This document shows, piece after piece, positions 1-64,000 of a DNA stretch of 64,000 nt (positions are counted from its first letter, which is position 1; each line of letters starts with the position of its first letter). The translations under genes were made by a program, and so were the position numbers. This stretch comes from a bacterium (GTDB taxonomy: Bacteria > Vulcanimicrobiota > Vulcanimicrobiia > Vulcanimicrobiales > SCRA01): contig SCRI01000025.1 of the NCBI GenBank assembly GCA_004298675.1, positions 1 through 64,000 of the forward strand. Reading direction: 5' to 3'. Under the pieces are notes generated by a model. That model ran no database searches. It had not been told where the DNA came from and was given only the letters and a program-made list of their open reading frames with translations.

Positions 1-1070
1 CGGAGCCCCGCCTCGCGCCTGCGGGCTCCCTCCCCAGCGGCGCCGGTCACGCCGCGCACGGCCTCTGCCAACGCACCGGGATCGCTAGGGCAGAGTCGCG
101 CAGCCCCACTCGTGACTTCACTGGTCTGGGGCGAATCGACGGCCACAATCGGCAGACCCGCAGCCATGGCCTCGACGAGCACCAGCCCCTGCGTCTCCGA
201 GGTCGAGCCGAAGACGAAGGCATCGGCGGAGGCGTAGAGCGCGGGCAGCTCCTCGCGCGATACTTCGCCCAGAAAACGCGCTCGCTCGCCCAGACCCGCG
301 GCCCGTGCCTCGGCCTCCAACCGCTCGCGCTCCGGACCGTCGCCGGCCAGCGCCAAGGTGGTGCCGTCCGGCAACCGCGCGAGCATGGCCAACAGCACCT
401 CGAGGTTCTTCTCGCGCGCCAGCCGCGACACGGTGAGCAGCCGCAGCCCCGGGCCGTTGCCGCCAAGCCGCGCGCGCCCCTGCGGCGTCGATCGGGCGGC
501 CGTAAAACGCTCCAGCGGTATGCCCGAGGGGATCACCTCGATACGCGTCGTCACCCCCACAGCCCGCAACTGGCTCTCGATGTCCCGCGTCGGTACCGTC
601 ACCGCAGCGGCGGCGTTGGCATAGGTCCGCGTGAGGATCGTTGCCAGCCTGCGCGCAACCTCCGGATCGATCGGCGCGTAGTGAGCGTAGCGATCGAGGC
701 GGGTGTGATACGTGAAGACGAGCGGCACCCCGAAGCGGCGCGCATAGTGTGCCCCCATCCAGCCGGTGATGAACGGTGAATGCGTGTGGATCAGCGAGCA
801 GCGCGCCAGCACGGTCAGCCGGTTCCGCCGCGCCACCACCGGAAGGGTCAGGCGGTACTCCGTGGGCATCGGCAACGGCAACGAGGGCATGCGATAGATC
901 TGCATCTCCTCGCCCGCGCTGGTGGCCGGGAAACGTGGGGTGAACATCGCCACGCTGTGCCCGCGCGTGCGTAACGCACCCGCCAATCCGTCCACGGCCG
1001 CCACGATTCCGTTGACGATCGGGTGGTAACACTCCGTAAAAAAAGCGATGCGCAGGGCAGCCGCGTTCAC
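1..1070 (-). CDS. Glycosyltransferase family 4 (partial, C-terminus off window)
   Basis: A GT-B retaining glycosyltransferase, probably cytoplasmic and transferring a sugar from a nucleotide-sugar to a lipid or glycan acceptor. The reading frame runs open from position 1070 to the window edge, so about 356 residues are visible and the end is missing. The N-terminus reads IAFFTECYHPIVNGIVAAVD, the typical first strand and Gly loop of GT4 enzymes. Further on come an HTHSPF motif, RLAREKNLE at the start of the donor domain, and ETQGLVLVEAMAAG, the E-x7-E-type donor-binding site. The start is taken as GTG at 1070 because a GAGG ribosome site lies just upstream and no better start gives the first strand. 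It is divergent from the 3D-domain gene. The family is secure; the substrate is not known (diacylglycerol or phosphatidylinositol glycosylation are possibilities). Confidence 0.85.
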   Translation of the reverse strand, partial: MNAAALRIAFFTECYHPIVNGIVAAVDGLAGALRTRGHSVAMFTPRFPATSAGEEMQIYRMPSLPLPMPTEYRLTLPVVARRNRLTVLARCSLIHTHSPFITGWMGAHYARRFGVPLVFTYHTRLDRYAHYAPIDPEVARRLATILTRTYANAAAAVTVPTRDIESQLRAVGVTTRIEVIPSGIPLERFTAARSTPQGRARLGGNGPGLRLLTVSRLAREKNLEVLLAMLARLPDGTTLALAGDGPERERLEAEARAAGLGERARFLGEVSREELPALYASADAFVFGSTSETQGLVLVEAMAAGLPIVAVDSPQTSEVTSGAARLCPSDPGALAEAVRGVTGAAGEGARRREAGL

Positions 1071-1146
1071 GCTAGCCTCGCTTCTTCAGCCGCTGGGCTC
1101 TTCCCCGGGGGCTCATATTTTCGTATCGCGCAAGATTTCAGGAGAT

Positions 1147-1176
1147 TTGACGCCTGTCATACCGGGGTGCTATAGT
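1147..1176 (+). promoter_or_regulatory. Sigma70-type promoter for the 3D/G5 gene
   Basis: A -35 box TTGACG at 1147-1152 and a -10 box TATAGT at 1171-1176 are separated by 18 bases. Transcription would begin near 1183, giving a leader of about 120 bases before the TTG start at 1305. Confidence 0.6.
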
Positions 1177-1177
1177 C

Positions 1178-1273
1178 CGCAGGTCCGACGCATCCCCCCG
1201 GGGATCGTCAGGCCGCCACCTGCGCCAGGAGCGCGCGTTCGCAAATGTGAGGCCCGCCGGGTCGCCATGATGC
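1178..1273 (+). promoter_or_regulatory. Structured 5' leader of the 3D/G5 gene
   Basis: CGCAGGT at 1178-1184 can pair with ACCTGCG at 1217-1223. Inside this lies a second stem made of GACG-ATCCCC and GGGGATCGTC (about 1186-1209), so the start of the transcript can form a nested two-stem structure. An alternative pairing of CGCATC (1189-1194) with GATGCG (about 1268-1273) would be mutually exclusive with it. Leaders of wall hydrolase genes are often riboswitch-controlled, but I could not match this to a known riboswitch consensus. Confidence 0.35.
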
Positions 1274-1304
1274 GCCGCCCCGCATACCGACGAAAGGAGC
1301 CGGT

Positions 1305-2480
1305 TTGGTAGGACGCGATACACCGGCACTAGCCGCCACCAGCGTTCTCTCTCTCGGTTTACTTGCACCCCTCGCCTTGGGGGCCGCCCACGCCCACGCG
1401 GGCACGCTCGTCGTCGACGGTGCCTCCCGCACGTACGCCATCCGCGGCGAAGCCGCGACGGTGGACGAGCTCCTCCGCACGGAAGGCGTGAGCGTCACCA
1501 AGGCAGATAGCATCTCCGCCCCGCTGGACTCGCGGCTCGGCTCGCTCGACCGGATCGTCGTGCGGCACGCCGTCCCCGTGCGGCTGGCTACACCCTCGGG
1601 GAGCGAATCCGTCGACACGGCCGCCGCGACGGTCGGCGACGTCCTCGCGCAACAGGGCATCCATCCGGCTAGGGAAGACCTGGTCGCGCCAGCGCCTTCG
1701 AGCGCGGTGAGCCCGGACCTGACCATTGAGTACCGGCCCGCCGTCGACGTGACGCTGGTCAGCGGCAGCATCCACCTGCTGGTCCATACGCCCGGACCGA
1801 CCGTGGGCGACGTGCTACGCCGAGAAGGCGTTGCGCTCGGTGCCTACGATCGCGTATCGCCCAACCCCACCGCGGCGATCCACGACGGCGAGCAGATTAC
1901 GATCGAGCGCATAACCGAGTGGACCGAGACCTCGACGCGGCGGCTCGTGCCGCCGGTCACGCACCGCATCAGCTATACGATGCGGCCCGGCGTAAGCAAA
2001 GTGCTTGCCGCCGGGAAACCCGGTCAAGAGCGGATCACGATGCGCTATATCCAACGCCAAGATGCCCCCATGCAGAAGCGCGTCGTCAAGCGTGTCGTTC
2101 TCGTCAAGGCGTCGCCGAAGGTCGTGGCTGAGGGCGTCGGCGACTGGTCGCGCTTCCGCGACTTGGCTTCGCGCGGCGGCTCCTTCGCCGGCACCATCGC
2201 CTACACCGCGCTTCAGATGGTGGCTACGGCCTACACGCCCTTCTGTGCAGGTTGCAACGGCTACACGGCTCTGGGAGAGCACGCCGGCTACGGCATCGTC
2301 GCTGTCGACCCGCGCGTAATCCCGCTGGGCACCAAACTCTTCATCCCCGGTTACGGTCCGGCGATCGCCGGCGATACCGGCAGCGCCATCCGCGGCGACC
2401 GCATCGACTTGGGCTTCGAATCCAATGGCGAGGCGATAGCCTTCGGGCGCCGGCAGATCACCGTCTACGTGCTGCGGTAG
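1305..2480 (+). CDS. Secreted DUF348/G5/3D-domain protein, YabE-like
   Basis: A 391-residue exported protein probably acting on peptidoglycan as a lytic transglycosylase-like or resuscitation-promoting enzyme. Residues 1-32 are a signal peptide (hydrophobic stretch LSLGLLAPLALGAAHAHA). Three DUF348 repeats cover about 33-205 (each with a TVDELL or TVGDVL core), a G5-type domain about 207-280, and a 3D domain about 300-391 with the ATAYTPF start and the aspartates of GDTGSAIRGDRIDLGF that name the fold. The TTG start at 1305 is fixed by AAGGAG at 1294-1299, five bases upstream. The gene lies directly before rsmA, as yabE lies near ksgA in Bacillus, which supports the identification. A strong promoter and a folded leader precede it. 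The exact enzymatic activity is inferred from the family. Confidence 0.88.
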   Translation: MVGRDTPALAATSVLSLGLLAPLALGAAHAHAGTLVVDGASRTYAIRGEAATVDELLRTEGVSVTKADSISAPLDSRLGSLDRIVVRHAVPVRLATPSGSESVDTAAATVGDVLAQQGIHPAREDLVAPAPSSAVSPDLTIEYRPAVDVTLVSGSIHLLVHTPGPTVGDVLRREGVALGAYDRVSPNPTAAIHDGEQITIERITEWTETSTRRLVPPVTHRISYTMRPGVSKVLAAGKPGQERITMRYIQRQDAPMQKRVVKRVVLVKASPKVVAEGVGDWSRFRDLASRGGSFAGTIAYTALQMVATAYTPFCAGCNGYTALGEHAGYGIVAVDPRVIPLGTKLFIPGYGPAIAGDTGSAIRGDRIDLGFESNGEAIAFGRRQITVYVLR

Positions 2481-2495
2481 AGCGGCCGCAGTCCA

Positions 2496-3317
2496 TTGCA
2501 CCCACGCCAACTGCTGCAGGCTCGGGGGCTGGCCGCCCGCAAACGTTTCGGCCAGAATTTCCTGCTCGACAACACCGCCGCCGATCGCATTGCGCAGGCG
2601 GCAGTTGCCGGGGAGTCCGAATTGCGAGTCCTCGAGATCGGGCCGGGCACCGGGGTGCTGACGGCGGCTCTGCTACGCGCCGGCGCGCGCCTAACGGCCG
2701 TCGAGATCGATCGCGGGCTGGCGGCCATCTTGCGCGAGCGCGAGGACCTCGCCGCCGCTACGATCGTCGAGAGCGACATCCTCACCTATGACCTGCACAA
2801 CTTCGCCGCCGCGGGACGCTGGGCCGCGTGCGGCAACCTTCCCTACTATATTACGACGCCGGTGCTCTTCGCGCTCTTGGAGTGTGAGCCCCAGCCCGTG
2901 CGCATCGTCGTCATGGTTCAGCGCGAGGTTGCGGAGCGCCTCAGCGCGGGTCCGGGCAGTGCCGCTTACGGCGCACTCTCGCTGCTCGTGGCCTATCGCG
3001 CACGCGCCACGCGCCTCCTGACCCTACGCCCGGCGGCGTTCTACCCGCGTCCGCAGGTAGACTCGACCGTCGTGGTGTTGGAACGCCATGAGCACCCACC
3101 GGTACAGCCGCGCGATCCAGGTGCCATGCTCGGCCTTATTCGTGCCGCCTTCGCATACCGGCGCAAGACGCTGGTAAACGCCCTCGAACTGGGAGCTTCC
3201 CCGGTGCCGCGCGAGCGCACGGCGGCGGCGCTGGAAGCTATCGGCAAGCCTATCGGCGTGCGCGGCGAAACGCTCTCCCTCGATGACTTCTCACGACTCG
3301 CCGACCAGCTCTACTGA
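2496..3317 (+). CDS. rsmA: 16S rRNA (adenine1518-N6/1519-N6)-dimethyltransferase
   Basis: Dimethylates two adjacent adenines in the 3'-terminal hairpin of 16S rRNA late in small-subunit assembly, using S-adenosylmethionine in the cytoplasm. At 273 residues it has normal length. Seen motifs are RKRFGQNFLLD at 15-25, motif I EIGPGTG at 47-53, the acidic loop VEID at 69-72, ESDIL near 92-96 and the catalytic motif IV NLPY at 114-117, followed by MVQREVAERL. The start is TTG at 2496, which has only a weak ribosome site; the gene follows the 3D gene by 15 bases, so translation may be coupled. The CPBP gene starts inside its last codons. Confidence 0.96.
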   Translation: MHPRQLLQARGLAARKRFGQNFLLDNTAADRIAQAAVAGESELRVLEIGPGTGVLTAALLRAGARLTAVEIDRGLAAILREREDLAAATIVESDILTYDLHNFAAAGRWAACGNLPYYITTPVLFALLECEPQPVRIVVMVQREVAERLSAGPGSAAYGALSLLVAYRARATRLLTLRPAAFYPRPQVDSTVVVLERHEHPPVQPRDPGAMLGLIRAAFAYRRKTLVNALELGASPVPRERTAAALEAIGKPIGVRGETLSLDDFSRLADQLY

Positions 3318-3999
3318 GGCTTTCGCCCCCACGGCGTCCCTGGCGCTGGTGGCTGCGGCGGTGTGCGCCGGCTTCCTCGTCGCTATCCTCACCGCCCTGG
3401 CCAGCGGAACGCGCGTCCATCACATCGCGCCCTGGCAGGTCAATCTGATCCAGCTGTCCTTCTACGCCGGCATCGGCACCGTGTTGATTCCGGCTCTGCC
3501 GCGCGTAGCGGGACGTTCGCTGCGGCAATTGGGGCTGGCGCCACCGCAATTCCGGCAGATCCTGTGGGGGCTCTGGGGCGCTCCGGCGATGCTGGTGCTG
3601 AGCTCGATTGCCGGCGTCCTCGTGACGCTCCGCTATGGGGAGCACGAGCAGGCGGCACTGCGCATGCTCCCGGCGTTCAACACCACCGGCCTCTTCCTTA
3701 CCTTTGCCTTCATCGCCGCCGTCGCGGCACCGTTCTTCGAAGAGCTCTTCTTCCGCGGCCTGATCTTTAACGCGCTCTCCGAACGGCTCTCGTTCTGGCC
3801 GGCCGCGGCGCTCTCGGGGCTGGCCTTTGCCTTCGCCCACGCCGACGTCTGGGCGCTGCTGCCGCTGTGGGTCGTGGGACTCTCTCTGGCGTACATCTAC
3901 TCACGCTCGCAGAGCCTGTGGTCGTCGATGATCGCGCACGGCCTCTTCAATACCATCTCGCTCGTCGCATTCGTCTGGAAGGATCATCTGCACCCATGA
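3283..3999 (+). CDS. CPBP family intramembrane glutamic endopeptidase
   Basis: A 238-residue integral membrane protein of the CPBP (CAAX protease and bacteriocin-processing, Abi) family. About six to seven hydrophobic segments are visible. The family motifs are present: EELFFR with Glu153, Glu154 and Arg158, FAFAHAD with His186, and HGLFN with His219 and Asn223, so the protein is probably an active membrane protease. It overlaps rsmA by 35 bases and overlaps the next glycosyltransferase by four bases (ATGA), so it sits in a translationally coupled row. The substrate is unknown; family members process prenylated or bacteriocin-like peptides or regulate membrane proteins. Confidence 0.92.
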   Translation: MTSHDSPTSSTEAFAPTASLALVAAAVCAGFLVAILTALASGTRVHHIAPWQVNLIQLSFYAGIGTVLIPALPRVAGRSLRQLGLAPPQFRQILWGLWGAPAMLVLSSIAGVLVTLRYGEHEQAALRMLPAFNTTGLFLTFAFIAAVAAPFFEELFFRGLIFNALSERLSFWPAAALSGLAFAFAHADVWALLPLWVVGLSLAYIYSRSQSLWSSMIAHGLFNTISLVAFVWKDHLHP

Positions 4000-5006
4000 T
4001 CGTCGCCGTCGACGCTACCAACCTCCTGCGTGACGACCGCGGCATGGGGCGGTACGTCCGCGAAGTGCTGCGCCGTCTGCGCTCGCAGGTGGAACTGCGC
4101 TTGGTGACTCAGCACCGCGACGCGGAGTCGCGCCGCGGTTACGCGCACGCCCTAGGCTATTACGATGCACCGCTCGTCTCCGCGCGCGCCAGCGGGGCCA
4201 ACGTGCTCTGGTACCCTTGGAACCTCACCCACTTTCCACCGCAGCTACCCTACGCCGTCACCATCTACGATCTGGCCCCGTTGCGCTTCCCCCACCGCTC
4301 GCCGTGGGTGCGCTGGCGTGAGGAGCGGCGCCTGCGCCGCGCGGCCGCGCGCGCGCGCACGGTGATCACCGCCTCCGAGTTCACGCGTAGCGAGATCGTG
4401 GAACGCCTGGGCGTGGAAGCCGCGCGGATACGCGTCGCGTCCGGCGCCCCCGCCGCTCTCTTCCAACCGGGCGAGCCGGAGCGGCTCCCCGAGTATCTGC
4501 TCGAGCGCCCCTACCTGCTCTACGTCGGAGCCGTCGAGCCGCGCAAGAATCTCTCGACGCTCCTGCGCGCGCAGGCACGCCTCTTCGAGCGCTCGGGCGT
4601 ACCGCTGGTCTGCGCCGGCGGTGCCGTGCCGGAGAGCCCCGGCGTTCACAGCATGGGCTACGTCGACGAGCCGTTGCTGCTCTCGCTCTATCGCGGCGCC
4701 ACCGCACTCGTCGTGCCGTCGCTGTACGAAGGCTTCGGCCTGCCGGTATTGGAGGCGATGGCTTGCGGCACCGCGGTGGTAGCCTCGCGACGCAGCGCGT
4801 TGCCGGAGGTTGCGGGCGATGCCGCCTACTACGTCGATCAGCCCGGCGACGTAGAAGCTTGGTGCGATGCGCTTGGGCGGATCGAAAACGATCCGGAGCT
4901 GACCGCCACGTTGCGCGTGCGCGGACGCGCGCGGGCGGCCTCGTTCTCTTGGGACCGGACGGCGGAGGTGACGCTCGAGGCGCTGCAAGCCGCCGCCGCC
5001 GGCTAG
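3996..5006 (+). CDS. Glycosyltransferase family 4
   Basis: A 336-residue GT-B glycosyltransferase of the mannosyltransferase-like GT4 group. The N-terminus MIVAVDATNLLRDDRGMGRY holds the acceptor-domain Gly loop, ITASEFTRSEI marks the domain border, YVGAVEPRKNLSTLL begins the donor domain, and PSLYEGFGLPVLEAMACG is the donor phosphate and sugar site. Start ATG at 3996 overlaps the stop of the CPBP gene as ATGA; a longer upstream reading would overlap CPBP completely and was rejected. It is followed seven bases later by a GT2 gene, so the two probably act on the same glycan, perhaps a cell-surface polysaccharide or glycolipid. The sugar and acceptor cannot be read from the sequence. Confidence 0.9.
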   Translation: MIVAVDATNLLRDDRGMGRYVREVLRRLRSQVELRLVTQHRDAESRRGYAHALGYYDAPLVSARASGANVLWYPWNLTHFPPQLPYAVTIYDLAPLRFPHRSPWVRWREERRLRRAAARARTVITASEFTRSEIVERLGVEAARIRVASGAPAALFQPGEPERLPEYLLERPYLLYVGAVEPRKNLSTLLRAQARLFERSGVPLVCAGGAVPESPGVHSMGYVDEPLLLSLYRGATALVVPSLYEGFGLPVLEAMACGTAVVASRRSALPEVAGDAAYYVDQPGDVEAWCDALGRIENDPELTATLRVRGRARAASFSWDRTAEVTLEALQAAAAG

Positions 5007-5012
5007 CACAGC

Positions 5013-5918
5013 GTGGCCCGCATCGTCGCGCACTTGATCGTCGGCGCACGCCCCGAACCGTTCCTCGACGCACTCCTGCGGAGCCTAGCGCCCGCAGTCG
5101 AGCACCTCTGCGTCAACGACAACTCGGGTCTAGGCGACGCGAGCCCGCACGCCCAGACGCTCGCACGCAGCGCGTTCGCGCGCCAAGGGCGGCTAAGCGT
5201 GGCGCGCACCCGTTTCCAGGACTTCTCCAGCGCGCGCAACGCTTGTTTCGAGCTGGACGACGATGCGGACGAGCGGACGTGGGTGGCCTTCGTCGACGCC
5301 GATGAAGTTCATGGCGAAGGCTTCGTCAAGATCGCCGCACGCCTCGACCGCCTGCCGCGCGAGATCGGTTACGTCGACGGCTACACGTGGCATTTCTTTC
5401 AGAGCTTCGATTGGTACGCGTCGATCGAGCGGCGCATGGCGTTCTTCCGCTGGACGCCCCAGGCGCGCTGGGAGGGCAGCGTGCACGAGCGCCTGATCGG
5501 AGTACCCGGCAAACGCTTGGCCCTCCCGTACGTCTACGGACATTACGGTCACGTGGTGCCGTTCGAGTGGGAGGCGCAGAAGGAGCGTCTCTATGCCACG
5601 CTAGGCTTCCCGGGGCGCAGCGTCGACGACGCCGCGGCGCGCCGTGCCGACCGCGCGGGCGACTACCAGGCGATCGAGGAGACCTATCGCGACGTCTGGA
5701 CGCGTATGCTGCGTTTTCGCGGCCGCCACCCAGCCGCGGCGCGCGACACCATCGCGCGCATCAAGGACGAGCGTGCCGAACACTTCCGCGCCATCGCGGA
5801 GATCATCGCGCGCCGCCAAACGCTGCCGGTACGCCTGTGCAATCTCGCACACCGCGCCAACTACGCGCAGCGTTGGCGCTTGCGCGTGCTGGAGGGGCTG
5901 CGCTATGGCATGCTCTGA
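5013..5918 (+). CDS. Glycosyltransferase family 2 (GT-A)
   Basis: A 301-residue inverting glycosyltransferase of the GT2 type. It begins with MARIVAHLIVGARPEPFLDA, passes a NDNSGLGD turn, and carries the DxD metal-binding motif in AFVDADEVHGE (about residues 91-101), which binds the nucleotide-sugar diphosphate. Later HERLIG and HYGHVVPFEW resemble the acceptor region of SPBc2/SunS-like GT2 enzymes. The start is GTG at 5013, seven bases after the GT4 stop. No membrane segment is seen. It belongs to the plus-strand row from the 3D gene to the DUF2079 gene. Confidence 0.88.
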   Translation: MARIVAHLIVGARPEPFLDALLRSLAPAVEHLCVNDNSGLGDASPHAQTLARSAFARQGRLSVARTRFQDFSSARNACFELDDDADERTWVAFVDADEVHGEGFVKIAARLDRLPREIGYVDGYTWHFFQSFDWYASIERRMAFFRWTPQARWEGSVHERLIGVPGKRLALPYVYGHYGHVVPFEWEAQKERLYATLGFPGRSVDDAAARRADRAGDYQAIEETYRDVWTRMLRFRGRHPAAARDTIARIKDERAEHFRAIAEIIARRQTLPVRLCNLAHRANYAQRWRLRVLEGLRYGML

Positions 5919-7098
5919 GCACCGCGGCGCAGGCATCGTGACGCTGGCCGCAGGCTGTTTTGCCGCGCTCTACGTGGTGCTCGACTTCAATAAACTGCAC
6001 GCGCTGCGCTTCGGGGCCGACTCCGGCATCTTCTTGCAGACGCTGGTGAACTTCGCGCACCACGGCTCGACCTTCAACTGGGCGGAGCAGGCGCCTCATC
6101 TGCAAATTCACGACTCCTGGACGCTCTTGGCCTTCGCGCCGCTGGCGGCGCTTTGGCCGCGCCCGGAGCTGCTGATCGTACTGCAGCTAGCGCTCCTGGC
6201 GGGGGCGGCGATCCCGCTGTACCTGCTAGCACGTGCCTTCGGACTGAGCCAAACACCCGCCGTGCTGATCGCCGTGGCCTACCTGATCTCGCCTTCCGTT
6301 CAAGGCTGGGCGTACTCCGACTTCAGCGAGAGCCATCTCGTGCCGATCCTGGCTTTCGCGCTGGCACTGGCCGTCAAAAGACGCTCGCTCTGGGGCACGC
6401 TGCTGTTCGCGCAGCTCCTGCTAGGAGTGAAAGAGGACGAAGTATGGTTCGTCGGCTGGTTCGCGCTGGCAGGCGCGCTCTGGTACGATCGGCGTAGCGG
6501 TCTGGCCGTGGTGGCGCTCTGTGTCGCTAACGGCCTGGCCTACTACGGCATCGACGCCCTGCACGGGCATCTGCCCAACCGGCCGCAGTACGGCCTAGCC
6601 GATCCCTTCTGGCGGCAGCAGTTGGCATTTCTCGCCGAGGTCCTGGCGCCGTTTGCGTTCGCGCCGCTGGCGCTGGGATGGCGTGTGCTGCTCGCGGCAC
6701 CGCTGCTGGGCGAGCTGTTTCTCACACAGCACTGGCACTACCCGCTGGCGCGCGCCGGCGTCCACTATACCGAGCCAATCGTCGCGCTCTTGGCCATCGG
6801 CGCCGTCATCGCCATCGCGCGCCGCCCGCGTTGGGCCGGCTGGGCCTTGGCGTGCTCCGCGATCATGGCCGCATTCTTCAACACGACGGTCCTGCACCTC
6901 GGGCGCCACCTTTACGCCCCAGACCCGCGCTACGGCGAGCTGCACGCGCTTGCGCAGAGTAACCGCGCCTTCACTTTCTCCATCGACGACGAAGGCGCAT
7001 GGGTAGTCGCCTCCGGCGACACCAATGCGCGCCTGCTCGGGTTCGGAGACCCGCTGCGCCACCCGCAACCCGCGTGGCTCGACGCGGCGGGCCATTAG
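5905..7098 (+). CDS. DUF2079 polytopic membrane protein
   Basis: A 397-residue protein with about nine to ten hydrophobic segments, matching the DUF2079 family, whose members resemble GT-C (PMT-like) membrane glycosyltransferases. Early residues RFGADSGIFLQTLVNFAHHG and the HDSW motif lie in the first outer loop, and QLLLGVKEDEVWFV and HYTEPIVALLAIG are typical of the family. Start ATG at 5905 overlaps the GT2 stop by 14 bases and has GGAGG at 5891-5895. The open frame extends upstream to 5644 but only as a shadow of the GT2 gene. It converges with the next gene, sharing four bases. A role in transferring sugars from lipid carriers outside the membrane is inferred from fold and neighbours. 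Confidence 0.85.
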   Translation: MACSEHRGAGIVTLAAGCFAALYVVLDFNKLHALRFGADSGIFLQTLVNFAHHGSTFNWAEQAPHLQIHDSWTLLAFAPLAALWPRPELLIVLQLALLAGAAIPLYLLARAFGLSQTPAVLIAVAYLISPSVQGWAYSDFSESHLVPILAFALALAVKRRSLWGTLLFAQLLLGVKEDEVWFVGWFALAGALWYDRRSGLAVVALCVANGLAYYGIDALHGHLPNRPQYGLADPFWRQQLAFLAEVLAPFAFAPLALGWRVLLAAPLLGELFLTQHWHYPLARAGVHYTEPIVALLAIGAVIAIARRPRWAGWALACSAIMAAFFNTTVLHLGRHLYAPDPRYGELHALAQSNRAFTFSIDDEGAWVVASGDTNARLLGFGDPLRHPQPAWLDAAGH

Positions 7099-8189
7099 CC
7101 GCGCTGTTTGCGGCGCACCTCTGCGACGATCTCCCGCAGACGCTCCACGAAGCGCTGCGGAGAGAAGCGCTCGGCCTGCGCCCGCAGCGCAGCTGCATCG
7201 TACCGCGCGGGTTCGAAGGCACGCAGCACCGACGCCAGCGACTCCGGGACCGGCTCGTGAAAGAACTCACCGGTGACTCCAGGAACGACCGTCTCGAGCG
7301 CACCGCCGGCGCCGTAGGCAACGACCGGGCGCCCCGCAGCGGCCGCCTCCAGCGGCACGAGACCGTAATCTTCCGATCCCGGCAACAGCACGACTCTCGC
7401 GTTGCCGAGCAGCTCGCGCAGCGCGCCCTCCGGCACGTAGCCGAGTAACGTCGTCGTGGATCCCTTCGCAAGCCTCCGTAAACGCTCGTGCGCGGGGCCG
7501 CTGCCCGCAACGAGCAACGGCAACCCTACCTGCCGGCAGGCCTCGATGGCAAGGTCGATACGCTTGTACGGTAAGAGCCGCGAGGCGATCAGCGCATAGT
7601 CGCCCAAACCCGGGCCGACGCCGATACGGTCGAGATCGACGGGCGGATGGAGCACGTACGCTTCGCGCCCATACCACTGCAGGATGCGCTGTGCCGAGTT
7701 GCGCGAGTTGGCGATGTACGCCGTCGGCAGACGCGCGGCGGCGAGGTCCCAAGCCGCGAGGCGGCGCACCAGCGGACGCACCAGCGGCTCGAACGGCCCT
7801 GCGAGTCTGCCGACGTAGGCGTCGTAATCGAAGAGAAAGCGCGAGACCGAATGACAGTAGCAAACGTGCACCGCATCGGCGCGCGCCCGTACGCCCTTGG
7901 CCCAGGCCGTGGTAGAGCTGACGACCGTGTCGTACGCTGAGAGATCGAAGGCGGCAAACGCGCCGGGATAGAGCGGTGCGAGCGCACGAAAGAGGCGCCG
8001 GTGGCCCGGCAGGTGCTGCAGGTACGACGTGCGCACGCGCGCAGCGTCGAAGAGATCGCCCAAGCGCTCGCGCTCGAAGATCGAGGTATAGATAGGTGCT
8101 TCGGGCCAAGCCGCCGCGATATGCGCGAAGACACGCTCCGCGCCGCCGCGCTGATTCAGGTAGTCGTGGACGAGCGCGATCGCGGCTAC
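7095..8189 (-). CDS. Glycosyltransferase family 4 (start codon unclear)
   Basis: A GT4 enzyme of about 364 residues. The conserved family N-terminus ALVHDYLNQRGGAERVF is encoded at about 8177-8127, then CYCHSVSRFLFDYDAY, ANSRNSAQRI, SRLLPYKRIDLAIEAC and PGSEDYGLVPLEAAAAG, the donor site. The frame is clear, but no ATG, GTG or TTG lies in frame between this N-terminus and well inside the upstream M16 gene; the first canonical codon is TTG at 8063, which would remove the VHDYL strand. The codon overlapping the M16 stop is GTA at 8189-8187, and ATC or CTC follow. It is the last gene of the long minus operon that starts at moeA. The coordinate given is the most upstream plausible point. Confidence 0.85.
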   Translation of the reverse strand, partial: VAAIALVHDYLNQRGGAERVFAHIAAAWPEAPIYTSIFERERLGDLFDAARVRTSYLQHLPGHRRLFRALAPLYPGAFAAFDLSAYDTVVSSTTAWAKGVRARADAVHVCYCHSVSRFLFDYDAYVGRLAGPFEPLVRPLVRRLAAWDLAAARLPTAYIANSRNSAQRILQWYGREAYVLHPPVDLDRIGVGPGLGDYALIASRLLPYKRIDLAIEACRQVGLPLLVAGSGPAHERLRRLAKGSTTTLLGYVPEGALRELLGNARVVLLPGSEDYGLVPLEAAAAGRPVVAYGAGGALETVVPGVTGEFFHEPVPESLASVLRAFEPARYDAAALRAQAERFSPQRFVERLREIVAEVRRKQRG

Positions 8190-9481
8190 GGACGCGCCCC
8201 CCGCGGAAGCACCACTGCCGTCGTGTAGCGGGTGAAGTAGCGTTTCGCCGCTGCTTGCAGCTGCGCGGGTGTGACGCGGGAGATCGCGGCGAGCAGCCGC
8301 TCTTCGTAGTCGGCGCCCGCGCCCTCACGCGCGAAGTTCCCCGCCAGCCACGAGCGATCGGCTAGCGTCGCACTCTCGAAGAGCAGATTACCGCGAGCCT
8401 GCGCCTTCGCCAGGCCCAGCTCCACCTGCGTCAGGGGCCCTGCCGCCAGCGTATCGACAACCGACGCCACGGTTCGCACCGCCAGCGCCGGATCGCCGCC
8501 GGCGCCGTTGGCGTACACGATCACCGCGGAGGGCACGGTATCGTAAAAATAGAGGCTCCCCACCGGCATCTCCGCGGCCGTCGGCGTCGGCACGAGCGGC
8601 GGCGCCAAACCGCGCCCGACGGCGTGGCCGATGAGCGACTCCAGAACGAAAACCGGCGCAAAGTCCGGCGCTCCCGGCGCGGGGGCATCGTAACCTAAGA
8701 CGATCCACGTCGCCGCAATGTCGCGATGGGTGACGATCTCACGCGAGCTCGCCTTGACCGGAAGCTGACTGGACACCACCACCCAGCCGGCATGGCGATC
8801 GGGAAGCGCCGCCGCAACGGTACGCTCCGCCTCCTGCAGCCCCGGAGCCGCTGCGCCGGCGCCCACGATGATCGCGCCGCCCGCCACGTAGTTCTCGCGA
8901 AAAAAATCCGCCGCGTCGACAGGCGTAATCTGGGCGATGGCGGGGGCGCTGCCCCAGGCGGGGAGAGCGGCGCTGGTCTTGGCCAAATACACGCTTCTGA
9001 CCATTTGAGCGCCGACACCCAGCCCGTCCCTGCTGGCCGCCAGCGCGCGCTGCGTAACGTAAGCCGCGGCGCGCTCGAGTGCGGGAGCGCCGAAGTCGGG
9101 ATGGGTGAGCGCGGAGGCGAAAAGCACGGCGACCGCCGCGAAGTTACTGGGCGCGGCCTCGAGATAGAAGTGCGTCTCCTGCCCTTCCACCGTATACGTG
9201 ATGGAGCCGCCGCTGAGCGCCGCAGCCAACTCCAGCGGAGTTCCGTGAACGGGTGTCTCGAGCAGCGCTTGAGCCACCACCGCCGCCAAACCAGAGCGAT
9301 TACGCGGTTGGCGATCCAATCCCGCCGGGACGAAGACCTGCATTGCCGTCACCGGAGCGCTCTCCGACGTGAGGTCGATGATGCGCGGCGCCGCAACCGC
9401 AAGCGCTGCCGCGGCATCCGCGGGCGGCGCCGGCAACAGGCCCGCCGCTGCCAACGCGACGGCGAGCAGCCACGCCTTCAT
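8186..9481 (-). CDS. M16-like peptidase homolog without zinc motif, second of a pair
   Basis: A 431-residue exported protein with the fold of the pitrilysin/M16 family. A signal peptide is visible (KAWLLAVALAAAGLLPAPPADA). The region where an active M16 enzyme has HxxEH instead reads SGLAAVVAQALLETPVHG, so zinc ligands are missing. Later features such as FFRENYVAGGAIIVGAG, FVLESLIG and TLADRSWLAGNFAR follow the M16 pattern. Bacterial M16B proteins often come as a catalytic and a noncatalytic partner; here both neighbours lack the motif. Start ATG at 9481 overlaps the preceding M16 gene by four bases. Function probably structural, chaperone-like or regulatory in the periplasm; this is inference. 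Confidence 0.8.
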   Translation of the reverse strand: MKAWLLAVALAAAGLLPAPPADAAAALAVAAPRIIDLTSESAPVTAMQVFVPAGLDRQPRNRSGLAAVVAQALLETPVHGTPLELAAALSGGSITYTVEGQETHFYLEAAPSNFAAVAVLFASALTHPDFGAPALERAAAYVTQRALAASRDGLGVGAQMVRSVYLAKTSAALPAWGSAPAIAQITPVDAADFFRENYVAGGAIIVGAGAAAPGLQEAERTVAAALPDRHAGWVVVSSQLPVKASSREIVTHRDIAATWIVLGYDAPAPGAPDFAPVFVLESLIGHAVGRGLAPPLVPTPTAAEMPVGSLYFYDTVPSAVIVYANGAGGDPALAVRTVASVVDTLAAGPLTQVELGLAKAQARGNLLFESATLADRSWLAGNFAREGAGADYEERLLAAISRVTPAQLQAAAKRYFTRYTTAVVLPRGARP

Positions 9482-10776
9482 CGCGCGCCGGCTCCGCTCG
9501 CCTGCGCCGGAGTCTGCGCCGACAGCGTCGCCACCGCCGGCACCGCGCGCAGATATTTGCGCGCGATCTCTGCCACGTACTCGGGCGTGAGCGAACGGGC
9601 CAACGTCAGGTACTCTCCTTGTTCGCCACCGTTGAGCGGCGCATATTCGGGCGATCCCTCGACAGCGTACCAGCCGAGATTGTCGGCCTGTGCCTGTACG
9701 CTCTGCAGATCGCGCAGCACATGGTAGATATACTCCCGGCGCGCCGCTTCGAAGGCCTGCGTCTCCAGCGGCCGCTGCACGGCCGCGAGCGCGTGCTCCA
9801 CCACGTCCCGAACCGCTGGTGAGGCGTCGCCCGTGACTTCCAACAGGAGAATCCCCGGGTCATGGAGTGTGATGAACTGACCGACGGCATCGGCATCCGG
9901 CACCTGCGCACGCAACGCTCGCGAGATGGAGCCGTAGCGCCCACCCAGCAGATAGTCCGCGAGAAAATCCATCGCGGTCGCGGCGCGCTGATCCTCGATG
10001 GGCGGCCCTGCAAAGGCCATGCCGAAGGCCGGACCCGCCGCCGACTCCCCCTCGCTGTTGGGCGGCGCGGAGGCAGGGACCGAGATCAGCGCTGCCTCCG
10101 CCGGTACTCCCGCGGCCTGGCCTCCGAAGGCACGCATCACGGCGTCTCCCGCGGGAGCCCCGGTCACGACCGCAATCGTGTTCTCAGCGCGGAAGGCGCG
10201 CTTGGCAAACGCAACCACTTCGGGATAGGTGATCGCGTCCAGTTGCTGCACCGCTGGAAGCGCCGCGTAGCGATCCGGGCCGCGCTCGAAGAGCGCACCG
10301 AAGAGTCGCGCACGCAGTTGCGCGTCGGGATCCGCGCCAGCAGCGGCGGCCTCCACGGCCACCGATTCCCGCGCGCGCTTGAAACCGTCCGGCGTCAGCG
10401 TAGGGCGGACGTAATCGTAGAACGCCGCACGCGCGATCTCCGCCGCCGCCGCTGCCGGCACGACGGCCGTTATCTGCACCGCGTCAGGGAAGGTCGTGAT
10501 CTGCAGGCGTCCGCCGACGTCTTGAACCAGCACCGCCAGAGGCTCGCGCCGGCCGGCGGAGGCGGCTACCGACTCGGCCGTAAGCTGCGCGAGCCCCGCT
10601 AGCGGCTCCGCGAAGCCCGCCGACGGTGCACGGAACCAGAGCTCGACAGCGCTCAAGCGCGCGGAACTCGCGCTCCGCACGATGGTGCGAGCGGGATGCT
10701 CGCCGGCGGCTGCTCCGGCAAGCGGAGCGGCCGCAACGGCCAACGCGAGTACGGCGGAACACAGGCGGCAGATCAT
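9478..10776 (-). CDS. M16-like peptidase homolog without zinc motif, first of a pair
   Basis: A 432-residue M16-family protein with a signal peptide (ICRLCSAVLALAVAAAPLAGAAA). The first domain contains LAGLAQLTAESVA where HxxEH is expected, so it also lacks the catalytic zinc site. The family-typical YPEVVAFAKRAFRAENTIAVVTG and FLADYLLGGRYGSISRALR segments are present, the latter resembling the glycine-rich turn of the M16 C-terminal domain. Start ATG at 10776 is chosen because it directly precedes the signal peptide; an upstream extension to 10920 would run back inside ftsH. It follows ftsH by 10 bases and overlaps the second M16 gene by four. Confidence 0.8.
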   Translation of the reverse strand: MICRLCSAVLALAVAAAPLAGAAAGEHPARTIVRSASSARLSAVELWFRAPSAGFAEPLAGLAQLTAESVAASAGRREPLAVLVQDVGGRLQITTFPDAVQITAVVPAAAAAEIARAAFYDYVRPTLTPDGFKRARESVAVEAAAAGADPDAQLRARLFGALFERGPDRYAALPAVQQLDAITYPEVVAFAKRAFRAENTIAVVTGAPAGDAVMRAFGGQAAGVPAEAALISVPASAPPNSEGESAAGPAFGMAFAGPPIEDQRAATAMDFLADYLLGGRYGSISRALRAQVPDADAVGQFITLHDPGILLLEVTGDASPAVRDVVEHALAAVQRPLETQAFEAARREYIYHVLRDLQSVQAQADNLGWYAVEGSPEYAPLNGGEQGEYLTLARSLTPEYVAEIARKYLRAVPAVATLSAQTPAQASGAGAR

Positions 10777-10786
10777 CCTGCCGGCG

Positions 10787-12703
<1,917 letters not shown>

Positions 12704-12805
12704 CGCGTTTAACCATTGGCGGGTCGGCCGATGCGCGGCCGGAGCCCGTTCCTTTCTGAGCCGTTCCGGCAGGACACGGGCGTGCCTGCGGGGGACGCTA
12801 GCTTC

Positions 12806-13402
12806 CTAATCCCGGTATACCCATGGGTGGAGTCGAGCGAGGTACGGGAGGTGGCGGTACGATTCCTGGTAATCCAGACCGTACCCTACAACGAATTCAT
12901 CCGGGGCCTCCATTCCCACGTACTCCACCGGCACTTCCACGCAACGGTGGTATGGCTTGTCCAGGAGGGCGCAGGCGGCAAGCGATGCCGGTCCCCTGCC
13001 GCCGAAGACCGCGCGCAGATAGTGCAGGGTATGGCCGTTGTCGACGATGTCCTCCACGATCAAGACGTGGCGCCCCTCCAAGCTCTCCGAGGTGTCTTTC
13101 AAGAGCCGGACCTCTCCCGAAGAGCGCCGGGCGTTGCCGTACGACGAGACGGCGATGAAGTCGAGCGTGATCTGGTCGGGTGCCATGCCGGCCCGCTGGA
13201 GCGCTCGCGCCAAGTCGGCGGTGAAGAACAGCGCGCCCTTGAGCACGCCGACCACCAGAACCTTGCGGTCGCGATAGTCGGTTGCGATGCGCGCGGCCAG
13301 ACGGTCTGTGGCCATACGAATCGCCTGATCGTCGAAGACGACCGCCGCGATGCCTTCGGGAAGCGTCGTTTCAGTTTCGGTCCGGTTCACTATCCTCACC
13401 AT
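12806..13402 (-). CDS. hpt: Hypoxanthine phosphoribosyltransferase
   Basis: Purine salvage enzyme converting hypoxanthine or guanine plus PRPP to IMP or GMP in the cytoplasm. The 198-residue protein has the PRPP loop VLIVEDIVDNGHTL at about 112-125, the base/pyrophosphate region VLKGALFFTADLAR at about 53-66 and the C-terminal VVGYGLDYQESYRHLPYLA of the type I PRTase family. Start ATG at 13402 makes it overlap tilS by 32 bases; GTG at about 13388 is an alternative that shortens the overlap. It lies between tilS and ftsH. Confidence 0.95.
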   Translation of the reverse strand: MVRIVNRTETETTLPEGIAAVVFDDQAIRMATDRLAARIATDYRDRKVLVVGVLKGALFFTADLARALQRAGMAPDQITLDFIAVSSYGNARRSSGEVRLLKDTSESLEGRHVLIVEDIVDNGHTLHYLRAVFGGRGPASLAACALLDKPYHRCVEVPVEYVGMEAPDEFVVGYGLDYQESYRHLPYLARLHPWVYRD

Positions 13403-14351
13403 CGGTCGTGACGCGCCGTTCGAGCATGCCGGCGCCGATCACCACTTCTTCACCTTTGCGAACGAAGAATCGTCCGCGCCGCCCTTGGGCGGCGGCCTCA
13501 GCCAGCCGGTCGAGATGCTCGAAGGCCAGGTCACGGCCACCCAGCCACAAGCGCAAAACGCGCCGTAGCAACGGGCGTGGAAGCTCGCCGATCCGCTCGT
13601 CCAGCCCCCCCTCTTCCGCCGCCGACAGGCTCAACGCCTCCGCGGCGCGCTCGTCGAGATAGGCGTCCTCCTCACGGGCCAGGTGCGCCAAGCGAGCGAT
13701 GGCCTGGTCAGCCGAGGGTTCCACCTCACGTAGATGCTGCAGCAGCACACGGAGGCGGTTGCGCCGGTAGCGGGCGTCGGCGTTGGTCTCGTCCAGTGCG
13801 TACGGCAGCCCATGGGCATGGCAATAGGCCCGCAGCTCGCCGTGCCCACGCCCCAGCAGGGGCCGCAACAGCACCAAGCCGCTACCCATGGGCCGCTGCT
13901 GCGGCATCCCGGCCAGGCCGCGCAATCCGGTACCGCGCACCAGCGCCAGCAGCACCGTTTCCACCTGATCTTCCAGGGTATGCGCAGTGGCGATCGCCGT
14001 ACAGCCCCGCGCCAGCGCCATCGTCGCCAGCGCGTCGTAGCGGCCGGCACGCAGCGTCGCCTCGTCACCAGCCGGCCCTTGCAGCACCGTGCTCTGGAAC
14101 GGCAGGCCCAAGCGCGAGGCCACGCCCAGGGCCACCCCTTCGTCCCGCTCCGCCGCCGCCCGCAGCGCGTGGTTCACGTGCAATACCACCAGCGGGAGGC
14201 CAGATACACGGGCCGTCGCGGCAGCCGCAGCCGTCAGCGCCACGGAATCCGGTCCACCGCTGCAGGCCAAGGCGACGCCGCCTGGGGGCGTAGCCGCCAG
14301 CGCCTCGGCCAGGCCATGCTCCAACTCCTCGAACGGCTTGGCTCCCCTCAT
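13371..14351 (-). CDS. tilS: tRNA(Ile)-lysidine synthase
   Basis: Modifies the wobble cytidine of the minor tRNA-Ile(CAU) to lysidine using lysine and ATP, changing its decoding from AUG to AUA. The ATP-pyrophosphatase P-loop SGGPDS is at residues 31-36, with LHVNHALR near 57-64 and ATAHTLEDQVETVLLALVRG near 120-139 as typical TilS motifs. At 326 residues it is the short form with an N-terminal catalytic domain and a partial C-terminal region. It overlaps smpB by four bases and hpt by 32. Confidence 0.95.
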   Translation of the reverse strand: MRGAKPFEELEHGLAEALAATPPGGVALACSGGPDSVALTAAAAATARVSGLPLVVLHVNHALRAAAERDEGVALGVASRLGLPFQSTVLQGPAGDEATLRAGRYDALATMALARGCTAIATAHTLEDQVETVLLALVRGTGLRGLAGMPQQRPMGSGLVLLRPLLGRGHGELRAYCHAHGLPYALDETNADARYRRNRLRVLLQHLREVEPSADQAIARLAHLAREEDAYLDERAAEALSLSAAEEGGLDERIGELPRPLLRRVLRLWLGGRDLAFEHLDRLAEAAAQGRRGRFFVRKGEEVVIGAGMLERRVTTDGEDSEPDRN

Positions 14352-14845
14352 CGCCGGGCCCGCTCCAGCTCCCGGCGCGCCTCGCGCTCCCGCACGCTCT
14401 CGCGCTTGTCGTGCAGCTTCTTGCCCCGCGCCACACCCAGCGCGATCTTCGCCCGCCCGCGCGACCAGAAGAGACGCAACGGGACGATCGTGAGCCCCTT
14501 TTCCTGCGTCTTGGCGATCAAACGTTTGATCTCGGCGGCATGCAGCAGCAGCTTACGCGGCCGCAGCGGCTCGTGCGGCTCGATGCGGCCCGGATCGTAC
14601 GGCGCGATATGCATCCCTACCAGCCACACCTCGCCGCTGCGCACCCGCGCGTAGGCTTCAGCCAGCGAGCCGCCGCCGCGGCGCAGGCTCTTGACCTCCG
14701 TGCCCTGCAGCACTAAACCGGCATCCACGGTCTCCAAGATCTCGAATTCATGGCGAGCGCGACGATTGTCGATGGCGGGCGAGCCGGTGCCTTTGGCCTC
14801 CGCCTCGGCCTTGGCGGCGAGCCGTTGCTGCTTGTTCTTCGTCAC
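14348..14845 (-). CDS. smpB: SsrA-binding protein SmpB
   Basis: Binds tmRNA and brings it to stalled ribosomes for trans-translation. The 165-residue protein has the characteristic core NRRARHEFEILETVDAGLVL, GTEVKSLRRG, APYDPG and the basic tail GKKLHDKRES with a long charged C-terminal helix that enters the mRNA channel. The N-terminal 25 residues are an extra charged extension. It follows the thioesterase gene by six bases and overlaps tilS by four. No ssrA gene is in the window. Confidence 0.97.
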   Translation of the reverse strand: MTKNKQQRLAAKAEAEAKGTGSPAIDNRRARHEFEILETVDAGLVLQGTEVKSLRRGGGSLAEAYARVRSGEVWLVGMHIAPYDPGRIEPHEPLRPRKLLLHAAEIKRLIAKTQEKGLTIVPLRLFWSRGRAKIALGVARGKKLHDKRESVREREARRELERARR

Positions 14846-14851
14846 GTTAGT

Positions 14852-15262
14852 CTACGAAAGACCCTTGTCGACGAACTTGCCGCTGGCCTCGCAGAGCAGC
14901 GTGCCTTCGGCATCGCACAGCGTCGACTCGACGGTCAGTACGTGACGCCTGCGCTCGGTGATGCGGCCACGCAACTCCAGCGGCGCGTCGACGGGGGCTG
15001 GCTTGCGGAAGCGCACGTTGACGCTGGCGGTCATGCCGCTTGCCCCCGCGCGCAGCGCGGCATGGGCCATAGCCTCGTCCAGCAGGGTCATGACGATGCC
15101 GCCGTGCAGGATCCCGCGCCAGCCTTGGAACTGCATGGGGATGCTCACGCGCGCGTGCACGCCGTCGTCACCGTCAGGTTCGAAGCGCAGGTGCAGACCG
15201 ATGGGGTTGTCGGAGCCGCATGCAAAACAGGTGCCGTCGTCGACCGGCGCTAGATCACTCAT
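14852..15262 (-). CDS. PaaI-type hotdog-fold thioesterase
   Basis: A 136-residue protein of the 4HBT/PaaI hotdog superfamily, presumably hydrolysing an acyl-CoA or aryl-CoA. The active-site helix motif HGGIVMTLLDEAMAHAA (about 52-68) is complete, and VNVRFRKPAPVDAPLELRG is the typical central strand pair. Residues CFACG near 10-14 give two cysteines that could bind a metal, as in many PaaI-like proteins. Start ATG at 15262 overlaps the TPR gene stop by eight bases; the longer open frame upstream lies inside that gene. The substrate is unknown. Confidence 0.88.
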   Translation of the reverse strand: MSDLAPVDDGTCFACGSDNPIGLHLRFEPDGDDGVHARVSIPMQFQGWRGILHGGIVMTLLDEAMAHAALRAGASGMTASVNVRFRKPAPVDAPLELRGRITERRRHVLTVESTLCDAEGTLLCEASGKFVDKGLS

Positions 15263-16094
15263 TAGCGCCCCCTTCGCGCCGCACCCGGCGCGCATCCTCG
15301 ACGCGGCCTTGATCCTCCAGCGCGCGCGCCAGCAGCGCGCGCCCGTAGCGGCCACCCTCACCAACGCCGTGGGGGTCGAGCTCGAGGCAGCGCTCTAAGA
15401 AACGCACGGCTGCGGCGCCATGACCGCCCGCCAGCGCGGCTTCACCCAAAAGGTAATAGGCGTCGGCATAGCCCGGCAAGCTATTGGTCACGTCGATCAA
15501 AGCCGCCAGCGCGCGCACGGGCTGACGCAAGACCCGCAACTCGAGCTGCGCCAGGTATTCGCCGGCCAACGGATCGCGCGGTTCGATACGCAGGGCCTGC
15601 GTCAACTCGCCCTTGGCCTCCGCCGCGCGGTGGAGGTCGAAGGCGAGTATCGCCAACCCCACGTGGGCAGCGGCCGCATGCGGGTCCAGAGCCGCGGCGC
15701 GCAGGAACGCGGCGCGGGCACGCGCCCGCAGATCGAGGCCGGCGCGCGTGGGAAGCAGCTCCGCGAATCCCGCCAGGGCGCTGGCGGAGGCATCGGCCGG
15801 TACCTGCGCGGCTCGCTGCTCCAGCTCGTCAACCAGCGCCGGAACGGCGTGGCCGGCGCGCACCGCGGCGGCCGCGTAGAATGCGTCGGCCAGGGCGTCA
15901 CCGGGACGCGCGGCGTGGGCGGCGTCAAATTCGTCCCGCGCCCGTCCAAACGCGCGGGCGTAGAAGTCGTGCAGCCCCGCGTCCATCGCGCTCGTATAGT
16001 CGGCAGCGCGATCGGCACCCGCGGCGGCCGCGCCGGCTGCGCTGCACGCGGCCAGCATCAAGCTCAGCGCGGCGGCGCGCCACGCGGCGCGCAT
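15255..16094 (-). CDS. TPR-repeat lipoprotein
   Basis: A 279-residue protein that begins with a hydrophobic stretch ending in LAAC, a plausible lipobox, so it is probably exported and lipid-anchored. Alanine-rich helical repeats of tetratricopeptide type follow, e.g. DYTSAMDAGLHDFYARAFG, LRAAALDPHAAAAHVGLAIL, LTQALRIEPRDPLAGEYLA and LERCLELDPHG. TPR proteins mediate protein-protein contacts; no catalytic motif is seen. Start ATG at 16094 overlaps the stop of the phosphoesterase gene by one base (TGATG). An open frame reaching 16571 is a shadow of that gene. Confidence 0.82.
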   Translation of the reverse strand: MRAAWRAAALSLMLAACSAAGAAAAGADRAADYTSAMDAGLHDFYARAFGRARDEFDAAHAARPGDALADAFYAAAAVRAGHAVPALVDELEQRAAQVPADASASALAGFAELLPTRAGLDLRARARAAFLRAAALDPHAAAAHVGLAILAFDLHRAAEAKGELTQALRIEPRDPLAGEYLAQLELRVLRQPVRALAALIDVTNSLPGYADAYYLLGEAALAGGHGAAAVRFLERCLELDPHGVGEGGRYGRALLARALEDQGRVEDARRVRREGGANE

Positions 16095-16819
16095 CACCGG
16101 CCGAGCGTAAGGCGCTGAGCCAACTGCTCCGGCAAGCTGCAGGCATGGATCTTGCGCTGAACGCGCTCGATCTCGTACGGCACGCGCAGCACGCGCACCA
16201 GCCTCAGCTCCGGCTCGTAGAAGCCGAACGAGGCGGCCGGATTGAAGTCTCTGGGCTGGCCGACGCTGCCCACGTTGACGATGTAGCGGCACTCCGGGTC
16301 GAGCACGATCTCGCCGCCCTGCGTGAGCGATTGATGCGTGATCCGGCCCTGTGCATTCAGCACGTAGCACTCCGCGATGTGCGAGTGACCGATGAAGATC
16401 AGCGGCGCGTCGCTGGCGCCGAAGGCTCGCGCCGCCGCCGCGTCGTCGAGAATGTATTCGAAATAGCGCTCCGGCGAGCCGTGCACCATGAGAAAGTCGC
16501 CGACGCGCATCTCGTAATCGAGCGATCCCAGCCAACGGCGCGTCTCGTCGTCGATGACGCCTTGCGTCCAAACGATCGCGCGACGCGCGATGGGGTTGAA
16601 ATACTCGACGCCGAAGTTGTCGATGGCCGCCACGTCGTGGTTGCCGAGCACGCAGCGCGTGTCACGTTCGCGCAGCAGCCGCGCGCACTCGTTCGGATTG
16701 GGACCATAACCGACGACGTCTCCTAGACAGAGGACGTCGTCGTCCGCGCGTAACTCGGCGCAACACGCCTCGAGCGCCTCGAGGTTCCCGTGAATGTCCG
16801 AGAGGATGGCGTATCGCAC
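16094..16819 (-). CDS. Calcineurin-like metallophosphoesterase
   Basis: A 241-residue cytoplasmic phosphodiesterase or phosphatase. All metal-binding motifs of the family are present: DIH with Asp8 and His10, GDVVGYG with Asp34, GNHD with Asn60 and His61, VHG with His113, and GHSH with His145 and His147. The arrangement resembles YfcE/MJ0936-like enzymes, which hydrolyse cyclic or phosphodiester bonds with Mn; the natural substrate is not known. It follows moeA by 15 bases and is coupled to the TPR lipoprotein gene. Confidence 0.92.
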   Translation of the reverse strand: MRYAILSDIHGNLEALEACCAELRADDDVLCLGDVVGYGPNPNECARLLRERDTRCVLGNHDVAAIDNFGVEYFNPIARRAIVWTQGVIDDETRRWLGSLDYEMRVGDFLMVHGSPERYFEYILDDAAAARAFGASDAPLIFIGHSHIAECYVLNAQGRITHQSLTQGGEIVLDPECRYIVNVGSVGQPRDFNPAASFGFYEPELRLVRVLRVPYEIERVQRKIHACSLPEQLAQRLTLGR

Positions 16820-16834
16820 CGCGGTGGCCTTCGC

Positions 16835-18085
16835 TCAGGGCAAGGGGTATACCTCGACGTGCTCCCCCGCAGCCAGCTCTCCGCGCTCTGGGGCCACGCG
16901 CACGTAGCCGTCGGCGCGTGCCAGCAGCGCAACGTGACTCGACCGCAGACGCAGCGGGCGCGCCACCGTTGCGGCACCGTCGCGCACGAGCGCAACGGGC
17001 ACGAACCACGTCCAATCGCGCCGTCCGTGAATCGCCGTGGCGAGACGCGCGGTCAGCGGCGCCGGCACCGGCGCAGCGGCGCCGCAGAGCGCATCGATCA
17101 GCGGGCGCGCGACGGCTAGCAAAATAGTGACGGCGGAGGTAGGGTTCCCGGGCAGACCCACGATCGGCTTGCCCCCGGCGAGCGCGAACACGGTCGGCTT
17201 TCCGGGCTTCACTTTGATGCCGTGGACGACGACGCCGGGCTCGCCCAGCGCCTCGAGCGCTCGCGGTGTGAGATCGCGCACGCCCACGCTCGATCCGCCG
17301 GTCAGCACCACGGCGTCGCAACGCGTTAGCGCCTCACGCAACGCGTGCTCGAGCTCGCGCTCGTCGTCGCGCACGTGCGGCAACTGCAGCGCTCGCGCCC
17401 CCATGCGCTCCAACACGGCCCCGATCGCGTAGCGGTTGGAGTCGCGCACCTGTCCAACGCCCGGCTCGCTCGCCGGCGGGACCAACTCGTCGCCGGTCGA
17501 GAGCACGCCGACCGTTGGACGCGTCAGCACCGCCACACGCTCCCAACCCAGCGTCGCCAGCAGACCCATGTCGACACCGCGCAGACGCCTGCCGCGGCCC
17601 AGCACGACCTCTCCGCGCGTGAGGTCCTCACCGGGCTGCGTCACGTACTCGCCCGCCCGTACGGACGCGCGCGCTTCGACGGCAGCGTCCCCCGCCGCGC
17701 GCGTCTCTTCCTGCGGAATGACGGCATCGCTACCCTCGGGCAGCACGCCGCCGGTGGGAATGCGCATCGCCTCGCCGCGTCCCAGCGGTTGCGGCGGCGG
17801 CAGGCCCATGCGGATCTCACCGGTCACGCGCAGGGTCACGGGCGTGCTCGCGAGATCGGCGGCGCGCACGGCGTATCCATCCATCATCGAGCGCGGATCC
17901 CGCGGGACGGCAGCCTCCGCGCGCGCATCGCGCGCCAGGACGCGTCCCACGCCGTCGGCCAAGGGAATCTCCTCGACGGAGCGCAGCGGCGGGCGCCACA
18001 GCGAGAGAAATCGCGCTACCGCGGCCTCCGGCGCCGGCAGGCGCGCCGCGTCGAAACCGCGTTCGGGTAGGAGTGCATCGCTCAT
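16835..18085 (-). CDS. moeA: Molybdopterin molybdenumtransferase MoeA
   Basis: Inserts molybdate into adenylated molybdopterin, completing the cofactor used by NarG further along the window. The 416-residue protein has normal length. Motifs include MMDGYAVRAAD near 67-77, the MoaB-like core STGDELVPP and LTGGSSVGVRDLTP, the KVKPGKPT loop and GLPGNPTSAV, followed by the C-terminal domain IV. It is the first gene of the minus-strand row leading to ftsH, and is divergent from serS with a 60-base gap. No other cofactor genes (moaA, moaC, mobA) are in the window. Confidence 0.96.
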   Translation of the reverse strand: MSDALLPERGFDAARLPAPEAAVARFLSLWRPPLRSVEEIPLADGVGRVLARDARAEAAVPRDPRSMMDGYAVRAADLASTPVTLRVTGEIRMGLPPPQPLGRGEAMRIPTGGVLPEGSDAVIPQEETRAAGDAAVEARASVRAGEYVTQPGEDLTRGEVVLGRGRRLRGVDMGLLATLGWERVAVLTRPTVGVLSTGDELVPPASEPGVGQVRDSNRYAIGAVLERMGARALQLPHVRDDERELEHALREALTRCDAVVLTGGSSVGVRDLTPRALEALGEPGVVVHGIKVKPGKPTVFALAGGKPIVGLPGNPTSAVTILLAVARPLIDALCGAAAPVPAPLTARLATAIHGRRDWTWFVPVALVRDGAATVARPLRLRSSHVALLARADGYVRVAPERGELAAGEHVEVYPLP

Positions 18086-18145
18086 TGACGGTAAGAACGC
18101 CCTTTCTACTTCTAGCAGTTTCTTCCGGAAGGGCTCGATCCGTTC

Positions 18146-19420
18146 ATGCTCGATCGCACGTTACTCCGCCACGACCCCGAGGCGGTCCGCCGCTCGCTGC
18201 GCCGTCGCGGCCAGGACGAGAGCAGCGTCGACCGCCTCGTCGAGCTGGATCGCGCGGCGCGCGAAGCACAGACACGGTCGGACGCACTGAAAGCGGAGAA
18301 GAACGCGCTCTCCGCTACGATTGGAAAGGCCGCCGACAAGAAGGCGGCCGCCGCCGCGTTGCGGCCGCGGCTTGCGGCGATCGACGCGCAGATCGAAGCC
18401 TCCGACGCGGCCTGCGCCGCGGCGGGCGCAGAGATCGACGAGCGCATCCAACAGCTCCCCAATCTCCTAGCCACCGCCGTTCCCGACGGCTTGGACGAGA
18501 GCGCCAACGTTACCGTACGCACGTGGGGGACGCCACGCGCCTTCGATTTCGAACCGAAACCACACTGGGATCTCGGCGAGGCGCTGGGTATCCTCGACTT
18601 CGAGCGGGCCCGTAAACTGGCCGGCGCGCGCTTCGCTGTGTTCAGCGGCGACGGCGCGCGGCTGGAGCGCGCCATCACCGCGTTCTTCTTGGACCGCGCC
18701 GCCCGGGCCGGCTACCGTGAGATGGCGCCACCCATCATCGTCAACCGCGAAACCATGTGGTCGACCGGTCAGCTCACCAAGTTCAGCGATGACATGTTCC
18801 ATCTCGACGATTGGGATTTCTTCCTGATTCCAACGGCGGAGGTGCCGCTGACCGCGCTGCATCGCGACGAGATCCTCGACGGCGCGATACTGCCGGCGCG
18901 CTACACGGCCTATACGCCCTGCTTCCGCAAAGAGGCGGGCGCCGCTGGGCGCGACACGCGCGGACTGATCAGGCAACACCAGTTCGACAAGGTGGAACTG
19001 GTCTGGCTGACGCTGCCCGAAGCGAGCTTCGACGCGCTCGAGCAACTTACCGCGGACGCCGAGCGGCTGCTCCAAGAGTTGGAGCTGCCGTTCCGTACCG
19101 TCGCGCTGTGCGGCGGCGACACGGGCTTCAACGCGGCGATGACCTACGATCTGGAGGTCTGGCTGCCCAGCCAAGGAGTCTATCGAGAGATCAGCTCTTG
19201 CAGCAACTGCACGGACTTTCAAGCGCGGCGCGCGAGCATCCGCTTCCGGCGCGAGCCCAAAAGCAAGCCCGAGTTCGTGCACACCCTCAATGGCTCGGGT
19301 CTGGCGGTGGGGCGAACGCTCATCGCCGTCCTAGAAAACTACCAGCAAGCCGACGGAAGCATCCGCGTGCCCGCTGCACTGGTTCCTTACCTAGGCGGTC
19401 AGCGCACCATCGGGGGCTAG
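18146..19420 (+). CDS. serS: Seryl-tRNA synthetase
   Basis: Charges tRNA-Ser with serine (class II aminoacyl-tRNA synthetase, cytoplasm). The 424-residue protein has an N-terminal coiled-coil arm (about 1-105) that contacts the long variable arm of tRNA-Ser. Class II motif 2 is at [21 protein letters not shown] (starts CFRKEAG) and motif 3 at [17 protein letters not shown] near the C-terminus; TAEVPLT is the serine-binding TxE motif. Start ATG at 18146. A matching tRNA-Ser(UGA) is found at 27876. Confidence 0.97.
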
Positions 19421-19435
19421 CGCAGAGCCCACGCC

Positions 19436-19750
19436 TCACGCGAGCAGCTTGACGAACGTCTCCGTGAGGCGCTTGAGCTCGCGCTGGTTCACGCCGCCCT
19501 CGGCCTTCGGCCGAATGCACTCGGCCATGCTGTTGGCCATCAACTGCACGGTCGCACGCTCGAGCGCGGCCCGCGCCGCCGCCATCTGCTGCGCGATGGC
19601 GTGGCAGTCCCGCCGCTCCGCAATCATGCGCTGAATGGCACGGACCTGACCTTCAACGCGCCGCAGGCGCGCCGTCACGTCCTTGACGACCTCCTCCGGC
19701 ACGCTCAGCGGGGCGCCGTCGTTCTCCCGACCTGCTGCAACCATGTCCAC
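19436..19750 (-). CDS. CsoR/RcnR family repressor, CstR-like cysteine pair
   Basis: A 104-residue all-helical DUF156 repressor binding its operator as a tetramer. RLRRVEGQVRAIQRMI is the signature helix. Sensor residues are Cys49 (in RDCHAI) and Cys78 (in SMAECI); where copper-binding CsoR has a histidine four residues before the second cysteine, this protein has Ser74. That Cys-Cys pattern without the histidine is the one of CstR, which senses persulfide, rather than of the Cu(I) sensor. The first codon can be GTG at 19750 or ATG at 19744; a good promoter ends six bases before the ATG. It is divergent from the DUF2892-RND-DUF302 operon. Sensor ligand is inference. Confidence 0.9.
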   Translation of the reverse strand: MDMVAAGRENDGAPLSVPEEVVKDVTARLRRVEGQVRAIQRMIAERRDCHAIAQQMAAARAALERATVQLMANSMAECIRPKAEGGVNQRELKRLTETFVKLLA

Positions 19751-19779
19751 AGTATACCCTACCCCGTACCGCTTGACAA
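19751..19779 (-). promoter_or_regulatory. Promoter of the CstR-like repressor gene, apparently leaderless
   Basis: On the minus strand TTGTCA (19779-19774) and TATACT (19756-19751) are separated by 17 bases. The -10 box is followed by GTGGAC and then ATG at 19744, so the transcript would start at or next to the start codon. Confidence 0.6.
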
Positions 19780-19801
19780 GATATACCCTACGGGGTAGTG
19801 T
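19773..19801 (+). promoter_or_regulatory. Promoter of the DUF2892-RND-DUF302 operon
   Basis: TTGACA at 19773-19778 is a perfect -35 box; TAGTGT at 19796-19801 is the -10 box at 17 bases. It shares its -35 bases with the opposite promoter of the repressor gene. The operator palindrome fills its spacer. Confidence 0.6.
19782..19797. promoter_or_regulatory. CsoR/CstR-type operator
   Basis: TACCC (19784-19788) and GGGTA (19793-19797) form an inverted repeat around TACG, the G/C-tract palindrome typical of CsoR-family operators. The ten bases TATACCCTAC at 19782-19791 occur again at 19753-19762, inside the repressor promoter, so a repressor could cover both promoters. Confidence 0.65.
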
Positions 19802-19837
19802 AATAGCGCGACTACTTCGCGCCGAACGGGATGCATC

Positions 19838-20089
19838 ATGAACGAGACTCCACTAAGCCAACACCTCACGCGCGCCGCCTGTGACAACGGCTGGCGGATC
19901 GAAGCGCGCGTCCGCTCCATCGCCGGCGCCATGATCCTGGCCAGCTTGGCTTTAGCGCTGCTGGATCGGCGCTGGCTGTGGCTGACCGTATTCGTGGGCG
20001 CCAACTTGCTGCAGTCCGGACTCAGCGGCTGGTGTCTGCTCTCCAATCTGCTGGCGCTGCGCTCGCGGCGTACAGGTACCGATGCGTAA
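19838..20089 (+). CDS. DUF2892 (YgaP-type) inner-membrane protein
   Basis: An 83-residue protein with two hydrophobic segments (about 25-42 and 48-70) and the conserved NGWRIEARVRSIAGAMIL entry typical of DUF2892, the membrane module found alone or fused to rhodanese in YgaP. It is the first gene of the CstR-controlled operon and overlaps the adaptor gene by eight bases. DUF2892 modules often occur with sulfur-transfer genes, which fits a persulfide-sensing regulator. The molecular role is not known. Confidence 0.82.
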   Translation: MNETPLSQHLTRAACDNGWRIEARVRSIAGAMILASLALALLDRRWLWLTVFVGANLLQSGLSGWCLLSNLLALRSRRTGTDA

Positions 20090-21257
20090 TCTCTCGCTGA
20101 TCGGACTCGCGGCGGCGCTGCTGCTCTCGGCGTGCGCTCCGCGCCACGCCCAACCCACGTCTCAACCCGCCGTCGCGGTCGGCGTGGCCAGCGCGCGCCC
20201 GGTTCGCAGCGCGGCGCGCTTGGAAGTAACGGGCACGCTGCGAGCGCGCGAGCTCGCTGTCGTTGCCGCGCAGCAGCCCGGCCGGGTCACCTCGATGCTG
20301 GTACGCGAGGGCGACTACGTCGGCGCCGGGCAGGCGCTAGCGATCATCGATCGCGCGACCTATGCCGCGCAAGCCGGCAGCGCCTCCGCCGCCGGAAGCG
20401 CCGCGAAGGCCGCCGTCGACGCCGCAAACTTCGAGGTTCAAGCCGCCCGCGCCGCGAGCGCGGGCAGCAGCGCTAAGGCCGAGAACGCCCGCCTGCGCGC
20501 GCAGCGCTTCGAGTCCCTGTACGCGCAAGGCGCCGTCTCCCGCCAGGAGCGCGACGACGCGGCGGCGGCGGCCGCTGCCGCCGTGGCGGAACTCGCCTCC
20601 GCCCACGCGGCTGAGGCCTCCGCACGTGCCCACAGCGCCGTCGCCGCAGGCGAGGCGGCAGCCGCCGGCGACCGCAGCACCTTGGCACAGGTGACGCTGA
20701 GGCAGACGACCGTGACGGCACCCTTCGACGGCATCATCACCAAGCGCTGGCTCGACAGCGGCGCATACGCCAACGCCGGCTCGCCGATCGCCACCGTCGA
20801 ATCGTCACGCCAACTCGAGCTCGACCTCTCCATCCCCGAAGACGCCGCCGCCACGCTGGCGCCCGGTGCAACGGTTCCGGTGCGCATCGATGCGTGGAGG
20901 GGCGGTTCATTGACCGGGCGGATGCGCGCACTGGTTCCTGACGACGGTTCCGGAACGCACGCGTACACGGCGATTCTCGAGATCGCCTATCGCCCCGGTC
21001 TGCTGCCGGGCATGTTCGCGCGCGCCGAGATCGCCGGACGCCCGCTCGAGGGCATCGCCATCCCCGTCTCGGCGCTGATCACCCGCGCCGGCCAGAGCGG
21101 CGCGTTCTTGGTCGAAGGCCACCGCGCGCGCTTCCAACCGGTGACGCTGTTGAGCACGGAGGGAACAACGGCGATAGTGAGTGGTTTAGCCGGCGGCACC
21201 GCCGTCGTGCGGACGCCGGATGAGCTCAGCGACGGGGAAGAGGTGGCGGTTCAGTGA
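20082..21257 (+). CDS. RND efflux periplasmic adaptor (HlyD/MFP family) lipoprotein
   Basis: A 391-residue membrane-fusion protein linking an inner-membrane RND pump to an outer-membrane channel. The N-terminus ends in LLLSAC, a lipobox, so it is a lipoprotein in the periplasm. A lipoyl/barrel-sandwich half GRVTSMLVREGDYVGAGQAL is followed by a very alanine-rich helical hairpin (about 95-210), the second half VTAPFDGIITKRWLDSGAYA, a beta-barrel and the membrane-proximal domain with IAIPVSALI. It overlaps both neighbours (eight and four bases). No outer-membrane factor gene is nearby. Confidence 0.92.
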   Translation: MRNLSLIGLAAALLLSACAPRHAQPTSQPAVAVGVASARPVRSAARLEVTGTLRARELAVVAAQQPGRVTSMLVREGDYVGAGQALAIIDRATYAAQAGSASAAGSAAKAAVDAANFEVQAARAASAGSSAKAENARLRAQRFESLYAQGAVSRQERDDAAAAAAAAVAELASAHAAEASARAHSAVAAGEAAAAGDRSTLAQVTLRQTTVTAPFDGIITKRWLDSGAYANAGSPIATVESSRQLELDLSIPEDAAATLAPGATVPVRIDAWRGGSLTGRMRALVPDDGSGTHAYTAILEIAYRPGLLPGMFARAEIAGRPLEGIAIPVSALITRAGQSGAFLVEGHRARFQPVTLLSTEGTTAIVSGLAGGTAVVRTPDELSDGEEVAVQ

Positions 21258-24200
21258 GCGGACACTTCCGCGGTGTTGGGCGTATCGTCCGCTACTTCGT
21301 CGACTCCAAGCTGACGGCGCTGCTGGTGCTAGCGGCAACGCTCTTCGGAATCTTCGCCGTATTGGCTACCCCGCGCGAGGAGAATCCGCAGATCACCGCG
21401 CCCGCGGCGGTCGTGACGGTCTCCGACCCCGGTATCGGCCGCGCTCAAATCGAACAGAACGTCACCAAGCCCATCGAGCGCGTCCTGCAAGAGATTCCCG
21501 GCGTCGAGCATCTCTATTCGACCTCCAGCGAAGGGCTGGCCACGGTCATCGTGCGCTATTACGTCGGCGAGGACAAAACCCGCTCCTACGTCGATCTGTA
21601 CAACCAGTTGATGGCCAACCGCGCGGTGCTTCCGCCGGGTGCCCAGGATCCGGCCGTCACGCCGCTCGATGTCGACGACGTCCCCATCGTCGTACTCACC
21701 CTCTCCGGCAGCCGCTACGACGACGTCACGTTGCGTGCGCTGGCGCACCGCCTCGCGGATGCGGTCCAGCCGGTCCCCGGCGCGAGCGTGATCTCCATGA
21801 GCGGCGGGCGCGAACAGGCTGTGGACGTCGCGCTCGATCCGGCTAAGCTCGCCGGCTATGAAATCTCCCCGCAAGACATCGAGCGGGCACTGGGCGTGAC
21901 CAACGTGGAGCAGGCGACGGGTTACGTGGCAGGCGGCGGCCACCGCCTGCTGCTGCACGCGGGTACGCCGCTGAGCACTCCCGCGCAAGTAGCCTCGCAG
22001 ATCGTCGCCGTTCGCGCAGGCGTGCCGATCGCGTTGGGGGACGTGGCGGGCATCAAGCTCGCTGCGCCGCCCCTGGAGCACATTACCACGTTTGCCGACC
22101 GCGCCAACCCGCAGCCGGCGACGGCCATCAGCGTTGCCGTCGCCAAGAAACGGGGCAGCAATGCCGTGACGGTAGCGCGCGGCGTGCTGGCGGCCGCACG
22201 GGGCGTGGAGCTGCCGCCGGGTATCGCGCTCAGCGTCACGCGTGACGATGGCGCCAAGGCCAACGCCGCGGTCAACGAGCTGATTCGCCGGCTGTTGGAG
22301 GCCATCGTCATCGTGACGCTCCTGCTGCTGGTGGCGCTAGGCCGGCGTGAAGCGGTGATCGTAGCGATCGCGATCCCGTTGACGCTCTTCATCACGCTGG
22401 GCATCGCGCTGCTGGCCCACCAGACGATCAACCGTATCACGCTGTTCGCCCTGATCCTGGCGTTGGGTCTGTTAGTCGACGATGCGATCGTGGTCGTGGA
22501 GAACATCCATCGCCATCTGCGTGGAGGCTCTACCGACGTCAAAGCGACGATTGCCGCCGCCGTCGAGGAGATCGCCAGCCCCACGATCCTGGCGACGATC
22601 GCCGTGATCTTCGCGTTCGTTCCGATGGCATTCGTCACCGGCATGATGGGCCCGTACATGCGCCCCATCCCCTTCAACGTCCCGGTCGCGATGGTGGTGT
22701 CGCTGGTCGTGGCCATCGTGGTCACGCCGTGGGCCGCGCAGCGCATGCTGGGCACGGGCGCGCACGGCGCGCACCACGGGCGCCGTCCGCAGCGCTGGGA
22801 GCCGCTCTACCGGCGTGCCCTGACCGCGCTCTTGACGCGTCCGCGCGCCCGCGGCATCTTCTTCGTCGCGCTGGCGGCGGCACTGGGCGTGGCGCTGCTG
22901 CTGCCGCTGGGTAAGGCCGTGCAGTTCCGCATGCTGCCCGACCAAAACGAGAGCACGTTCCTGGTCACGCTCGACGAGCCCGCCGGCACCGACCTACCCA
23001 CGACCACCCGCGCCGCACAGGCCCTGACCGCGCGTCTGATGGCCGATCCCAACGTCGCGAACGTGGAGACGTTCGTCGGCCACCACTCCATCCCAGACTT
23101 CAACGGACTGCTGCAGGGCGTGATCTTCCGCGACGCGCCGTGGTACGCCGACCTGCGTGTGAACCTGGTGCCCAAGGATCGGCGCAAGATCGCCTCGGCA
23201 GATCTGGTGCGCCAACTGCGCGGGCCGTTGCAATCGATCGGTGCGGGCTTCGGCGGCCTGGTGAAGATGGTCCAGGAGCCCCCTGGGCCACCGGTGCGCG
23301 CCACCGTCATGGCGCGCGTTTTCGGACCCGATCCCGAGATCCGCGCTCAGATCGCGCGCGGCTTGCTCCCGCTCTTCCGCCGCGAAGGTGGCGTGGTAGA
23401 CGTTGATTCAACGCTTCGGGCACAGCCCGTGCGCGTGCAAGTCTCCGTGGATGCGCGCAAGGCCGCGCTCGCCGGCGTCAGCGCGGCTCAGGTGGCGGAG
23501 GATCTTGCGATCGCCTATGGCGGTGCGGTCGTCAGCACGCTGCACGACACACGCACGCCCGAGCCGGTCTCCATCTACCTGCGTTTCGCGCCGTTCGCAC
23601 GGGCCGATCTCGGCACGCTGGGCGCAATCGCCATTCCCACGGCGCACGGCAACGTGCCACTCTCCGCACTGACCACGCTGTCGATGGTCAGCGCTCAACA
23701 GCCCTCGTACCGCGAAGACGGCCGGGGCGTGGACTACGTCACCGCCGAGATGGCCGGGCGCAGCTCGACCTATGCCGTCATCGACATGCTGCTGGCGCGG
23801 CTGCACCACCCGCTGCCGGCCGGATACTCCATCTCATGGGACGGCGAATGGAAGCTGACGCTGGACGTCTTTCGTGACCTTGGGCGCGCCATGGGTGTGG
23901 CCGTCGTGCTGATCTACCTGCTGCTGGTCGCGCGCTTCCGCTCGTTTTACATTCCAGTCGTCGTCATGGCCGCGATTCCCCTGGGTATCATCGGCGTGAT
24001 GCCGGGTTTCGCGCTGCTGGCACCACACGGCGTCTACTTCAGTGCTACCGCGATGATCGGCGTGATCGCACTCTCCGGAATCGTGGTGCGCAACTCGATC
24101 GTCTTAGTAGAGTTCATCGAAGACGAACTGCGCGGCGGCATCGGCCTACACGAAGCCGTGATCCGTGCCGGCACCGTCCGAGCGCGCCCGATTCTACTCA

Positions 24201-24424
24201 CGGCCGCAGCCGGCGTCTTCTCCTCCGCTGTCATCGCCGCCGACCCCGTCTGGAGCGGGTTGGCCTGGGCGCTGGTCTTCGGGATGACGGCCAGCGCACT
24301 GCTCTCCATCATCGTCGTCCCGCTGTTGTACGCACTGGTCGCCAAGACCGATCCCCTCGTTCCCGGCGCGCAGCCCGTGCACGCGCGCAGCGTGGAGCCG
24401 GTCACGGCGACCAGCGCATCCTAG
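21254..24424 (+). CDS. RND efflux pump permease (AcrB/HAE type)
   Basis: A 1056-residue proton-driven inner-membrane transporter. Twelve hydrophobic helices and two large periplasmic domains follow the AcrB plan. Transmembrane helix 4 has LGLLVDDAIVVVENIHR with the Asp-Asp proton-relay pair of hydrophobe/amphiphile (HAE) pumps, not the DGAVV pattern of CzcA-type metal pumps. In helix 10 the expected lysine is replaced by arginine in GIVVRNSIVLVEF, as in one HAE branch. The start is GTG at 21254. With its adaptor, DUF2892 and DUF302 neighbours it is under the CstR-like repressor. Substrate is probably an organic or sulfur compound; this is inferred. Confidence 0.94.
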   Translation: MSGHFRGVGRIVRYFVDSKLTALLVLAATLFGIFAVLATPREENPQITAPAAVVTVSDPGIGRAQIEQNVTKPIERVLQEIPGVEHLYSTSSEGLATVIVRYYVGEDKTRSYVDLYNQLMANRAVLPPGAQDPAVTPLDVDDVPIVVLTLSGSRYDDVTLRALAHRLADAVQPVPGASVISMSGGREQAVDVALDPAKLAGYEISPQDIERALGVTNVEQATGYVAGGGHRLLLHAGTPLSTPAQVASQIVAVRAGVPIALGDVAGIKLAAPPLEHITTFADRANPQPATAISVAVAKKRGSNAVTVARGVLAAARGVELPPGIALSVTRDDGAKANAAVNELIRRLLEAIVIVTLLLLVALGRREAVIVAIAIPLTLFITLGIALLAHQTINRITLFALILALGLLVDDAIVVVENIHRHLRGGSTDVKATIAAAVEEIASPTILATIAVIFAFVPMAFVTGMMGPYMRPIPFNVPVAMVVSLVVAIVVTPWAAQRMLGTGAHGAHHGRRPQRWEPLYRRALTALLTRPRARGIFFVALAAALGVALLLPLGKAVQFRMLPDQNESTFLVTLDEPAGTDLPTTTRAAQALTARLMADPNVANVETFVGHHSIPDFNGLLQGVIFRDAPWYADLRVNLVPKDRRKIASADLVRQLRGPLQSIGAGFGGLVKMVQEPPGPPVRATVMARVFGPDPEIRAQIARGLLPLFRREGGVVDVDSTLRAQPVRVQVSVDARKAALAGVSAAQVAEDLAIAYGGAVVSTLHDTRTPEPVSIYLRFAPFARADLGTLGAIAIPTAHGNVPLSALTTLSMVSAQQPSYREDGRGVDYVTAEMAGRSSTYAVIDMLLARLHHPLPAGYSISWDGEWKLTLDVFRDLGRAMGVAVVLIYLLLVARFRSFYIPVVVMAAIPLGIIGVMPGFALLAPHGVYFSATAMIGVIALSGIVVRNSIVLVEFIEDELRGGIGLHEAVIRAGTVRARPILLTAAAGVFSSAVIAADPVWSGLAWALVFGMTASALLSIIVVPLLYALVAKTDPLVPGAQPVHARSVEPVTATSAS

Positions 24425-24449
24425 CCATCACTCGAATAAGGAGTCGAAC

Positions 24450-24857
24450 ATGTCCATCACGAGCCTCCGGTACGGCAATGCCGTCACCACCAAACTCTCC
24501 TACGCCGACGCCGTCGAGCGCGCCAAGGCCCTGCTCAAAGACGAGGGCTTCGGCGTTCTCTGCGAGATCGACGTCACCAAGACGCTCAAGGAAAAGATCG
24601 GCGCGGAGTTTCGTCCGTACGTGATCCTGGGTGCCTGCAACCCGCAGTACGCGCACCAGGTGCTCTCCCAGGAGTCGCATGTCGGCTTGCTGCTCCCCTG
24701 TAACGTCGTCGTCCAGCAGGGAGCGGAGGGCACCGTCGTCTCCGCCGTTGACGCTTCCGCCATGCTCAGCGTGGTTGGAAGGCCGGAGTTGGAGCCGATC
24801 GCGCGGGAGGTCAACGCGAGGTTGGGCCGCGTGCTGGAGCGCATCGCCGCCGCGTAA
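24450..24857 (+). CDS. DUF302 domain protein
   Basis: A 135-residue soluble protein consisting of one DUF302 domain: YADAVERAKALLKDEGFGVLCEIDVTKTLKEK is the family start, and YVILGACNPQYAHQVL with the single conserved cysteine in GACNP is the core. LLLPCNVVVQQ follows with a second cysteine. A ribosome site AAGGAG lies upstream of ATG 24450. DUF302 proteins are frequent beside sulfur-oxidation and CsoR/RND genes, but their activity has not been established. It is the last gene of the CstR-controlled operon. Confidence 0.9.
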   Translation: MSITSLRYGNAVTTKLSYADAVERAKALLKDEGFGVLCEIDVTKTLKEKIGAEFRPYVILGACNPQYAHQVLSQESHVGLLLPCNVVVQQGAEGTVVSAVDASAMLSVVGRPELEPIAREVNARLGRVLERIAAA

Positions 24858-24877
24858 ACGTCAAGACTTCTTTACGC
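24852..24877 (+). terminator. Hairpin after the DUF302 gene
   Basis: GCGTAAA (24852-24858) and TTTACGC (24871-24877) form a seven-pair stem with a 12-base loop that includes the DUF302 stop codon. No T-run follows, so it is either a weak terminator or an RNA-stabilising end. Confidence 0.3.
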
Positions 24878-24982
24878 CCACTTACGAGTGTGTGACAGCG
24901 CTCACGCCGCTCCGTGCCGAAGAGAGGAGGCGACGGCTCCCCCGGCCGCCGCCTTCAGCTATCTCACCGGGGGAGCTCTATC

Positions 24983-25537
24983 TTGTCTACTTCTTTGCAG
25001 GTCGCTTTTGGCAAATTCGTCTCCGTTCGCTTCGGCGCCGAGGCCTGGTCTAAACTACTTCACGACTCCGCTCTCAACGCGAGCATGGACCTGGCTTCCG
25101 CGGGCAATCGCGGCGACGCACTGGCTCTCTTGCTGATGGCCACGGCGCGCGTTACGAGCGAACAATCCGCGGCCGTGCTTGAAGAGCTCGGAGCTTTTCT
25201 CGCAGGTCAGCTGCTGTCGCGGTACCGCGAGCGCATCGACCCAGCCTGGACGACTATCGATCTCGTGGCGTTCGCCAGCCGCGCGCTTGCGCTTTGGTTC
25301 GCGCGCAACGAGACCGCGCATCTACCGGCCATGCGCTGCATCCGCACTGGCGAGCGGGCCATGCGGATCGTGTACGCGTCGCGCCGGCGTCTGTGTCCGC
25401 TGATTCGCGGCTTGATCTTCGGGGCGGCACAGCGGCGCGGCGAGACGCTCGTGTGGACGGAAGAGCGTTGTCTGCTCAAGGGCGCGAGCTTCTGCGAGAT
25501 CCTGGTCGAGTTGCAGGGGCGTGCGCCGGCGGCGTAG
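24983..25537 (+). CDS. H-NOX-like (HNOB/V4R) protein lacking the heme histidine
   Basis: A 184-residue soluble protein resembling stand-alone heme-NO-binding domain proteins. The N-terminal VAFGKFVSVRFGAEAWSKLL matches the first helices, and the C-terminal half RRRLCPLIRGLIFGAAQRRG followed by EERCLLKGASFCEILVEL matches the V4R-like end of these proteins. The histidine that coordinates heme in H-NOX, about 12 residues before an LP pair, is replaced by a Leu/Ala stretch (ALALWFARNETAHLP), so heme binding as usual is not expected. TTG at 24983 is chosen as start because GGGGGAG lies seven bases upstream; the open frame extends to 24914. Ligand and partner unknown. Confidence 0.65.
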   Translation: MSTSLQVAFGKFVSVRFGAEAWSKLLHDSALNASMDLASAGNRGDALALLLMATARVTSEQSAAVLEELGAFLAGQLLSRYRERIDPAWTTIDLVAFASRALALWFARNETAHLPAMRCIRTGERAMRIVYASRRRLCPLIRGLIFGAAQRRGETLVWTEERCLLKGASFCEILVELQGRAPAA

Positions 25538-25576
25538 CGCCGCAGGGGATGCGCTACGAGCGCGCAATGGTCTTGC

Positions 25577-26542
25577 ATGCAGACGCGCTTGACCGAGATG
25601 CTCGGCATCACCCATCCCATCCTCAATGCCCCCATGACACCGCAAGCGGGCGGTGTGCTGGCACGCGCGGTCTCTGAAGCGGGCGCGTTCGGCATCGTCG
25701 GCCTGAACGAGGACGAGCGGGCGGAGCAGATCGCCGAACAGGTCGCACTGATCACGGCTGACGGTTTCAAAAAACCGTTTGGTATCGGCCTCGTCATTTG
25801 GGTACTCGAGCGCCGCCCCGATCTGCTGGACCTGGCGATCGCGGCCAAGCCCACGCTGGTCAGCATCTCCTTCGGGGACCCCGCGCCCTACGTCGAGCGG
25901 CTCCATCGCGCGGGCATCCTCGTCGCCTCGCAGGTGCAGTCGCGCGACTCCGCCCAGCAGGCTGCGCGGGCCGGAGTTGATGTCGTCGTGGCGCAGGGCA
26001 CGGAGGCAGGCGGCCACACCGGCGCCGTCGGGACGCTGCCGCTCTTGCAGATCGTGCTGGATGCCGTCGACGTCCCGGTGGTCGCGGCGGGGGGTATCGC
26101 CAGCGGCCGCGGTCTCGCCGCGGTGCTGGCGGCAGGCGCCGTCGGGGCTTGGATCGGAACGCCGTTCTTGGCGGCGGCGGAGAGCCGCACCCCCGAGCAG
26201 GCGCGCGACCGCATCGTGGCCAGCGACGAGACCCAGACCGTGCTCACGAGCGTCTTCGATCGCGCGCAGGGGAAGCCGTGGCCCTCGCAGTTCCGCGGGC
26301 GCGCGCTGCGCAATCGCTTTACCGAGCAGTGGCACGGCCGCGAAGAGGAGCTGCTTCAAGCAGCAGGCGCGCTGGACGAGTTCCGCCGCGCCAAAGCCGA
26401 GCGCGATTACGGCATCGCCAACGTCTATGCCGGGCAATCGGTCGGCATGGTATCGACGCGTACGACCGCCCGCGAGATCGTCGAGCGTATCGCTGCAGGT
26501 GCGGAGGCACAGTTACGGCGAGCCGCCTCCTTGGTGCGCTAG
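25577..26542 (+). CDS. Nitronate monooxygenase (2-nitropropane dioxygenase family)
   Basis: A 321-residue FMN-dependent TIM-barrel enzyme that oxidises nitronates or related toxic carbanions to carbonyl compounds and nitrite. Seen are GITHPILNAPM at the first strand, the FMN/active-site segment AQGTEAGGHTG with the catalytic His, PVVAAGGIASGRGLAAVLAAG as phosphate-binding loop, and GAWIGTPFLAA. Start ATG at 25577. It stands alone, 39 bases after the H-NOX-like gene. Other members are enoyl reductases, so the precise substrate is not settled. Confidence 0.9.
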   Translation: MQTRLTEMLGITHPILNAPMTPQAGGVLARAVSEAGAFGIVGLNEDERAEQIAEQVALITADGFKKPFGIGLVIWVLERRPDLLDLAIAAKPTLVSISFGDPAPYVERLHRAGILVASQVQSRDSAQQAARAGVDVVVAQGTEAGGHTGAVGTLPLLQIVLDAVDVPVVAAGGIASGRGLAAVLAAGAVGAWIGTPFLAAAESRTPEQARDRIVASDETQTVLTSVFDRAQGKPWPSQFRGRALRNRFTEQWHGREEELLQAAGALDEFRRAKAERDYGIANVYAGQSVGMVSTRTTAREIVERIAAGAEAQLRRAASLVR

Positions 26543-26620
26543 CAGCCGTCGATTCAGCGTTTGTTCATCCCAGCGCTCTAGCGTGAAGCGGGTACGAATC
26601 GCACCATCGGGAGGTGCTCG

Positions 26621-27820
26621 ATGTCCGCTTCGACGTCACTGGTGAACGTGCCGATAGGCACCGCAATCCTGTTGGCCCTCGCGTCGTGCTCCGGCTCGGG
26701 CGGCATGAGCACCGGCGCCACTCCGGTGGTTGCCCCCAACGCCATGGTGCCGGCTCCGATGGCCACGGCAGCGCTGCGCACGGCGGCGGATCCGTCGACT
26801 CCCGAAGACAACGCAGACGATCCGGTCGACGGCACCTCGATTCTCAAGCGCCTCAACCATATCACGACGATCGGCTCGACGGTCGATCCGAGTAACGGAG
26901 ATCAAAATCCGTACGGGCTAGCCGTAGCCTCCGTCGATGCCGGCGCCATCGAGCCCGGCGATCTCGTGGTCTGCAACTTCAACAATGCCGCCAACGTGCA
27001 GGGCACGGGCACCACGATCGTGGCGCTCCATCCCAAACCCGGCTCAACGCCGCGGCGGGTAGCGCAAAAGAGTGCGCTCTTGGGCTGCACCGAGGTCGCG
27101 CTCGCGCCCAACGGCAACATCTGGGCCTCAGCCTTCGCCGCCAACGACAACCCCATCGTCGCACCCGACGGTACGCTCCGGACCACGCTGCCGGGCGGAC
27201 CATGGCACGGCCCGTTCGGGCAAACGTTCGCACCGCATCCCGGGAGCTTCGGCAGCGCCGCGTTCTACGAGAGCAATGCGGGTGACGGCACGATCGTACG
27301 CATCGGCATCGGCGCCAACTCACACTTCACGTTCGAAGTGATCGCCAGCGGCTTCGCCGTCAACCACGGCGCCCCCGGCAGCATCCTCGGCCCTTCGGGA
27401 TTGCAATACGACCGGCGCCACGATCGCCTCTACATCGTCGACGGCGCCGACAATACGCTCGTCGCACTGCGCGGCGTCTCGACGATCCCTGCCGGCGGCG
27501 TCGTCGTCCACGGTACGTCGTTCAGCGGACCGTTCGCCAAGCGCGCGCGGCTGATCTTCTCGGGCACACCGCTCAACGGCCCGATTAGTTCGGCCCTGCT
27601 GCCCGATGGCCACCTGGTGTTGGGCAACACGCTCGATTCCAGCGGCTTCAATTTGATGGTGGAGATCGCGCCCAACGGCCGCCTCCTCGACGTCAAGAAC
27701 GTGGACACCGGCGCGGCTGGGGCGCTCTTCGGCATGGCCGCGACCGGTCACGACAACGCCGACACCGCGCTCTATTTCAACGACGACAACGACAATACGG
27801 TCAAGGAACTCACGCCGTAA
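26621..27820 (+). CDS. Secreted beta-propeller (NHL/SMP-30-like) lipoprotein
   Basis: A 399-residue protein with a signal sequence ending in LALASC, a lipobox, and a low-complexity Ala/Pro/Met linker. The rest shows repeated propeller-blade motifs, e.g. NPYGLAVASVDAG, EVALAPNGNIWASAF, SGLQYDRRHDRLYIVDGADN, ISSALLPDGHLVLGNT and GRLLDVKNVDTG. Such propellers outside the cell bind ligands or hydrolyse lactone-like esters; no catalytic motif can be assigned. A ribosome site GGGAGGTG precedes ATG 26621. It is a single gene between nitronate monooxygenase and tRNA-Ser. Confidence 0.8.
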   Translation: MSASTSLVNVPIGTAILLALASCSGSGGMSTGATPVVAPNAMVPAPMATAALRTAADPSTPEDNADDPVDGTSILKRLNHITTIGSTVDPSNGDQNPYGLAVASVDAGAIEPGDLVVCNFNNAANVQGTGTTIVALHPKPGSTPRRVAQKSALLGCTEVALAPNGNIWASAFAANDNPIVAPDGTLRTTLPGGPWHGPFGQTFAPHPGSFGSAAFYESNAGDGTIVRIGIGANSHFTFEVIASGFAVNHGAPGSILGPSGLQYDRRHDRLYIVDGADNTLVALRGVSTIPAGGVVVHGTSFSGPFAKRARLIFSGTPLNGPISSALLPDGHLVLGNTLDSSGFNLMVEIAPNGRLLDVKNVDTGAAGALFGMAATGHDNADTALYFNDDNDNTVKELTP

Positions 27821-27875
27821 CGTCCGCAGGCCTCACGCTCTCAACCGTGAAGTATCGCCCGATCCGCGCCGTCGT

Positions 27876-27965
27876 GGAGGGGTGGCAGAGCGGTTGAATG
27901 CAGCGGTCTTGAAAACCGCCGAGCCCGCAAGGGTTCCGTGAGTTCGAATCTCACCCCCTCCGCCA
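27876..27965 (+). tRNA. tRNA-Ser (anticodon UGA)
   Basis: A 90-base class II tRNA with encoded CCA. The acceptor stem pairs GGAGGGG (27876-27882) with CCCCTCC (27955-27961), followed by G and CCA. The anticodon stem GCGGT/ACCGC (27903-27907/27915-27919) encloses loop CTTGAAA with anticodon TGA at 27910-27912, which reads UCN serine codons. A long variable arm and the T-loop GTTCGAATC are present. Confidence 0.97.
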
Positions 27966-27969
27966 GGAA

Positions 27970-28641
27970 TCAGTCCAGATGTGGGCCCCAGCCTTGGAAG
28001 ATGGACCGGCAGCGCTCCGCCGTCCGCGACAGTGAGAGCGTGGGGCGCGACTGATCGAATTGCGCGATCCATTGCTCCGCCAAACGGTCGATCTCGCGCA
28101 TCTGCGACTCCACTTCGCCGGCCGTGACGTCGCCGGCAACGACCGGGTATGCCGCCGCTGCATCAAAGAAAACGCGATTCACCCGTACCTGAGTACCGCA
28201 CAAGAGCTGCAGGGCATACGCCGCGGGCAGTAGCGCGCCTTGCGGGTCGTTGGATGTCCAAACATAGAGCGTGCGGCGTTCGCGCGAGAGCGCGTCGAGA
28301 CGTCCGTGCAGCACGTAGCGCCCTCCCGTCGACAGCACGCGTTCCAGCGCGAAGGGCTGACAAGCCAGCGTGTCGGATTCGTGGACGCCCTCGTCATGCG
28401 CCATCCAGCGCAGCATATTCAGAAGACGCGTGCGGGCGGCGGCGTCCTCGTCCGTGGAACGCTCCGGGTCGCGCTCCCACGCGCTTTCGAGCACCTGCTC
28501 GCCGGCTCGCATCCCGCCGGCTACGCAGGCACGCACGGCGGCGTCGAAGGTCTGGACGCGCGCCTCGCGCATGCGCGCCCCGCGCAGATGCGCGAAACTC
28601 TCAAGAGACGTGTACGGGATCTCGGTGATGTGTTCGATCAT
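27970..28641 (-). CDS. Putative PD-(D/E)XK nuclease-like protein, apparently degenerate
   Basis: A 223-residue soluble protein I cannot name securely. The middle reads RYVLHGRLDALSRERRTLYVWTSNDPQGALLPAAYALQLL, with the shape of RecB/AddB-family nucleases where GRIDR is followed by a D-x-K strand, a Thr/Ser and a glutamine helix. Here the aspartate of GRLD is kept, but the D-x-K pair is replaced by YVWTS, so catalysis is doubtful. The C-terminus contains CRSIFQGW with only one cysteine, not a Fe-S cluster. Start ATG at 28641 has GGGGGAG upstream. It converges on the tRNA gene. Confidence 0.55.
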   Translation of the reverse strand: MIEHITEIPYTSLESFAHLRGARMREARVQTFDAAVRACVAGGMRAGEQVLESAWERDPERSTDEDAAARTRLLNMLRWMAHDEGVHESDTLACQPFALERVLSTGGRYVLHGRLDALSRERRTLYVWTSNDPQGALLPAAYALQLLCGTQVRVNRVFFDAAAAYPVVAGDVTAGEVESQMREIDRLAEQWIAQFDQSRPTLSLSRTAERCRSIFQGWGPHLD

Positions 28642-28765
28642 GGCTCCCCCGCGACGTTCGTGCGCCCCGGTACCGCACGTAGACTTGTCTAGGAGAGATG
28701 ATAGCGAATCCCAATACGCGGCGCATCAGGGAAAGCACCGAATCTTCCTGCCCGAAATACCTAGG

Positions 28766-29533
28766 TTAGGCGAGAAGTGCCAGCATCTGATCGTGAACCA
28801 AGCCGTTGCTTGCCACGATCGCGGCGGCGCCCAACGCGTACGGCGAGCCGGCACCGTCGCTCACGTGCCCGCCGGCCTCGCGCACGATCAGGCTTCCAGC
28901 TGCAACATCCCATGGATGCAGCCCGTACTCCCAAAATCCGTCAAATGCGCCGCGTGCCACATAGCAGAGATCGAGTGCCGCCGCACCGACGCGGCGCACG
29001 GCGTGCGAGCGGTCGCTGAACGCCACGAAGTTCCCGAGATTGCGGCTCATGCCGGCAGGCCCGGGCTTGAAGCCGGTACACAACAGCGACTCCGAGAGTT
29101 GCGCCGTTTCGCTGACGTACAGCGGCGCGCCATTGCGTGTTGCACCGCCACCGCGCCTGGCGGCGTAGATCTCATCGAGCGTGGGATTATAGACCACCCC
29201 GGCCTCCATGACCCCATCACGCTCGTAGCCGATCGACACGCAGAAGAACGGAAAGCCATGCACGAAATTGGTGGTGCCGTCCAGAGGGTCGACGATCCAG
29301 CGCTCCGTACCCGTCCCCGGCGTGGCGCCGGTCTCCTCTCCATAAAACGCCGCCCCCGGCCGCGCGCCCAGCAGCCGCGCCCGCAGCAGCGCCTCGCTCG
29401 CGCGGTCGGCCTGCGTCACGAGGTCCGCGCGCGAGCTCTTGTGACCTAAGTCGAGAGGGCCACCCAGGTAGCCCAAGAGAACGTCCCCCGCGGCGCGCGC
29501 CGCTTCGATAGCCAACTCCAGAACGTCGTTCAC
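28766..29533 (-). CDS. Inositol monophosphatase family protein
   Basis: A 255-residue Mg-dependent phosphatase of the IMPase/SuhB/CysQ/HisN superfamily. All metal motifs are present: GEETG near 67-71, WIVDPLDGTTNFVHG near 79-93, and HPWDVAAGSLIVREAGG near the C-terminus. Such enzymes dephosphorylate myo-inositol-1-phosphate, histidinol phosphate or 3'-phosphoadenosine phosphates; the sequence alone does not decide. The start is GTG at 29533 with a weak ribosome site. It is divergent from the DUF4149 gene, 45 bases away. Confidence 0.92.
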   Translation of the reverse strand: MNDVLELAIEAARAAGDVLLGYLGGPLDLGHKSSRADLVTQADRASEALLRARLLGARPGAAFYGEETGATPGTGTERWIVDPLDGTTNFVHGFPFFCVSIGYERDGVMEAGVVYNPTLDEIYAARRGGGATRNGAPLYVSETAQLSESLLCTGFKPGPAGMSRNLGNFVAFSDRSHAVRRVGAAALDLCYVARGAFDGFWEYGLHPWDVAAGSLIVREAGGHVSDGAGSPYALGAAAIVASNGLVHDQMLALLA

Positions 29534-29578
29534 AGCGGGCCGCCTTACCAGCCGCCTTCCGGAGGTTCCTCCTCAACG

Positions 29579-30103
29579 ATGGCCGGGATTCCCATTCGAA
29601 AGCGTGGCGCGCCGCTGGAGATGTCTCCCGGACGACGGATCGCCGTCTTGGTGTTGGAGACGTTTCTCTACATCGTCTGGCTGGGCTCTCTGGCCGGCGT
29701 CGCCCTCATCGCCGCGCCGGCGGCGTTTGCCCACGCACCAGCCGAAGTTGCCGGGGCGATCGTGGGCGCCTCGCTACGCGCGTTGACGGTGGTGGCGTGG
29801 ATCTGCGGTGGGCTCACGCTCGTCATCTGGCTGGCGCGCATCCGGCGCGAGGGACGCATGGCGCTCCTGGGCGCGCTGCTGGTCGCGGCCACCGACTACG
29901 CCCAGTGGAGCATCGCGCCGCGCATGGACGCCATCGTTGAAGCCGTGCATGGCCCGCTCGCCTCGCTCCCGCAGGACGACGTCCGCCGCACCACCTTCGA
30001 CGCTCTGCACCGCCGCAGCACGGGGATTTACGGTGCGGTGCTCGTGTTTGGCTTCGCGGCCGCCGCACTCGCGGCGGCACGCCGGCCGGCCGACCGCCGT
30101 TGA
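29579..30103 (+). CDS. DUF4149-like four-helix membrane protein
   Basis: A 174-residue integral membrane protein with four hydrophobic segments (about 20-45, 58-85, 95-112 and 150-168). The sequence LETFLYIVWLGSLAGVALIAAPAAF at the first helix and DYAQWSIAPRMDAI before a TFDALHRRSTGIYG loop resemble DUF4149/TMEM205 proteins. No enzymatic motif is visible and the function is not known. The stop codon is inside the -35 box of the next promoter, so the downstream operon starts independently. Confidence 0.7.
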   Translation: MAGIPIRKRGAPLEMSPGRRIAVLVLETFLYIVWLGSLAGVALIAAPAAFAHAPAEVAGAIVGASLRALTVVAWICGGLTLVIWLARIRREGRMALLGALLVAATDYAQWSIAPRMDAIVEAVHGPLASLPQDDVRRTTFDALHRRSTGIYGAVLVFGFAAAALAAARRPADRR

Positions 30104-30129
30104 CTTCTCCGCAAGTCACCGGCTAGAAT
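30100..30129 (+). promoter_or_regulatory. Promoter of the MgtE_N/NRAMP operon
   Basis: TTGACT at 30100-30105 and TAGAAT at 30124-30129 are separated by 18 bases. Transcription would start near 30136, about 140 bases before the first open frame. Confidence 0.55.
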
Positions 30130-30135
30130 GGTGTG

Positions 30136-30278
30136 GCTCATTTTCGGCGCGCAAACGCGCCCAGCGAAGGGAGGTGACGTGCTCTCGATGACCAGCGACG
30201 GCTCAAGTAGATGCTCCTGCTTCTACGAACCCGCGATTGCGGATGACCCTCTACCGACGATTCCGGAGGTGTACTCCC
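30136..30278 (+). promoter_or_regulatory. Long 5' leader of the MgtE_N/NRAMP operon
   Basis: About 140 bases without a large gene. It holds GCGCGCAAACGCGC (near 30148-30161), which folds into a short stem, GGGAGGTGACGTGCTC (near 30169-30185), and CCGCGATTGCGG (near 30231-30242), another short stem, before the ribosome site GGAGGTG. Leaders of Mg or Mn transporter genes often carry metal riboswitches. The AGGTGA core recalls the start of the M-box, but the remaining conserved blocks could not be aligned by eye. Confidence 0.35.
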
Positions 30279-30458
30279 ATGACAGCGATGTTCGGGCTCC
30301 TGCGCCGCTGGGTTGCGAGGCGCGCCGACCTGTCCTTTTCGCAACCGGTCGATGCAGCGGCGTTGCGCTGCGTCTGTTCGCGCTTCCATAGCCTGTATCT
30401 CCGCCCCGGATACCGCGAGCTTGTCCGCCCCGCACGGGACAAGGCGGAGCGGCCATGA
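30279..30458 (+). CDS. 59-residue ORF upstream of the MgtE_N gene
   Basis: A small basic protein, MTAMFGLLRRWVARRADLSF at its start, with Cys pair RCVC in the middle and a charged tail. It has a strong ribosome site GGAGGTG about nine bases before ATG 30279, and its stop overlaps the ATG of the next gene (ATGA at 30455-30458), so the two are translationally coupled. No family is recognised. It could be a small regulator of the transporter or a leader peptide. Confidence 0.55.
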   Translation: MTAMFGLLRRWVARRADLSFSQPVDAAALRCVCSRFHSLYLRPGYRELVRPARDKAERP

Positions 30459-31774
30459 GCTTCACCGCGGGCTTTCTCTCCGAACTCATCGGACGCGAGG
30501 TGACGTACGCGGAGGGAACGCGCGAAGTAGCGGTGGGCCGGGTGGCCGATTTTCTGGTGAACGCGCCGCAGCAGGCCTTCCCGCCGATTGACGGCGTCGT
30601 CATCAAGACGGGCGGAAAGAACGATCTCTACGCCCCCTTCAGCACCGTTATCGAGATCGGCACGCGCGGCCCGGTACGGTTAGGCACCAAGCCGGAGCTC
30701 GCTCCCTTCGCTCACGAAGACGCGCTCTATCTCGTCGCCGATCTCTTCGATCGCCAAATCGTCGATACCAATGGGCGCAAAGTGGTGCGCATCAACGATC
30801 TCGAAGTAGCCAACGTCAACGGCGTGCTGCGCGTCGTCGCCGCCGACGTCGGGCTGGCTGGGCTGCTGCGCCGGCTGGGGCTGCGCTCGTTCGCGCGCCG
30901 CTTCCTGCCGAAGGTGCACGAGAACATCCCACGTGCTTTGATCGCCTGGGATGCCGTGGCGCCGATTCAAGACGTCAGTCCAGACCGCGTCCGCCTCAAA
31001 GTCGAGAAGAGCCGTCTGGCGAAACTCCATCCCTCCGATCTGGCGGAGATTATCTCCGATCTCTCCGCCGCCGACCAAACGCGCGTCATCAAATCTCTAG
31101 ACGACGAGACCGCCGCCGACGCGTTCGAGCACCTGGACATCGAGACGCAACAGACGATCCTGGAGGACTTGGGAACCGAGCGCGCCGCGGACATCGTGGA
31201 GGAGATGGATGCCGACGACGCCGCCGACCTGCTGCACGAGTTGGACGAGGAGCGCCGTCAGGAACTGCTGGCGGAGATGGAGCCGGAAACGGCCGGCGAG
31301 CTGCGGGAACTGGCCACGTACGACCCCGACACCGCGGCCGGGTTGATGACCAAGAACTACCTCTGGATCTATCCGCATCGCACCGCGGCAGCAACGATGG
31401 ACAAGCTGCGCGAGATGTCGCCCGAGACGGACTTCATCTACTATCTGTTCGTCACGGATCAGAGCCGGCGGCTGCTCGGAGTGCTCTCGCTGCGTCAGTT
31501 GATCCTGGCCCAGCCGCAGTCAACCATCGAGTCGATCATGGAGACCGACGTCGTCACCGTACACCCGCAGCAGACCGCCGAGGACGTCGCCCGCACGATC
31601 GCACGCTACGATTTGCTAACGGTTCCGGTGGTGGACGACGACGGCATCATGGTGGGCATCATTACCGTCGACGACGCCATCGATGCCATCCTGCCGGAGA
31701 AGATCCGCAAACAGATCCCCCGGTTCACCGCGCGCCATCACCACGCGGCCGCCGACATTCACGTTCTTTCGTAG
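30455..31774 (+). CDS. PRC-barrel, MgtE_N and CBS domain protein (no membrane domain)
   Basis: A 439-residue soluble protein. Residues about 1-90 look like a PRC-barrel (SELIGREVTYAEGTREVAVG), a second barrel-like part follows, about 175-290 is an MgtE N-terminal helical superhelix (LHPSDLAEIISDLSAADQTR, EEMDADDAADLLHELDEE), and about 315-435 is a CBS pair ending in LLTVPVVDDDGIMVGIITVDDAID. This is the cytoplasmic Mg-sensing part of MgtE without its channel. It sits 12 bases before an NRAMP-related transporter, so it probably gates that transporter in response to Mg or ATP. The histidine-rich ARHHHAAADIH tail may bind metal. Confidence 0.88.
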   Translation: MSFTAGFLSELIGREVTYAEGTREVAVGRVADFLVNAPQQAFPPIDGVVIKTGGKNDLYAPFSTVIEIGTRGPVRLGTKPELAPFAHEDALYLVADLFDRQIVDTNGRKVVRINDLEVANVNGVLRVVAADVGLAGLLRRLGLRSFARRFLPKVHENIPRALIAWDAVAPIQDVSPDRVRLKVEKSRLAKLHPSDLAEIISDLSAADQTRVIKSLDDETAADAFEHLDIETQQTILEDLGTERAADIVEEMDADDAADLLHELDEERRQELLAEMEPETAGELRELATYDPDTAAGLMTKNYLWIYPHRTAAATMDKLREMSPETDFIYYLFVTDQSRRLLGVLSLRQLILAQPQSTIESIMETDVVTVHPQQTAEDVARTIARYDLLTVPVVDDDGIMVGIITVDDAIDAILPEKIRKQIPRFTARHHHAAADIHVLS

Positions 31775-31786
31775 ACCGGAGACCAC

Positions 31787-33127
31787 ATGAACCCGCCCGA
31801 CGCGATCGAAGCCCGTCCGACCGCCACGGCCTCTGCCGCCGCGCGCCGTCCCGCGCGCTGGCGCTCGCTGCTGATGTTTCTGTCGGTGGTGGGGCCGGGA
31901 CTGATTACCGCCAACGCAGACAACGACGTAGGCGGTATCACGACGTATTCGCTAGCCGGAGCGCAGTTCGGCTACGAGCTGCTCTGGCTGCTGATCCCGG
32001 TCACGGTAGCGCTGGTGGTGACGCAGGAGATGTGCGCGCGCATGGGCGCGGTCACCGGCAAGGGCTTGGCCGATCTCATCCGTGAGAACTTCGGCGTCAA
32101 GGTGACGTTCTGGGTGCTGGTCACGTTCGTGCTGTGCGACCTCGGCAACACCGCGGCGGAGTTCGCCGGCATCGCCTCCGCCGCGCCGATCCTGCACTCC
32201 TACATGCCAATCTTCAACAAGTACTGGTTGACCATCGCGGGCGCGGCCTTCGTCTTCTTCGTGGTGACGCGCGGCTCGTATCGCGTCGTCGAGAAGATCT
32301 TCCTGGTCTTCTGCACGGTCTACCTAGCATACATCGTCAGCGGCATCCTGGTTCACCCGCAGTGGCACGAAGTGGCCCGCGCCATGATTGCCCCCCATTT
32401 CACGGCCTCGAGCGCTTACATGCTGATGGCGATCGGCGTCATCGGCACGACGATCTCGCCGTGGATGCAGTTCTACATTCAGTCGGCGATCGTCGAGAAG
32501 GGCGTAAAGATCAAGGAGTACCCATACTCCCGCATCGATGTCGTCAGCGGTGCCTTCTTCACGGACATCGTGGCCTTCTTCATCATCGTCGCCTGCGCCG
32601 CCACCATCTTCGTCTTCAATGCGCACGCTCCGCACGGCCATCAGATCATCATCAACGACGCCGGCGACGCCGCCGCGGCACTGGCGCCGCTGGCGGGCAA
32701 GTACGCCTCCCTGCTCTTCGCGGTCGGCCTGCTCAACGCGGCACTCTTCACGGCGTCGATCCTTCCGCTTTCGACGGCCTACTACGTGTGCGAAGCCTTC
32801 GGCTTCGAGTCGGGCGTGGAGCGCCGCTTTCGCGAAGCCCCCGTCTTCTACTCGCTCTACCTGGGCTTGATCGTCATCGGCGCCGGCCTCGTGCTGATCC
32901 CCGGCGCGCCGCTGCTGCAGATCATCTTCTACTCGCAGGTCCTCAACGGGGCGCTGCTCCCGGTGATCCTGATCCTCATGCTGCTGCTCATCAACAACCG
33001 GCGCCTCATGGGGACGTACGTCAACGGCCGCCTGCTCAACACCATCGCCTGGGCCACCGTGGTGATCGTGGGCGTGCTGACCGTGGTCTCGACCATCCAA
33101 CTGATCTTTCCGCAGTTGGGGAGTTAG
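31787..33127 (+). CDS. NRAMP-related divalent metal (probably Mg) transporter
   Basis: A 446-residue protein with 11 to 12 hydrophobic helices and the NRAMP fold. In classic NRAMP the metal is held by DPGN in helix 1 and by the Met of MPH in helix 6. Here helix 1 reads ADNDVGG (Asp47 kept, Asn replaced by Gly50) and helix 6 reads IGTTISPWMQFYIQS (Ser224-Pro225-Trp226, no Met). Loss of this methionine is the hallmark of NRAMP-related magnesium transporters. The preceding MgtE_N/CBS gene supports Mg rather than Fe or Mn. Substrate is inferred, not shown. Confidence 0.85.
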   Translation: MNPPDAIEARPTATASAAARRPARWRSLLMFLSVVGPGLITANADNDVGGITTYSLAGAQFGYELLWLLIPVTVALVVTQEMCARMGAVTGKGLADLIRENFGVKVTFWVLVTFVLCDLGNTAAEFAGIASAAPILHSYMPIFNKYWLTIAGAAFVFFVVTRGSYRVVEKIFLVFCTVYLAYIVSGILVHPQWHEVARAMIAPHFTASSAYMLMAIGVIGTTISPWMQFYIQSAIVEKGVKIKEYPYSRIDVVSGAFFTDIVAFFIIVACAATIFVFNAHAPHGHQIIINDAGDAAAALAPLAGKYASLLFAVGLLNAALFTASILPLSTAYYVCEAFGFESGVERRFREAPVFYSLYLGLIVIGAGLVLIPGAPLLQIIFYSQVLNGALLPVILILMLLLINNRRLMGTYVNGRLLNTIAWATVVIVGVLTVVSTIQLIFPQLGS

Positions 33128-33133
33128 CCGATC

Positions 33134-33463
33134 CTAGACGCCTCCGGTCATGCTAGCTTGACCGAGGTGGAACGTAAGGGCGGCGCAGGCCGCGCCCAAC
33201 GCGACGAGCAGCGTCGGAACGGGGCCACCGGTGCGCTTCGCGGCAATCGCGCCGGCTTGAATCAGCAGGGCCGCCGCCAGCCAGAGCGCGGGGTGCAGCC
33301 AGTGCACGCGCCCACCAGCGGCCATTAGCCACACCCCCAACAGCAGTTGAACGGCCAGCGCCCACAGCGCCACACGCCGCCCCAGCGGCTGCCAGATAGC
33401 CCACAGCACGGCGACGATGACCACGAAGGCCCAGACGTAGTGGAGCGCGAGCGGCGTCTGCAT
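33134..33463 (-). CDS. Small membrane protein of unknown function
   Basis: A 109-residue protein almost entirely hydrophobic, with about four helices (YVWAFVVIVAVLWAIW, VALWALAVQLLLGVWLMA, ALWLAAALLIQAGAIAA and a last one ending in LGQASMTGGV). A histidine lies near the second and third helix and near the end. It resembles small cytochrome-b-like or DUF420-type membrane proteins only in general shape; no family is assigned. It converges on the NRAMP gene and is divergent from the PucR gene. Confidence 0.6.
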   Translation of the reverse strand: MQTPLALHYVWAFVVIVAVLWAIWQPLGRRVALWALAVQLLLGVWLMAAGGRVHWLHPALWLAAALLIQAGAIAAKRTGGPVPTLLVALGAACAALTFHLGQASMTGGV

Positions 33464-33523
33464 GGCGGAGCCTTCGACGTTTGGCCGAAGGAACGCCTTG
33501 CCGTCCTGCCTGAAGTAAAAGCA

Positions 33524-34720
33524 ATGACCACCGACGAGTTGCTCGCGTTTGCCGAGAGCCTAGCGCGGATCTCGGCCGCCGGCGGCGGTCCCAGAGCCTA
33601 CGCCTCCCACTTGGCCGCGCGTTGCGGCGGCGCGGTGTTGGTGGAAGACGCGGAGTGGCATCATCTTGCCCTAGCGGGTTCCGGAGACCGCAGCGTACCC
33701 GCCTCGGCGCGCGAGCTCGTGCGCCAGGCCAAGCACCGTGACGGCGATCTGATCCACTTGAACCTCGCCGACGGCAGCCGGGGCCTGGCATATCCGATGA
33801 GTGCCGGCGACTCTGAGGTGGGCTGGCTGGTCGTGCTGGCGCAAGACAGCACCATGCCCGCCGATCTGGCACCCTTAGTCCGTCTCACCGCGTCGTCGAT
33901 CGCGGTCGACCTCGTGCGCGAGGCCGGGGGCGTCAAGGGGCGCCGGCGCTCGTTCTGGGACCGGCTCTTGAGCGGCACCTACGACGATGCCGCGGCCGTC
34001 CGCGACGACGCGGCGGCGCGCGGGATCACGATCGCACCCTCGTACGTCGCCGTGGCCGTGGAGGCCGAGGGCCTCGACGAGAGCATGGCCGCGCGTCAAC
34101 TCTCCGACGTCCGCAAGCTCTGCTTGGCACACCTGCACCATCAGAGCGCGGAGACGGTCACGATCGACCGCGCCGCCGGCTTCATCTTCCTGGTGCCCTC
34201 GCCGCTGCCGATCGACGCCCAGAACATTGCGCTGGCTGCCTCCATGCTCCCCAAGCACGCGGGTAAGGCCAAACTCGACGCAGCCCTGGTGGGCGGCGTG
34301 GGTACGCGTGCCGACGACATCCTCGAGACGGCGCGCAGCGTCAACGAGGCGCGCGAGGCCCTGGTCATCGTGCGCCGCCTCTTCGGCGTAGGGCGCGTGG
34401 GCGCGTGGGAGGATCTTGGACTCTATCCGCTGCTCCATCGCGGCGCCAGCCGTGACGAGCTGCAGCGCTTCGCGGAGCGTACGCTCGAGCCGCTGCGGGC
34501 CTACGACGAGAAGAACCACACCGAGTTACTACGGACGCTTGCACTGTACTTCACCGTACGCCAAAACGTGAAGACGGCCTCGGAGAAGCTCAACGTCCAT
34601 CGCCATACCGTTTTCTACCGGTTGCGGCAGATTGCCGAGATCTGCAACCGTGATCTCGACAGCGCCCACGACCAATTGGCCCTGCGCGCAGCGCTGGCCA
34701 TCGACACGCTCCTGACCTAA
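33524..34720 (+). CDS. PucR/CdaR-type transcriptional regulator
   Basis: A 398-residue regulator. An N-terminal GAF-like region (about 15-125) precedes a GGDEF-like PucR middle domain and a C-terminal HTH_30 domain, LYFTVRQNVKTASEKLNVHRHTVFYRLRQI, which is the family signature. Start ATG at 33524; the frame is open to 33347 but that lies over the opposite membrane-protein gene. PucR regulators control nitrogen or purine or sugar-acid genes. The gene is followed 21 bases later by glutamine synthetase, so it may control that gene. Confidence 0.88.
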   Translation: MTTDELLAFAESLARISAAGGGPRAYASHLAARCGGAVLVEDAEWHHLALAGSGDRSVPASARELVRQAKHRDGDLIHLNLADGSRGLAYPMSAGDSEVGWLVVLAQDSTMPADLAPLVRLTASSIAVDLVREAGGVKGRRRSFWDRLLSGTYDDAAAVRDDAAARGITIAPSYVAVAVEAEGLDESMAARQLSDVRKLCLAHLHHQSAETVTIDRAAGFIFLVPSPLPIDAQNIALAASMLPKHAGKAKLDAALVGGVGTRADDILETARSVNEAREALVIVRRLFGVGRVGAWEDLGLYPLLHRGASRDELQRFAERTLEPLRAYDEKNHTELLRTLALYFTVRQNVKTASEKLNVHRHTVFYRLRQIAEICNRDLDSAHDQLALRAALAIDTLLT

Positions 34721-34741
34721 AGAGCCGCCAAGTAGGACGAC

Positions 34742-36064
34742 ATGAACAAAAGAGATCTCACGCGCTTGATCAAGGAGAGCGGCGTCCGTTTCCTCCGGAT
34801 GCAGTTCGTCGACATCTTCGGCATCACCAAGAACGTGGTCATCCCGGCCGGCGAACTGGAGCGCGCGCTCGACGGCCGCGTCACCTTCGACGGCGGCAGT
34901 ATCGCCGGCTTCGCGCGCTCGGAGGAGGTCGACATGATGCTCAAGCCCGACCTCAACACGTTCGCGATCTATCCCTGGACAACCGAACAGGAGACCGAGG
35001 CACGACTCATCTGCGACATCGTGCAGTCGGACGGCGAACCTTTCGAAGGCTGTCCGCGCACGACGCTCAAGCGCGCCGTAGCGCAGGTACACGAGATGGG
35101 GTTCACGCTGGGCAGCTGCGTGGAGGCGGAGTTCTACGTGTTCCAGCGCGACGAGCAGGGCAATCCGGTCATGAACCCTTCCGAGCGCGGCTCCTACTTC
35201 GACTTCTCGCCCTCCGACGTCGGCGAACACGCGCGCCGGCACATGGTGGCGACGCTCGAGACGATGGGCTTTCACATCGCCTCTGCCCACCACGAGCACG
35301 GCCCCGGCCAGCACGAGATCGACTTCAAGAGCGCCGATGCCCTCACCACCGCCGACAACGTCGTCACGCTGCGCAACGTCGTGCGCCATCTCGCGCTCGA
35401 ACGCGATCTGCATGCCACGTTCATGGCCAAGCCGCTAGGTGACGGCGCCGGCAGCGCGCTGCATATCGAAATCGTCCTGCGCGAGGGCGAACGCAACGCC
35501 TTTGCCGACGACAGCGGCGAGCGCGGCCTCTCGCCGACGGCGCTCTACTTCATCGGTGGACTGCTCGCTCACGCCCCCGCCATTACCGCGATCGCCAACC
35601 CCACCGTCAACTCCTACAAGCGCTTGGTGCCGTTCTGGGATGCACCCATCCTCACGGTTTGGAGCGAGCGTAGCGCCAACAGCATGGTGCGCATCCCCTC
35701 CGAGCGCGGCGACGACACGCGCATCGAGCTGCGCAGCCCCGACGCATCATGCAATCCGTACCTGACGCTGGCCGTGATCCTGGCTGCCGGCATGGACGGG
35801 ATTCGCAATGAGCTGCTGCCGGGGCAGCCGCTCGCCGGCAGCACCTACGAGCTCAGCGAGCGCATGCGCGCCGAACGCGGCATCCGCGAGCTGCCGCACT
35901 CGCTACGCGAGGCGTTGGCCGAGCTGGACCGCGACCCGGTCATCCGCGGAGCGTTGGGAGACCACATCTACCACGCCTTCCGCGAAGCCAAGGCCGCCGA
36001 GTACGAGCGCTACCGCCGTGCCGTGCATCCCTGGGAGCTGGACGAATACCTTACCCTGCACTAG
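34742..36064 (+). CDS. glnA: Glutamine synthetase type I (GSI-alpha size)
   Basis: Makes glutamine from glutamate, ammonia and ATP; dodecameric cytoplasmic enzyme. The 440-residue length, without the adenylylation-site region, fits the GSI-alpha class. Visible are FDGGSIAGFARSEEVDMML, CVEAEFYVF and HHEHGPGQHEIDF (metal-binding glutamates), NPTVNSYKRLVPFWDAP, SERSANSMVRIP and ELRSPDASCNPYL. The typical RSD/RxP region around SERSANSMVRIP is slightly unusual. It begins 21 bases after the PucR-type regulator, in the same direction. Confidence 0.94.
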   Translation: MNKRDLTRLIKESGVRFLRMQFVDIFGITKNVVIPAGELERALDGRVTFDGGSIAGFARSEEVDMMLKPDLNTFAIYPWTTEQETEARLICDIVQSDGEPFEGCPRTTLKRAVAQVHEMGFTLGSCVEAEFYVFQRDEQGNPVMNPSERGSYFDFSPSDVGEHARRHMVATLETMGFHIASAHHEHGPGQHEIDFKSADALTTADNVVTLRNVVRHLALERDLHATFMAKPLGDGAGSALHIEIVLREGERNAFADDSGERGLSPTALYFIGGLLAHAPAITAIANPTVNSYKRLVPFWDAPILTVWSERSANSMVRIPSERGDDTRIELRSPDASCNPYLTLAVILAAGMDGIRNELLPGQPLAGSTYELSERMRAERGIRELPHSLREALAELDRDPVIRGALGDHIYHAFREAKAAEYERYRRAVHPWELDEYLTLH

Positions 36065-37979
36065 AACTGTGGCGCGGCGGCGCATCGGCGCACGGGCGCA
36101 GCGTGAGACGGAAACACGAACCTGCGCCACCGCTCTCACGCAAGACGAGCGTTCCGCCGACGGCCTGCGCGAGCTGGCGGGAGATATAGAGCCCGAGGCC
36201 CGTCCCCGGGTGCGCGCGGACCTCTCCGTCCAGCCGCACGAAGCGCTCGAAGATGCGCTCGCGATCGGCGGCTGGAATGCCGGGGCCCGCGTCGACGACG
36301 TCGACGGTGACGTCCTCGTCTTCCACGCCTATCTCGACGGCGATCTCTCCGCTTCCGCCGGCGTACTTCGCGGCATTCGTCAGCAGATTCGTGAGGATGC
36401 GCAGAACGTGGTCCGGGTCCGTATGCGCAGCCAGGCCCTCTCCGTGCGAGCGCACAACGAAGCGACACTCGGGGTACTCCATCGCCACCGCGGCGATGGC
36501 GCGGCGCACGATCCCCTCCACGCTCGCGGTTCGTAACTGCGCGTGCGGCATCCCCCGTTCGAAGTTGGCGGTGGTCAAGACATCGTCCACGAGCCGAATG
36601 AGGCGGTCGGCCTCGCCGTCGACGATCTGTAGTGCCTCCTCGCGCTGCTGCGCGCTCACGGCATCGCCGCGATGGATCAGCACGCTGATGAAGCCTTTGA
36701 TGCTGGTCAGTGGCGTACGCAATTCGTGGCTGACGGTCGAGACGAAATCTGACTTCATCTGCGCGATCTCTTCGAGTTCGCGCAGTTGGCGGATCTCGAG
36801 ACCGCGAACCTCCGCGCGGGCCACGGCCAGTCCCGCGAAATTCGCAAAGATTTGCAGTGCGCGCGCGCTCTCGTTCGCGATGTGCCCGCTGCCATGTGGC
36901 AGCTCGGGAGCAAGGAACCCGATGATGCGGCCGGAGGCGTCGACGAATGGAAACGTCAGCGCCTCCGGCGCGGCATAGTAGCCTTCCGCAGTCCGCCGCT
37001 CCGCAGCGAGCCGGCGCGCCACCTCGTCCGCGGCGATGATCGCGCCGACCGGCTCGCTGACGACGCGACCGAGCACGGCGCGGCGCACGAAGAGGCCCCG
37101 TTCCTGGTCCAGCAACGCGATCTCGCCGCCCGACAAGTCGAACGTGCGCAGCGCCGCCCGCAAGATCGCGAGCAGCAAATCGTCCAGGCGCTCCTCGGCC
37201 AGCAAGTCAGCGGAGACGCGCAGTACCTCGGCCATCCGGCGCGCCGCCGTCTCGCGCTGCGTGGCCAGGCGCGCGTTCTCGACCGCCACGCTCGCCAGCG
37301 CCGCGAACATCTCGATAGCGCGAATAACTTCGTCGTTGGGGAAGCGGCGTTCGGCGGGGTCGTCGGGCGTGAGCAGACCGATGATGCGGCCGTGACGATC
37401 GAAGAAGGGAAAGGCGATCAGGTCCCGTTCTTGCCAGGCGCCGGGTTGGCTGCGGGACACGTCGGCCAACTCGGGGTAACGGCGCAGCGCTACCGGCATG
37501 GCTAACTCCCGCGCGCGCTCGCCAGGCACGTAGTAGAACGTGTCGCGCACGCGAAACTCCGGCGCGAGGATCTGTTCGATGAGCCGCGGATCGACCACCG
37601 TGCCAAGCAGCGGCCCGATGCGCGCGGGTGGGAAGCCCACGATCGCCGCGCGCATGAAGGGTTGATCCGGAGAGTCGCGCAGGTAGAATGCTCCGGAACA
37701 GAAGCCGAAGCTCTCTAAGGTCGCCGCAAGCAGCCGATCGAGAACCACGGAGATCGAGTGTTCCCGCAGCAGCGTGGTGCTGATCTCCAAGATCGCGCGC
37801 GTCAGCTCGCGGCGGCGCACGACGCGGGCCGCGCCGGCGTGGATCGTCGATTCGAGCGCGGCCAGCCGCTCGCGGAAGCGGCGCCGCTCGCGCACCCTGC
37901 GGCGCCGCTCCAGGGCCCAGAGTGCGCCTGCAGCTGCCGTCGCAGCAAGCGCGAACGCTAGCGGAGCCAGTTCAACCAC
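36051..37979 (-). CDS. GAF-domain sensor histidine kinase
   Basis: A membrane-anchored kinase of about 642 residues. One hydrophobic helix (ELAPLAFALAATAAAGALWAL) leads to a coiled stretch, two GAF domains (about 65-240 and 265-390) and a complete transmitter: SHELRTPLTS with the phosphorylated His near 418, NLLTNAAKYAGG (N box), DAGPGIP (G1) and GTGLGLYISR (G2). GTG at 37979 is taken as start since GCAGG lies upstream and the helix follows; the frame is open to 38138 but that overlaps the ridA start. No response regulator is next to it, so it is an orphan kinase. Signal unknown. Confidence 0.88.
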   Translation of the reverse strand: MVELAPLAFALAATAAAGALWALERRRRVRERRRFRERLAALESTIHAGAARVVRRRELTRAILEISTTLLREHSISVVLDRLLAATLESFGFCSGAFYLRDSPDQPFMRAAIVGFPPARIGPLLGTVVDPRLIEQILAPEFRVRDTFYYVPGERARELAMPVALRRYPELADVSRSQPGAWQERDLIAFPFFDRHGRIIGLLTPDDPAERRFPNDEVIRAIEMFAALASVAVENARLATQRETAARRMAEVLRVSADLLAEERLDDLLLAILRAALRTFDLSGGEIALLDQERGLFVRRAVLGRVVSEPVGAIIAADEVARRLAAERRTAEGYYAAPEALTFPFVDASGRIIGFLAPELPHGSGHIANESARALQIFANFAGLAVARAEVRGLEIRQLRELEEIAQMKSDFVSTVSHELRTPLTSIKGFISVLIHRGDAVSAQQREEALQIVDGEADRLIRLVDDVLTTANFERGMPHAQLRTASVEGIVRRAIAAVAMEYPECRFVVRSHGEGLAAHTDPDHVLRILTNLLTNAAKYAGGSGEIAVEIGVEDEDVTVDVVDAGPGIPAADRERIFERFVRLDGEVRAHPGTGLGLYISRQLAQAVGGTLVLRESGGAGSCFRLTLRPCADAPPRHSSSAG

Positions 37980-38101
37980 GATACCTGCAGTATCGGCCGG
38001 CACGCGGATGCGTTCCACGCTCGCCGGCCACCAGGGCACCCGCACGCCGGCGTGAAAAGCAGACTGCCCGCGACCACGATCCCGCACGGAAGGAGCTCCA
38101 C

Positions 38102-38482
38102 GTGCTCGTCGACACCATCGAAACCACCCACGCACCACGCCCTATCGGGCCCTATAGCCAGGCTATTCGCGTGGGCGACCTGCTCTTCTGCTCTGGACAG
38201 GTTGGGCTCGATCCGGCCTCCGGTAAGCTCGTGAGCGGGGGCCCAAAGGCCGAAACCGAGCGCGTCATGGAGAACGTGCGCGGCCTACTCTCCGCCGCGG
38301 GTATCGGCCTGGAGCACGTCGTGAAGACGACCATCTTCCTGGCGGATATGGCCGATTACGCCGACGTCAACACGGTCTACGGCAGTTACTTTAGCGGCGG
38401 ATACCCCGCGCGCACCACCGTGGCGGTGGCGGCGCTGCCGGCCGGGGCCAGCGTCGAGATCGACGTCATCGCACGGATCTAG
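38102..38482 (+). CDS. ridA: RidA family 2-iminobutanoate/2-iminopropanoate deaminase
   Basis: A 126-residue cytoplasmic enzyme that hydrolyses reactive enamine/imine intermediates made by PLP enzymes. The signatures PIGPYSQAIRVGDLLFCSGQ, TERVMENVRGLL, TTIFLADMADYADVN and the C-terminal PARTTVAVAALPAGASVEIDVIA with the active-site Arg are all present. GTG at 38102 is preceded by AAGGAG. It overlaps the convergent TPR gene by 17 bases. Confidence 0.95.
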   Translation: MLVDTIETTHAPRPIGPYSQAIRVGDLLFCSGQVGLDPASGKLVSGGPKAETERVMENVRGLLSAAGIGLEHVVKTTIFLADMADYADVNTVYGSYFSGGYPARTTVAVAALPAGASVEIDVIARI

Positions 38483-39656
38483 GCGCCGCCTCCTGCCGCG
38501 AGAGCGCTAGTTTCGCCAGCCGCGCCGCCTGCACGTTGTGCAGCGACGCCGCGGTCCGGTATTCCTTGAGCGCCGCCTCGTGGCGGCCCAGCTCATCCTC
38601 GATGACCGCGAGGTTGAAGTGGAGGATGCCGTCGCCCTCATCGATCGCGAGGCCCTTGAGGGTGACGGCCTCGGCCAATTCGTGCTGCCCCTGGGCATCG
38701 TAATCCGCCGCGGTATCGTAGTAGGCCTCGAGTTGGAAGGGATCATCGGCGATGGCACGATGATAGAATTGCAGCGCGGCCGCCCGGTCGTTGGTCAGGT
38801 CCGCCAGCACACCGAGATTCACGAGCACCGAGGCGTCGCGCGGATCGAGTGCCTCCGCCCGCTCCAAGAACGGACGCGCCGAACGCGTGTCCTTCAAGCC
38901 CAGGTAGGCGTCACCGAGATTGTTGAGCGCCGCGATCAAAGCGGGTTGCAGCGAGAGCGCTTCACGCAGCGGCTGGAGAGCCTCGGAGTAGCGTTCTTTG
39001 GAGATGAGGGCGCTGCCGATACCGTTATAGCCGGCCGCGTCGTTGGGGGCAAGATCGACCGCGTGATGATAGGCCGTCAGCGCCTCATCGGTTAGCCCCG
39101 CGGCATCGCAGGCCACCCCGAGGTCAACGGCATACCCGGCATCCCGGGGATGGTCTTCCGCGTCCTGCCGCGCGCGAGCGACGAACGCATCCAAATCCCC
39201 GTGCATGCGATGCATGGCGACCAAGTGCGCAAACCCCTCCGGCAATGGCAGACTCGCGCGGAACTCGCGAATCGCATCACCGTAGCGCTGCTCCAGCGCG
39301 TAGACGCCGCCGAGGCGATTGTGGATCTCGTGCGCATCGCCCCGCGCCAGTGCGTCGCGATAGAGCTGCTCCGCGCGCCTGAGATCGCGCGCGCGATAAT
39401 AGAAGTCACCCAACAGCACCATCGGTCCGCGTTCCGCAGGGTGGGCCGCGACGTAGATGGACAACTCCGAAATGGCGCCGGCAAGATCTCCGCTATCGGC
39501 GCGCTGCTCCTCGCGCGCGATGATCGACGGGTCGCTGGGCATGCCGTAGATCGTCTCGCCGCTGGGCATCTTCACGACGGTTCCAGCCGACGCGCGCGGT
39601 GCCATGGAAACGAGCGCCAGGATGGCGCAGACCGCGATCGTGATGGTTGTGCGCAT
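38466..39656 (-). CDS. Secreted tetratricopeptide repeat protein
   Basis: A 396-residue exported protein. A signal peptide (TITIAVCAILALVSMAPRASA) precedes a short stretch VVKMPSGETIYGMPSDPS and then about nine TPR units such as LSIYVAAHPAERGPMVLLGD, YHHAVDLAPNDAAGYNGIGS and LREALSLQPALIAALNNLGD. No catalytic domain is present; it may be a periplasmic scaffold. ATG at 39656 is preferred for its GAGGT ribosome site; GTG at 39665 is also in frame. A TATACT box at 39697-39692 may be its promoter -10. Confidence 0.85.
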   Translation of the reverse strand: MRTTITIAVCAILALVSMAPRASAGTVVKMPSGETIYGMPSDPSIIAREEQRADSGDLAGAISELSIYVAAHPAERGPMVLLGDFYYRARDLRRAEQLYRDALARGDAHEIHNRLGGVYALEQRYGDAIREFRASLPLPEGFAHLVAMHRMHGDLDAFVARARQDAEDHPRDAGYAVDLGVACDAAGLTDEALTAYHHAVDLAPNDAAGYNGIGSALISKERYSEALQPLREALSLQPALIAALNNLGDAYLGLKDTRSARPFLERAEALDPRDASVLVNLGVLADLTNDRAAALQFYHRAIADDPFQLEAYYDTAADYDAQGQHELAEAVTLKGLAIDEGDGILHFNLAVIEDELGRHEAALKEYRTAASLHNVQAARLAKLALSRQEAAPRSVR

Positions 39657-39719
39657 GGCACACACCTCGGCTGGGGACGCGTCTCGCCCTTAGTATACCG
39701 CCGTGACAGGGAAAGACGA

Positions 39720-39756
39720 GGCCCCCGGTGCGCTCGTTCGAGGCGCTCCGGGGGCC
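39720..39756 (-). terminator. Strong GC-rich hairpin, probable terminator of the small ORF
   Basis: GGCCCCCGG (39720-39728) pairs perfectly with CCGGGGGCC (39748-39756), and the inner bases GCGCTCG and CGAGGCGC extend the stem. On the minus strand the stem is followed by TCGTCTTT, a weak T-rich end. Confidence 0.5.
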
Positions 39757-39770
39757 ATCACGCATCCCCT

Positions 39771-39822
39771 TCCAGCGGAGGATGTCCTGGGGGCGGCCCC
39801 GTCCAGCGGGGGACGCCCTGGG
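39771..39822. repeat. Two tandem 21-base hairpin repeats with compensating changes
   Basis: TCCAGCGGAGGATGTCCTGGG at 39771-39791 recurs as a copy at 39802-39822 differing at three bases. Two of the changes turn a GGA/TCC pairing into GGG/CCC, keeping the stem CCAG-x-GGR...YCC-TGG intact. The period is 31 bases. Confidence 0.55.
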
Positions 39823-39857
39823 CCCAGTCGTGGATCGGGCGTCGACAGCCCTTCCGG

Positions 39858-39974
39858 CTAGACGCCGCGGGAGAGGCCCTCCTCACGTACCAGCGTCCCC
39901 TTCTCGCGCAACTCCTCGCGCACGTCTCTCTCGTACTCGCGGTTTGCTTGCGCCTCGAGCGCCTGGTACTCCAT
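39858..39974 (-). CDS. 38-residue charged small protein
   Basis: Starting at ATG 39974, the ORF encodes MEYQALEAQANREYERDVRE and a further 18 residues ending in LSRGV, mostly Glu/Arg and strongly helical. AAGGAG lies six bases before the ATG, an ideal ribosome site; an in-frame ATG at 39989 contains that site. No family is known to me. It has its own terminator-like hairpin downstream and stands between two unrelated minus-strand genes. Confidence 0.45.
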   Translation of the reverse strand: MEYQALEAQANREYERDVREELREKGTLVREEGLSRGV

Positions 39975-40089
39975 TGCCTTCTCCTTCATATCATCTCGCA
40001 AGAAAATTTCTTCCTCTGGCAAGATTCTAACACGGAGAGAATCGCGCTAACCATCCCCCCAATGGGTGGATTTCGAGAGACGAACGGCC

Positions 40090-41010
40090 CTAAGCGCTCC
40101 GGCGGCTCGCCGCACGGCGCGGGGCCTCCTCCATCTCCCGCTTGGCGATCTCCATGAAGGCCGAGAGAGCCGGCGAAAGCCACTTGTCGCGATGGCGGAT
40201 GAGTTGGATGTGCTGACGGAAGGCCGGCACCGCGCAAGCGAGGGCCGCGACTCTGCCCTCCTCCAGCTCGACGCGCACCGACGTCCGCGCCGTCACGGCC
40301 AGCCCTACTCCGGCCTCGACGCAACGCTTGATGGCCTCCACGCTGCCGAACTCGACCAGGGGCCCCGGCGAGGCGCCGCAGGCCGCCATAGCGGTAAAGA
40401 GCGGCTCGAGATACGTGCACGCCAGCCGCGGCACGACGAAGGTCTCGCCCGCCAATTCCTCCGGCCGCACCCGTTTGCGCGGTGCTAGGCGATGGTCGTG
40501 GGGGGCGATCACGATCAGCGACTCGCTCTGCAGCACCTCGGTCGAGATATCGGCTTGACGCACGCGTTCGTCGGCGAGAAAGGCGACGTCGAGCGTGCCG
40601 CCGCTCACAGCCGCCAGCAGACGCGAGCAGGCGTCGGGACGAATGGTCAGACGCACCTCGGGATAACGCTCGCGCATGCTCTGCAGCGTGCGCGGGAGCA
40701 GATCGGCGCAGAGCCATTCGCAGGCCCCCACCGTCAACAGACCGGCGGGCTCTCCGCCCTCGGGCACCGAGTTGAGCGCCTCACGCTCGAGGTTCACCAG
40801 ACGCTCGGCGTAACGGACCAGGCGTCGCCCGCTCTCCGTCAGCGCGATGCGTTTGCCCAAGCGCTCGAACAGCGGGGATCCAAGCTCGCGCTCGAGCGCC
40901 TGGACCTGCGCGGAGAGACTCGACTGTGCGTAGTTCAACTCCTCTGCGGCGCGCGTGAAACTCAAGGTCTTTGCCACCGTGAGAAAAGTCGAAAGGTTGC
41001 GCAGTTCCAT
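40090..41010 (-). CDS. LysR-family transcriptional regulator
   Basis: A 306-residue regulator with an N-terminal winged helix (ELRNLSTFLTVAKTLSFTRAAEELNYAQSSLSAQVQALE; residues about 2-60) and a two-lobed effector domain (from about 88) containing LLTVGACEWLCADLLP and LDVAFLADE. ATG 41010 has GGAG six bases upstream. The divergent partner is the small ORF at 41118, 107 bases away, but LysR proteins may act elsewhere. The effector is unknown. Confidence 0.93.
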   Translation of the reverse strand: MELRNLSTFLTVAKTLSFTRAAEELNYAQSSLSAQVQALERELGSPLFERLGKRIALTESGRRLVRYAERLVNLEREALNSVPEGGEPAGLLTVGACEWLCADLLPRTLQSMRERYPEVRLTIRPDACSRLLAAVSGGTLDVAFLADERVRQADISTEVLQSESLIVIAPHDHRLAPRKRVRPEELAGETFVVPRLACTYLEPLFTAMAACGASPGPLVEFGSVEAIKRCVEAGVGLAVTARTSVRVELEEGRVAALACAVPAFRQHIQLIRHRDKWLSPALSAFMEIAKREMEEAPRRAASRRSA

Positions 41011-41117
41011 GCTTTTCTCCATCGACGTGTTCGATGCAAACCATCGAATCAATCGTGCACAACTATCCTAGCATGAAGGTACAATGGCGCTGAGGACATG
41101 CGGTAGAGGTAGCAACG

Positions 41118-41375
41118 ATGATCGAAGCAGCAAGCATCCTGACGGCGCTCATCGCGCTGGCCTACGCAAGCCAGCGCTGGGGTTACGACAGCAGAGACCG
41201 TGTGGAGAGCTCCGAATGGGCACGCCGCGGCGCGTGGTCCGCACGCACCGCCGCGCCAGCCGTTCAGGCTGCAGGCGCGGGGCGGCAATGCCGGCAGGGC
41301 CGGTATTCCGCCAGCGCGGCGGCACGGGCGTTCGAGAAGGCCACGCGATGGCTGCCGCTGATTCGCCGCGCGTGA
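41118..41375 (+). CDS. Small protein with N-terminal helix and RWGYDSRD motif
   Basis: An 85-residue ORF with GAGGT 9 bases before ATG 41118. Its first half, MIEAASILTALIALAYASQR followed by WGYDSRDRVESSEWARR, resembles short membrane-tethered ORFs with an N-terminal hydrophobic helix and a DSR/EW motif that I have seen annotated as hypothetical in other high-GC genomes. The second half overlaps the opposite end of the Ogt-Ada gene by 112 bases and is low complexity, so the true stop may be functionally unimportant. Divergent to the LysR regulator. Confidence 0.5.
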   Translation: MIEAASILTALIALAYASQRWGYDSRDRVESSEWARRGAWSARTAAPAVQAAGAGRQCRQGRYSASAAARAFEKATRWLPLIRRA

Positions 41376-42043
41376 ACGCAACTCGGCAGACAGTAGACGT
41401 GGGTCGTGTCGCTGCCGACGAAGCGCTCGCCACAGCGTGCCAACCGTTCCAGCTCCAATACGTCGACGCCCTCGCCCTCCAGCAGCAGGCGCTTGGCGGA
41501 GGAGCCCAACGCATACTCACCGAGCGATCCGTCGGTACGAACGACGCGGTGACAGGGCACCAGCAGCGGCACCGGATTGCCACCGAGCGCGGATCCCACC
41601 GCGCGCACGGCTTGGGGTCGGCCGATCTCCCGCGCCACCCAACCGTACGGACGCACCTCACCGAGCGGGATCTCCAGCGCCTTCTCCAAGACCGCGCGCT
41701 GGAACTCGCCACAGCCGCGCAGATCAAAACGCACGCGCGCGCGCCGATCTCCGGCTAGCCTGCGCGCCACCGCCTGCGCCGTCCCGCGGGGCGGCAACCC
41801 CGCATACACGCGACGGTGGAAGCGCTCGAAATGCTCGCGCTCAAAGGCCGCCTCGCCCCGCAAAGCGGGGACTACGGCGCTGATGCCGCGCTCGCTGAAG
41901 GCGACGAAGAGCGGACCGACCGCGCTCTCCTCGCGCCAGTACCGGTCCGCCAAGCCTACCCGCTCGAGCACTGCGGGCAGCAGCGTTGCAGGCGCAGGGC
42001 GTGCGCGCAGGCTCCTCAACTCCGCCACGATCCGTTCCTCCAT
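41264..42043 (-). CDS. O6-alkylguanine transferase fused to a C-terminal Ada zinc domain
   Basis: A 259-residue DNA alkylation repair protein. The N-terminal 90 residues include GPLFVAFSERGISAVVPALR, an Ogt-type ribonuclease-like start. The central domain has the transferase active site PCHRVV with the acceptor Cys164 and RAVGSALGGNP before it. The C-terminal 60 residues form an Ada_Zn domain with Cys218, Cys222, Cys250 and Cys253, spaced like Cys38, 42, 69 and 72 of E. coli Ada, where the first one accepts methyl groups from phosphotriesters. The domain order is the reverse of Ada and the AraC DNA-binding domain is missing. It starts one base after the ECF sigma gene. Confidence 0.85.
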   Translation of the reverse strand: MEERIVAELRSLRARPAPATLLPAVLERVGLADRYWREESAVGPLFVAFSERGISAVVPALRGEAAFEREHFERFHRRVYAGLPPRGTAQAVARRLAGDRRARVRFDLRGCGEFQRAVLEKALEIPLGEVRPYGWVAREIGRPQAVRAVGSALGGNPVPLLVPCHRVVRTDGSLGEYALGSSAKRLLLEGEGVDVLELERLARCGERFVGSDTTHVYCLPSCVHARRISGSHRVAFSNARAAALAEYRPCRHCRPAPAA

Positions 42044-42044
42044 C

Positions 42045-42635
42045 TCACGATACCTCCGCCGCGTTCAACGCTTCGCGCAGCTTGCCCACGCCGCGATGCA
42101 CGTAGACTTTCACCGTGCCGAGCGGCTGCCGCAGAATCTCCGCGATCTCCGCGTAGGTCAACCCGTCAATGTGGCGCAGCGTCAGCGGCGAGCGCAGGCG
42201 CTCGGGCAGCGCCGCGATCGCTGCGGCCAACCCGCGTGCCGCTTCGGCGCGCTCGACGACTGCCTCAGGGCGCTCCCAGGGGCGATCGGCCAACTCCAAG
42301 GGCGTGCCGTCATGACGCTCTAGCGGAACGCGCGGCACGCTCTTCCGGCGCACGCGGTTGCGCACGACGTTGAGCAAAATGCGATAGAGCCACGGCCGTA
42401 GCGCCAGCGCGCCTATCCGTTCCGGCCCGTAACGCGCCAACGCGCGATAGGCTCGCACGAAGGCGTCCTGGGCGGCCTCCTCGGCGTCTCCGGCGTCGCC
42501 CAACAGATGATACGCGCAGCCGAAGAGGCGATGTTGGTAGCGGGCTACCAGCGTCTCGAACGCACCGTCTAGATCGGCGGCCAACGCCGCCAATAACGTT
42601 CGTTCCCGCTTGCCCGCTTCGACCGAGCCTTGCAC
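42045..42635 (-). CDS. ECF-type RNA polymerase sigma factor
   Basis: A sigma factor of about 196 residues. Region 2 contains GAFETLVARYQHRLFGCAYHLLGDAGDAEEAAQDAFVRAYRAL and the -10 recognition motif RPWLYRILLNVVRNRVRR; region 4 contains ALPERLRSPLTLRHIDGLTYAEIAEILRQPLGTVKVYVHRGVGKLRE. The start is uncertain; GTG at 42635 is used, and the frame is open to 42821. No anti-sigma gene is adjacent. The next gene, one base later, is the Ogt-Ada fusion, so it may drive an alkylation response. Confidence 0.9.
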   Translation of the reverse strand: MQGSVEAGKRERTLLAALAADLDGAFETLVARYQHRLFGCAYHLLGDAGDAEEAAQDAFVRAYRALARYGPERIGALALRPWLYRILLNVVRNRVRRKSVPRVPLERHDGTPLELADRPWERPEAVVERAEAARGLAAAIAALPERLRSPLTLRHIDGLTYAEIAEILRQPLGTVKVYVHRGVGKLREALNAAEVS

Positions 42636-42762
42636 GCCAACAGAAACACGGAGCGGCTGCAATCCGTTACAGAGTCCCGCCCCGCAATGGGACCAAAGTC
42701 CCATGCGCAAGAGCGCTTCGCCGCAGGGTGGGCCGCGCGCAAGTCCGCGAAATGCACCTGTG

Positions 42763-43428
42763 ATGCATCGCACAGAGGCACTTCCGCCGCCGATCGACCC
42801 AGCCTGGCAGGCGTGGGTCACGGAGTGCTGCGACCCCTACGCTTGGCGCAAGCTCCACGCCGCGGTTGCCGGCATGGCCGCGACCCCACCGACGCTGGCT
42901 GACGTGCTCTCATGGCAAGACAGCGGCATCGTGCCGCCGGCCGATCAGGCCTGGGCGTTGGGCGAGGTCCTCTTCGATGCGGGCATCGCCTGCGCCAGTG
43001 GTCTCGCCGCACTATGGTTCGCCGGCCGCCTGCCGGCGATCGTCTGCATCATGGCATCGCGCGGCGGCCGCTGGCCCCAGATCCTTCACGCGCTGGCCTT
43101 GGCAACGGCACCGCGCGCAGTCGTCGATTCACAACCCGGCGGCCTCGCGCTCGTTCCCAGCCCCTATCGCGAGATCGTCACGCTCACCGGCACCGAACGC
43201 GCCACGTTGCGCGAGCTTTGGCGCACGTGGGGTGGACGGCCCCGCCTTCCGGCACCGACCTCCGGATACTATCGCGGCCTGCACGAGATCGTCGCCGACG
43301 TCGACGCACCTCCGGCGGAGCGCCGGCGCCTGCTCGATGCGATGCTCTGCGCCGACCTCCCCAGCGGCTGGCCGCACGCGGGTCACGGCGAAAGCGAACC
43401 CGCGAATCTGCGCGCTGCCAGCGGCTAA
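42763..43428 (+). CDS. Unknown protein of 221 residues
   Basis: I do not recognise this protein. It begins at ATG 42763 (MHRTEALPPPIDPAWQAW) and is Trp- and Ala-rich with four cysteines (two of them in TECCDPYAW). No signal peptide is seen. A hydrophobic stretch around LFDAGIACASGLAALWFAGR could be a buried helix. It ends inside the last codons of narI on the other strand (four-base convergent overlap), and its start is divergent to the ECF sigma gene. The open frame extends upstream to 42610 over the sigma promoter region, but no good start lies there. Confidence 0.5.
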   Translation: MHRTEALPPPIDPAWQAWVTECCDPYAWRKLHAAVAGMAATPPTLADVLSWQDSGIVPPADQAWALGEVLFDAGIACASGLAALWFAGRLPAIVCIMASRGGRWPQILHALALATAPRAVVDSQPGGLALVPSPYREIVTLTGTERATLRELWRTWGGRPRLPAPTSGYYRGLHEIVADVDAPPAERRRLLDAMLCADLPSGWPHAGHGESEPANLRAASG

Positions 43429-44099
43429 GGGCGGGCGCCCCGGCGGTACCACATGACGACCTGGTAAGGACGCCAGAGGTAACCCAACGGCAACGACACC
43501 AGATGAACCAGGCGCGTGAACGGGAAGAGCACTACGAGCAGGAACCCACCGGCCGCGTGGAGCTTCACGAGCATTGGCAGCGGGGTCACGGACTGCAGCG
43601 ACGGCGAAAGCGTCGCCAGCGACCAGAGCCAGGCACCCGCGGTTGCCGGATACCAGAGGCCGCCAAAACGCAACGTCACCGCGATCGCGGCACCCAGCAC
43701 CACCTGCCCCAACAGAACCAGCAGCAGGACCACGTCCATCGGCGTCGTCACCGCGCGCACGCGCGGGTTCAGCAGCCGGCGCGTAAACAACGCGACCAGT
43801 CCCGCGATCGAGAGCAGACTCAAACCGACACCCAGCACCTCGAGCGGGTAGGCGCGCCCGCCTCCGAGCAGATCGATCCACGGTTGCGGTGCCAGCCACG
43901 CCAGCGTATGCGCGGCGAGGATGAAGAGGATCGCGTAGTGCCACGGCACGGAGCCCCAGAAGAGCCTCGAGCTCTCGAGAAACTGCGAGGAGAGGCTCGA
44001 GTACGAGAAGCGGGCGCCGACGAAACGGTAGATTCCGACGACGACCGCGAGAGCCACGGCAAGATAAGGGAAGACCGCAAACCAGAAGAGCTCAGACAT
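43425..44099 (-). CDS. narI: Respiratory nitrate reductase gamma subunit
   Basis: The membrane cytochrome b subunit that takes electrons from menaquinol or ubiquinol and passes them to NarH. It is 224 residues with five membrane helices. The four heme ligands are in the positions of E. coli NarI: His54 and His64 in VPWHYAILFILAAH, His181 in MLVKLHAAGG and His199 in RLVHLVS. Start ATG at 44099 gives MSELFWFAVF and overlaps narJ by eight bases; the longer frame to 44189 is inside narJ. It is the last gene of the nar operon. Confidence 0.96.
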   Translation of the reverse strand: MSELFWFAVFPYLAVALAVVVGIYRFVGARFSYSSLSSQFLESSRLFWGSVPWHYAILFILAAHTLAWLAPQPWIDLLGGGRAYPLEVLGVGLSLLSIAGLVALFTRRLLNPRVRAVTTPMDVVLLLVLLGQVVLGAAIAVTLRFGGLWYPATAGAWLWSLATLSPSLQSVTPLPMLVKLHAAGGFLLVVLFPFTRLVHLVSLPLGYLWRPYQVVMWYRRGARP

Positions 44100-44628
44100 C
44101 GCGTGTCCCTCCCACGGGAACGGCGGCGAACAGCGCCTCCAGCGTGGCACCAAGCGCGCGCAGCAGCGCGCCATAGGGGTTGCCACCATCGAGCGCGGCG
44201 ATCATCGTGCGCAGCGCCGGCGCGATCAGGTCGATGGCGATCTCCCGGGCCAATTCGTCATCCTCACAGACGGCGGCGAAGCGCACGATCGCGGAGAGAT
44301 GATCCGGCAGATCCCATTCCGGCAACGTAAAGGCTTGCGCCGCATAGGTCTGGCGCAGCATCGACATGAGCGCGCCGCGCTTGAAGCTTTCACCGAAGAG
44401 ATGGTAGCCGACGTACGGACAGCAGACGGGGCTGAGATCGAACGTCGTCGTGTACCGCTCCTGGACGCGCGCGAGCGGTTCGCCGCCAAGCGCATTCACC
44501 GCCCCTTCCACGTCCGGCTCCGGGCCGAACGTGGAGGACAGCCGCCGCACGCGCTCCTGCAGATCCGCGCCCGGATACTCCAAGAGATCGGCGAAACAGG
44601 CGAGACGCGCACGCTGCTCTACACTCAT
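44092..44628 (-). CDS. narJ: Nitrate reductase delta (assembly chaperone) subunit
   Basis: A TorD/NarJ-like chaperone that holds NarG until the molybdenum cofactor and Fe-S cluster are inserted; not part of the final enzyme. The 178-residue protein has the family pattern LADLLEYPGADLQERV, YTTTFDLSPVCCPYVGYHLFG and FKRGALMSMLRQTY, ending in a helical bundle. It overlaps narH and narI by four and eight bases. Confidence 0.94.
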   Translation of the reverse strand: MSVEQRARLACFADLLEYPGADLQERVRRLSSTFGPEPDVEGAVNALGGEPLARVQERYTTTFDLSPVCCPYVGYHLFGESFKRGALMSMLRQTYAAQAFTLPEWDLPDHLSAIVRFAAVCEDDELAREIAIDLIAPALRTMIAALDGGNPYGALLRALGATLEALFAAVPVGGTRDV

Positions 44629-46118
44629 GCTCCCCGTTTCGGCCTGGCACGGAAGCCAAAGCCGGTCTCGCCTTTCTGCGAGAGCGGATCGTTCCAGAGT
44701 TCCTCGATCGCGGCATCCCGTTGATAAGGCGGGATGACGAATCGCTCGTCGTACGTGGGCAGCGACGTGAGTTTGAAGATTCCGTCGGCCTCATCCGGAG
44801 TCAGGCCGACCTCGGCCAGCATCGACCCCGCCTTCTCCTTGCTGATATCGCCCACACTGACGGAGCGGCGGTGCGCGCGAACGGCGATCAACCGCCGCAG
44901 CACGTAACTGACCGGCGCGATGTCGCCCGCCGAGAAGAGGTTGGCCATGAACTGGAGCGGTACGCGCGCTTTGTCGATCGTGCCGAAGAACTCGGTCTCC
45001 TCGATGTCATACGAGCCCTTCTTCATCGAAGCCATGACCGGCGAGAGCGGCGGAATATAGAACAGCATCGGCAGCGTCCGGAACTCCGGATGCAGCGGGA
45101 GAGCGAGATGCCAGCGCTTGACGAACTTGTAGACGGGGGAACGCTGAGCCGCGTCGATCCACTCGTCGCTGATGCCGTTCTTCTTCGCCGCAGCGATGAC
45201 GGCGGGATCGAAGGGATCGAGAATCATCTCGCGCTGCGCCTCGACCAGGCGTTGCTCATCCACCTTGGCGGTCTCCTCGATGCGGTCCGCGTCGTACAGG
45301 ACTACGCCTAGGTAGCGGATGCGCCCCACACACGAGTGGAAGCACGCCGGCGCCTGACCCGTCTCCAGGCGCGGGAAGCAGAGCACACACTTCTCCGATT
45401 TGCCGGTCGACCAGTTGTAGTAGACCTTTTTATAGGGGCAGCCGGAGATGCACATGCGCCAGCCGCGGCATTTCTCTTGGCTGACCAGCACGATGCCGTC
45501 CTCGCCGCGCTTGTAGATCGCCCCCATGGGGCAGGCGGCGGAACAGCCGGGATTGGCACAGTGGTTGCAGATGCGCGGGAGATAGAAGAATACCATGCGC
45601 TCCAGGTCTGTGAGCTGGCGGCGCTCTTCTTCATCCAGGCCCTTCAGGTTGGGATCGTTGGCGGCGTAGACCGGCGAGCCACCGAGATCGTCGTCCCAGT
45701 TCGGGCCGGCCTCGATGTCCATGTACTCGCCGCTGACCATCGAGACGGGGCGCGCCGTGGGCTGATCGTCGCCCTCGGGCGCATCGAAGAGATCCTGATA
45801 CTTGTAGGTCCAGGGCTCGTAGTAGTCGTCGAGCTGAGGCAGACGCGGATTGTAGAAGATGTTGCCGAGCGCGCCGCCTTTGCGCTGCAGCTTCAGGCGC
45901 AGCTCGTTGCCGTCGACCATCCAGCCGCCGCGGTACTTCTCCTGATCCTCCCAATGCGTGGGGTAGCCCGTTCCGGGCTTCGTCTCCACGTTGTTCCACC
46001 ACATGTACTCGGCGCCCTTACGATCCGTCCATACATTCTTGCAGGCGACGGTGCAGGTGTGGCATCCGATGCACTTGTCCAGATGGAACACCATGGAGAT
46101 CTGGCGGCGAATGTCCAT
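44625..46118 (-). CDS. narH: Respiratory nitrate reductase beta subunit
   Basis: Electron-transfer subunit with three [4Fe-4S] and one [3Fe-4S] cluster between NarI and NarG. The 497-residue protein begins DIRRQISMVFHLDKCIGCHT with Cys16, Cys19, Cys22 and Cys26. The second set is CNHCANPGCSAACP, the third CRGWRMCISGCPYKK, where the Trp instead of Cys marks the [3Fe-4S] site, and the fourth follows at CVLCFPRLETGQAPACFHSC. A frame extending to 47021 runs into narG out of phase and is not real. ATG 46118 lies after GGGGGAG. It starts 11 bases after narG ends. Confidence 0.97.
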   Translation of the reverse strand: MDIRRQISMVFHLDKCIGCHTCTVACKNVWTDRKGAEYMWWNNVETKPGTGYPTHWEDQEKYRGGWMVDGNELRLKLQRKGGALGNIFYNPRLPQLDDYYEPWTYKYQDLFDAPEGDDQPTARPVSMVSGEYMDIEAGPNWDDDLGGSPVYAANDPNLKGLDEEERRQLTDLERMVFFYLPRICNHCANPGCSAACPMGAIYKRGEDGIVLVSQEKCRGWRMCISGCPYKKVYYNWSTGKSEKCVLCFPRLETGQAPACFHSCVGRIRYLGVVLYDADRIEETAKVDEQRLVEAQREMILDPFDPAVIAAAKKNGISDEWIDAAQRSPVYKFVKRWHLALPLHPEFRTLPMLFYIPPLSPVMASMKKGSYDIEETEFFGTIDKARVPLQFMANLFSAGDIAPVSYVLRRLIAVRAHRRSVSVGDISKEKAGSMLAEVGLTPDEADGIFKLTSLPTYDERFVIPPYQRDAAIEELWNDPLSQKGETGFGFRARPKRGA

Positions 46119-46129
46119 CGTGACTCCCC

Positions 46130-49743
<3,614 letters not shown>

Positions 49744-49747
<4 letters not shown>

Positions 49748-50244
49748 CGAGTGCTCCTACTCACGAGGGCACGCCGCACGCCGGTCAGACGCTTGCGCCA
49801 GATGACCGCCATTGCGACGAGCGCGACGATCGCAAAGAGCAGGCCCAGCAGCGGAAAGCGCGCCGCGTCCCGCTGCGGCGCCGCGCTCGCGACGGCGCCC
49901 AGATACGCGATGACGTCGGCTCGCTCCGCCGCCGTGAGCGGATGCCGCGCGAAGACCGGCTGCATCGACGGAAAAGCGATCGTCGCCAAAACCGGCTCCA
50001 GATTCTTCGCGCCGCCGTAACGCGTGAATACCGTCGTCAGATCGGGGCCATACGTTCCGCCGGCCGCCCCCGCGCTATGGCATGCGATGCACGGCGTGCC
50101 TCCGTTCTGCATGCGAACCGCGCCGCTGAACAACCGCGCCCCCAACGCCGCATCTCCGCCCGCAGGCGCCTGCGCCGACACGAGCCCCGGCACGGCGATC
50201 GCCAGGAACAGCAGGACCAACATCCATCCCACGCGTGCTGCCAT
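49744..50244 (-). CDS. Monoheme cytochrome c, NarC-like, first gene of the nar operon
   Basis: A cytochrome c of about 166 residues with an N-terminal signal/anchor helix ([18 protein letters not shown]), one heme motif CIACH near residues 52-56, and a second hydrophobic helix near 132-152 ([20 protein letters not shown]). Heme attachment is outside. The axial Met may be the one in SMQP about 40 residues after the heme. It overlaps narG by four bases. In Thermus a cytochrome c (NarC) precedes narGHJI, receives electrons and anchors the complex; here a similar role is inferred. The start is ATG 50244, or GTG 50250. Confidence 0.88.
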
Positions 50245-50250
50245 GGCCAC

Positions 50251-50287
50251 ACCCTAGCCCGCCGCGGTTCCACCCCGGTTCCACCCG
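50251..50287 (-). promoter_or_regulatory. nar promoter with two 11-base direct repeats
   Basis: GGTTCCACCC occurs at 50266-50275 and again at 50277-50286, an 11-base period (GGGTGGAACC read on the minus strand). A possible -10 box TAGGGT lies at 50256-50251, nine bases downstream of the repeats, and six bases before ATG 50244. Direct repeats with 11-base period just upstream of the -10 box are the type bound by SARP/BTAD regulators. Confidence 0.5.
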
Positions 50288-50339
50288 CCCCCGTGGCGAT
50301 CACGCGAGCATCGCGTGCGCAGTCGCAACGTCAGCGGCG

Positions 50340-50476
50340 GGGCGAGCGACGTCGCCCCTGAGGGGGCTCTGAGGCGCGCGCGGAGCCATGGATGGCGAGA
50401 GCGCGCGCGAAGGCAGTAGGAGCGGTGCAGGATCGCACCGCGACGCGCGGCCCCTCAGGGGCGATGTCGCTCGCCC
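50340..50476. repeat. REPIN-like inverted pair of 26-base palindromic units
   Basis: The 26 bases 50340-50365 and 50451-50476 are inverted copies with one mismatch, separated by 85 bases. Each unit is itself palindromic: GGGGCGA pairs with TCGCCCC, and CCCC pairs with GGGG around TGA. Inside the spacer GCGGTGC/GCACCGC (near 50422-50441) forms another hairpin. Two REP-like units facing each other are the design of a REPIN. It also can end transcripts of the regulator gene. Confidence 0.5.
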
Positions 50477-50502
50477 AGACGCGGGCAAGCGCGCACAGGA
50501 GC

Positions 50503-51630
50503 CTAGGCGCGCATGGCGTGGTAGAGGGCTTGGGTTTCCTCGAGCGGGAGGACGCCCAGTTCTTCGTGCAGAGCGCGGGCGCACATCTGGTACTGGCGCA
50601 ACGCATCGGCGCGGCGGCCGTGGCGCCAGAGGAGCGCCATGAGATCGCGGTGGACGTCCTCGAGACACGGGTCGACTTCGAGAGTGCGGCGGTAGGCGGC
50701 AACGGCAGCCTCGACCTCCCCGCCGTCGTCATGGAGGCGTGCGGCCCGGCGCAGCACAGTCATGTACGTCTGACGAAGCTCGCTCCGGCGCTCTCGGCAC
50801 CAGTCGCTATACGGCTCGTCCTCGAGATAGTCGCCAACGTAGAGCTGTGCCGCGGCTTCGAAGGCGGCAAGGGCTGGTTCCCGGCAGCCCAGACGCTCCT
50901 GGCGCACGCCCTCATTGGAGGCGGCGAGGAACTCCTTGGCATCCAGACGGTGGGGCGACGCAACGTCAAAGGCGTAGCCCTCGCCCTCGGTCATGACAAA
51001 CGCGGCACGCGAGCCGCCGGCAGCCCCGAGGCCGCGGCGCAAGTAGTGGACCGCCACTTTCAGCATCGTGACGGCGTCCTTAGGTGGCAGTTCCGGCCAG
51101 AGCATCTCCACGAGCTCGTCACGGGCGACGATCCGGCCATAGTTGGTGAGCAGGATCTTCAGCACCGTCAACGGACGCCGGCGCACGAAGCCGCCGGCAG
51201 GCAGGACGGCGCCGCCGCGCGTCGCCGTGAAGGTGCCCAGACAACGCAGATCGAGGGTCGTGGCGACGGTGCGGCGCTGCTCCAAGAGGATCAAGACGTT
51301 GCCCGAGGCCTCATCGGGGCGCATCGCAACCCCTGCGGAGAGGTGCAGCGGCCGTCCTTGACTGTCGCTGGCGACCAGCCCGCTTGGCCGCGCGGCGCCA
51401 GCCGCAGCATCGTTCAGGCTGCGTTTGATCGGGCAGCGCGCCCCGCTGCAGAGCGGCCGCCCGTCGGCATCCCGGCAGACGACGATCTCGTAGCAGCGGT
51501 GCCGTAGCGCCTCGCGAGAACTCCGGCCGAAGAGCCTACCGGCGGCCGCACTCCAGCCGACGATGCGCCAGCGGCCGTCGATGAGAACGCTCGCGGTACC
51601 GGCGCCAAGCGGCGCCCCCGAATCTTCCAT
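50503..51630 (-). CDS. PAS, winged-helix and BTAD (SARP-like) transcriptional activator
   Basis: A 375-residue regulator. Residues about 10-118 are a PAS domain (DGRWRIVGWSAAAGRLFGRS) with four cysteines at 46, 52, 61 and 66 (RHRCYEIVVCRDADGRPLCSGARCPI) that could bind a Fe-S cluster or form disulfides. About 127-215 is an OmpR-type winged helix (LRCLGTFTATRGG, RRRPLTVLKILLTNYGRIVARDELVEMLWPE), and about 225-372 is a bacterial transcriptional activator domain. It lies directly upstream of the nar operon and downstream of nuoN, so it is the natural candidate for nar control. Confidence 0.85.
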   Translation of the reverse strand: MEDSGAPLGAGTASVLIDGRWRIVGWSAAAGRLFGRSSREALRHRCYEIVVCRDADGRPLCSGARCPIKRSLNDAAAGAARPSGLVASDSQGRPLHLSAGVAMRPDEASGNVLILLEQRRTVATTLDLRCLGTFTATRGGAVLPAGGFVRRRPLTVLKILLTNYGRIVARDELVEMLWPELPPKDAVTMLKVAVHYLRRGLGAAGGSRAAFVMTEGEGYAFDVASPHRLDAKEFLAASNEGVRQERLGCREPALAAFEAAAQLYVGDYLEDEPYSDWCRERRSELRQTYMTVLRRAARLHDDGGEVEAAVAAYRRTLEVDPCLEDVHRDLMALLWRHGRRADALRQYQMCARALHEELGVLPLEETQALYHAMRA

Positions 51631-51722
51631 GCGCAGACCCTCGCGGGCGGCGGTTACACGACGATCATGGCCGATCGCCCCTGCGGGCGTGGGGAAACTG
51701 CCGAGAAGGAACTGAGAACCCG

Positions 51723-53168
51723 CTACTTCACGAAGAAGGTGGCGTCACCGGGCATCACGGGGACAAACGTCAAGACGATCACGGCCACGGCGCAGATGGC
51801 AACGGCGATCCACGGCAACTGCGACGGCGGGCGTACCTCGGGATGGCTAAAGCGCTCCACTCTGGCGTACATCGCGCGGATCACCTTGAAGTAGACGTAG
51901 AACGAGACGGCCGAACCGATCACGAGCAGTGCGCCCAGCGGCCAGTAGCCGGTATGGATGGTCGTCGAGAGGATGAAGATCTTGCCGAGGAAACCCGCGG
52001 TGATCGGCATCCCAGCCAGCGAGAGCATGAAGAAGGTCATGGCCGCGGCTAACAGCGGCTGGCGCGCAGCCAAGCCCTCGTACGCCACCAGTTGCGTCCC
52101 CTCTTCGCGGTCGCTCGAGAGCAGGGCGGCCACCGCGAACGCGCCGAGGTTCATGAACGCATACGCCGCCAAGTAGTACACGGCGCTGCGTATCCCCAAC
52201 TCCGTCGCGCCGGCAAGCGCGGCGACGATATAGCCGGCTTGCGCCACGGCCGAGTAGGCCAACAGCCGCTTGATATCGGTCTGCGCGAGCGCCCCCAAAT
52301 TTCCCACCAGCATCGACGCGGCCGCAAAGATGAAGGTTGGAAGCAACAGCCAGTGGGCGTCCGGCTGGGGAATGGCGGTGTAGATGACGCGTGCCAGCGC
52401 CGCCAGGGCCCCCGCCTTGGTGGCCACCGACATGAACGCGGTGACGGGCAACGGTGCCCCTTCGTAGACGTCGGGTGCCCAGATGTGGAACGGCACCAGC
52501 GCCAACTTGAAGGCCAGACCGATCAGGAAGATGCCCATCCCTAGCGCATAGAGGCCGTGAATCCCGGTAGCCGGGTGGATCAATGCGGAGATGGTCACCG
52601 TCCCCGTCGCCCCGAACAGCAGCGCCATACCGTACAGCAGGAAGCCCGAAGCGGTCGAGGAGAGGACGAGGTACTTGAAGCCGGCCTCTTTCGCAACTTC
52701 GCGATCGCGCGCAATGGCGCACAGACAGTAGAGCGACAACGAGAGGATCTCGAGGCCCAAGAAGAGCGTCATTAGGCTCCCGGCGCCAGCCATGATCATC
52801 GCGCCGGTGGAGGACCAGAGCACCAGCGCCACATAAGCGGGGCGATCCTCGCTGACGCCGCGGCGATTGAACAGCATCAGCGTTACCAGCGTGGAGAGCA
52901 GCACGATCTCCTGGAAGACCACGCTCAGCCCATCGAGCACGAAGCCCCCGCCAAACGCGAGATAGTGGACACCGTACGACAGCGAGGCGTAGAGTCCAGC
53001 CATGATCGTGGCCATCACACCCAGGAGTATGGCGGTACCGTTGGCGATGCGGCGGGGCAACAGCAGATCGGCGAGTAGCGCGATCACCGCGGTGCCGCCG
53101 ACGATCATCGCCGGCAGCAGCGCCTGATAGTCGAGGGTCTGGACGTATTGAAGGTAACCGCCCATCAA
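51723..53168 (-). CDS. nuoN: NADH-quinone oxidoreductase subunit N
   Basis: Proton-pumping antiporter-like membrane subunit of complex I, 481 residues with 14 hydrophobic helices. The central lysine/glutamate motifs GFKYLVLSSTASGFLLYG, FKLALVPFHIWAPDVYEGAPLPVTAFMSVATKAG and DIKRLLAYSAVAQAGYI are seen. It overlaps nuoM by four bases and is the last gene of the operon. The region 51631-51722 after it holds only weak hairpins. Confidence 0.97.
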   Translation of the reverse strand: MMGGYLQYVQTLDYQALLPAMIVGGTAVIALLADLLLPRRIANGTAILLGVMATIMAGLYASLSYGVHYLAFGGGFVLDGLSVVFQEIVLLSTLVTLMLFNRRGVSEDRPAYVALVLWSSTGAMIMAGAGSLMTLFLGLEILSLSLYCLCAIARDREVAKEAGFKYLVLSSTASGFLLYGMALLFGATGTVTISALIHPATGIHGLYALGMGIFLIGLAFKLALVPFHIWAPDVYEGAPLPVTAFMSVATKAGALAALARVIYTAIPQPDAHWLLLPTFIFAAASMLVGNLGALAQTDIKRLLAYSAVAQAGYIVAALAGATELGIRSAVYYLAAYAFMNLGAFAVAALLSSDREEGTQLVAYEGLAARQPLLAAAMTFFMLSLAGMPITAGFLGKIFILSTTIHTGYWPLGALLVIGSAVSFYVYFKVIRAMYARVERFSHPEVRPPSQLPWIAVAICAVAVIVLTFVPVMPGDATFFVK

Positions 53169-54628
53169 TGCGAAGCCTCCGAGACGGTAGCCGGAGCGGC
53201 GGCTGCAACGCTCGCGGCGACGTTCACCACGTCATGGGCGGCCGGGGCCGCGAGATTCGGCCAGAGACCGAACAGCAGCAGCGCTGCGGCAAGCGGAGCC
53301 ACCGCAACGATCTCCCACCACGCCAAATCGGGGCGGACCGGCAGGTCTTGGACTTCAGGGCCCCAGACCACCTTGAGCAGCACGCGCAGCATGTAGACCG
53401 CTGCCAACACGATTGGAATCAGCGCGATCGCCGCGTACCAGTGCTGCCCCGAGCCCCAGACACCGATCAGGATCAGCAGCTCGCCCGCGAATCCGGCCAG
53501 GCCTGGCAGGCCCAGCAGCGCCATCGATCCGACCATCATCGCGCCGCCGAGCTTGGGATTGTTGATGCCCAGGCCGCCCAGCCTGCTGATGGCGCGCGTC
53601 TCCTCGCGCTGCTCTACGTATCCCACCACCAAGAACATGACGGCGTTGAACAAGCCATGGGCAACCGCGTAGACCAGCACGCCGACGATCGCCAGCTGGT
53701 TGAAGCTTAAGATCCCCAGGAAGAGCAGGCCCAAGTGGGAGAGCGACGAGTACGCCAGTACACGTTTGGCGTCGTCGTGCCACATCGCCACGAGCGCACC
53801 GTAGATCATCGCGATCAGACCCAGCAGCGAGAGCAGCGGCGCCCAGCGGTGCATCTCCTGCGGAAAGAGTCCGAAGCCGATGACCAGGAATCCGAAGATG
53901 CCGCTCTTCGATTGCACCGAAGAGATCACCGCGGCCAGCGGTGCGGGGCTGGCGGTGTACGTGTCGGGCATCCAGGTGTGGAACGGGAAGAGCGGCGTCT
54001 TCACGGCATACGAGAAGGCGAAGCCGACGAAGATCCACCATGCTGCCCCCGCCGCCAGCGACTGCGCATGGGCGGCACCGATCACGTCGGTGGTTCCGGC
54101 GAGGATGCCGTAGGCCGCGGTAGCCAGCAGCAAGCCCAGACCCGCGGTGCCATTGTAGATCAGGAAACGCCAGGCTGCGGCCGTCCCCTCGCCCCAGTTG
54201 ACGAGCATGATGAAGACCGGCACGAGCATCGCGTCCCAGAAGAGCGCGAAGACCAGCAGATCGCGCGCCAGGAACAGGCCCATCATCGTGCCTTCCAGCA
54301 GCAGCATCTGCGCCATGAAGTCGCGCTCGCGCTGCACGTTCGTCACGATCGCAGCCGCCAGCGTGATCAGCGCCAGCATGGCGCAGAACAGCAGCGCGAT
54401 CTGCGAACTGCCGAAGTGGAAGGCTGCCGTCCAGGGCGAGTCCGTGAACCACGGATAACTCACCTGATGCCCCACCCTGCCGTACTGCAGCGCCACCAGC
54501 AGCAACTCGGCCGCGCTCACCACGATGCCGGTGCCGCGCGCGATGCCGTCGCCGGCCTTGGGCAGCGCAAACATGGCGAAGCCGAGAACGATGGGCAGCA
54601 GCACCACCCAGAGCAACGAATCGGCCAC
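53165..54628 (-). CDS. nuoM: NADH-quinone oxidoreductase subunit M
   Basis: Proton-pumping subunit, 487 residues with 14 hydrophobic helices. FWDAMLVPVFIMLVNWG, AVKTPLFPFHTWMPDTYTASPAP and DDAKRVLAYSSLSHLG carry the conserved Glu, Lys and His of the half channels. Start GTG at 54628 lies two bases after the nuoL stop and behind GAGGT; the frame continues upstream to 54811 inside nuoL only as a shadow. Membrane domain of complex I. Confidence 0.96.
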   Translation of the reverse strand: MADSLLWVVLLPIVLGFAMFALPKAGDGIARGTGIVVSAAELLLVALQYGRVGHQVSYPWFTDSPWTAAFHFGSSQIALLFCAMLALITLAAAIVTNVQRERDFMAQMLLLEGTMMGLFLARDLLVFALFWDAMLVPVFIMLVNWGEGTAAAWRFLIYNGTAGLGLLLATAAYGILAGTTDVIGAAHAQSLAAGAAWWIFVGFAFSYAVKTPLFPFHTWMPDTYTASPAPLAAVISSVQSKSGIFGFLVIGFGLFPQEMHRWAPLLSLLGLIAMIYGALVAMWHDDAKRVLAYSSLSHLGLLFLGILSFNQLAIVGVLVYAVAHGLFNAVMFLVVGYVEQREETRAISRLGGLGINNPKLGGAMMVGSMALLGLPGLAGFAGELLILIGVWGSGQHWYAAIALIPIVLAAVYMLRVLLKVVWGPEVQDLPVRPDLAWWEIVAVAPLAAALLLFGLWPNLAAPAAHDVVNVAASVAAAAPATVSEASH

Positions 54629-54630
54629 TT

Positions 54631-56523
54631 CTACCTCACCACCGCGATATAGACGATGATCGCCGCGGCGCCGCACAGCAGCGTCAAGGCATAGGTGCGA
54701 ACCAAACCACTCTGCCAGCGCCGGAAGAGCAGCCCGAGCACTCCGGCGTCGGTAGCCACGTCTCGCACCAGCACGGCGTCGATCAGTTTGGGATCGATGA
54801 TGCGGGCGCACAGCGCCGCCAAGGCGCGCGCGGGCGTCACGAAGAGCGCGTCGAGCAGCTCGTTCCAGTAGTAGAGCTTGACCAAAAAGGCCGGCTGTGC
54901 CGCCGCCTCGCGCTCCAAGCGCGCAGGCGCTTGCGCCAGCGCGCCGGCGGTCCCATACTGCAGGTACGCGATTCCGGCACCCACGATCAGCGCGATGAAG
55001 AGCGGAATCTGCGTGGAGAGGAACTCACCGCCCCAAGCCGCGGCCGGCGCGACGTCGGTACCGCCAAAGATCGGCGCGAGGAACTCCGCGAATCCCTCGT
55101 GGGGCCAGTTGAGCCAGCCGATGACCACCGAGCCCGCGCCCAACAACGCTACCGGCAGCCCCATCACCCAGGCGGGAACGTGACCATGTGCATGCGCGCC
55201 GTGCTCGTCTCCGCGGAAACTGCCGGCAAAGGTCACCCACATCATGCGCGACATGTAATAGGCCGTGAGAGCCGCGGCCGCCACGCCTAGCAGCCAGAGC
55301 ACGGGATGGCCGTGGGCCAAGGTTTGATAGACCACGGCATCCTTTGAGACCCAGCCGCTGAAGAGCGGCACGCCGATGATCGCGCACGTGGCCGCCAGCA
55401 TGCTCCAAAAGGCTACCGGCATGCGCTTGGCGAGGCCCCCCATCTTGCGCACGTCCTGCTCGCCGGCCAAATTGTGGATGATGACGCCCGATGCCAAGAA
55501 GAGGCACGCCTTGAAGAACGCGTGCGTGTAGAAGTGCAATACGCCGGCGCTGTACGCGCCCACGCCCACGCCCATGATCATGTAGCCGATCTGCGACATG
55601 GTGGAGTAGGCCAGGATGCGCTTGATGTCCCACTGCACCACGCCCAACACGGCTCCCGCGAGAGCGGTGAGGGCGCCGATCACGCCTACCGTCTCCATCG
55701 CGCCGGGCGCATGCTGGTAGATCGGCCAGCAGCGCGCCACCAAATAGACGCCCGCGGTGACCATCGTCGCGGCATGGATCAAAGCGGAGACGGGAGTCGG
55801 TCCCTCCATCGCATCGGGCAACCACGTGTGCAGCGGCAGCTGCGCCGACTTCGCGCAAGCGCCGGCTAACAGCCCGAGCGCAATCAACGTCATCACCGGA
55901 CCCGGCCCCTGCGCCGCCTTGGCGAACACGTCGGCATACGAGAGCGACCCAAACGTGGCGAAGAGCGCGAAGATCGCGAGCATGATGCCGACGTCGCCCA
56001 CGACGTTCATCACGAACGCCTTGCGCGCCGCCTCGACCGCGATCGGCCGCTCGATCCAGAAGCCGATCAGCCAGAAGGAGGCGAGGCCCACCAGGCCCCA
56101 GCCCACCAGCAGAAAGACGAAGTTATCCGCCATGACCAGCGTGAGCATGGCGAAGATGAAGAAATTCAAGTACGCGAAGAAGCGCGCCTCGGCCCGGTCG
56201 CCCTCCATGTAACCAATCGCGTAGACGTGGATCAAGAAGCCGACGCCCGTGATGATCGTCAGCCAAATGAACGAGAGGCGATCGACGAGCAGGCCTACCG
56301 TAATGCCCGGTGCCCAGGTGAACATGGTGACGTGGACGCCGGCGGGCTGCGCCGCGACCGCCGGCCACAACGCCAGCGTGCCTACGAAGGCGGCACCGAT
56401 GACGGCGCAGGCCAAGGGCCCCGCGAAGCGGCGCAGCAGCGGCCCGCAGGCCCAGATCGCAACCGCCCCCGCAATCGGCAGCAGCCACACGATCAACGGC
56501 CAAGAAATAACGCTCGACTCCAC
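54631..56523 (-). CDS. nuoL: NADH-quinone oxidoreductase subunit L
   Basis: Distal proton pump of complex I, 630 residues. Hydrophobic helices cover most of it; the conserved segments VLLVGWGLVGLASFWLIGFW, AKSAQLPLHTWLPDAMEGPTPVSALIHAATMVTAG and DIKRILAYSTMSQIGYM are typical, and the C-terminal region ends with a long amphipathic lateral helix and last helix (LTLLCGAAAIIVYIAVV). It follows nuoK by seven bases and precedes nuoM by two. Confidence 0.97.
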   Translation of the reverse strand: MESSVISWPLIVWLLPIAGAVAIWACGPLLRRFAGPLACAVIGAAFVGTLALWPAVAAQPAGVHVTMFTWAPGITVGLLVDRLSFIWLTIITGVGFLIHVYAIGYMEGDRAEARFFAYLNFFIFAMLTLVMADNFVFLLVGWGLVGLASFWLIGFWIERPIAVEAARKAFVMNVVGDVGIMLAIFALFATFGSLSYADVFAKAAQGPGPVMTLIALGLLAGACAKSAQLPLHTWLPDAMEGPTPVSALIHAATMVTAGVYLVARCWPIYQHAPGAMETVGVIGALTALAGAVLGVVQWDIKRILAYSTMSQIGYMIMGVGVGAYSAGVLHFYTHAFFKACLFLASGVIIHNLAGEQDVRKMGGLAKRMPVAFWSMLAATCAIIGVPLFSGWVSKDAVVYQTLAHGHPVLWLLGVAAAALTAYYMSRMMWVTFAGSFRGDEHGAHAHGHVPAWVMGLPVALLGAGSVVIGWLNWPHEGFAEFLAPIFGGTDVAPAAAWGGEFLSTQIPLFIALIVGAGIAYLQYGTAGALAQAPARLEREAAAQPAFLVKLYYWNELLDALFVTPARALAALCARIIDPKLIDAVLVRDVATDAGVLGLLFRRWQSGLVRTYALTLLCGAAAIIVYIAVVR

Positions 56524-56530
56524 GATGCGG

Positions 56531-56851
56531 CTACCCCTTCAACAACATGGCGTCGTCCACGTTGCTCTGGGCGCGCGGACGGAAGAGTATGACGACGATG
56601 GCCAACCCGATCGCCGCCTCCGCGGCGGCGACGGTGATGACGAGAAACGTGAAAATGTGTCCCGCATTGTTGAGCCAGGCACGGCTGTACGCCATGAACG
56701 ACAGGTTCGCGGCATTCCACATCAGCTCGATCGACATCAGCGTGATCAGAGGATTGCGCCGCAGCACCACCCCCAGCACGCCGATGAAGAACATCAGCGC
56801 CGAAAGCGCGGCATACGCGTTGGGGTCGACGGACATCTGCACCGGAACCAT
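56531..56851 (-). CDS. nuoK: NADH-quinone oxidoreductase subunit K
   Basis: A 106-residue three-helix membrane subunit. The conserved glutamates are in LMSIELMWNAANL (Glu of helix 2) and AAAEAAIGLAIVV (Glu of helix 3), forming the central proton axis with NuoJ and NuoH. It overlaps nuoJ by one base. The first residues MVPVQMSVDPNAY precede helix 1. Confidence 0.97.
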   Translation of the reverse strand: MVPVQMSVDPNAYAALSALMFFIGVLGVVLRRNPLITLMSIELMWNAANLSFMAYSRAWLNNAGHIFTFLVITVAAAEAAIGLAIVVILFRPRAQSNVDDAMLLKG

Positions 56852-57486
56852 CAGCGCGTCGCCCCCATGGGACGTTCGGGCTTCGCGATCGCCTCGCGCT
56901 CGGCGGCTTTGCGCCGCCGCTCCGGGACCGCCGCCCCCGCCAGTACCACCACGCCAATCACGGCCACCAGCAGTACGAACGCGGTCAACTCGAAGGGCAA
57001 GAGATACGTCGTGAAGAGCGCGCGGCCGAAATCGGCGACGCTGCCGAAGGCGCCCTCCGCGCCCGGTGTGATGGTCACCGCGGGAATCTCACCGCGTGAC
57101 ACCGGCAGAACCGTCGCGGCCCCGAGCATGCCGCCGCCCGAGGGAATCTGCGCGCGCAAGAGCCCATAACCCAACGCCACCAGGGCCAACGCCCCGACGA
57201 TCAGCGCCGGCAGCGTGAGCTTGGTCAAGCGGTTGGGGCCGGGAGCCTCGATGCTCGTGCCCGCGCCGAGCAAAGCAATGACGAAGATGAACAGGATCAG
57301 AATGGCGCCGGAGTAGACGATGATCTGGATCATCGCCAGAAACTCCCCTGAGAGCGTCAGGTAGAGCACGGCTAGCGCCGCGAAGTTGGCGAGCAGCGCG
57401 ACGACGCTGTGCACCGGATTGCGCGCCGAGATCACGCCGATGGCCGAGGCAATAAGCGCCACGGCCAGGATCGCGAAGACAGCCAT
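56851..57486 (-). CDS. nuoJ: NADH-quinone oxidoreductase subunit J
   Basis: Membrane subunit of complex I, 211 residues with five helices. The pi-bulge helix appears in FLAMIQIIVYSGAILILFIFVIALLG with its conserved Tyr and Gly. A loop rich in Gly/Pro lies between helices 4 and 5, and the C-terminus is charged. ATG at 57486 starts the first helix; an open frame to 57534 lies over nuoI. Confidence 0.95.
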   Translation of the reverse strand: MAVFAILAVALIASAIGVISARNPVHSVVALLANFAALAVLYLTLSGEFLAMIQIIVYSGAILILFIFVIALLGAGTSIEAPGPNRLTKLTLPALIVGALALVALGYGLLRAQIPSGGGMLGAATVLPVSRGEIPAVTITPGAEGAFGSVADFGRALFTTYLLPFELTAFVLLVAVIGVVVLAGAAVPERRRKAAEREAIAKPERPMGATR

Positions 57487-57487
57487 A

Positions 57488-58126
57488 TTACTGGCCCCCC
57501 TTGAGCTGCTCCGGTTCTCCGACCAGCTCGCCACCGGCGGGCGTCGGCATATAGGTCTTTCCCTTGGAAGTGAGGATGTCGATGCCGCGCCAGGTCGCCA
57601 GATAGCCCTTCTCGGGTTCCATGGTGGACTTCACGCGCGCGACTTCGCCCAGATCGGCCGGCAGGCCGCCGGGGCGCTCGAGCGGTGACTCTCCCACACC
57701 GAACTCCGCCGGCACGAGCAGCTTACTCTTGTCGTAGATCAAGGAGCTACGCGTGTAGTTCGCCATCTCGAAGCGCGGCGTCAGCGTGATGGCATCGGTC
57801 GGACACGCCTCCTCGCACATCCCGCAGAAGATACAGCGCAGCTCGTCGATCTCGTAGCGGTAGGCGTAGCGTTCGCCGGGCGAATGGCGATCTTCCGGCG
57901 TGTTCTCCGCTCCGACCACGGTGATGGCATTGGCGGGGCAGGCGATCTGGCAGAGCTCGCAGCCGATACAGCGCTCCATGCCGTCTTCGTAGCGGCGCAG
58001 CTCATGCAGGCCGTGGAAGCGCGAGGCATGAGCACGCTTGACGAACGGATAGTCGATGGTCGCCTTGCGGCGGAACATGTATCCGAACGTGGTGGCGAGC
58101 CCCTTGAAAATTGCGATGATGTTCAT
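57488..58126 (-). CDS. nuoI: NADH-quinone oxidoreductase subunit I
   Basis: Peripheral-arm ferredoxin-like subunit carrying clusters N6a and N6b, 212 residues. Two [4Fe-4S] motifs are seen, CIGCELCQIACP near 53-64 and CIFCGMCEEACP near 98-109. The C-terminal extension after the ferredoxin core (about 60 residues, ending TYMPTPAGGELVGEPEQLK) is longer than in E. coli. It follows nuoH by 39 bases. Confidence 0.97.
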   Translation of the reverse strand: MNIIAIFKGLATTFGYMFRRKATIDYPFVKRAHASRFHGLHELRRYEDGMERCIGCELCQIACPANAITVVGAENTPEDRHSPGERYAYRYEIDELRCIFCGMCEEACPTDAITLTPRFEMANYTRSSLIYDKSKLLVPAEFGVGESPLERPGGLPADLGEVARVKSTMEPEKGYLATWRGIDILTSKGKTYMPTPAGGELVGEPEQLKGGQ

Positions 58127-58165
58127 GATGCCAGTCCTCGGGGAGATCCGGGAGTCCGCAACGTG

Positions 58166-59158
58166 CTAATACCAGAACGCCACGACGATGGCCGTGACCA
58201 GAAGATTGAGCGTGGCGAGCGGCAGCAGTACCTTCCACCCGAAGGCCATGAGCCGGTCGTAACGCAGGCGCGGCAGCGTGCCACGCAGCCAGATATAGAA
58301 GAATAGAAACGCGAACACCTTGAGCACGAAGTAGAGCAGGCCCAACAGCGGGTGCCCTACCGCGCCCGGCCCGTTCCAGCCGCCCAAGAAGAGCAGCGTG
58401 GCCAGGCACGAGACCGTGATCATGTTGATGTACTCGGCGATGAAGAACAAGCCGAAACGCAAGCCCGAGTACTCGGTGTGGAAGCCCGCCACGAGTTCGG
58501 ACTCGGCTTCCACTAAATCAAACGGCACGCGATTGGTCTCGGCCACCGCCGTGATGATGTAGATGATGAAGCCGAGTAGCTGCGGGACGATGAACCAGAC
58601 GCGGCTCTGGGCCTCGACGATCCCCGTCAGCGAGGTGGTGCTCGCCTGCAGGATGACGCCGATGACCGACATCGTCATCGCCAGCTCGTAGCTGACCATC
58701 TGCGCGGTGGCACGCACGCTGCCCAGCAACGGATACTTCGAACCGGATGCCCAACCCGCCAGCGAAATGCCGTAGACGCCGATCGAGGTAATGGCAAAGA
58801 CGTACAGGATGCCGGCGTTGACGTTGGCGATCGACCACGGACCGTGCTCGCCTTGCGAGAACGGGATCACGGCGTAGGCCAACAGGGCCGTGAAGACGGC
58901 GATGAACGGAGCCAAGCGGTAGATCAGCGGGTCGGCGCTGTTGGGCGTGAGGTCTTCTTTGAAGATCATCTTCAACGCATCGGCGGCCGGCTGGAGCAGC
59001 CCCCAGGGGCCAACCTTGTTCGGCCCGACGCGCAACTGCATGTAGGCGAGCACCTTGCGCTCAGCCAGCATCGTGTACGCGAAGAGCGTGACCACGATGA
59101 TCAAGAGCACGAGGCTCTTGATCGCGACGAGCAGCCACAACGGCAAGGCTTCGATCAT
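58166..59158 (-). CDS. nuoH: NADH-quinone oxidoreductase subunit H
   Basis: Membrane subunit forming the quinone chamber, 330 residues with eight helices. Signatures are AERKVLAYMQLRVGPNKVGPWGLLQPAADALKM, the EAESELVAGFHTEYSG loop and ETNRVPFD. ATG at 59158 is the true start (MIEALPLWLLVAIKSL); it overlaps nuoG by four bases. The frame is open to 59236 but only inside nuoG. Confidence 0.97.
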   Translation of the reverse strand: MIEALPLWLLVAIKSLVLLIIVVTLFAYTMLAERKVLAYMQLRVGPNKVGPWGLLQPAADALKMIFKEDLTPNSADPLIYRLAPFIAVFTALLAYAVIPFSQGEHGPWSIANVNAGILYVFAITSIGVYGISLAGWASGSKYPLLGSVRATAQMVSYELAMTMSVIGVILQASTTSLTGIVEAQSRVWFIVPQLLGFIIYIITAVAETNRVPFDLVEAESELVAGFHTEYSGLRFGLFFIAEYINMITVSCLATLLFLGGWNGPGAVGHPLLGLLYFVLKVFAFLFFYIWLRGTLPRLRYDRLMAFGWKVLLPLATLNLLVTAIVVAFWY

Positions 59159-61575
59159 TCTCCCTGCGCCCCCGCGAGGTTGAGCGCCTGACGCCCCTTG
59201 CGTATCAACACGACATCGGCATGCACGCTGCCGCAATCATCGGCTAGCACGTTGACCGGCGCCTCGGGCAGCTCGGCGATCACGCCGATCGAGCCCCGCG
59301 CCACCTTCTTCGACGTCACCACCGTTAGCCCGTCGACGGCTCCCAAGCCATTGCGTACCGTCACCGTATCACCGTCCTCCAACCCCAACTCCTCGACGTC
59401 GCCGGGATGGAGGTACGCCGTTGGATGCGGGCGCAGCGGCTCGAACGCCGTGTCGTGCGCCGAGGTGCCGCCGCCGGCGTAGAGCCGTGGAACGGAGTGA
59501 ACCGTGAAGGCACCCTGCGCGGGCGTCGCGGCCGGCCTGACCGTGCGCGCAAGCACCGGGCTCGTGAACGAGAACGCCCGCGCCAGTTCCGGTGCCGCGG
59601 CCGCGGCAGCCAACTGCTCGAGCTCGGAATCACTGGGCATCTGCAAGCCCATGGCATCGCCGAGCAGGGCGAGGACCTCGCGATCGGTGAGCGGCTCACC
59701 GGCCTGCGGAGCACAAGAGATCGCCAGCTGTTTCACCTCGCCGTCCATGGTCGTGGTGGAACCCGTCTTCTCGAACGCGGCCTTGACCGGCAGCACGACA
59801 TGGCTCTTGACCGCGGTCTGCGTCATGAAGAGCTCGGTGGTCACGATGAAGGGCACCCGCTCCAGCGCCGCCCGCACCAGCGCGCCGTTGGGATACGCCA
59901 GCAGCGGGTTGGCGCCGAAAATCAGCAACGCCTTCAGCTCACCGCTCGCAGACGCACGCAGCATGCCCTCGGTATCGAGGCCCGCCTGTGGCGCGGGGCG
60001 ATAGCCGGGCTGCAGCGCGGGGTGCATCCCCATGGACTCGGCACCGCGTGCGTTGGCCGCGTAACCGACGACGATCACGCCGGCGCCTTTGTCGGCGTCG
60101 CGCAGGAGGCCGATCAGCCGCTCGATGGCCGCGGCCTCGGAGGCACCACGGCCGTCCCAGATGACCACGACTCGCTCCGCGCCGCGCAGCAGGCGCGCCA
60201 ATGTCTGCGCCGGCGGCTCGCCGGCGCGCTTGGGCAAGTCTTCACCGCGCCGTACGTTCTCCGCAGCCTCGTTCAGCATGCTCGCCGCATCGCCCTCGGT
60301 GGGGAAGTGGCGGAAGTGGACGGGCCAATTCGGCTTGACGTCTCCCAGGTGCACCAGCGTTGCACCGCGGCGCTCCACCGCGTAGCGCACGCGCAAATCA
60401 AAGACGGGCGCCAGCTCCACTGAATTGGTACCAAGCTCGATGATGAGGCTGGCGTCGTCGAGATCGTGGACCTGCGCCGCCAAGCGCCCAGGGGTAGCGG
60501 TCAACTCGTCGTGCAGGCGGTAGTCCACGTTGGCGGAGCCGAGGCCGCGCACGACGTGCTGCAGCAGGTAGGCCTCCTGGTTCGTAAGCCGCCCGCCGCC
60601 GATGGCGCCGATGGCCTGCGGCCCGAAGTGCTCGGCGGCATCCTTGAGCGTCGACGCGGCCAGGTCGATGGCGTCGCTCCAGGCGAGATCCACCCATTGA
60701 TCCTCGCCGGAGCGGACCATGGGCGTGTTCAAGCGGCGCTCGTCCGTCAGGTAGGAGATGTTGTAGCGGACGCGATCGCAGATCCAGTCACCCGCCGGGT
60801 CGCCGTGGGGATCGATGGTCTCGTGGTCGTAGCGCGTGCGCTGCAAGACGTCGAAACGCGAGTCGGCGAACGTGGAGCAGCCCACCGGACACTGCGTGCA
60901 GACCGTCAGCGTCGGCGTGACGTCCCACGGCCGTGCCTTGAAGCGATAGGTCTTCGACGTAAGCGCGCCCACCGGGCAGAGCTCGGTGGTATTGCCCGAA
61001 AAGTAGGAGTCGTACGGCTGGTCGCCTTCGGTGGCGATGATCGTGTAGACGCCGCGCGAAGCGGTGACGAGATTGCGCTCCCAGGTGATCTCGTTGTCGA
61101 AGCGCACGCAGCGCTGGCAGAGCACGCAACGCTGCTCGTCCAGCACGATCGTCGGCCCCAGGTCCACCGCCTTGGGCTTGTTCATCTTCGGCATGCCGCT
61201 GCGCGAGGCTACGTCGCCGTAGGCCATCGCATAATCTTGCAGGACGCATTCGCCGCCCTTGTCGCAGACGGGGCAGTCCAACGGGTGGTTGAGCAGCAAG
61301 AACTCCACCTGCGCGCGGCGTCCGGTCTCGACGGCTTCGGAGATCGTGTCGATCACCATACCGTCGGTGACGCGCGTGTTGCAGCCCAACTGCAGCTTCG
61401 GCTGTCCCTCGATGCGGATCAGACACATGCGGCATAGCCCAGCCGGCTCGAGTTTGGGATAGTAGCAGAAGTTCGGGACGTGGTGACCGATCCGCTTCGC
61501 GGCCTCGATCATCAACTCGCCCTCCGGAGCCTCCACCTTGACGCCGTCGATCGTGACGGTCACAGTCTTTGCCAT
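59155..61575 (-). CDS. nuoG: NADH-quinone oxidoreductase subunit G
   Basis: Largest peripheral-arm subunit, 806 residues. [2Fe-2S] N1b ligands are Cys37, 48, 51 and 65. N5 is formed by His97, Cys101, Cys104 and Cys110 (HPLDCPVCDKGGEC). N4 is Cys150, 153, 156 and Cys200. A further Cys226-x2-Cys-x3-Cys233 set with a distant WICDR cysteine marks the extra cluster N7, which only some bacteria have. The rest is a molybdopterin-oxidoreductase-like fold without cofactor function. The C-terminus has a formate-dehydrogenase-like barrel with GDTVTVRNGLG. Confidence 0.97.
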   Translation of the reverse strand: MAKTVTVTIDGVKVEAPEGELMIEAAKRIGHHVPNFCYYPKLEPAGLCRMCLIRIEGQPKLQLGCNTRVTDGMVIDTISEAVETGRRAQVEFLLLNHPLDCPVCDKGGECVLQDYAMAYGDVASRSGMPKMNKPKAVDLGPTIVLDEQRCVLCQRCVRFDNEITWERNLVTASRGVYTIIATEGDQPYDSYFSGNTTELCPVGALTSKTYRFKARPWDVTPTLTVCTQCPVGCSTFADSRFDVLQRTRYDHETIDPHGDPAGDWICDRVRYNISYLTDERRLNTPMVRSGEDQWVDLAWSDAIDLAASTLKDAAEHFGPQAIGAIGGGRLTNQEAYLLQHVVRGLGSANVDYRLHDELTATPGRLAAQVHDLDDASLIIELGTNSVELAPVFDLRVRYAVERRGATLVHLGDVKPNWPVHFRHFPTEGDAASMLNEAAENVRRGEDLPKRAGEPPAQTLARLLRGAERVVVIWDGRGASEAAAIERLIGLLRDADKGAGVIVVGYAANARGAESMGMHPALQPGYRPAPQAGLDTEGMLRASASGELKALLIFGANPLLAYPNGALVRAALERVPFIVTTELFMTQTAVKSHVVLPVKAAFEKTGSTTTMDGEVKQLAISCAPQAGEPLTDREVLALLGDAMGLQMPSDSELEQLAAAAAAPELARAFSFTSPVLARTVRPAATPAQGAFTVHSVPRLYAGGGTSAHDTAFEPLRPHPTAYLHPGDVEELGLEDGDTVTVRNGLGAVDGLTVVTSKKVARGSIGVIAELPEAPVNVLADDCGSVHADVVLIRKGRQALNLAGAQGE

Positions 61576-61595
61576 CTCGCCTCTGTCCTCGCCGC

Positions 61596-62864
61596 TTAGA
61601 CCTGGATAGCCGCGACGCGCTCAGCGCCCCGCAAGAACTCTTCGGGGAAGCGCTTCACCACGCTCTGCAGGAACGGTACGCTGGCATCGCCCAGCGCGCA
61701 CAGGCTATGGCCGGCGATCTTGTCGCCAACCGTGCCCAGCAAGCTCACGTCCACCTCGCGGCCGTGACCGTGCAGCAGCCGCTCGAGCATCGCCTCCGAC
61801 CAATGCGTTCCCTCGCGGCACGGGGTGCACTGCCCGCACGACTCGTGGGCGTAGAAACGCTGTAGCACCCAGGCTGCGTCGAGCATGTCGGTGGTGTCGT
61901 CCATGACCACCATCGCGCCGGAGCCCAGCATAGAGCCGGCCGCGGCGATCGAGTCGAAGTCGTACGGAAGATCGAGGTGCTCCTCGAACAGGCACGCGGA
62001 GGAGCCGCCGCCCGGCTGCAGCGCTTTGAACGTGCGGCCTTCGAAGAGGCCGCCGGCAAGCTCGTAGACCAGCTCACGGATGGGCGTACCCAACGGCACT
62101 TCGTAGTTACCGGGCTTACGCACGTGGCCCGAGATGGAGACGATCTTGGGTCCAGGTGACTTCACCGGTCCGATCGACGCGAACCACTCCTCGCCGCGCT
62201 GCATGATGTGCACGACGCAGACCAGCGTCTCGACGTTGTTCACCACCGTCGGCATGTTGTAGAGACCGGAGTTGGCGGGGAACGGCGGCTTGAGGCGCGG
62301 CTCGCCGCGCTTGCCCTCTAGCGAATTGAGCAGCCCGGTCTCCTCGCCGCAGATGTAGGCGCCGGCACCGCGATGGGCCACCAGTTCGCAGGACCAGTCG
62401 GAGCCGCAGATCTTCTCGCCCACCAGGTTGGCGGCGCGCGCCTGCTCCAGCGCACGCATGAAGATCTCGTAGCCCTGCCGCATCTCGCCGCGAATATAGA
62501 TGAATGCCCGTGCGGCCTTGATCGCGTAGGCGGAGATCATGATCCCCTCGATGATCTGATGGGGCGTCTGTTCCAACAGCATGCGATCCTTGAACGTGCC
62601 GGGCTCGGCCTCGTCGCAGTTACAGACGAGGTAGCGCGGACGGCCATCCTTGGGGAGGAACGACCACTTGCGTCCGGTGGGAAAACCCGCGCCGCCACGG
62701 CCGCGCAGATTCGACTTCATCACCATGCCGACGATGGCGTCGGGCTCCATCTCGCGCACCGCACGGCGCAACTGTTCGTAGCCTCCGCGGCTGCGGTAGA
62801 CGCCGATGTCGGTGAGATCGGCCTCACCGATGCCCTTCGTCAGAACCGGCTCGTAGCTCGCCAT
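61596..62864 (-). CDS. nuoF: NADH-quinone oxidoreductase subunit F
   Basis: NADH-oxidising subunit with FMN and cluster N3, 422 residues. The FMN/NADH site is GRGGAGFPTGRKWSF near 55-69, then CNCDEAEPGTFKDR, ICGEETGLLNSLEGKRGEPRLKPPFPA and the cluster motif ESCGQCTPCREG with a later Cys (AGHSLCALGD). Start ATG at 62864 overlaps the stop of nuoE (TAATG). A longer frame up to 63443 runs over nuoE and is not used. Confidence 0.98.
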   Translation of the reverse strand: MASYEPVLTKGIGEADLTDIGVYRSRGGYEQLRRAVREMEPDAIVGMVMKSNLRGRGGAGFPTGRKWSFLPKDGRPRYLVCNCDEAEPGTFKDRMLLEQTPHQIIEGIMISAYAIKAARAFIYIRGEMRQGYEIFMRALEQARAANLVGEKICGSDWSCELVAHRGAGAYICGEETGLLNSLEGKRGEPRLKPPFPANSGLYNMPTVVNNVETLVCVVHIMQRGEEWFASIGPVKSPGPKIVSISGHVRKPGNYEVPLGTPIRELVYELAGGLFEGRTFKALQPGGGSSACLFEEHLDLPYDFDSIAAAGSMLGSGAMVVMDDTTDMLDAAWVLQRFYAHESCGQCTPCREGTHWSEAMLERLLHGHGREVDVSLLGTVGDKIAGHSLCALGDASVPFLQSVVKRFPEEFLRGAERVAAIQV

Positions 62865-63634
62865 TAGTAGTTGTGCTCCATGACCGTGTCGTCGTGCGGG
62901 GCCGGCACCATCCCCTCCACCAGCTCGGGATCGGCCATGCGTCCGGGCGAGGAGATGGGCATGATGCCGAACTTGCGGAAGCGCTCCGCGATCGTGCGCC
63001 CGGTCTGATCGATACCGCCGCCGTTGTTGGCGTTGGGCACGCCCACGGCGCCCGCGCTCTTGCGGGAGGCGCGCGACCACTCGGGCCCGCGCACCTTGCG
63101 CTCGGGCTGCTCGGACTGCGCGAGCGGCGCCACGGGATAGGTGCCCGCGATGATGGAGTCGAGGATCTCGTCCACCATCTCCGGCGTCATGTCGTAGACG
63201 AAGTTCAGGTTGACTTGCATACACGGGGCGCGGTCGCAGGCGGCCAGACACTCCACTTCTTCGTAGGTGAAGAGGCCGTCGGCCGTGGTCTCCAGGTGAT
63301 CGATACCCAGGCGCTCGCGGAAGCGCTCCATGATCTGCCGCGCGCCGCGCAGCGAGCACGAGAGATTGCGGCAAACTTGCAGGTTGTACTTGCCGATGGG
63401 ACGCCGGTAGAACAGCGTATAGAACGAGATCGTGCTCTGGCACTGCGCGCGCGTCACGTCGCAGACCTCGGAGATGTACTCCACGGCCTCAGGCGTCACG
63501 AAGCCGAGGCGTTCCTGGAAGAGATGCACCAGCGGCAGCAGCGCGCTGCGCTCCTGCGGATACTGCGCGAGGATGGCGTCGATCTGCGGCTCCAACTCCG
63601 TCTTCAAGGTTTCGAAATCACTACTCGTCATCAC
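62864..63634 (-). CDS. nuoE: NADH-quinone oxidoreductase subunit E, with C-terminal extension
   Basis: A thioredoxin-like [2Fe-2S] subunit carrying N1a. Ligands are Cys88, Cys93, Cys129 and Cys133 (VCRNLSC...CLAAC). The usual length is about 160-180 residues; this protein has 256, with about 85 extra residues after residue 170 (from ERKVRGPEWS to the end at MEHNY), rich in charged residues and Gly/Asn. It starts at ATG 63634 and overlaps the nuoD stop by four bases. Confidence 0.96.
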   Translation of the reverse strand: MMTSSDFETLKTELEPQIDAILAQYPQERSALLPLVHLFQERLGFVTPEAVEYISEVCDVTRAQCQSTISFYTLFYRRPIGKYNLQVCRNLSCSLRGARQIMERFRERLGIDHLETTADGLFTYEEVECLAACDRAPCMQVNLNFVYDMTPEMVDEILDSIIAGTYPVAPLAQSEQPERKVRGPEWSRASRKSAGAVGVPNANNGGGIDQTGRTIAERFRKFGIMPISSPGRMADPELVEGMVPAPHDDTVMEHNY

Positions 63635-64000
63635 CGATCTACCTCGCCGAAGACCGGGTCAAGGGACCCGATCATCACCACCACGTCCGCAATCAGGTTG
63701 CCCGCGGCGATTTTCCGCAGCGCTTGCAAGTTATAGAACGACGGCGGCCGCGTGCGCACGCGCCACGGCTTGTTCTCACCGCTGCTGACGATGTAGTAGC
63801 CGATCTCGCCACGCGGCCCCTCGACGGCGCCGTAGACGTCGCCGGCCGGGACGCGGAAGCCCTCGCTCACCAGCTTGAAGTGGTAGATCAGCGACTCCAT
63901 GGAGAGGCCGATCGAGGGCTTGGGCGGCAGCGCCACCGCCGGTTCGTTGATCATGATCGGGCCCGGCTCCAGTTTCTTGCGCACCTGCGCGATGATGCGC
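63631..64000 (-). CDS. nuoD: NADH-quinone oxidoreductase subunit D (partial)
   Basis: C-terminal 122 residues of the 49-kDa-like subunit that lines the quinone site with NuoB and NuoH. Seen are MESLIYHFKLVSEGFRVPAG, VYGAVEGPRGEIGYYIVSSG and RVRTRPPSFYNLQAL, then DVVVMIGSLDPVFGEVDR, the universal NuoD end. Its N-terminus and the nuoA to nuoC genes lie beyond the window. Confidence 0.97.
   Translation of the reverse strand, partial: RIIAQVRKKLEPGPIMINEPAVALPPKPSIGLSMESLIYHFKLVSEGFRVPAGDVYGAVEGPRGEIGYYIVSSGENKPWRVRTRPPSFYNLQALRKIAAGNLIADVVVMIGSLDPVFGEVDR

Follow-up and report, generated by a model that had tools for sequence, protein, structure and literature searches.

The nar locus and its regulator gene

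The window, by which we mean the whole stretch of 64,000 nucleotides analysed here, comes from a genome of 3.03 Mb (87 contigs, 98.5% complete) whose nearest named relatives are Candidatus Eremiobacterota MAGs. On its minus strand the window carries, in order, nuo genes, a regulator gene, a gap of 250 bases, a gene for a narC-like cytochrome c, and narG, narH, narJ and narI, as Table 1 shows. The gene upstream of nar had been described in the original prediction as encoding PAS, a winged helix and BTAD, and Pfam indeed finds all three, with E values of 2e-9 for Trans_reg_C, 1.6e-25 to 6e-25 for BTAD and a weak 0.01 for PAS. Within the window, no regulator gene other than the BTAD one was recognised directly beside the nar operon. 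Two Crp-family genes are present elsewhere in the genome, on contigs C74 and C68, with none on C8.

Table 1. Coordinates of the genes, domains and predicted control elements
Feature	Position	Strand	Basis or remark
Regulator gene, 375 aa, Cys-PAS + winged helix + BTAD	50503..51630	-	Pfam; AfsR/EmbR match (sequence and fold); tree
PAS-like sensor region, residues 10-112	51295..51603	-	weak Pfam PAS; similarity to PAS-LuxR proteins; Cys columns
Winged helix DNA-binding domain, recognition-helix stretch LKVAVHYLRRGL	50968..51255	-	Pfam Trans_reg_C; model; helix comparison
BTAD domain, residues 229-374	50509..50946	-	Pfam BTAD
MITE-like insertion, 149 bp, 32-bp terminal inverted repeats	50334..50482	.	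separates regulator and operator; outside the predicted switch
Upstream predicted operator repeat GGAACC	50277..50282	-	-38 to -33 if the start is the narC ATG
Downstream predicted operator repeat GGAACC	50266..50271	-	-27 to -22 if the start is the narC ATG
Candidate -10 element TAGGGT	50251..50256	-	nine bases from repeat; TANNNT equally spaced in 6/6 genomes
narC-like cytochrome c	49744..50244	-	Pfam Cytochrom_C
narG, nitrate reductase alpha subunit	46130..49747	-	TIGR01580, 1547 bits
narH, beta subunit	44625..46127	-	67-84% identity to counterpart gene in relatives
narJ, assembly chaperone	44092..44628	-	Pfam Nitrate_red_del
narI, gamma subunit	43425..44189	-	Pfam Nitrate_red_gam 6e-58
Second full predicted operator site, G013	L105 4982-4998	+	ahead of cytochrome oxidase operon
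Second full predicted operator site, G130	L106 7172-7188	-	ahead of cytochrome oxidase operon

An OmpR-like winged helix followed by BTAD is the output plan of the SARP (AfsR/SARP) regulators, and Pfam and PDB matches reveal the same plan in the window regulator. EmbR is the top PDB sequence match of the output half (1.3e-12), AfsR is also matched by sequence, and the AlphaFold model of the regulator superimposes on the SARP domain of AfsR in the transcription initiation complex (8k60/8hvr) with a target-normalised TM score of 0.80. Approximately 120 residues of PAS-like sequence precede the DNA-binding domain, so the latter is not N-terminal, unlike that of the SARPs.

The gap between the regulator and narC is long largely because of a MITE-like element. 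About seven copies of this element, 95-98% identical, are present in the genome, and several are incomplete or located at the ends of contigs. The corresponding gap in the relative G102 is about 60 bases. Despite the insertion, the candidate operator described below is intact.

A candidate operator at the narC promoter

The sequence GGTTCCACCC occurs twice in the gap, at 50266-50275 and 50277-50286, with a period of 11 and nine bases from TAGGGT, which reproduces the positions and the spacing that had been proposed for a pair of 11-base repeats before a -10 box. The nar-coding strand reads GGAACC-GGGGT-GGAACC-GCGGCGGGC-TAGGGT-GTGGCC-ATG directly ahead of narC-narGHJI, a spacing that can be summarised as GGAACC-N5-GGAACC-N9-TAGGGT-N6-ATG. 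The narC ATG, at 50244, is located six bases past the -10 element, with equal spacing in G102, and a GTG at 50250 is an alternative start. Judging from this sequence, the narC mRNA is probably leaderless, with transcription starting at the ATG. The two-repeat core, GGTTCC-N5-GGTTCC, has a single occurrence in the 3.03-Mb genome, at the nar promoter; an 11-bp repeat matched at 7 or more of 8 positions and followed by a -10 would be expected ∼0.005 times in the intergenic stretch, and the full 32-bp pattern about 0.003 times per genome.

At published SARP sites, direct repeats recur at intervals of 11 or 22 bp, and 8 bp separate the 3' repeat from the -10 element. In the case of AfsR the box spans -40 to -19, and the contacts fall on the initial 8 bp of every 11-bp repeat (PMC10936776, PMC4393881). 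As a sequence pattern the window promoter fits this rule, with a period of 11 and 8-9 bp to the -10. Counted from the narC ATG as the start, the last bases of the hexamers are -33 and -22, which are also the ends of the contacted 8-bp stretches of the afs box.

Conservation of the candidate operator in the phylum

We searched 149 genomes of the phylum for the pattern GGAACC-N5-GGAACC-N9-TANNNT. NarC homologues are found in 6 of the 149, and the same six carry, at the nar locus, a close homologue of the regulator with 52-63% identity over the output half. The full operator pattern occurs in exactly these six genomes with both the regulator orthologue and narC, at the nar locus in 6/6, and is absent from the other 143 of 149; the reversed pattern gives two matches in all 149. 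A random coincidence of the operator with the regulator and narC would have a probability of 7e-11 for independent genomes, a figure that ignores phylogeny. The genomes are not independent, but nar-less genomes of the same genera provide controls, and in these congeners the pattern was not found, even with one mismatch allowed. A similar frequency of the pattern in nar-less genomes was looked for as a test of chance and was not seen, and absence of the repeats from relatives that keep the regulator, the outcome named earlier as counting against the prediction, did not occur. A DNA alignment, from which the G130_cox row (wrong strand) was left out, shows that the genera have the repeats, the -10 and the spacing in common but vary in the intervening bases.

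NarG is found additionally in G140, where the regulator next to it is more distantly related, and in G049, where it is a fragment. In the regulator-narC gap of G140, TAAAGT is preceded by an 11-bp repeat of another sequence, ATGTAAG-N4-ATGTAAG. Within the recognition helix, HYLRRGL is common to the five comparable orthologues with a GGAACC operator, and other family members differ. Taken together, the different repeat in G140 and the restriction of HYLRRGL to the GGAACC orthologues suggest a constant geometry in which the base sequence varies along with the protein that reads it.

In each of the genomes G013 and G130, a cytochrome oxidase operon is preceded by a second full site (the operon of G130 has a COX2-COX1 fusion), and NarK-type transporter genes have bare repeats ahead of them. 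The regulator therefore probably runs a small respiratory regulon in these two species, and the position of the second sites suggests that it may also control the terminal oxidase there. In the window genome, the nar site is the only operator site found. Bare GGAACC repeats were also seen at three further places in G098 and in G007 and G140; since these are within or close to coding sequence and no promoter is recognisable there, we took them as chance.

Relationship to DnrS and to the SARPs

The nearest characterised relative of the regulator is DnrS of Thermus, not a Streptomyces SARP. In Thermus, dnrST lies beside narCGHJI in the conjugative nitrate respiration element (PMC5748679, PMC7694296, PMC6282519), and Thermus plasmids in PLSDB (loci L034 and L035) confirm the regulator-narC layout. 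DnrS contains GAF and BTAD; nar transcription depends on it, and it is sensitive to oxygen (PMC5748679, PMC7694296). Its oxygen-dependent conformation and the requirement for nar are established in Thermus only, and the authors ascribe the oxygen sensitivity to GAF (PMC7694296). It has been described since 2007 as an oxygen-responsive master regulator of nitrate respiration, in vitro work having failed (PMC5748679, PMC7694296), and these papers establish no operator, DNA binding or sensing centre for it (PMC5748679, PMC7694296, PMC6282519). In the literature, Thermus DnrS is the only case of SARP/BTAD in nitrate regulation that we found, and a 2021 review of nitrate-respiration control leaves SARP, BTAD and DnrS all unmentioned. 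The connection of the window regulator to nitrate respiration, proposed earlier without naming DnrS, is thus backed by this precedent as well as by the strict co-occurrence.

DnrS of Thermus thermophilus is similar to the window protein in that it adjoins narC-narGHJI (in the window, its relatives, L034 and L035) and has a winged helix and BTAD output; its N-terminal Cys motif is CAHLVQGKDPFGRPLCARCP, compared with CYEIVVCRDADGRPLCSGARCP in the window protein. DnrS differs in its length of 601 aa, in its GAF and a second Cys-bearing segment, in the co-encoded Crp-type DnrT and in being divergent from nar. The window protein, in contrast, has no GAF and a clear candidate operator, and a search of the genome for Crp matches found no DnrT partner beside it. 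At the Thermus, Deinococcus and Chloroflexi loci, we found no convincing 11-bp repeat ahead of a -10, and the operator is therefore not general to the family.

AfsR, ActII-ORF4, DnrI and OtcR likewise combine a winged helix with BTAD and use period-11 direct repeats 8 bp from the -10, and by fold match the window output half resembles AfsR. The SARPs differ, however, in being actinobacterial, in controlling antibiotic clusters and in having an N-terminal DNA-binding domain without PAS. EmbR of Mycobacterium tuberculosis also has a winged helix and BTAD, but carries a C-terminal FHA (PMC10936776) where the window protein has an N-terminal PAS, and has other targets.

The best tree, built without long branches, unites the window clade with DnrS and other PAS/GAF-BTAD proteins at moderate support (91/86 and 90/88, the 91/86 of the DnrS clade not being starred), and the actinobacterial SARPs are a separate clade (100/100). 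A window clade joined with Thermus/Deinococcus alone is not rejected (p-AU 0.16), and forcing the window clade together with the actinobacterial SARPs gives a p-AU of 0.07, though the best tree separates them. The description of the protein as a SARP-like regulator therefore holds for its output, on the grounds of repeat conservation, spacing and fold, but the phylogeny does not clearly make it a SARP, the best tree grouping it with DnrS-like proteins. The comparisons strongly support the predicted operator and give good support to a SARP-like mode of action, in a regulator whose family affinity is DnrS-like.

The sensor end of the regulator

The four Cys residues noted earlier in the PAS domain are all present in the sequence (minus strand; Cys46 at 51493-51495, Cys52 at 51475-51477, Cys61 at 51448-51450 and Cys66 at 51433-51435). 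Cys46 and Cys66 are aligned in 10/10 and Cys61 in 9/10 Cys-PAS sequences, a set of five BTAD and five PAS-LuxR proteins that is biased because the PAS-LuxR members were found by similarity to the window PAS; Cys52 is unique to the window protein. Conservation of the Cys set, as anticipated in the original prediction, is therefore seen in part: Cys46, Cys61 and Cys66 fit a motif common to Cys-PAS proteins, DnrS among them, but Cys52 falls outside it. PAS is absent altogether from the closest full-length orthologues, in G126 and G013, which contain GAF instead, and the G130 orthologue, whose assembly has a run of N, starts with GAF too. The G102 and G098 regulators are cut by contig ends, which places their N-termini outside the comparison. 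In the window protein, Pfam finds no GAF. The operator has thus stayed and the sensor differs, and on these domain assignments the operator is conserved while the sensor domain appears to have been exchanged. With the nearest full-length orthologues lacking PAS, sensing by Cys-PAS cannot be general.

The PAS region is modelled at low confidence with both full and domain alignments, and a fold search with the PAS part gave no significant match, the best weak ones all being PAS folds. The PAS-LuxR proteins of related genomes (L110-L114) show C-x14-C-x3-C, and most of them have another Cys four or five residues further along. In Thermus DnrS (L034:7662-9467), residues 33-52 are CAHLVQGKDPFGRPLCARCP, ahead of GAF; the accessible parts of the DnrS papers do not mention this stretch, which is a possible sensing centre.

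By analogy with DnrS, and in view of the target genes, the Cys-PAS may respond to oxygen or redox. NreB of Staphylococcus, a Cys-bearing PAS oxygen sensor tied to nitrate respiration, can be likened to the window protein by description, though it is a histidine kinase and its Cys spacing is different. The alternative, to which we give slightly short of an even chance, is that the Cys-PAS serves as a zinc or thiol site, senses nitric oxide or is a structural relic; the protein may then be constitutively active or answer to some other signal. Consistent with that alternative, only Cys46, Cys61 and Cys66 are conserved, and the motif is not specific to nar, since it also occurs in PAS-LuxR proteins from genomes that lack this nar operon; on the other side, DnrS has the same Cys motif and is reported to be oxygen-sensitive, though the authors credit GAF (PMC7694296). 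The question bears on the sensing part alone, and either answer is compatible with the operator. The window protein is a minimal version of the system, and since a single Cys-PAS replaces the GAF part, it can be used to separate the candidate sensing sites.

Proposed mechanism and its significance

With the domain content, the fold match of the output half, the co-occurrence and the fixed spacing as described above, we infer direct binding, activation and the start site as follows. The regulator is quite probably a DnrS-like activator with a SARP-type output that binds the GGAACC pair, recruits RNA polymerase and turns on leaderless narC-narGHJI. Two regulator molecules would occupy the 11-bp-spaced repeats on one face of the DNA, where they would stand in for a -35 element and recruit RNA polymerase to the adjoining -10 box, switching on a probably leaderless narC-narGHJI mRNA. 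The N-terminal Cys-PAS (Cys46/61/66), in place of the GAF of the relatives, might gate the activator by oxygen or redox, a step that we hold less firmly than the rest.

It is unlikely that the repeats instead serve a different nar-associated regulator and that the BTAD protein acts elsewhere. Any nar-linked factor would co-occur with the operator in the same way, and the two Crp-family genes lie elsewhere in the genome. However, Crp/FNR proteins recognise inverted sites and not direct repeats of 11 bp such as those in the window; the spacing is typical of SARP-type proteins, HYLRRGL is common to the five orthologues with the same operator, and the BTAD gene is the only regulator gene recognised directly beside the operon in the window. 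An origin of the repeats by chance or from a mobile repeat element has next to no probability, since the MITE-like element in the same intergenic region is a separate sequence that starts about 50 bp upstream of them, and the pattern is confined to the six nar genomes at the low expectation given above.

The activator model provides a predicted operator for an oxygen-responsive regulator group that has lacked a found site, and one that is testable with proteins from non-thermophiles. It would also carry activation in the SARP mode beyond antibiotic production and into the respiration of an uncultured phylum. More tentatively, and as a possibility that we would not yet call probable, a separate and little-described SARP-type branch of anaerobic control, distinct from FNR and NarL, may run nitrate respiration and in some species also the terminal oxidase and nitrate transporters, with exchangeable sensors and a fixed operator, and the Cys-PAS, which is also in DnrS and apparently unnoticed there, may be the actual oxygen or redox sensor.

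Several loci outside the window are also of note. On the Deinococcus plasmids L033, L037, L038 and L039, a DnrS-clade GAF-BTAD regulator lies beside a cluster of a molybdopterin/4Fe-4S/Rieske reductase and a nitrate transporter. A Chloroflexi MAG (L028 3509-8783) encodes a regulator with Cys-PAS, GAF, winged helix and BTAD beside ctaB and cytochrome oxidase genes. Finally, four GGTTCC/GGTTAC units with an 11-bp period are located upstream of a NarK-type transporter (L027 3205-3255), in the orientation opposite to that of the nar site.
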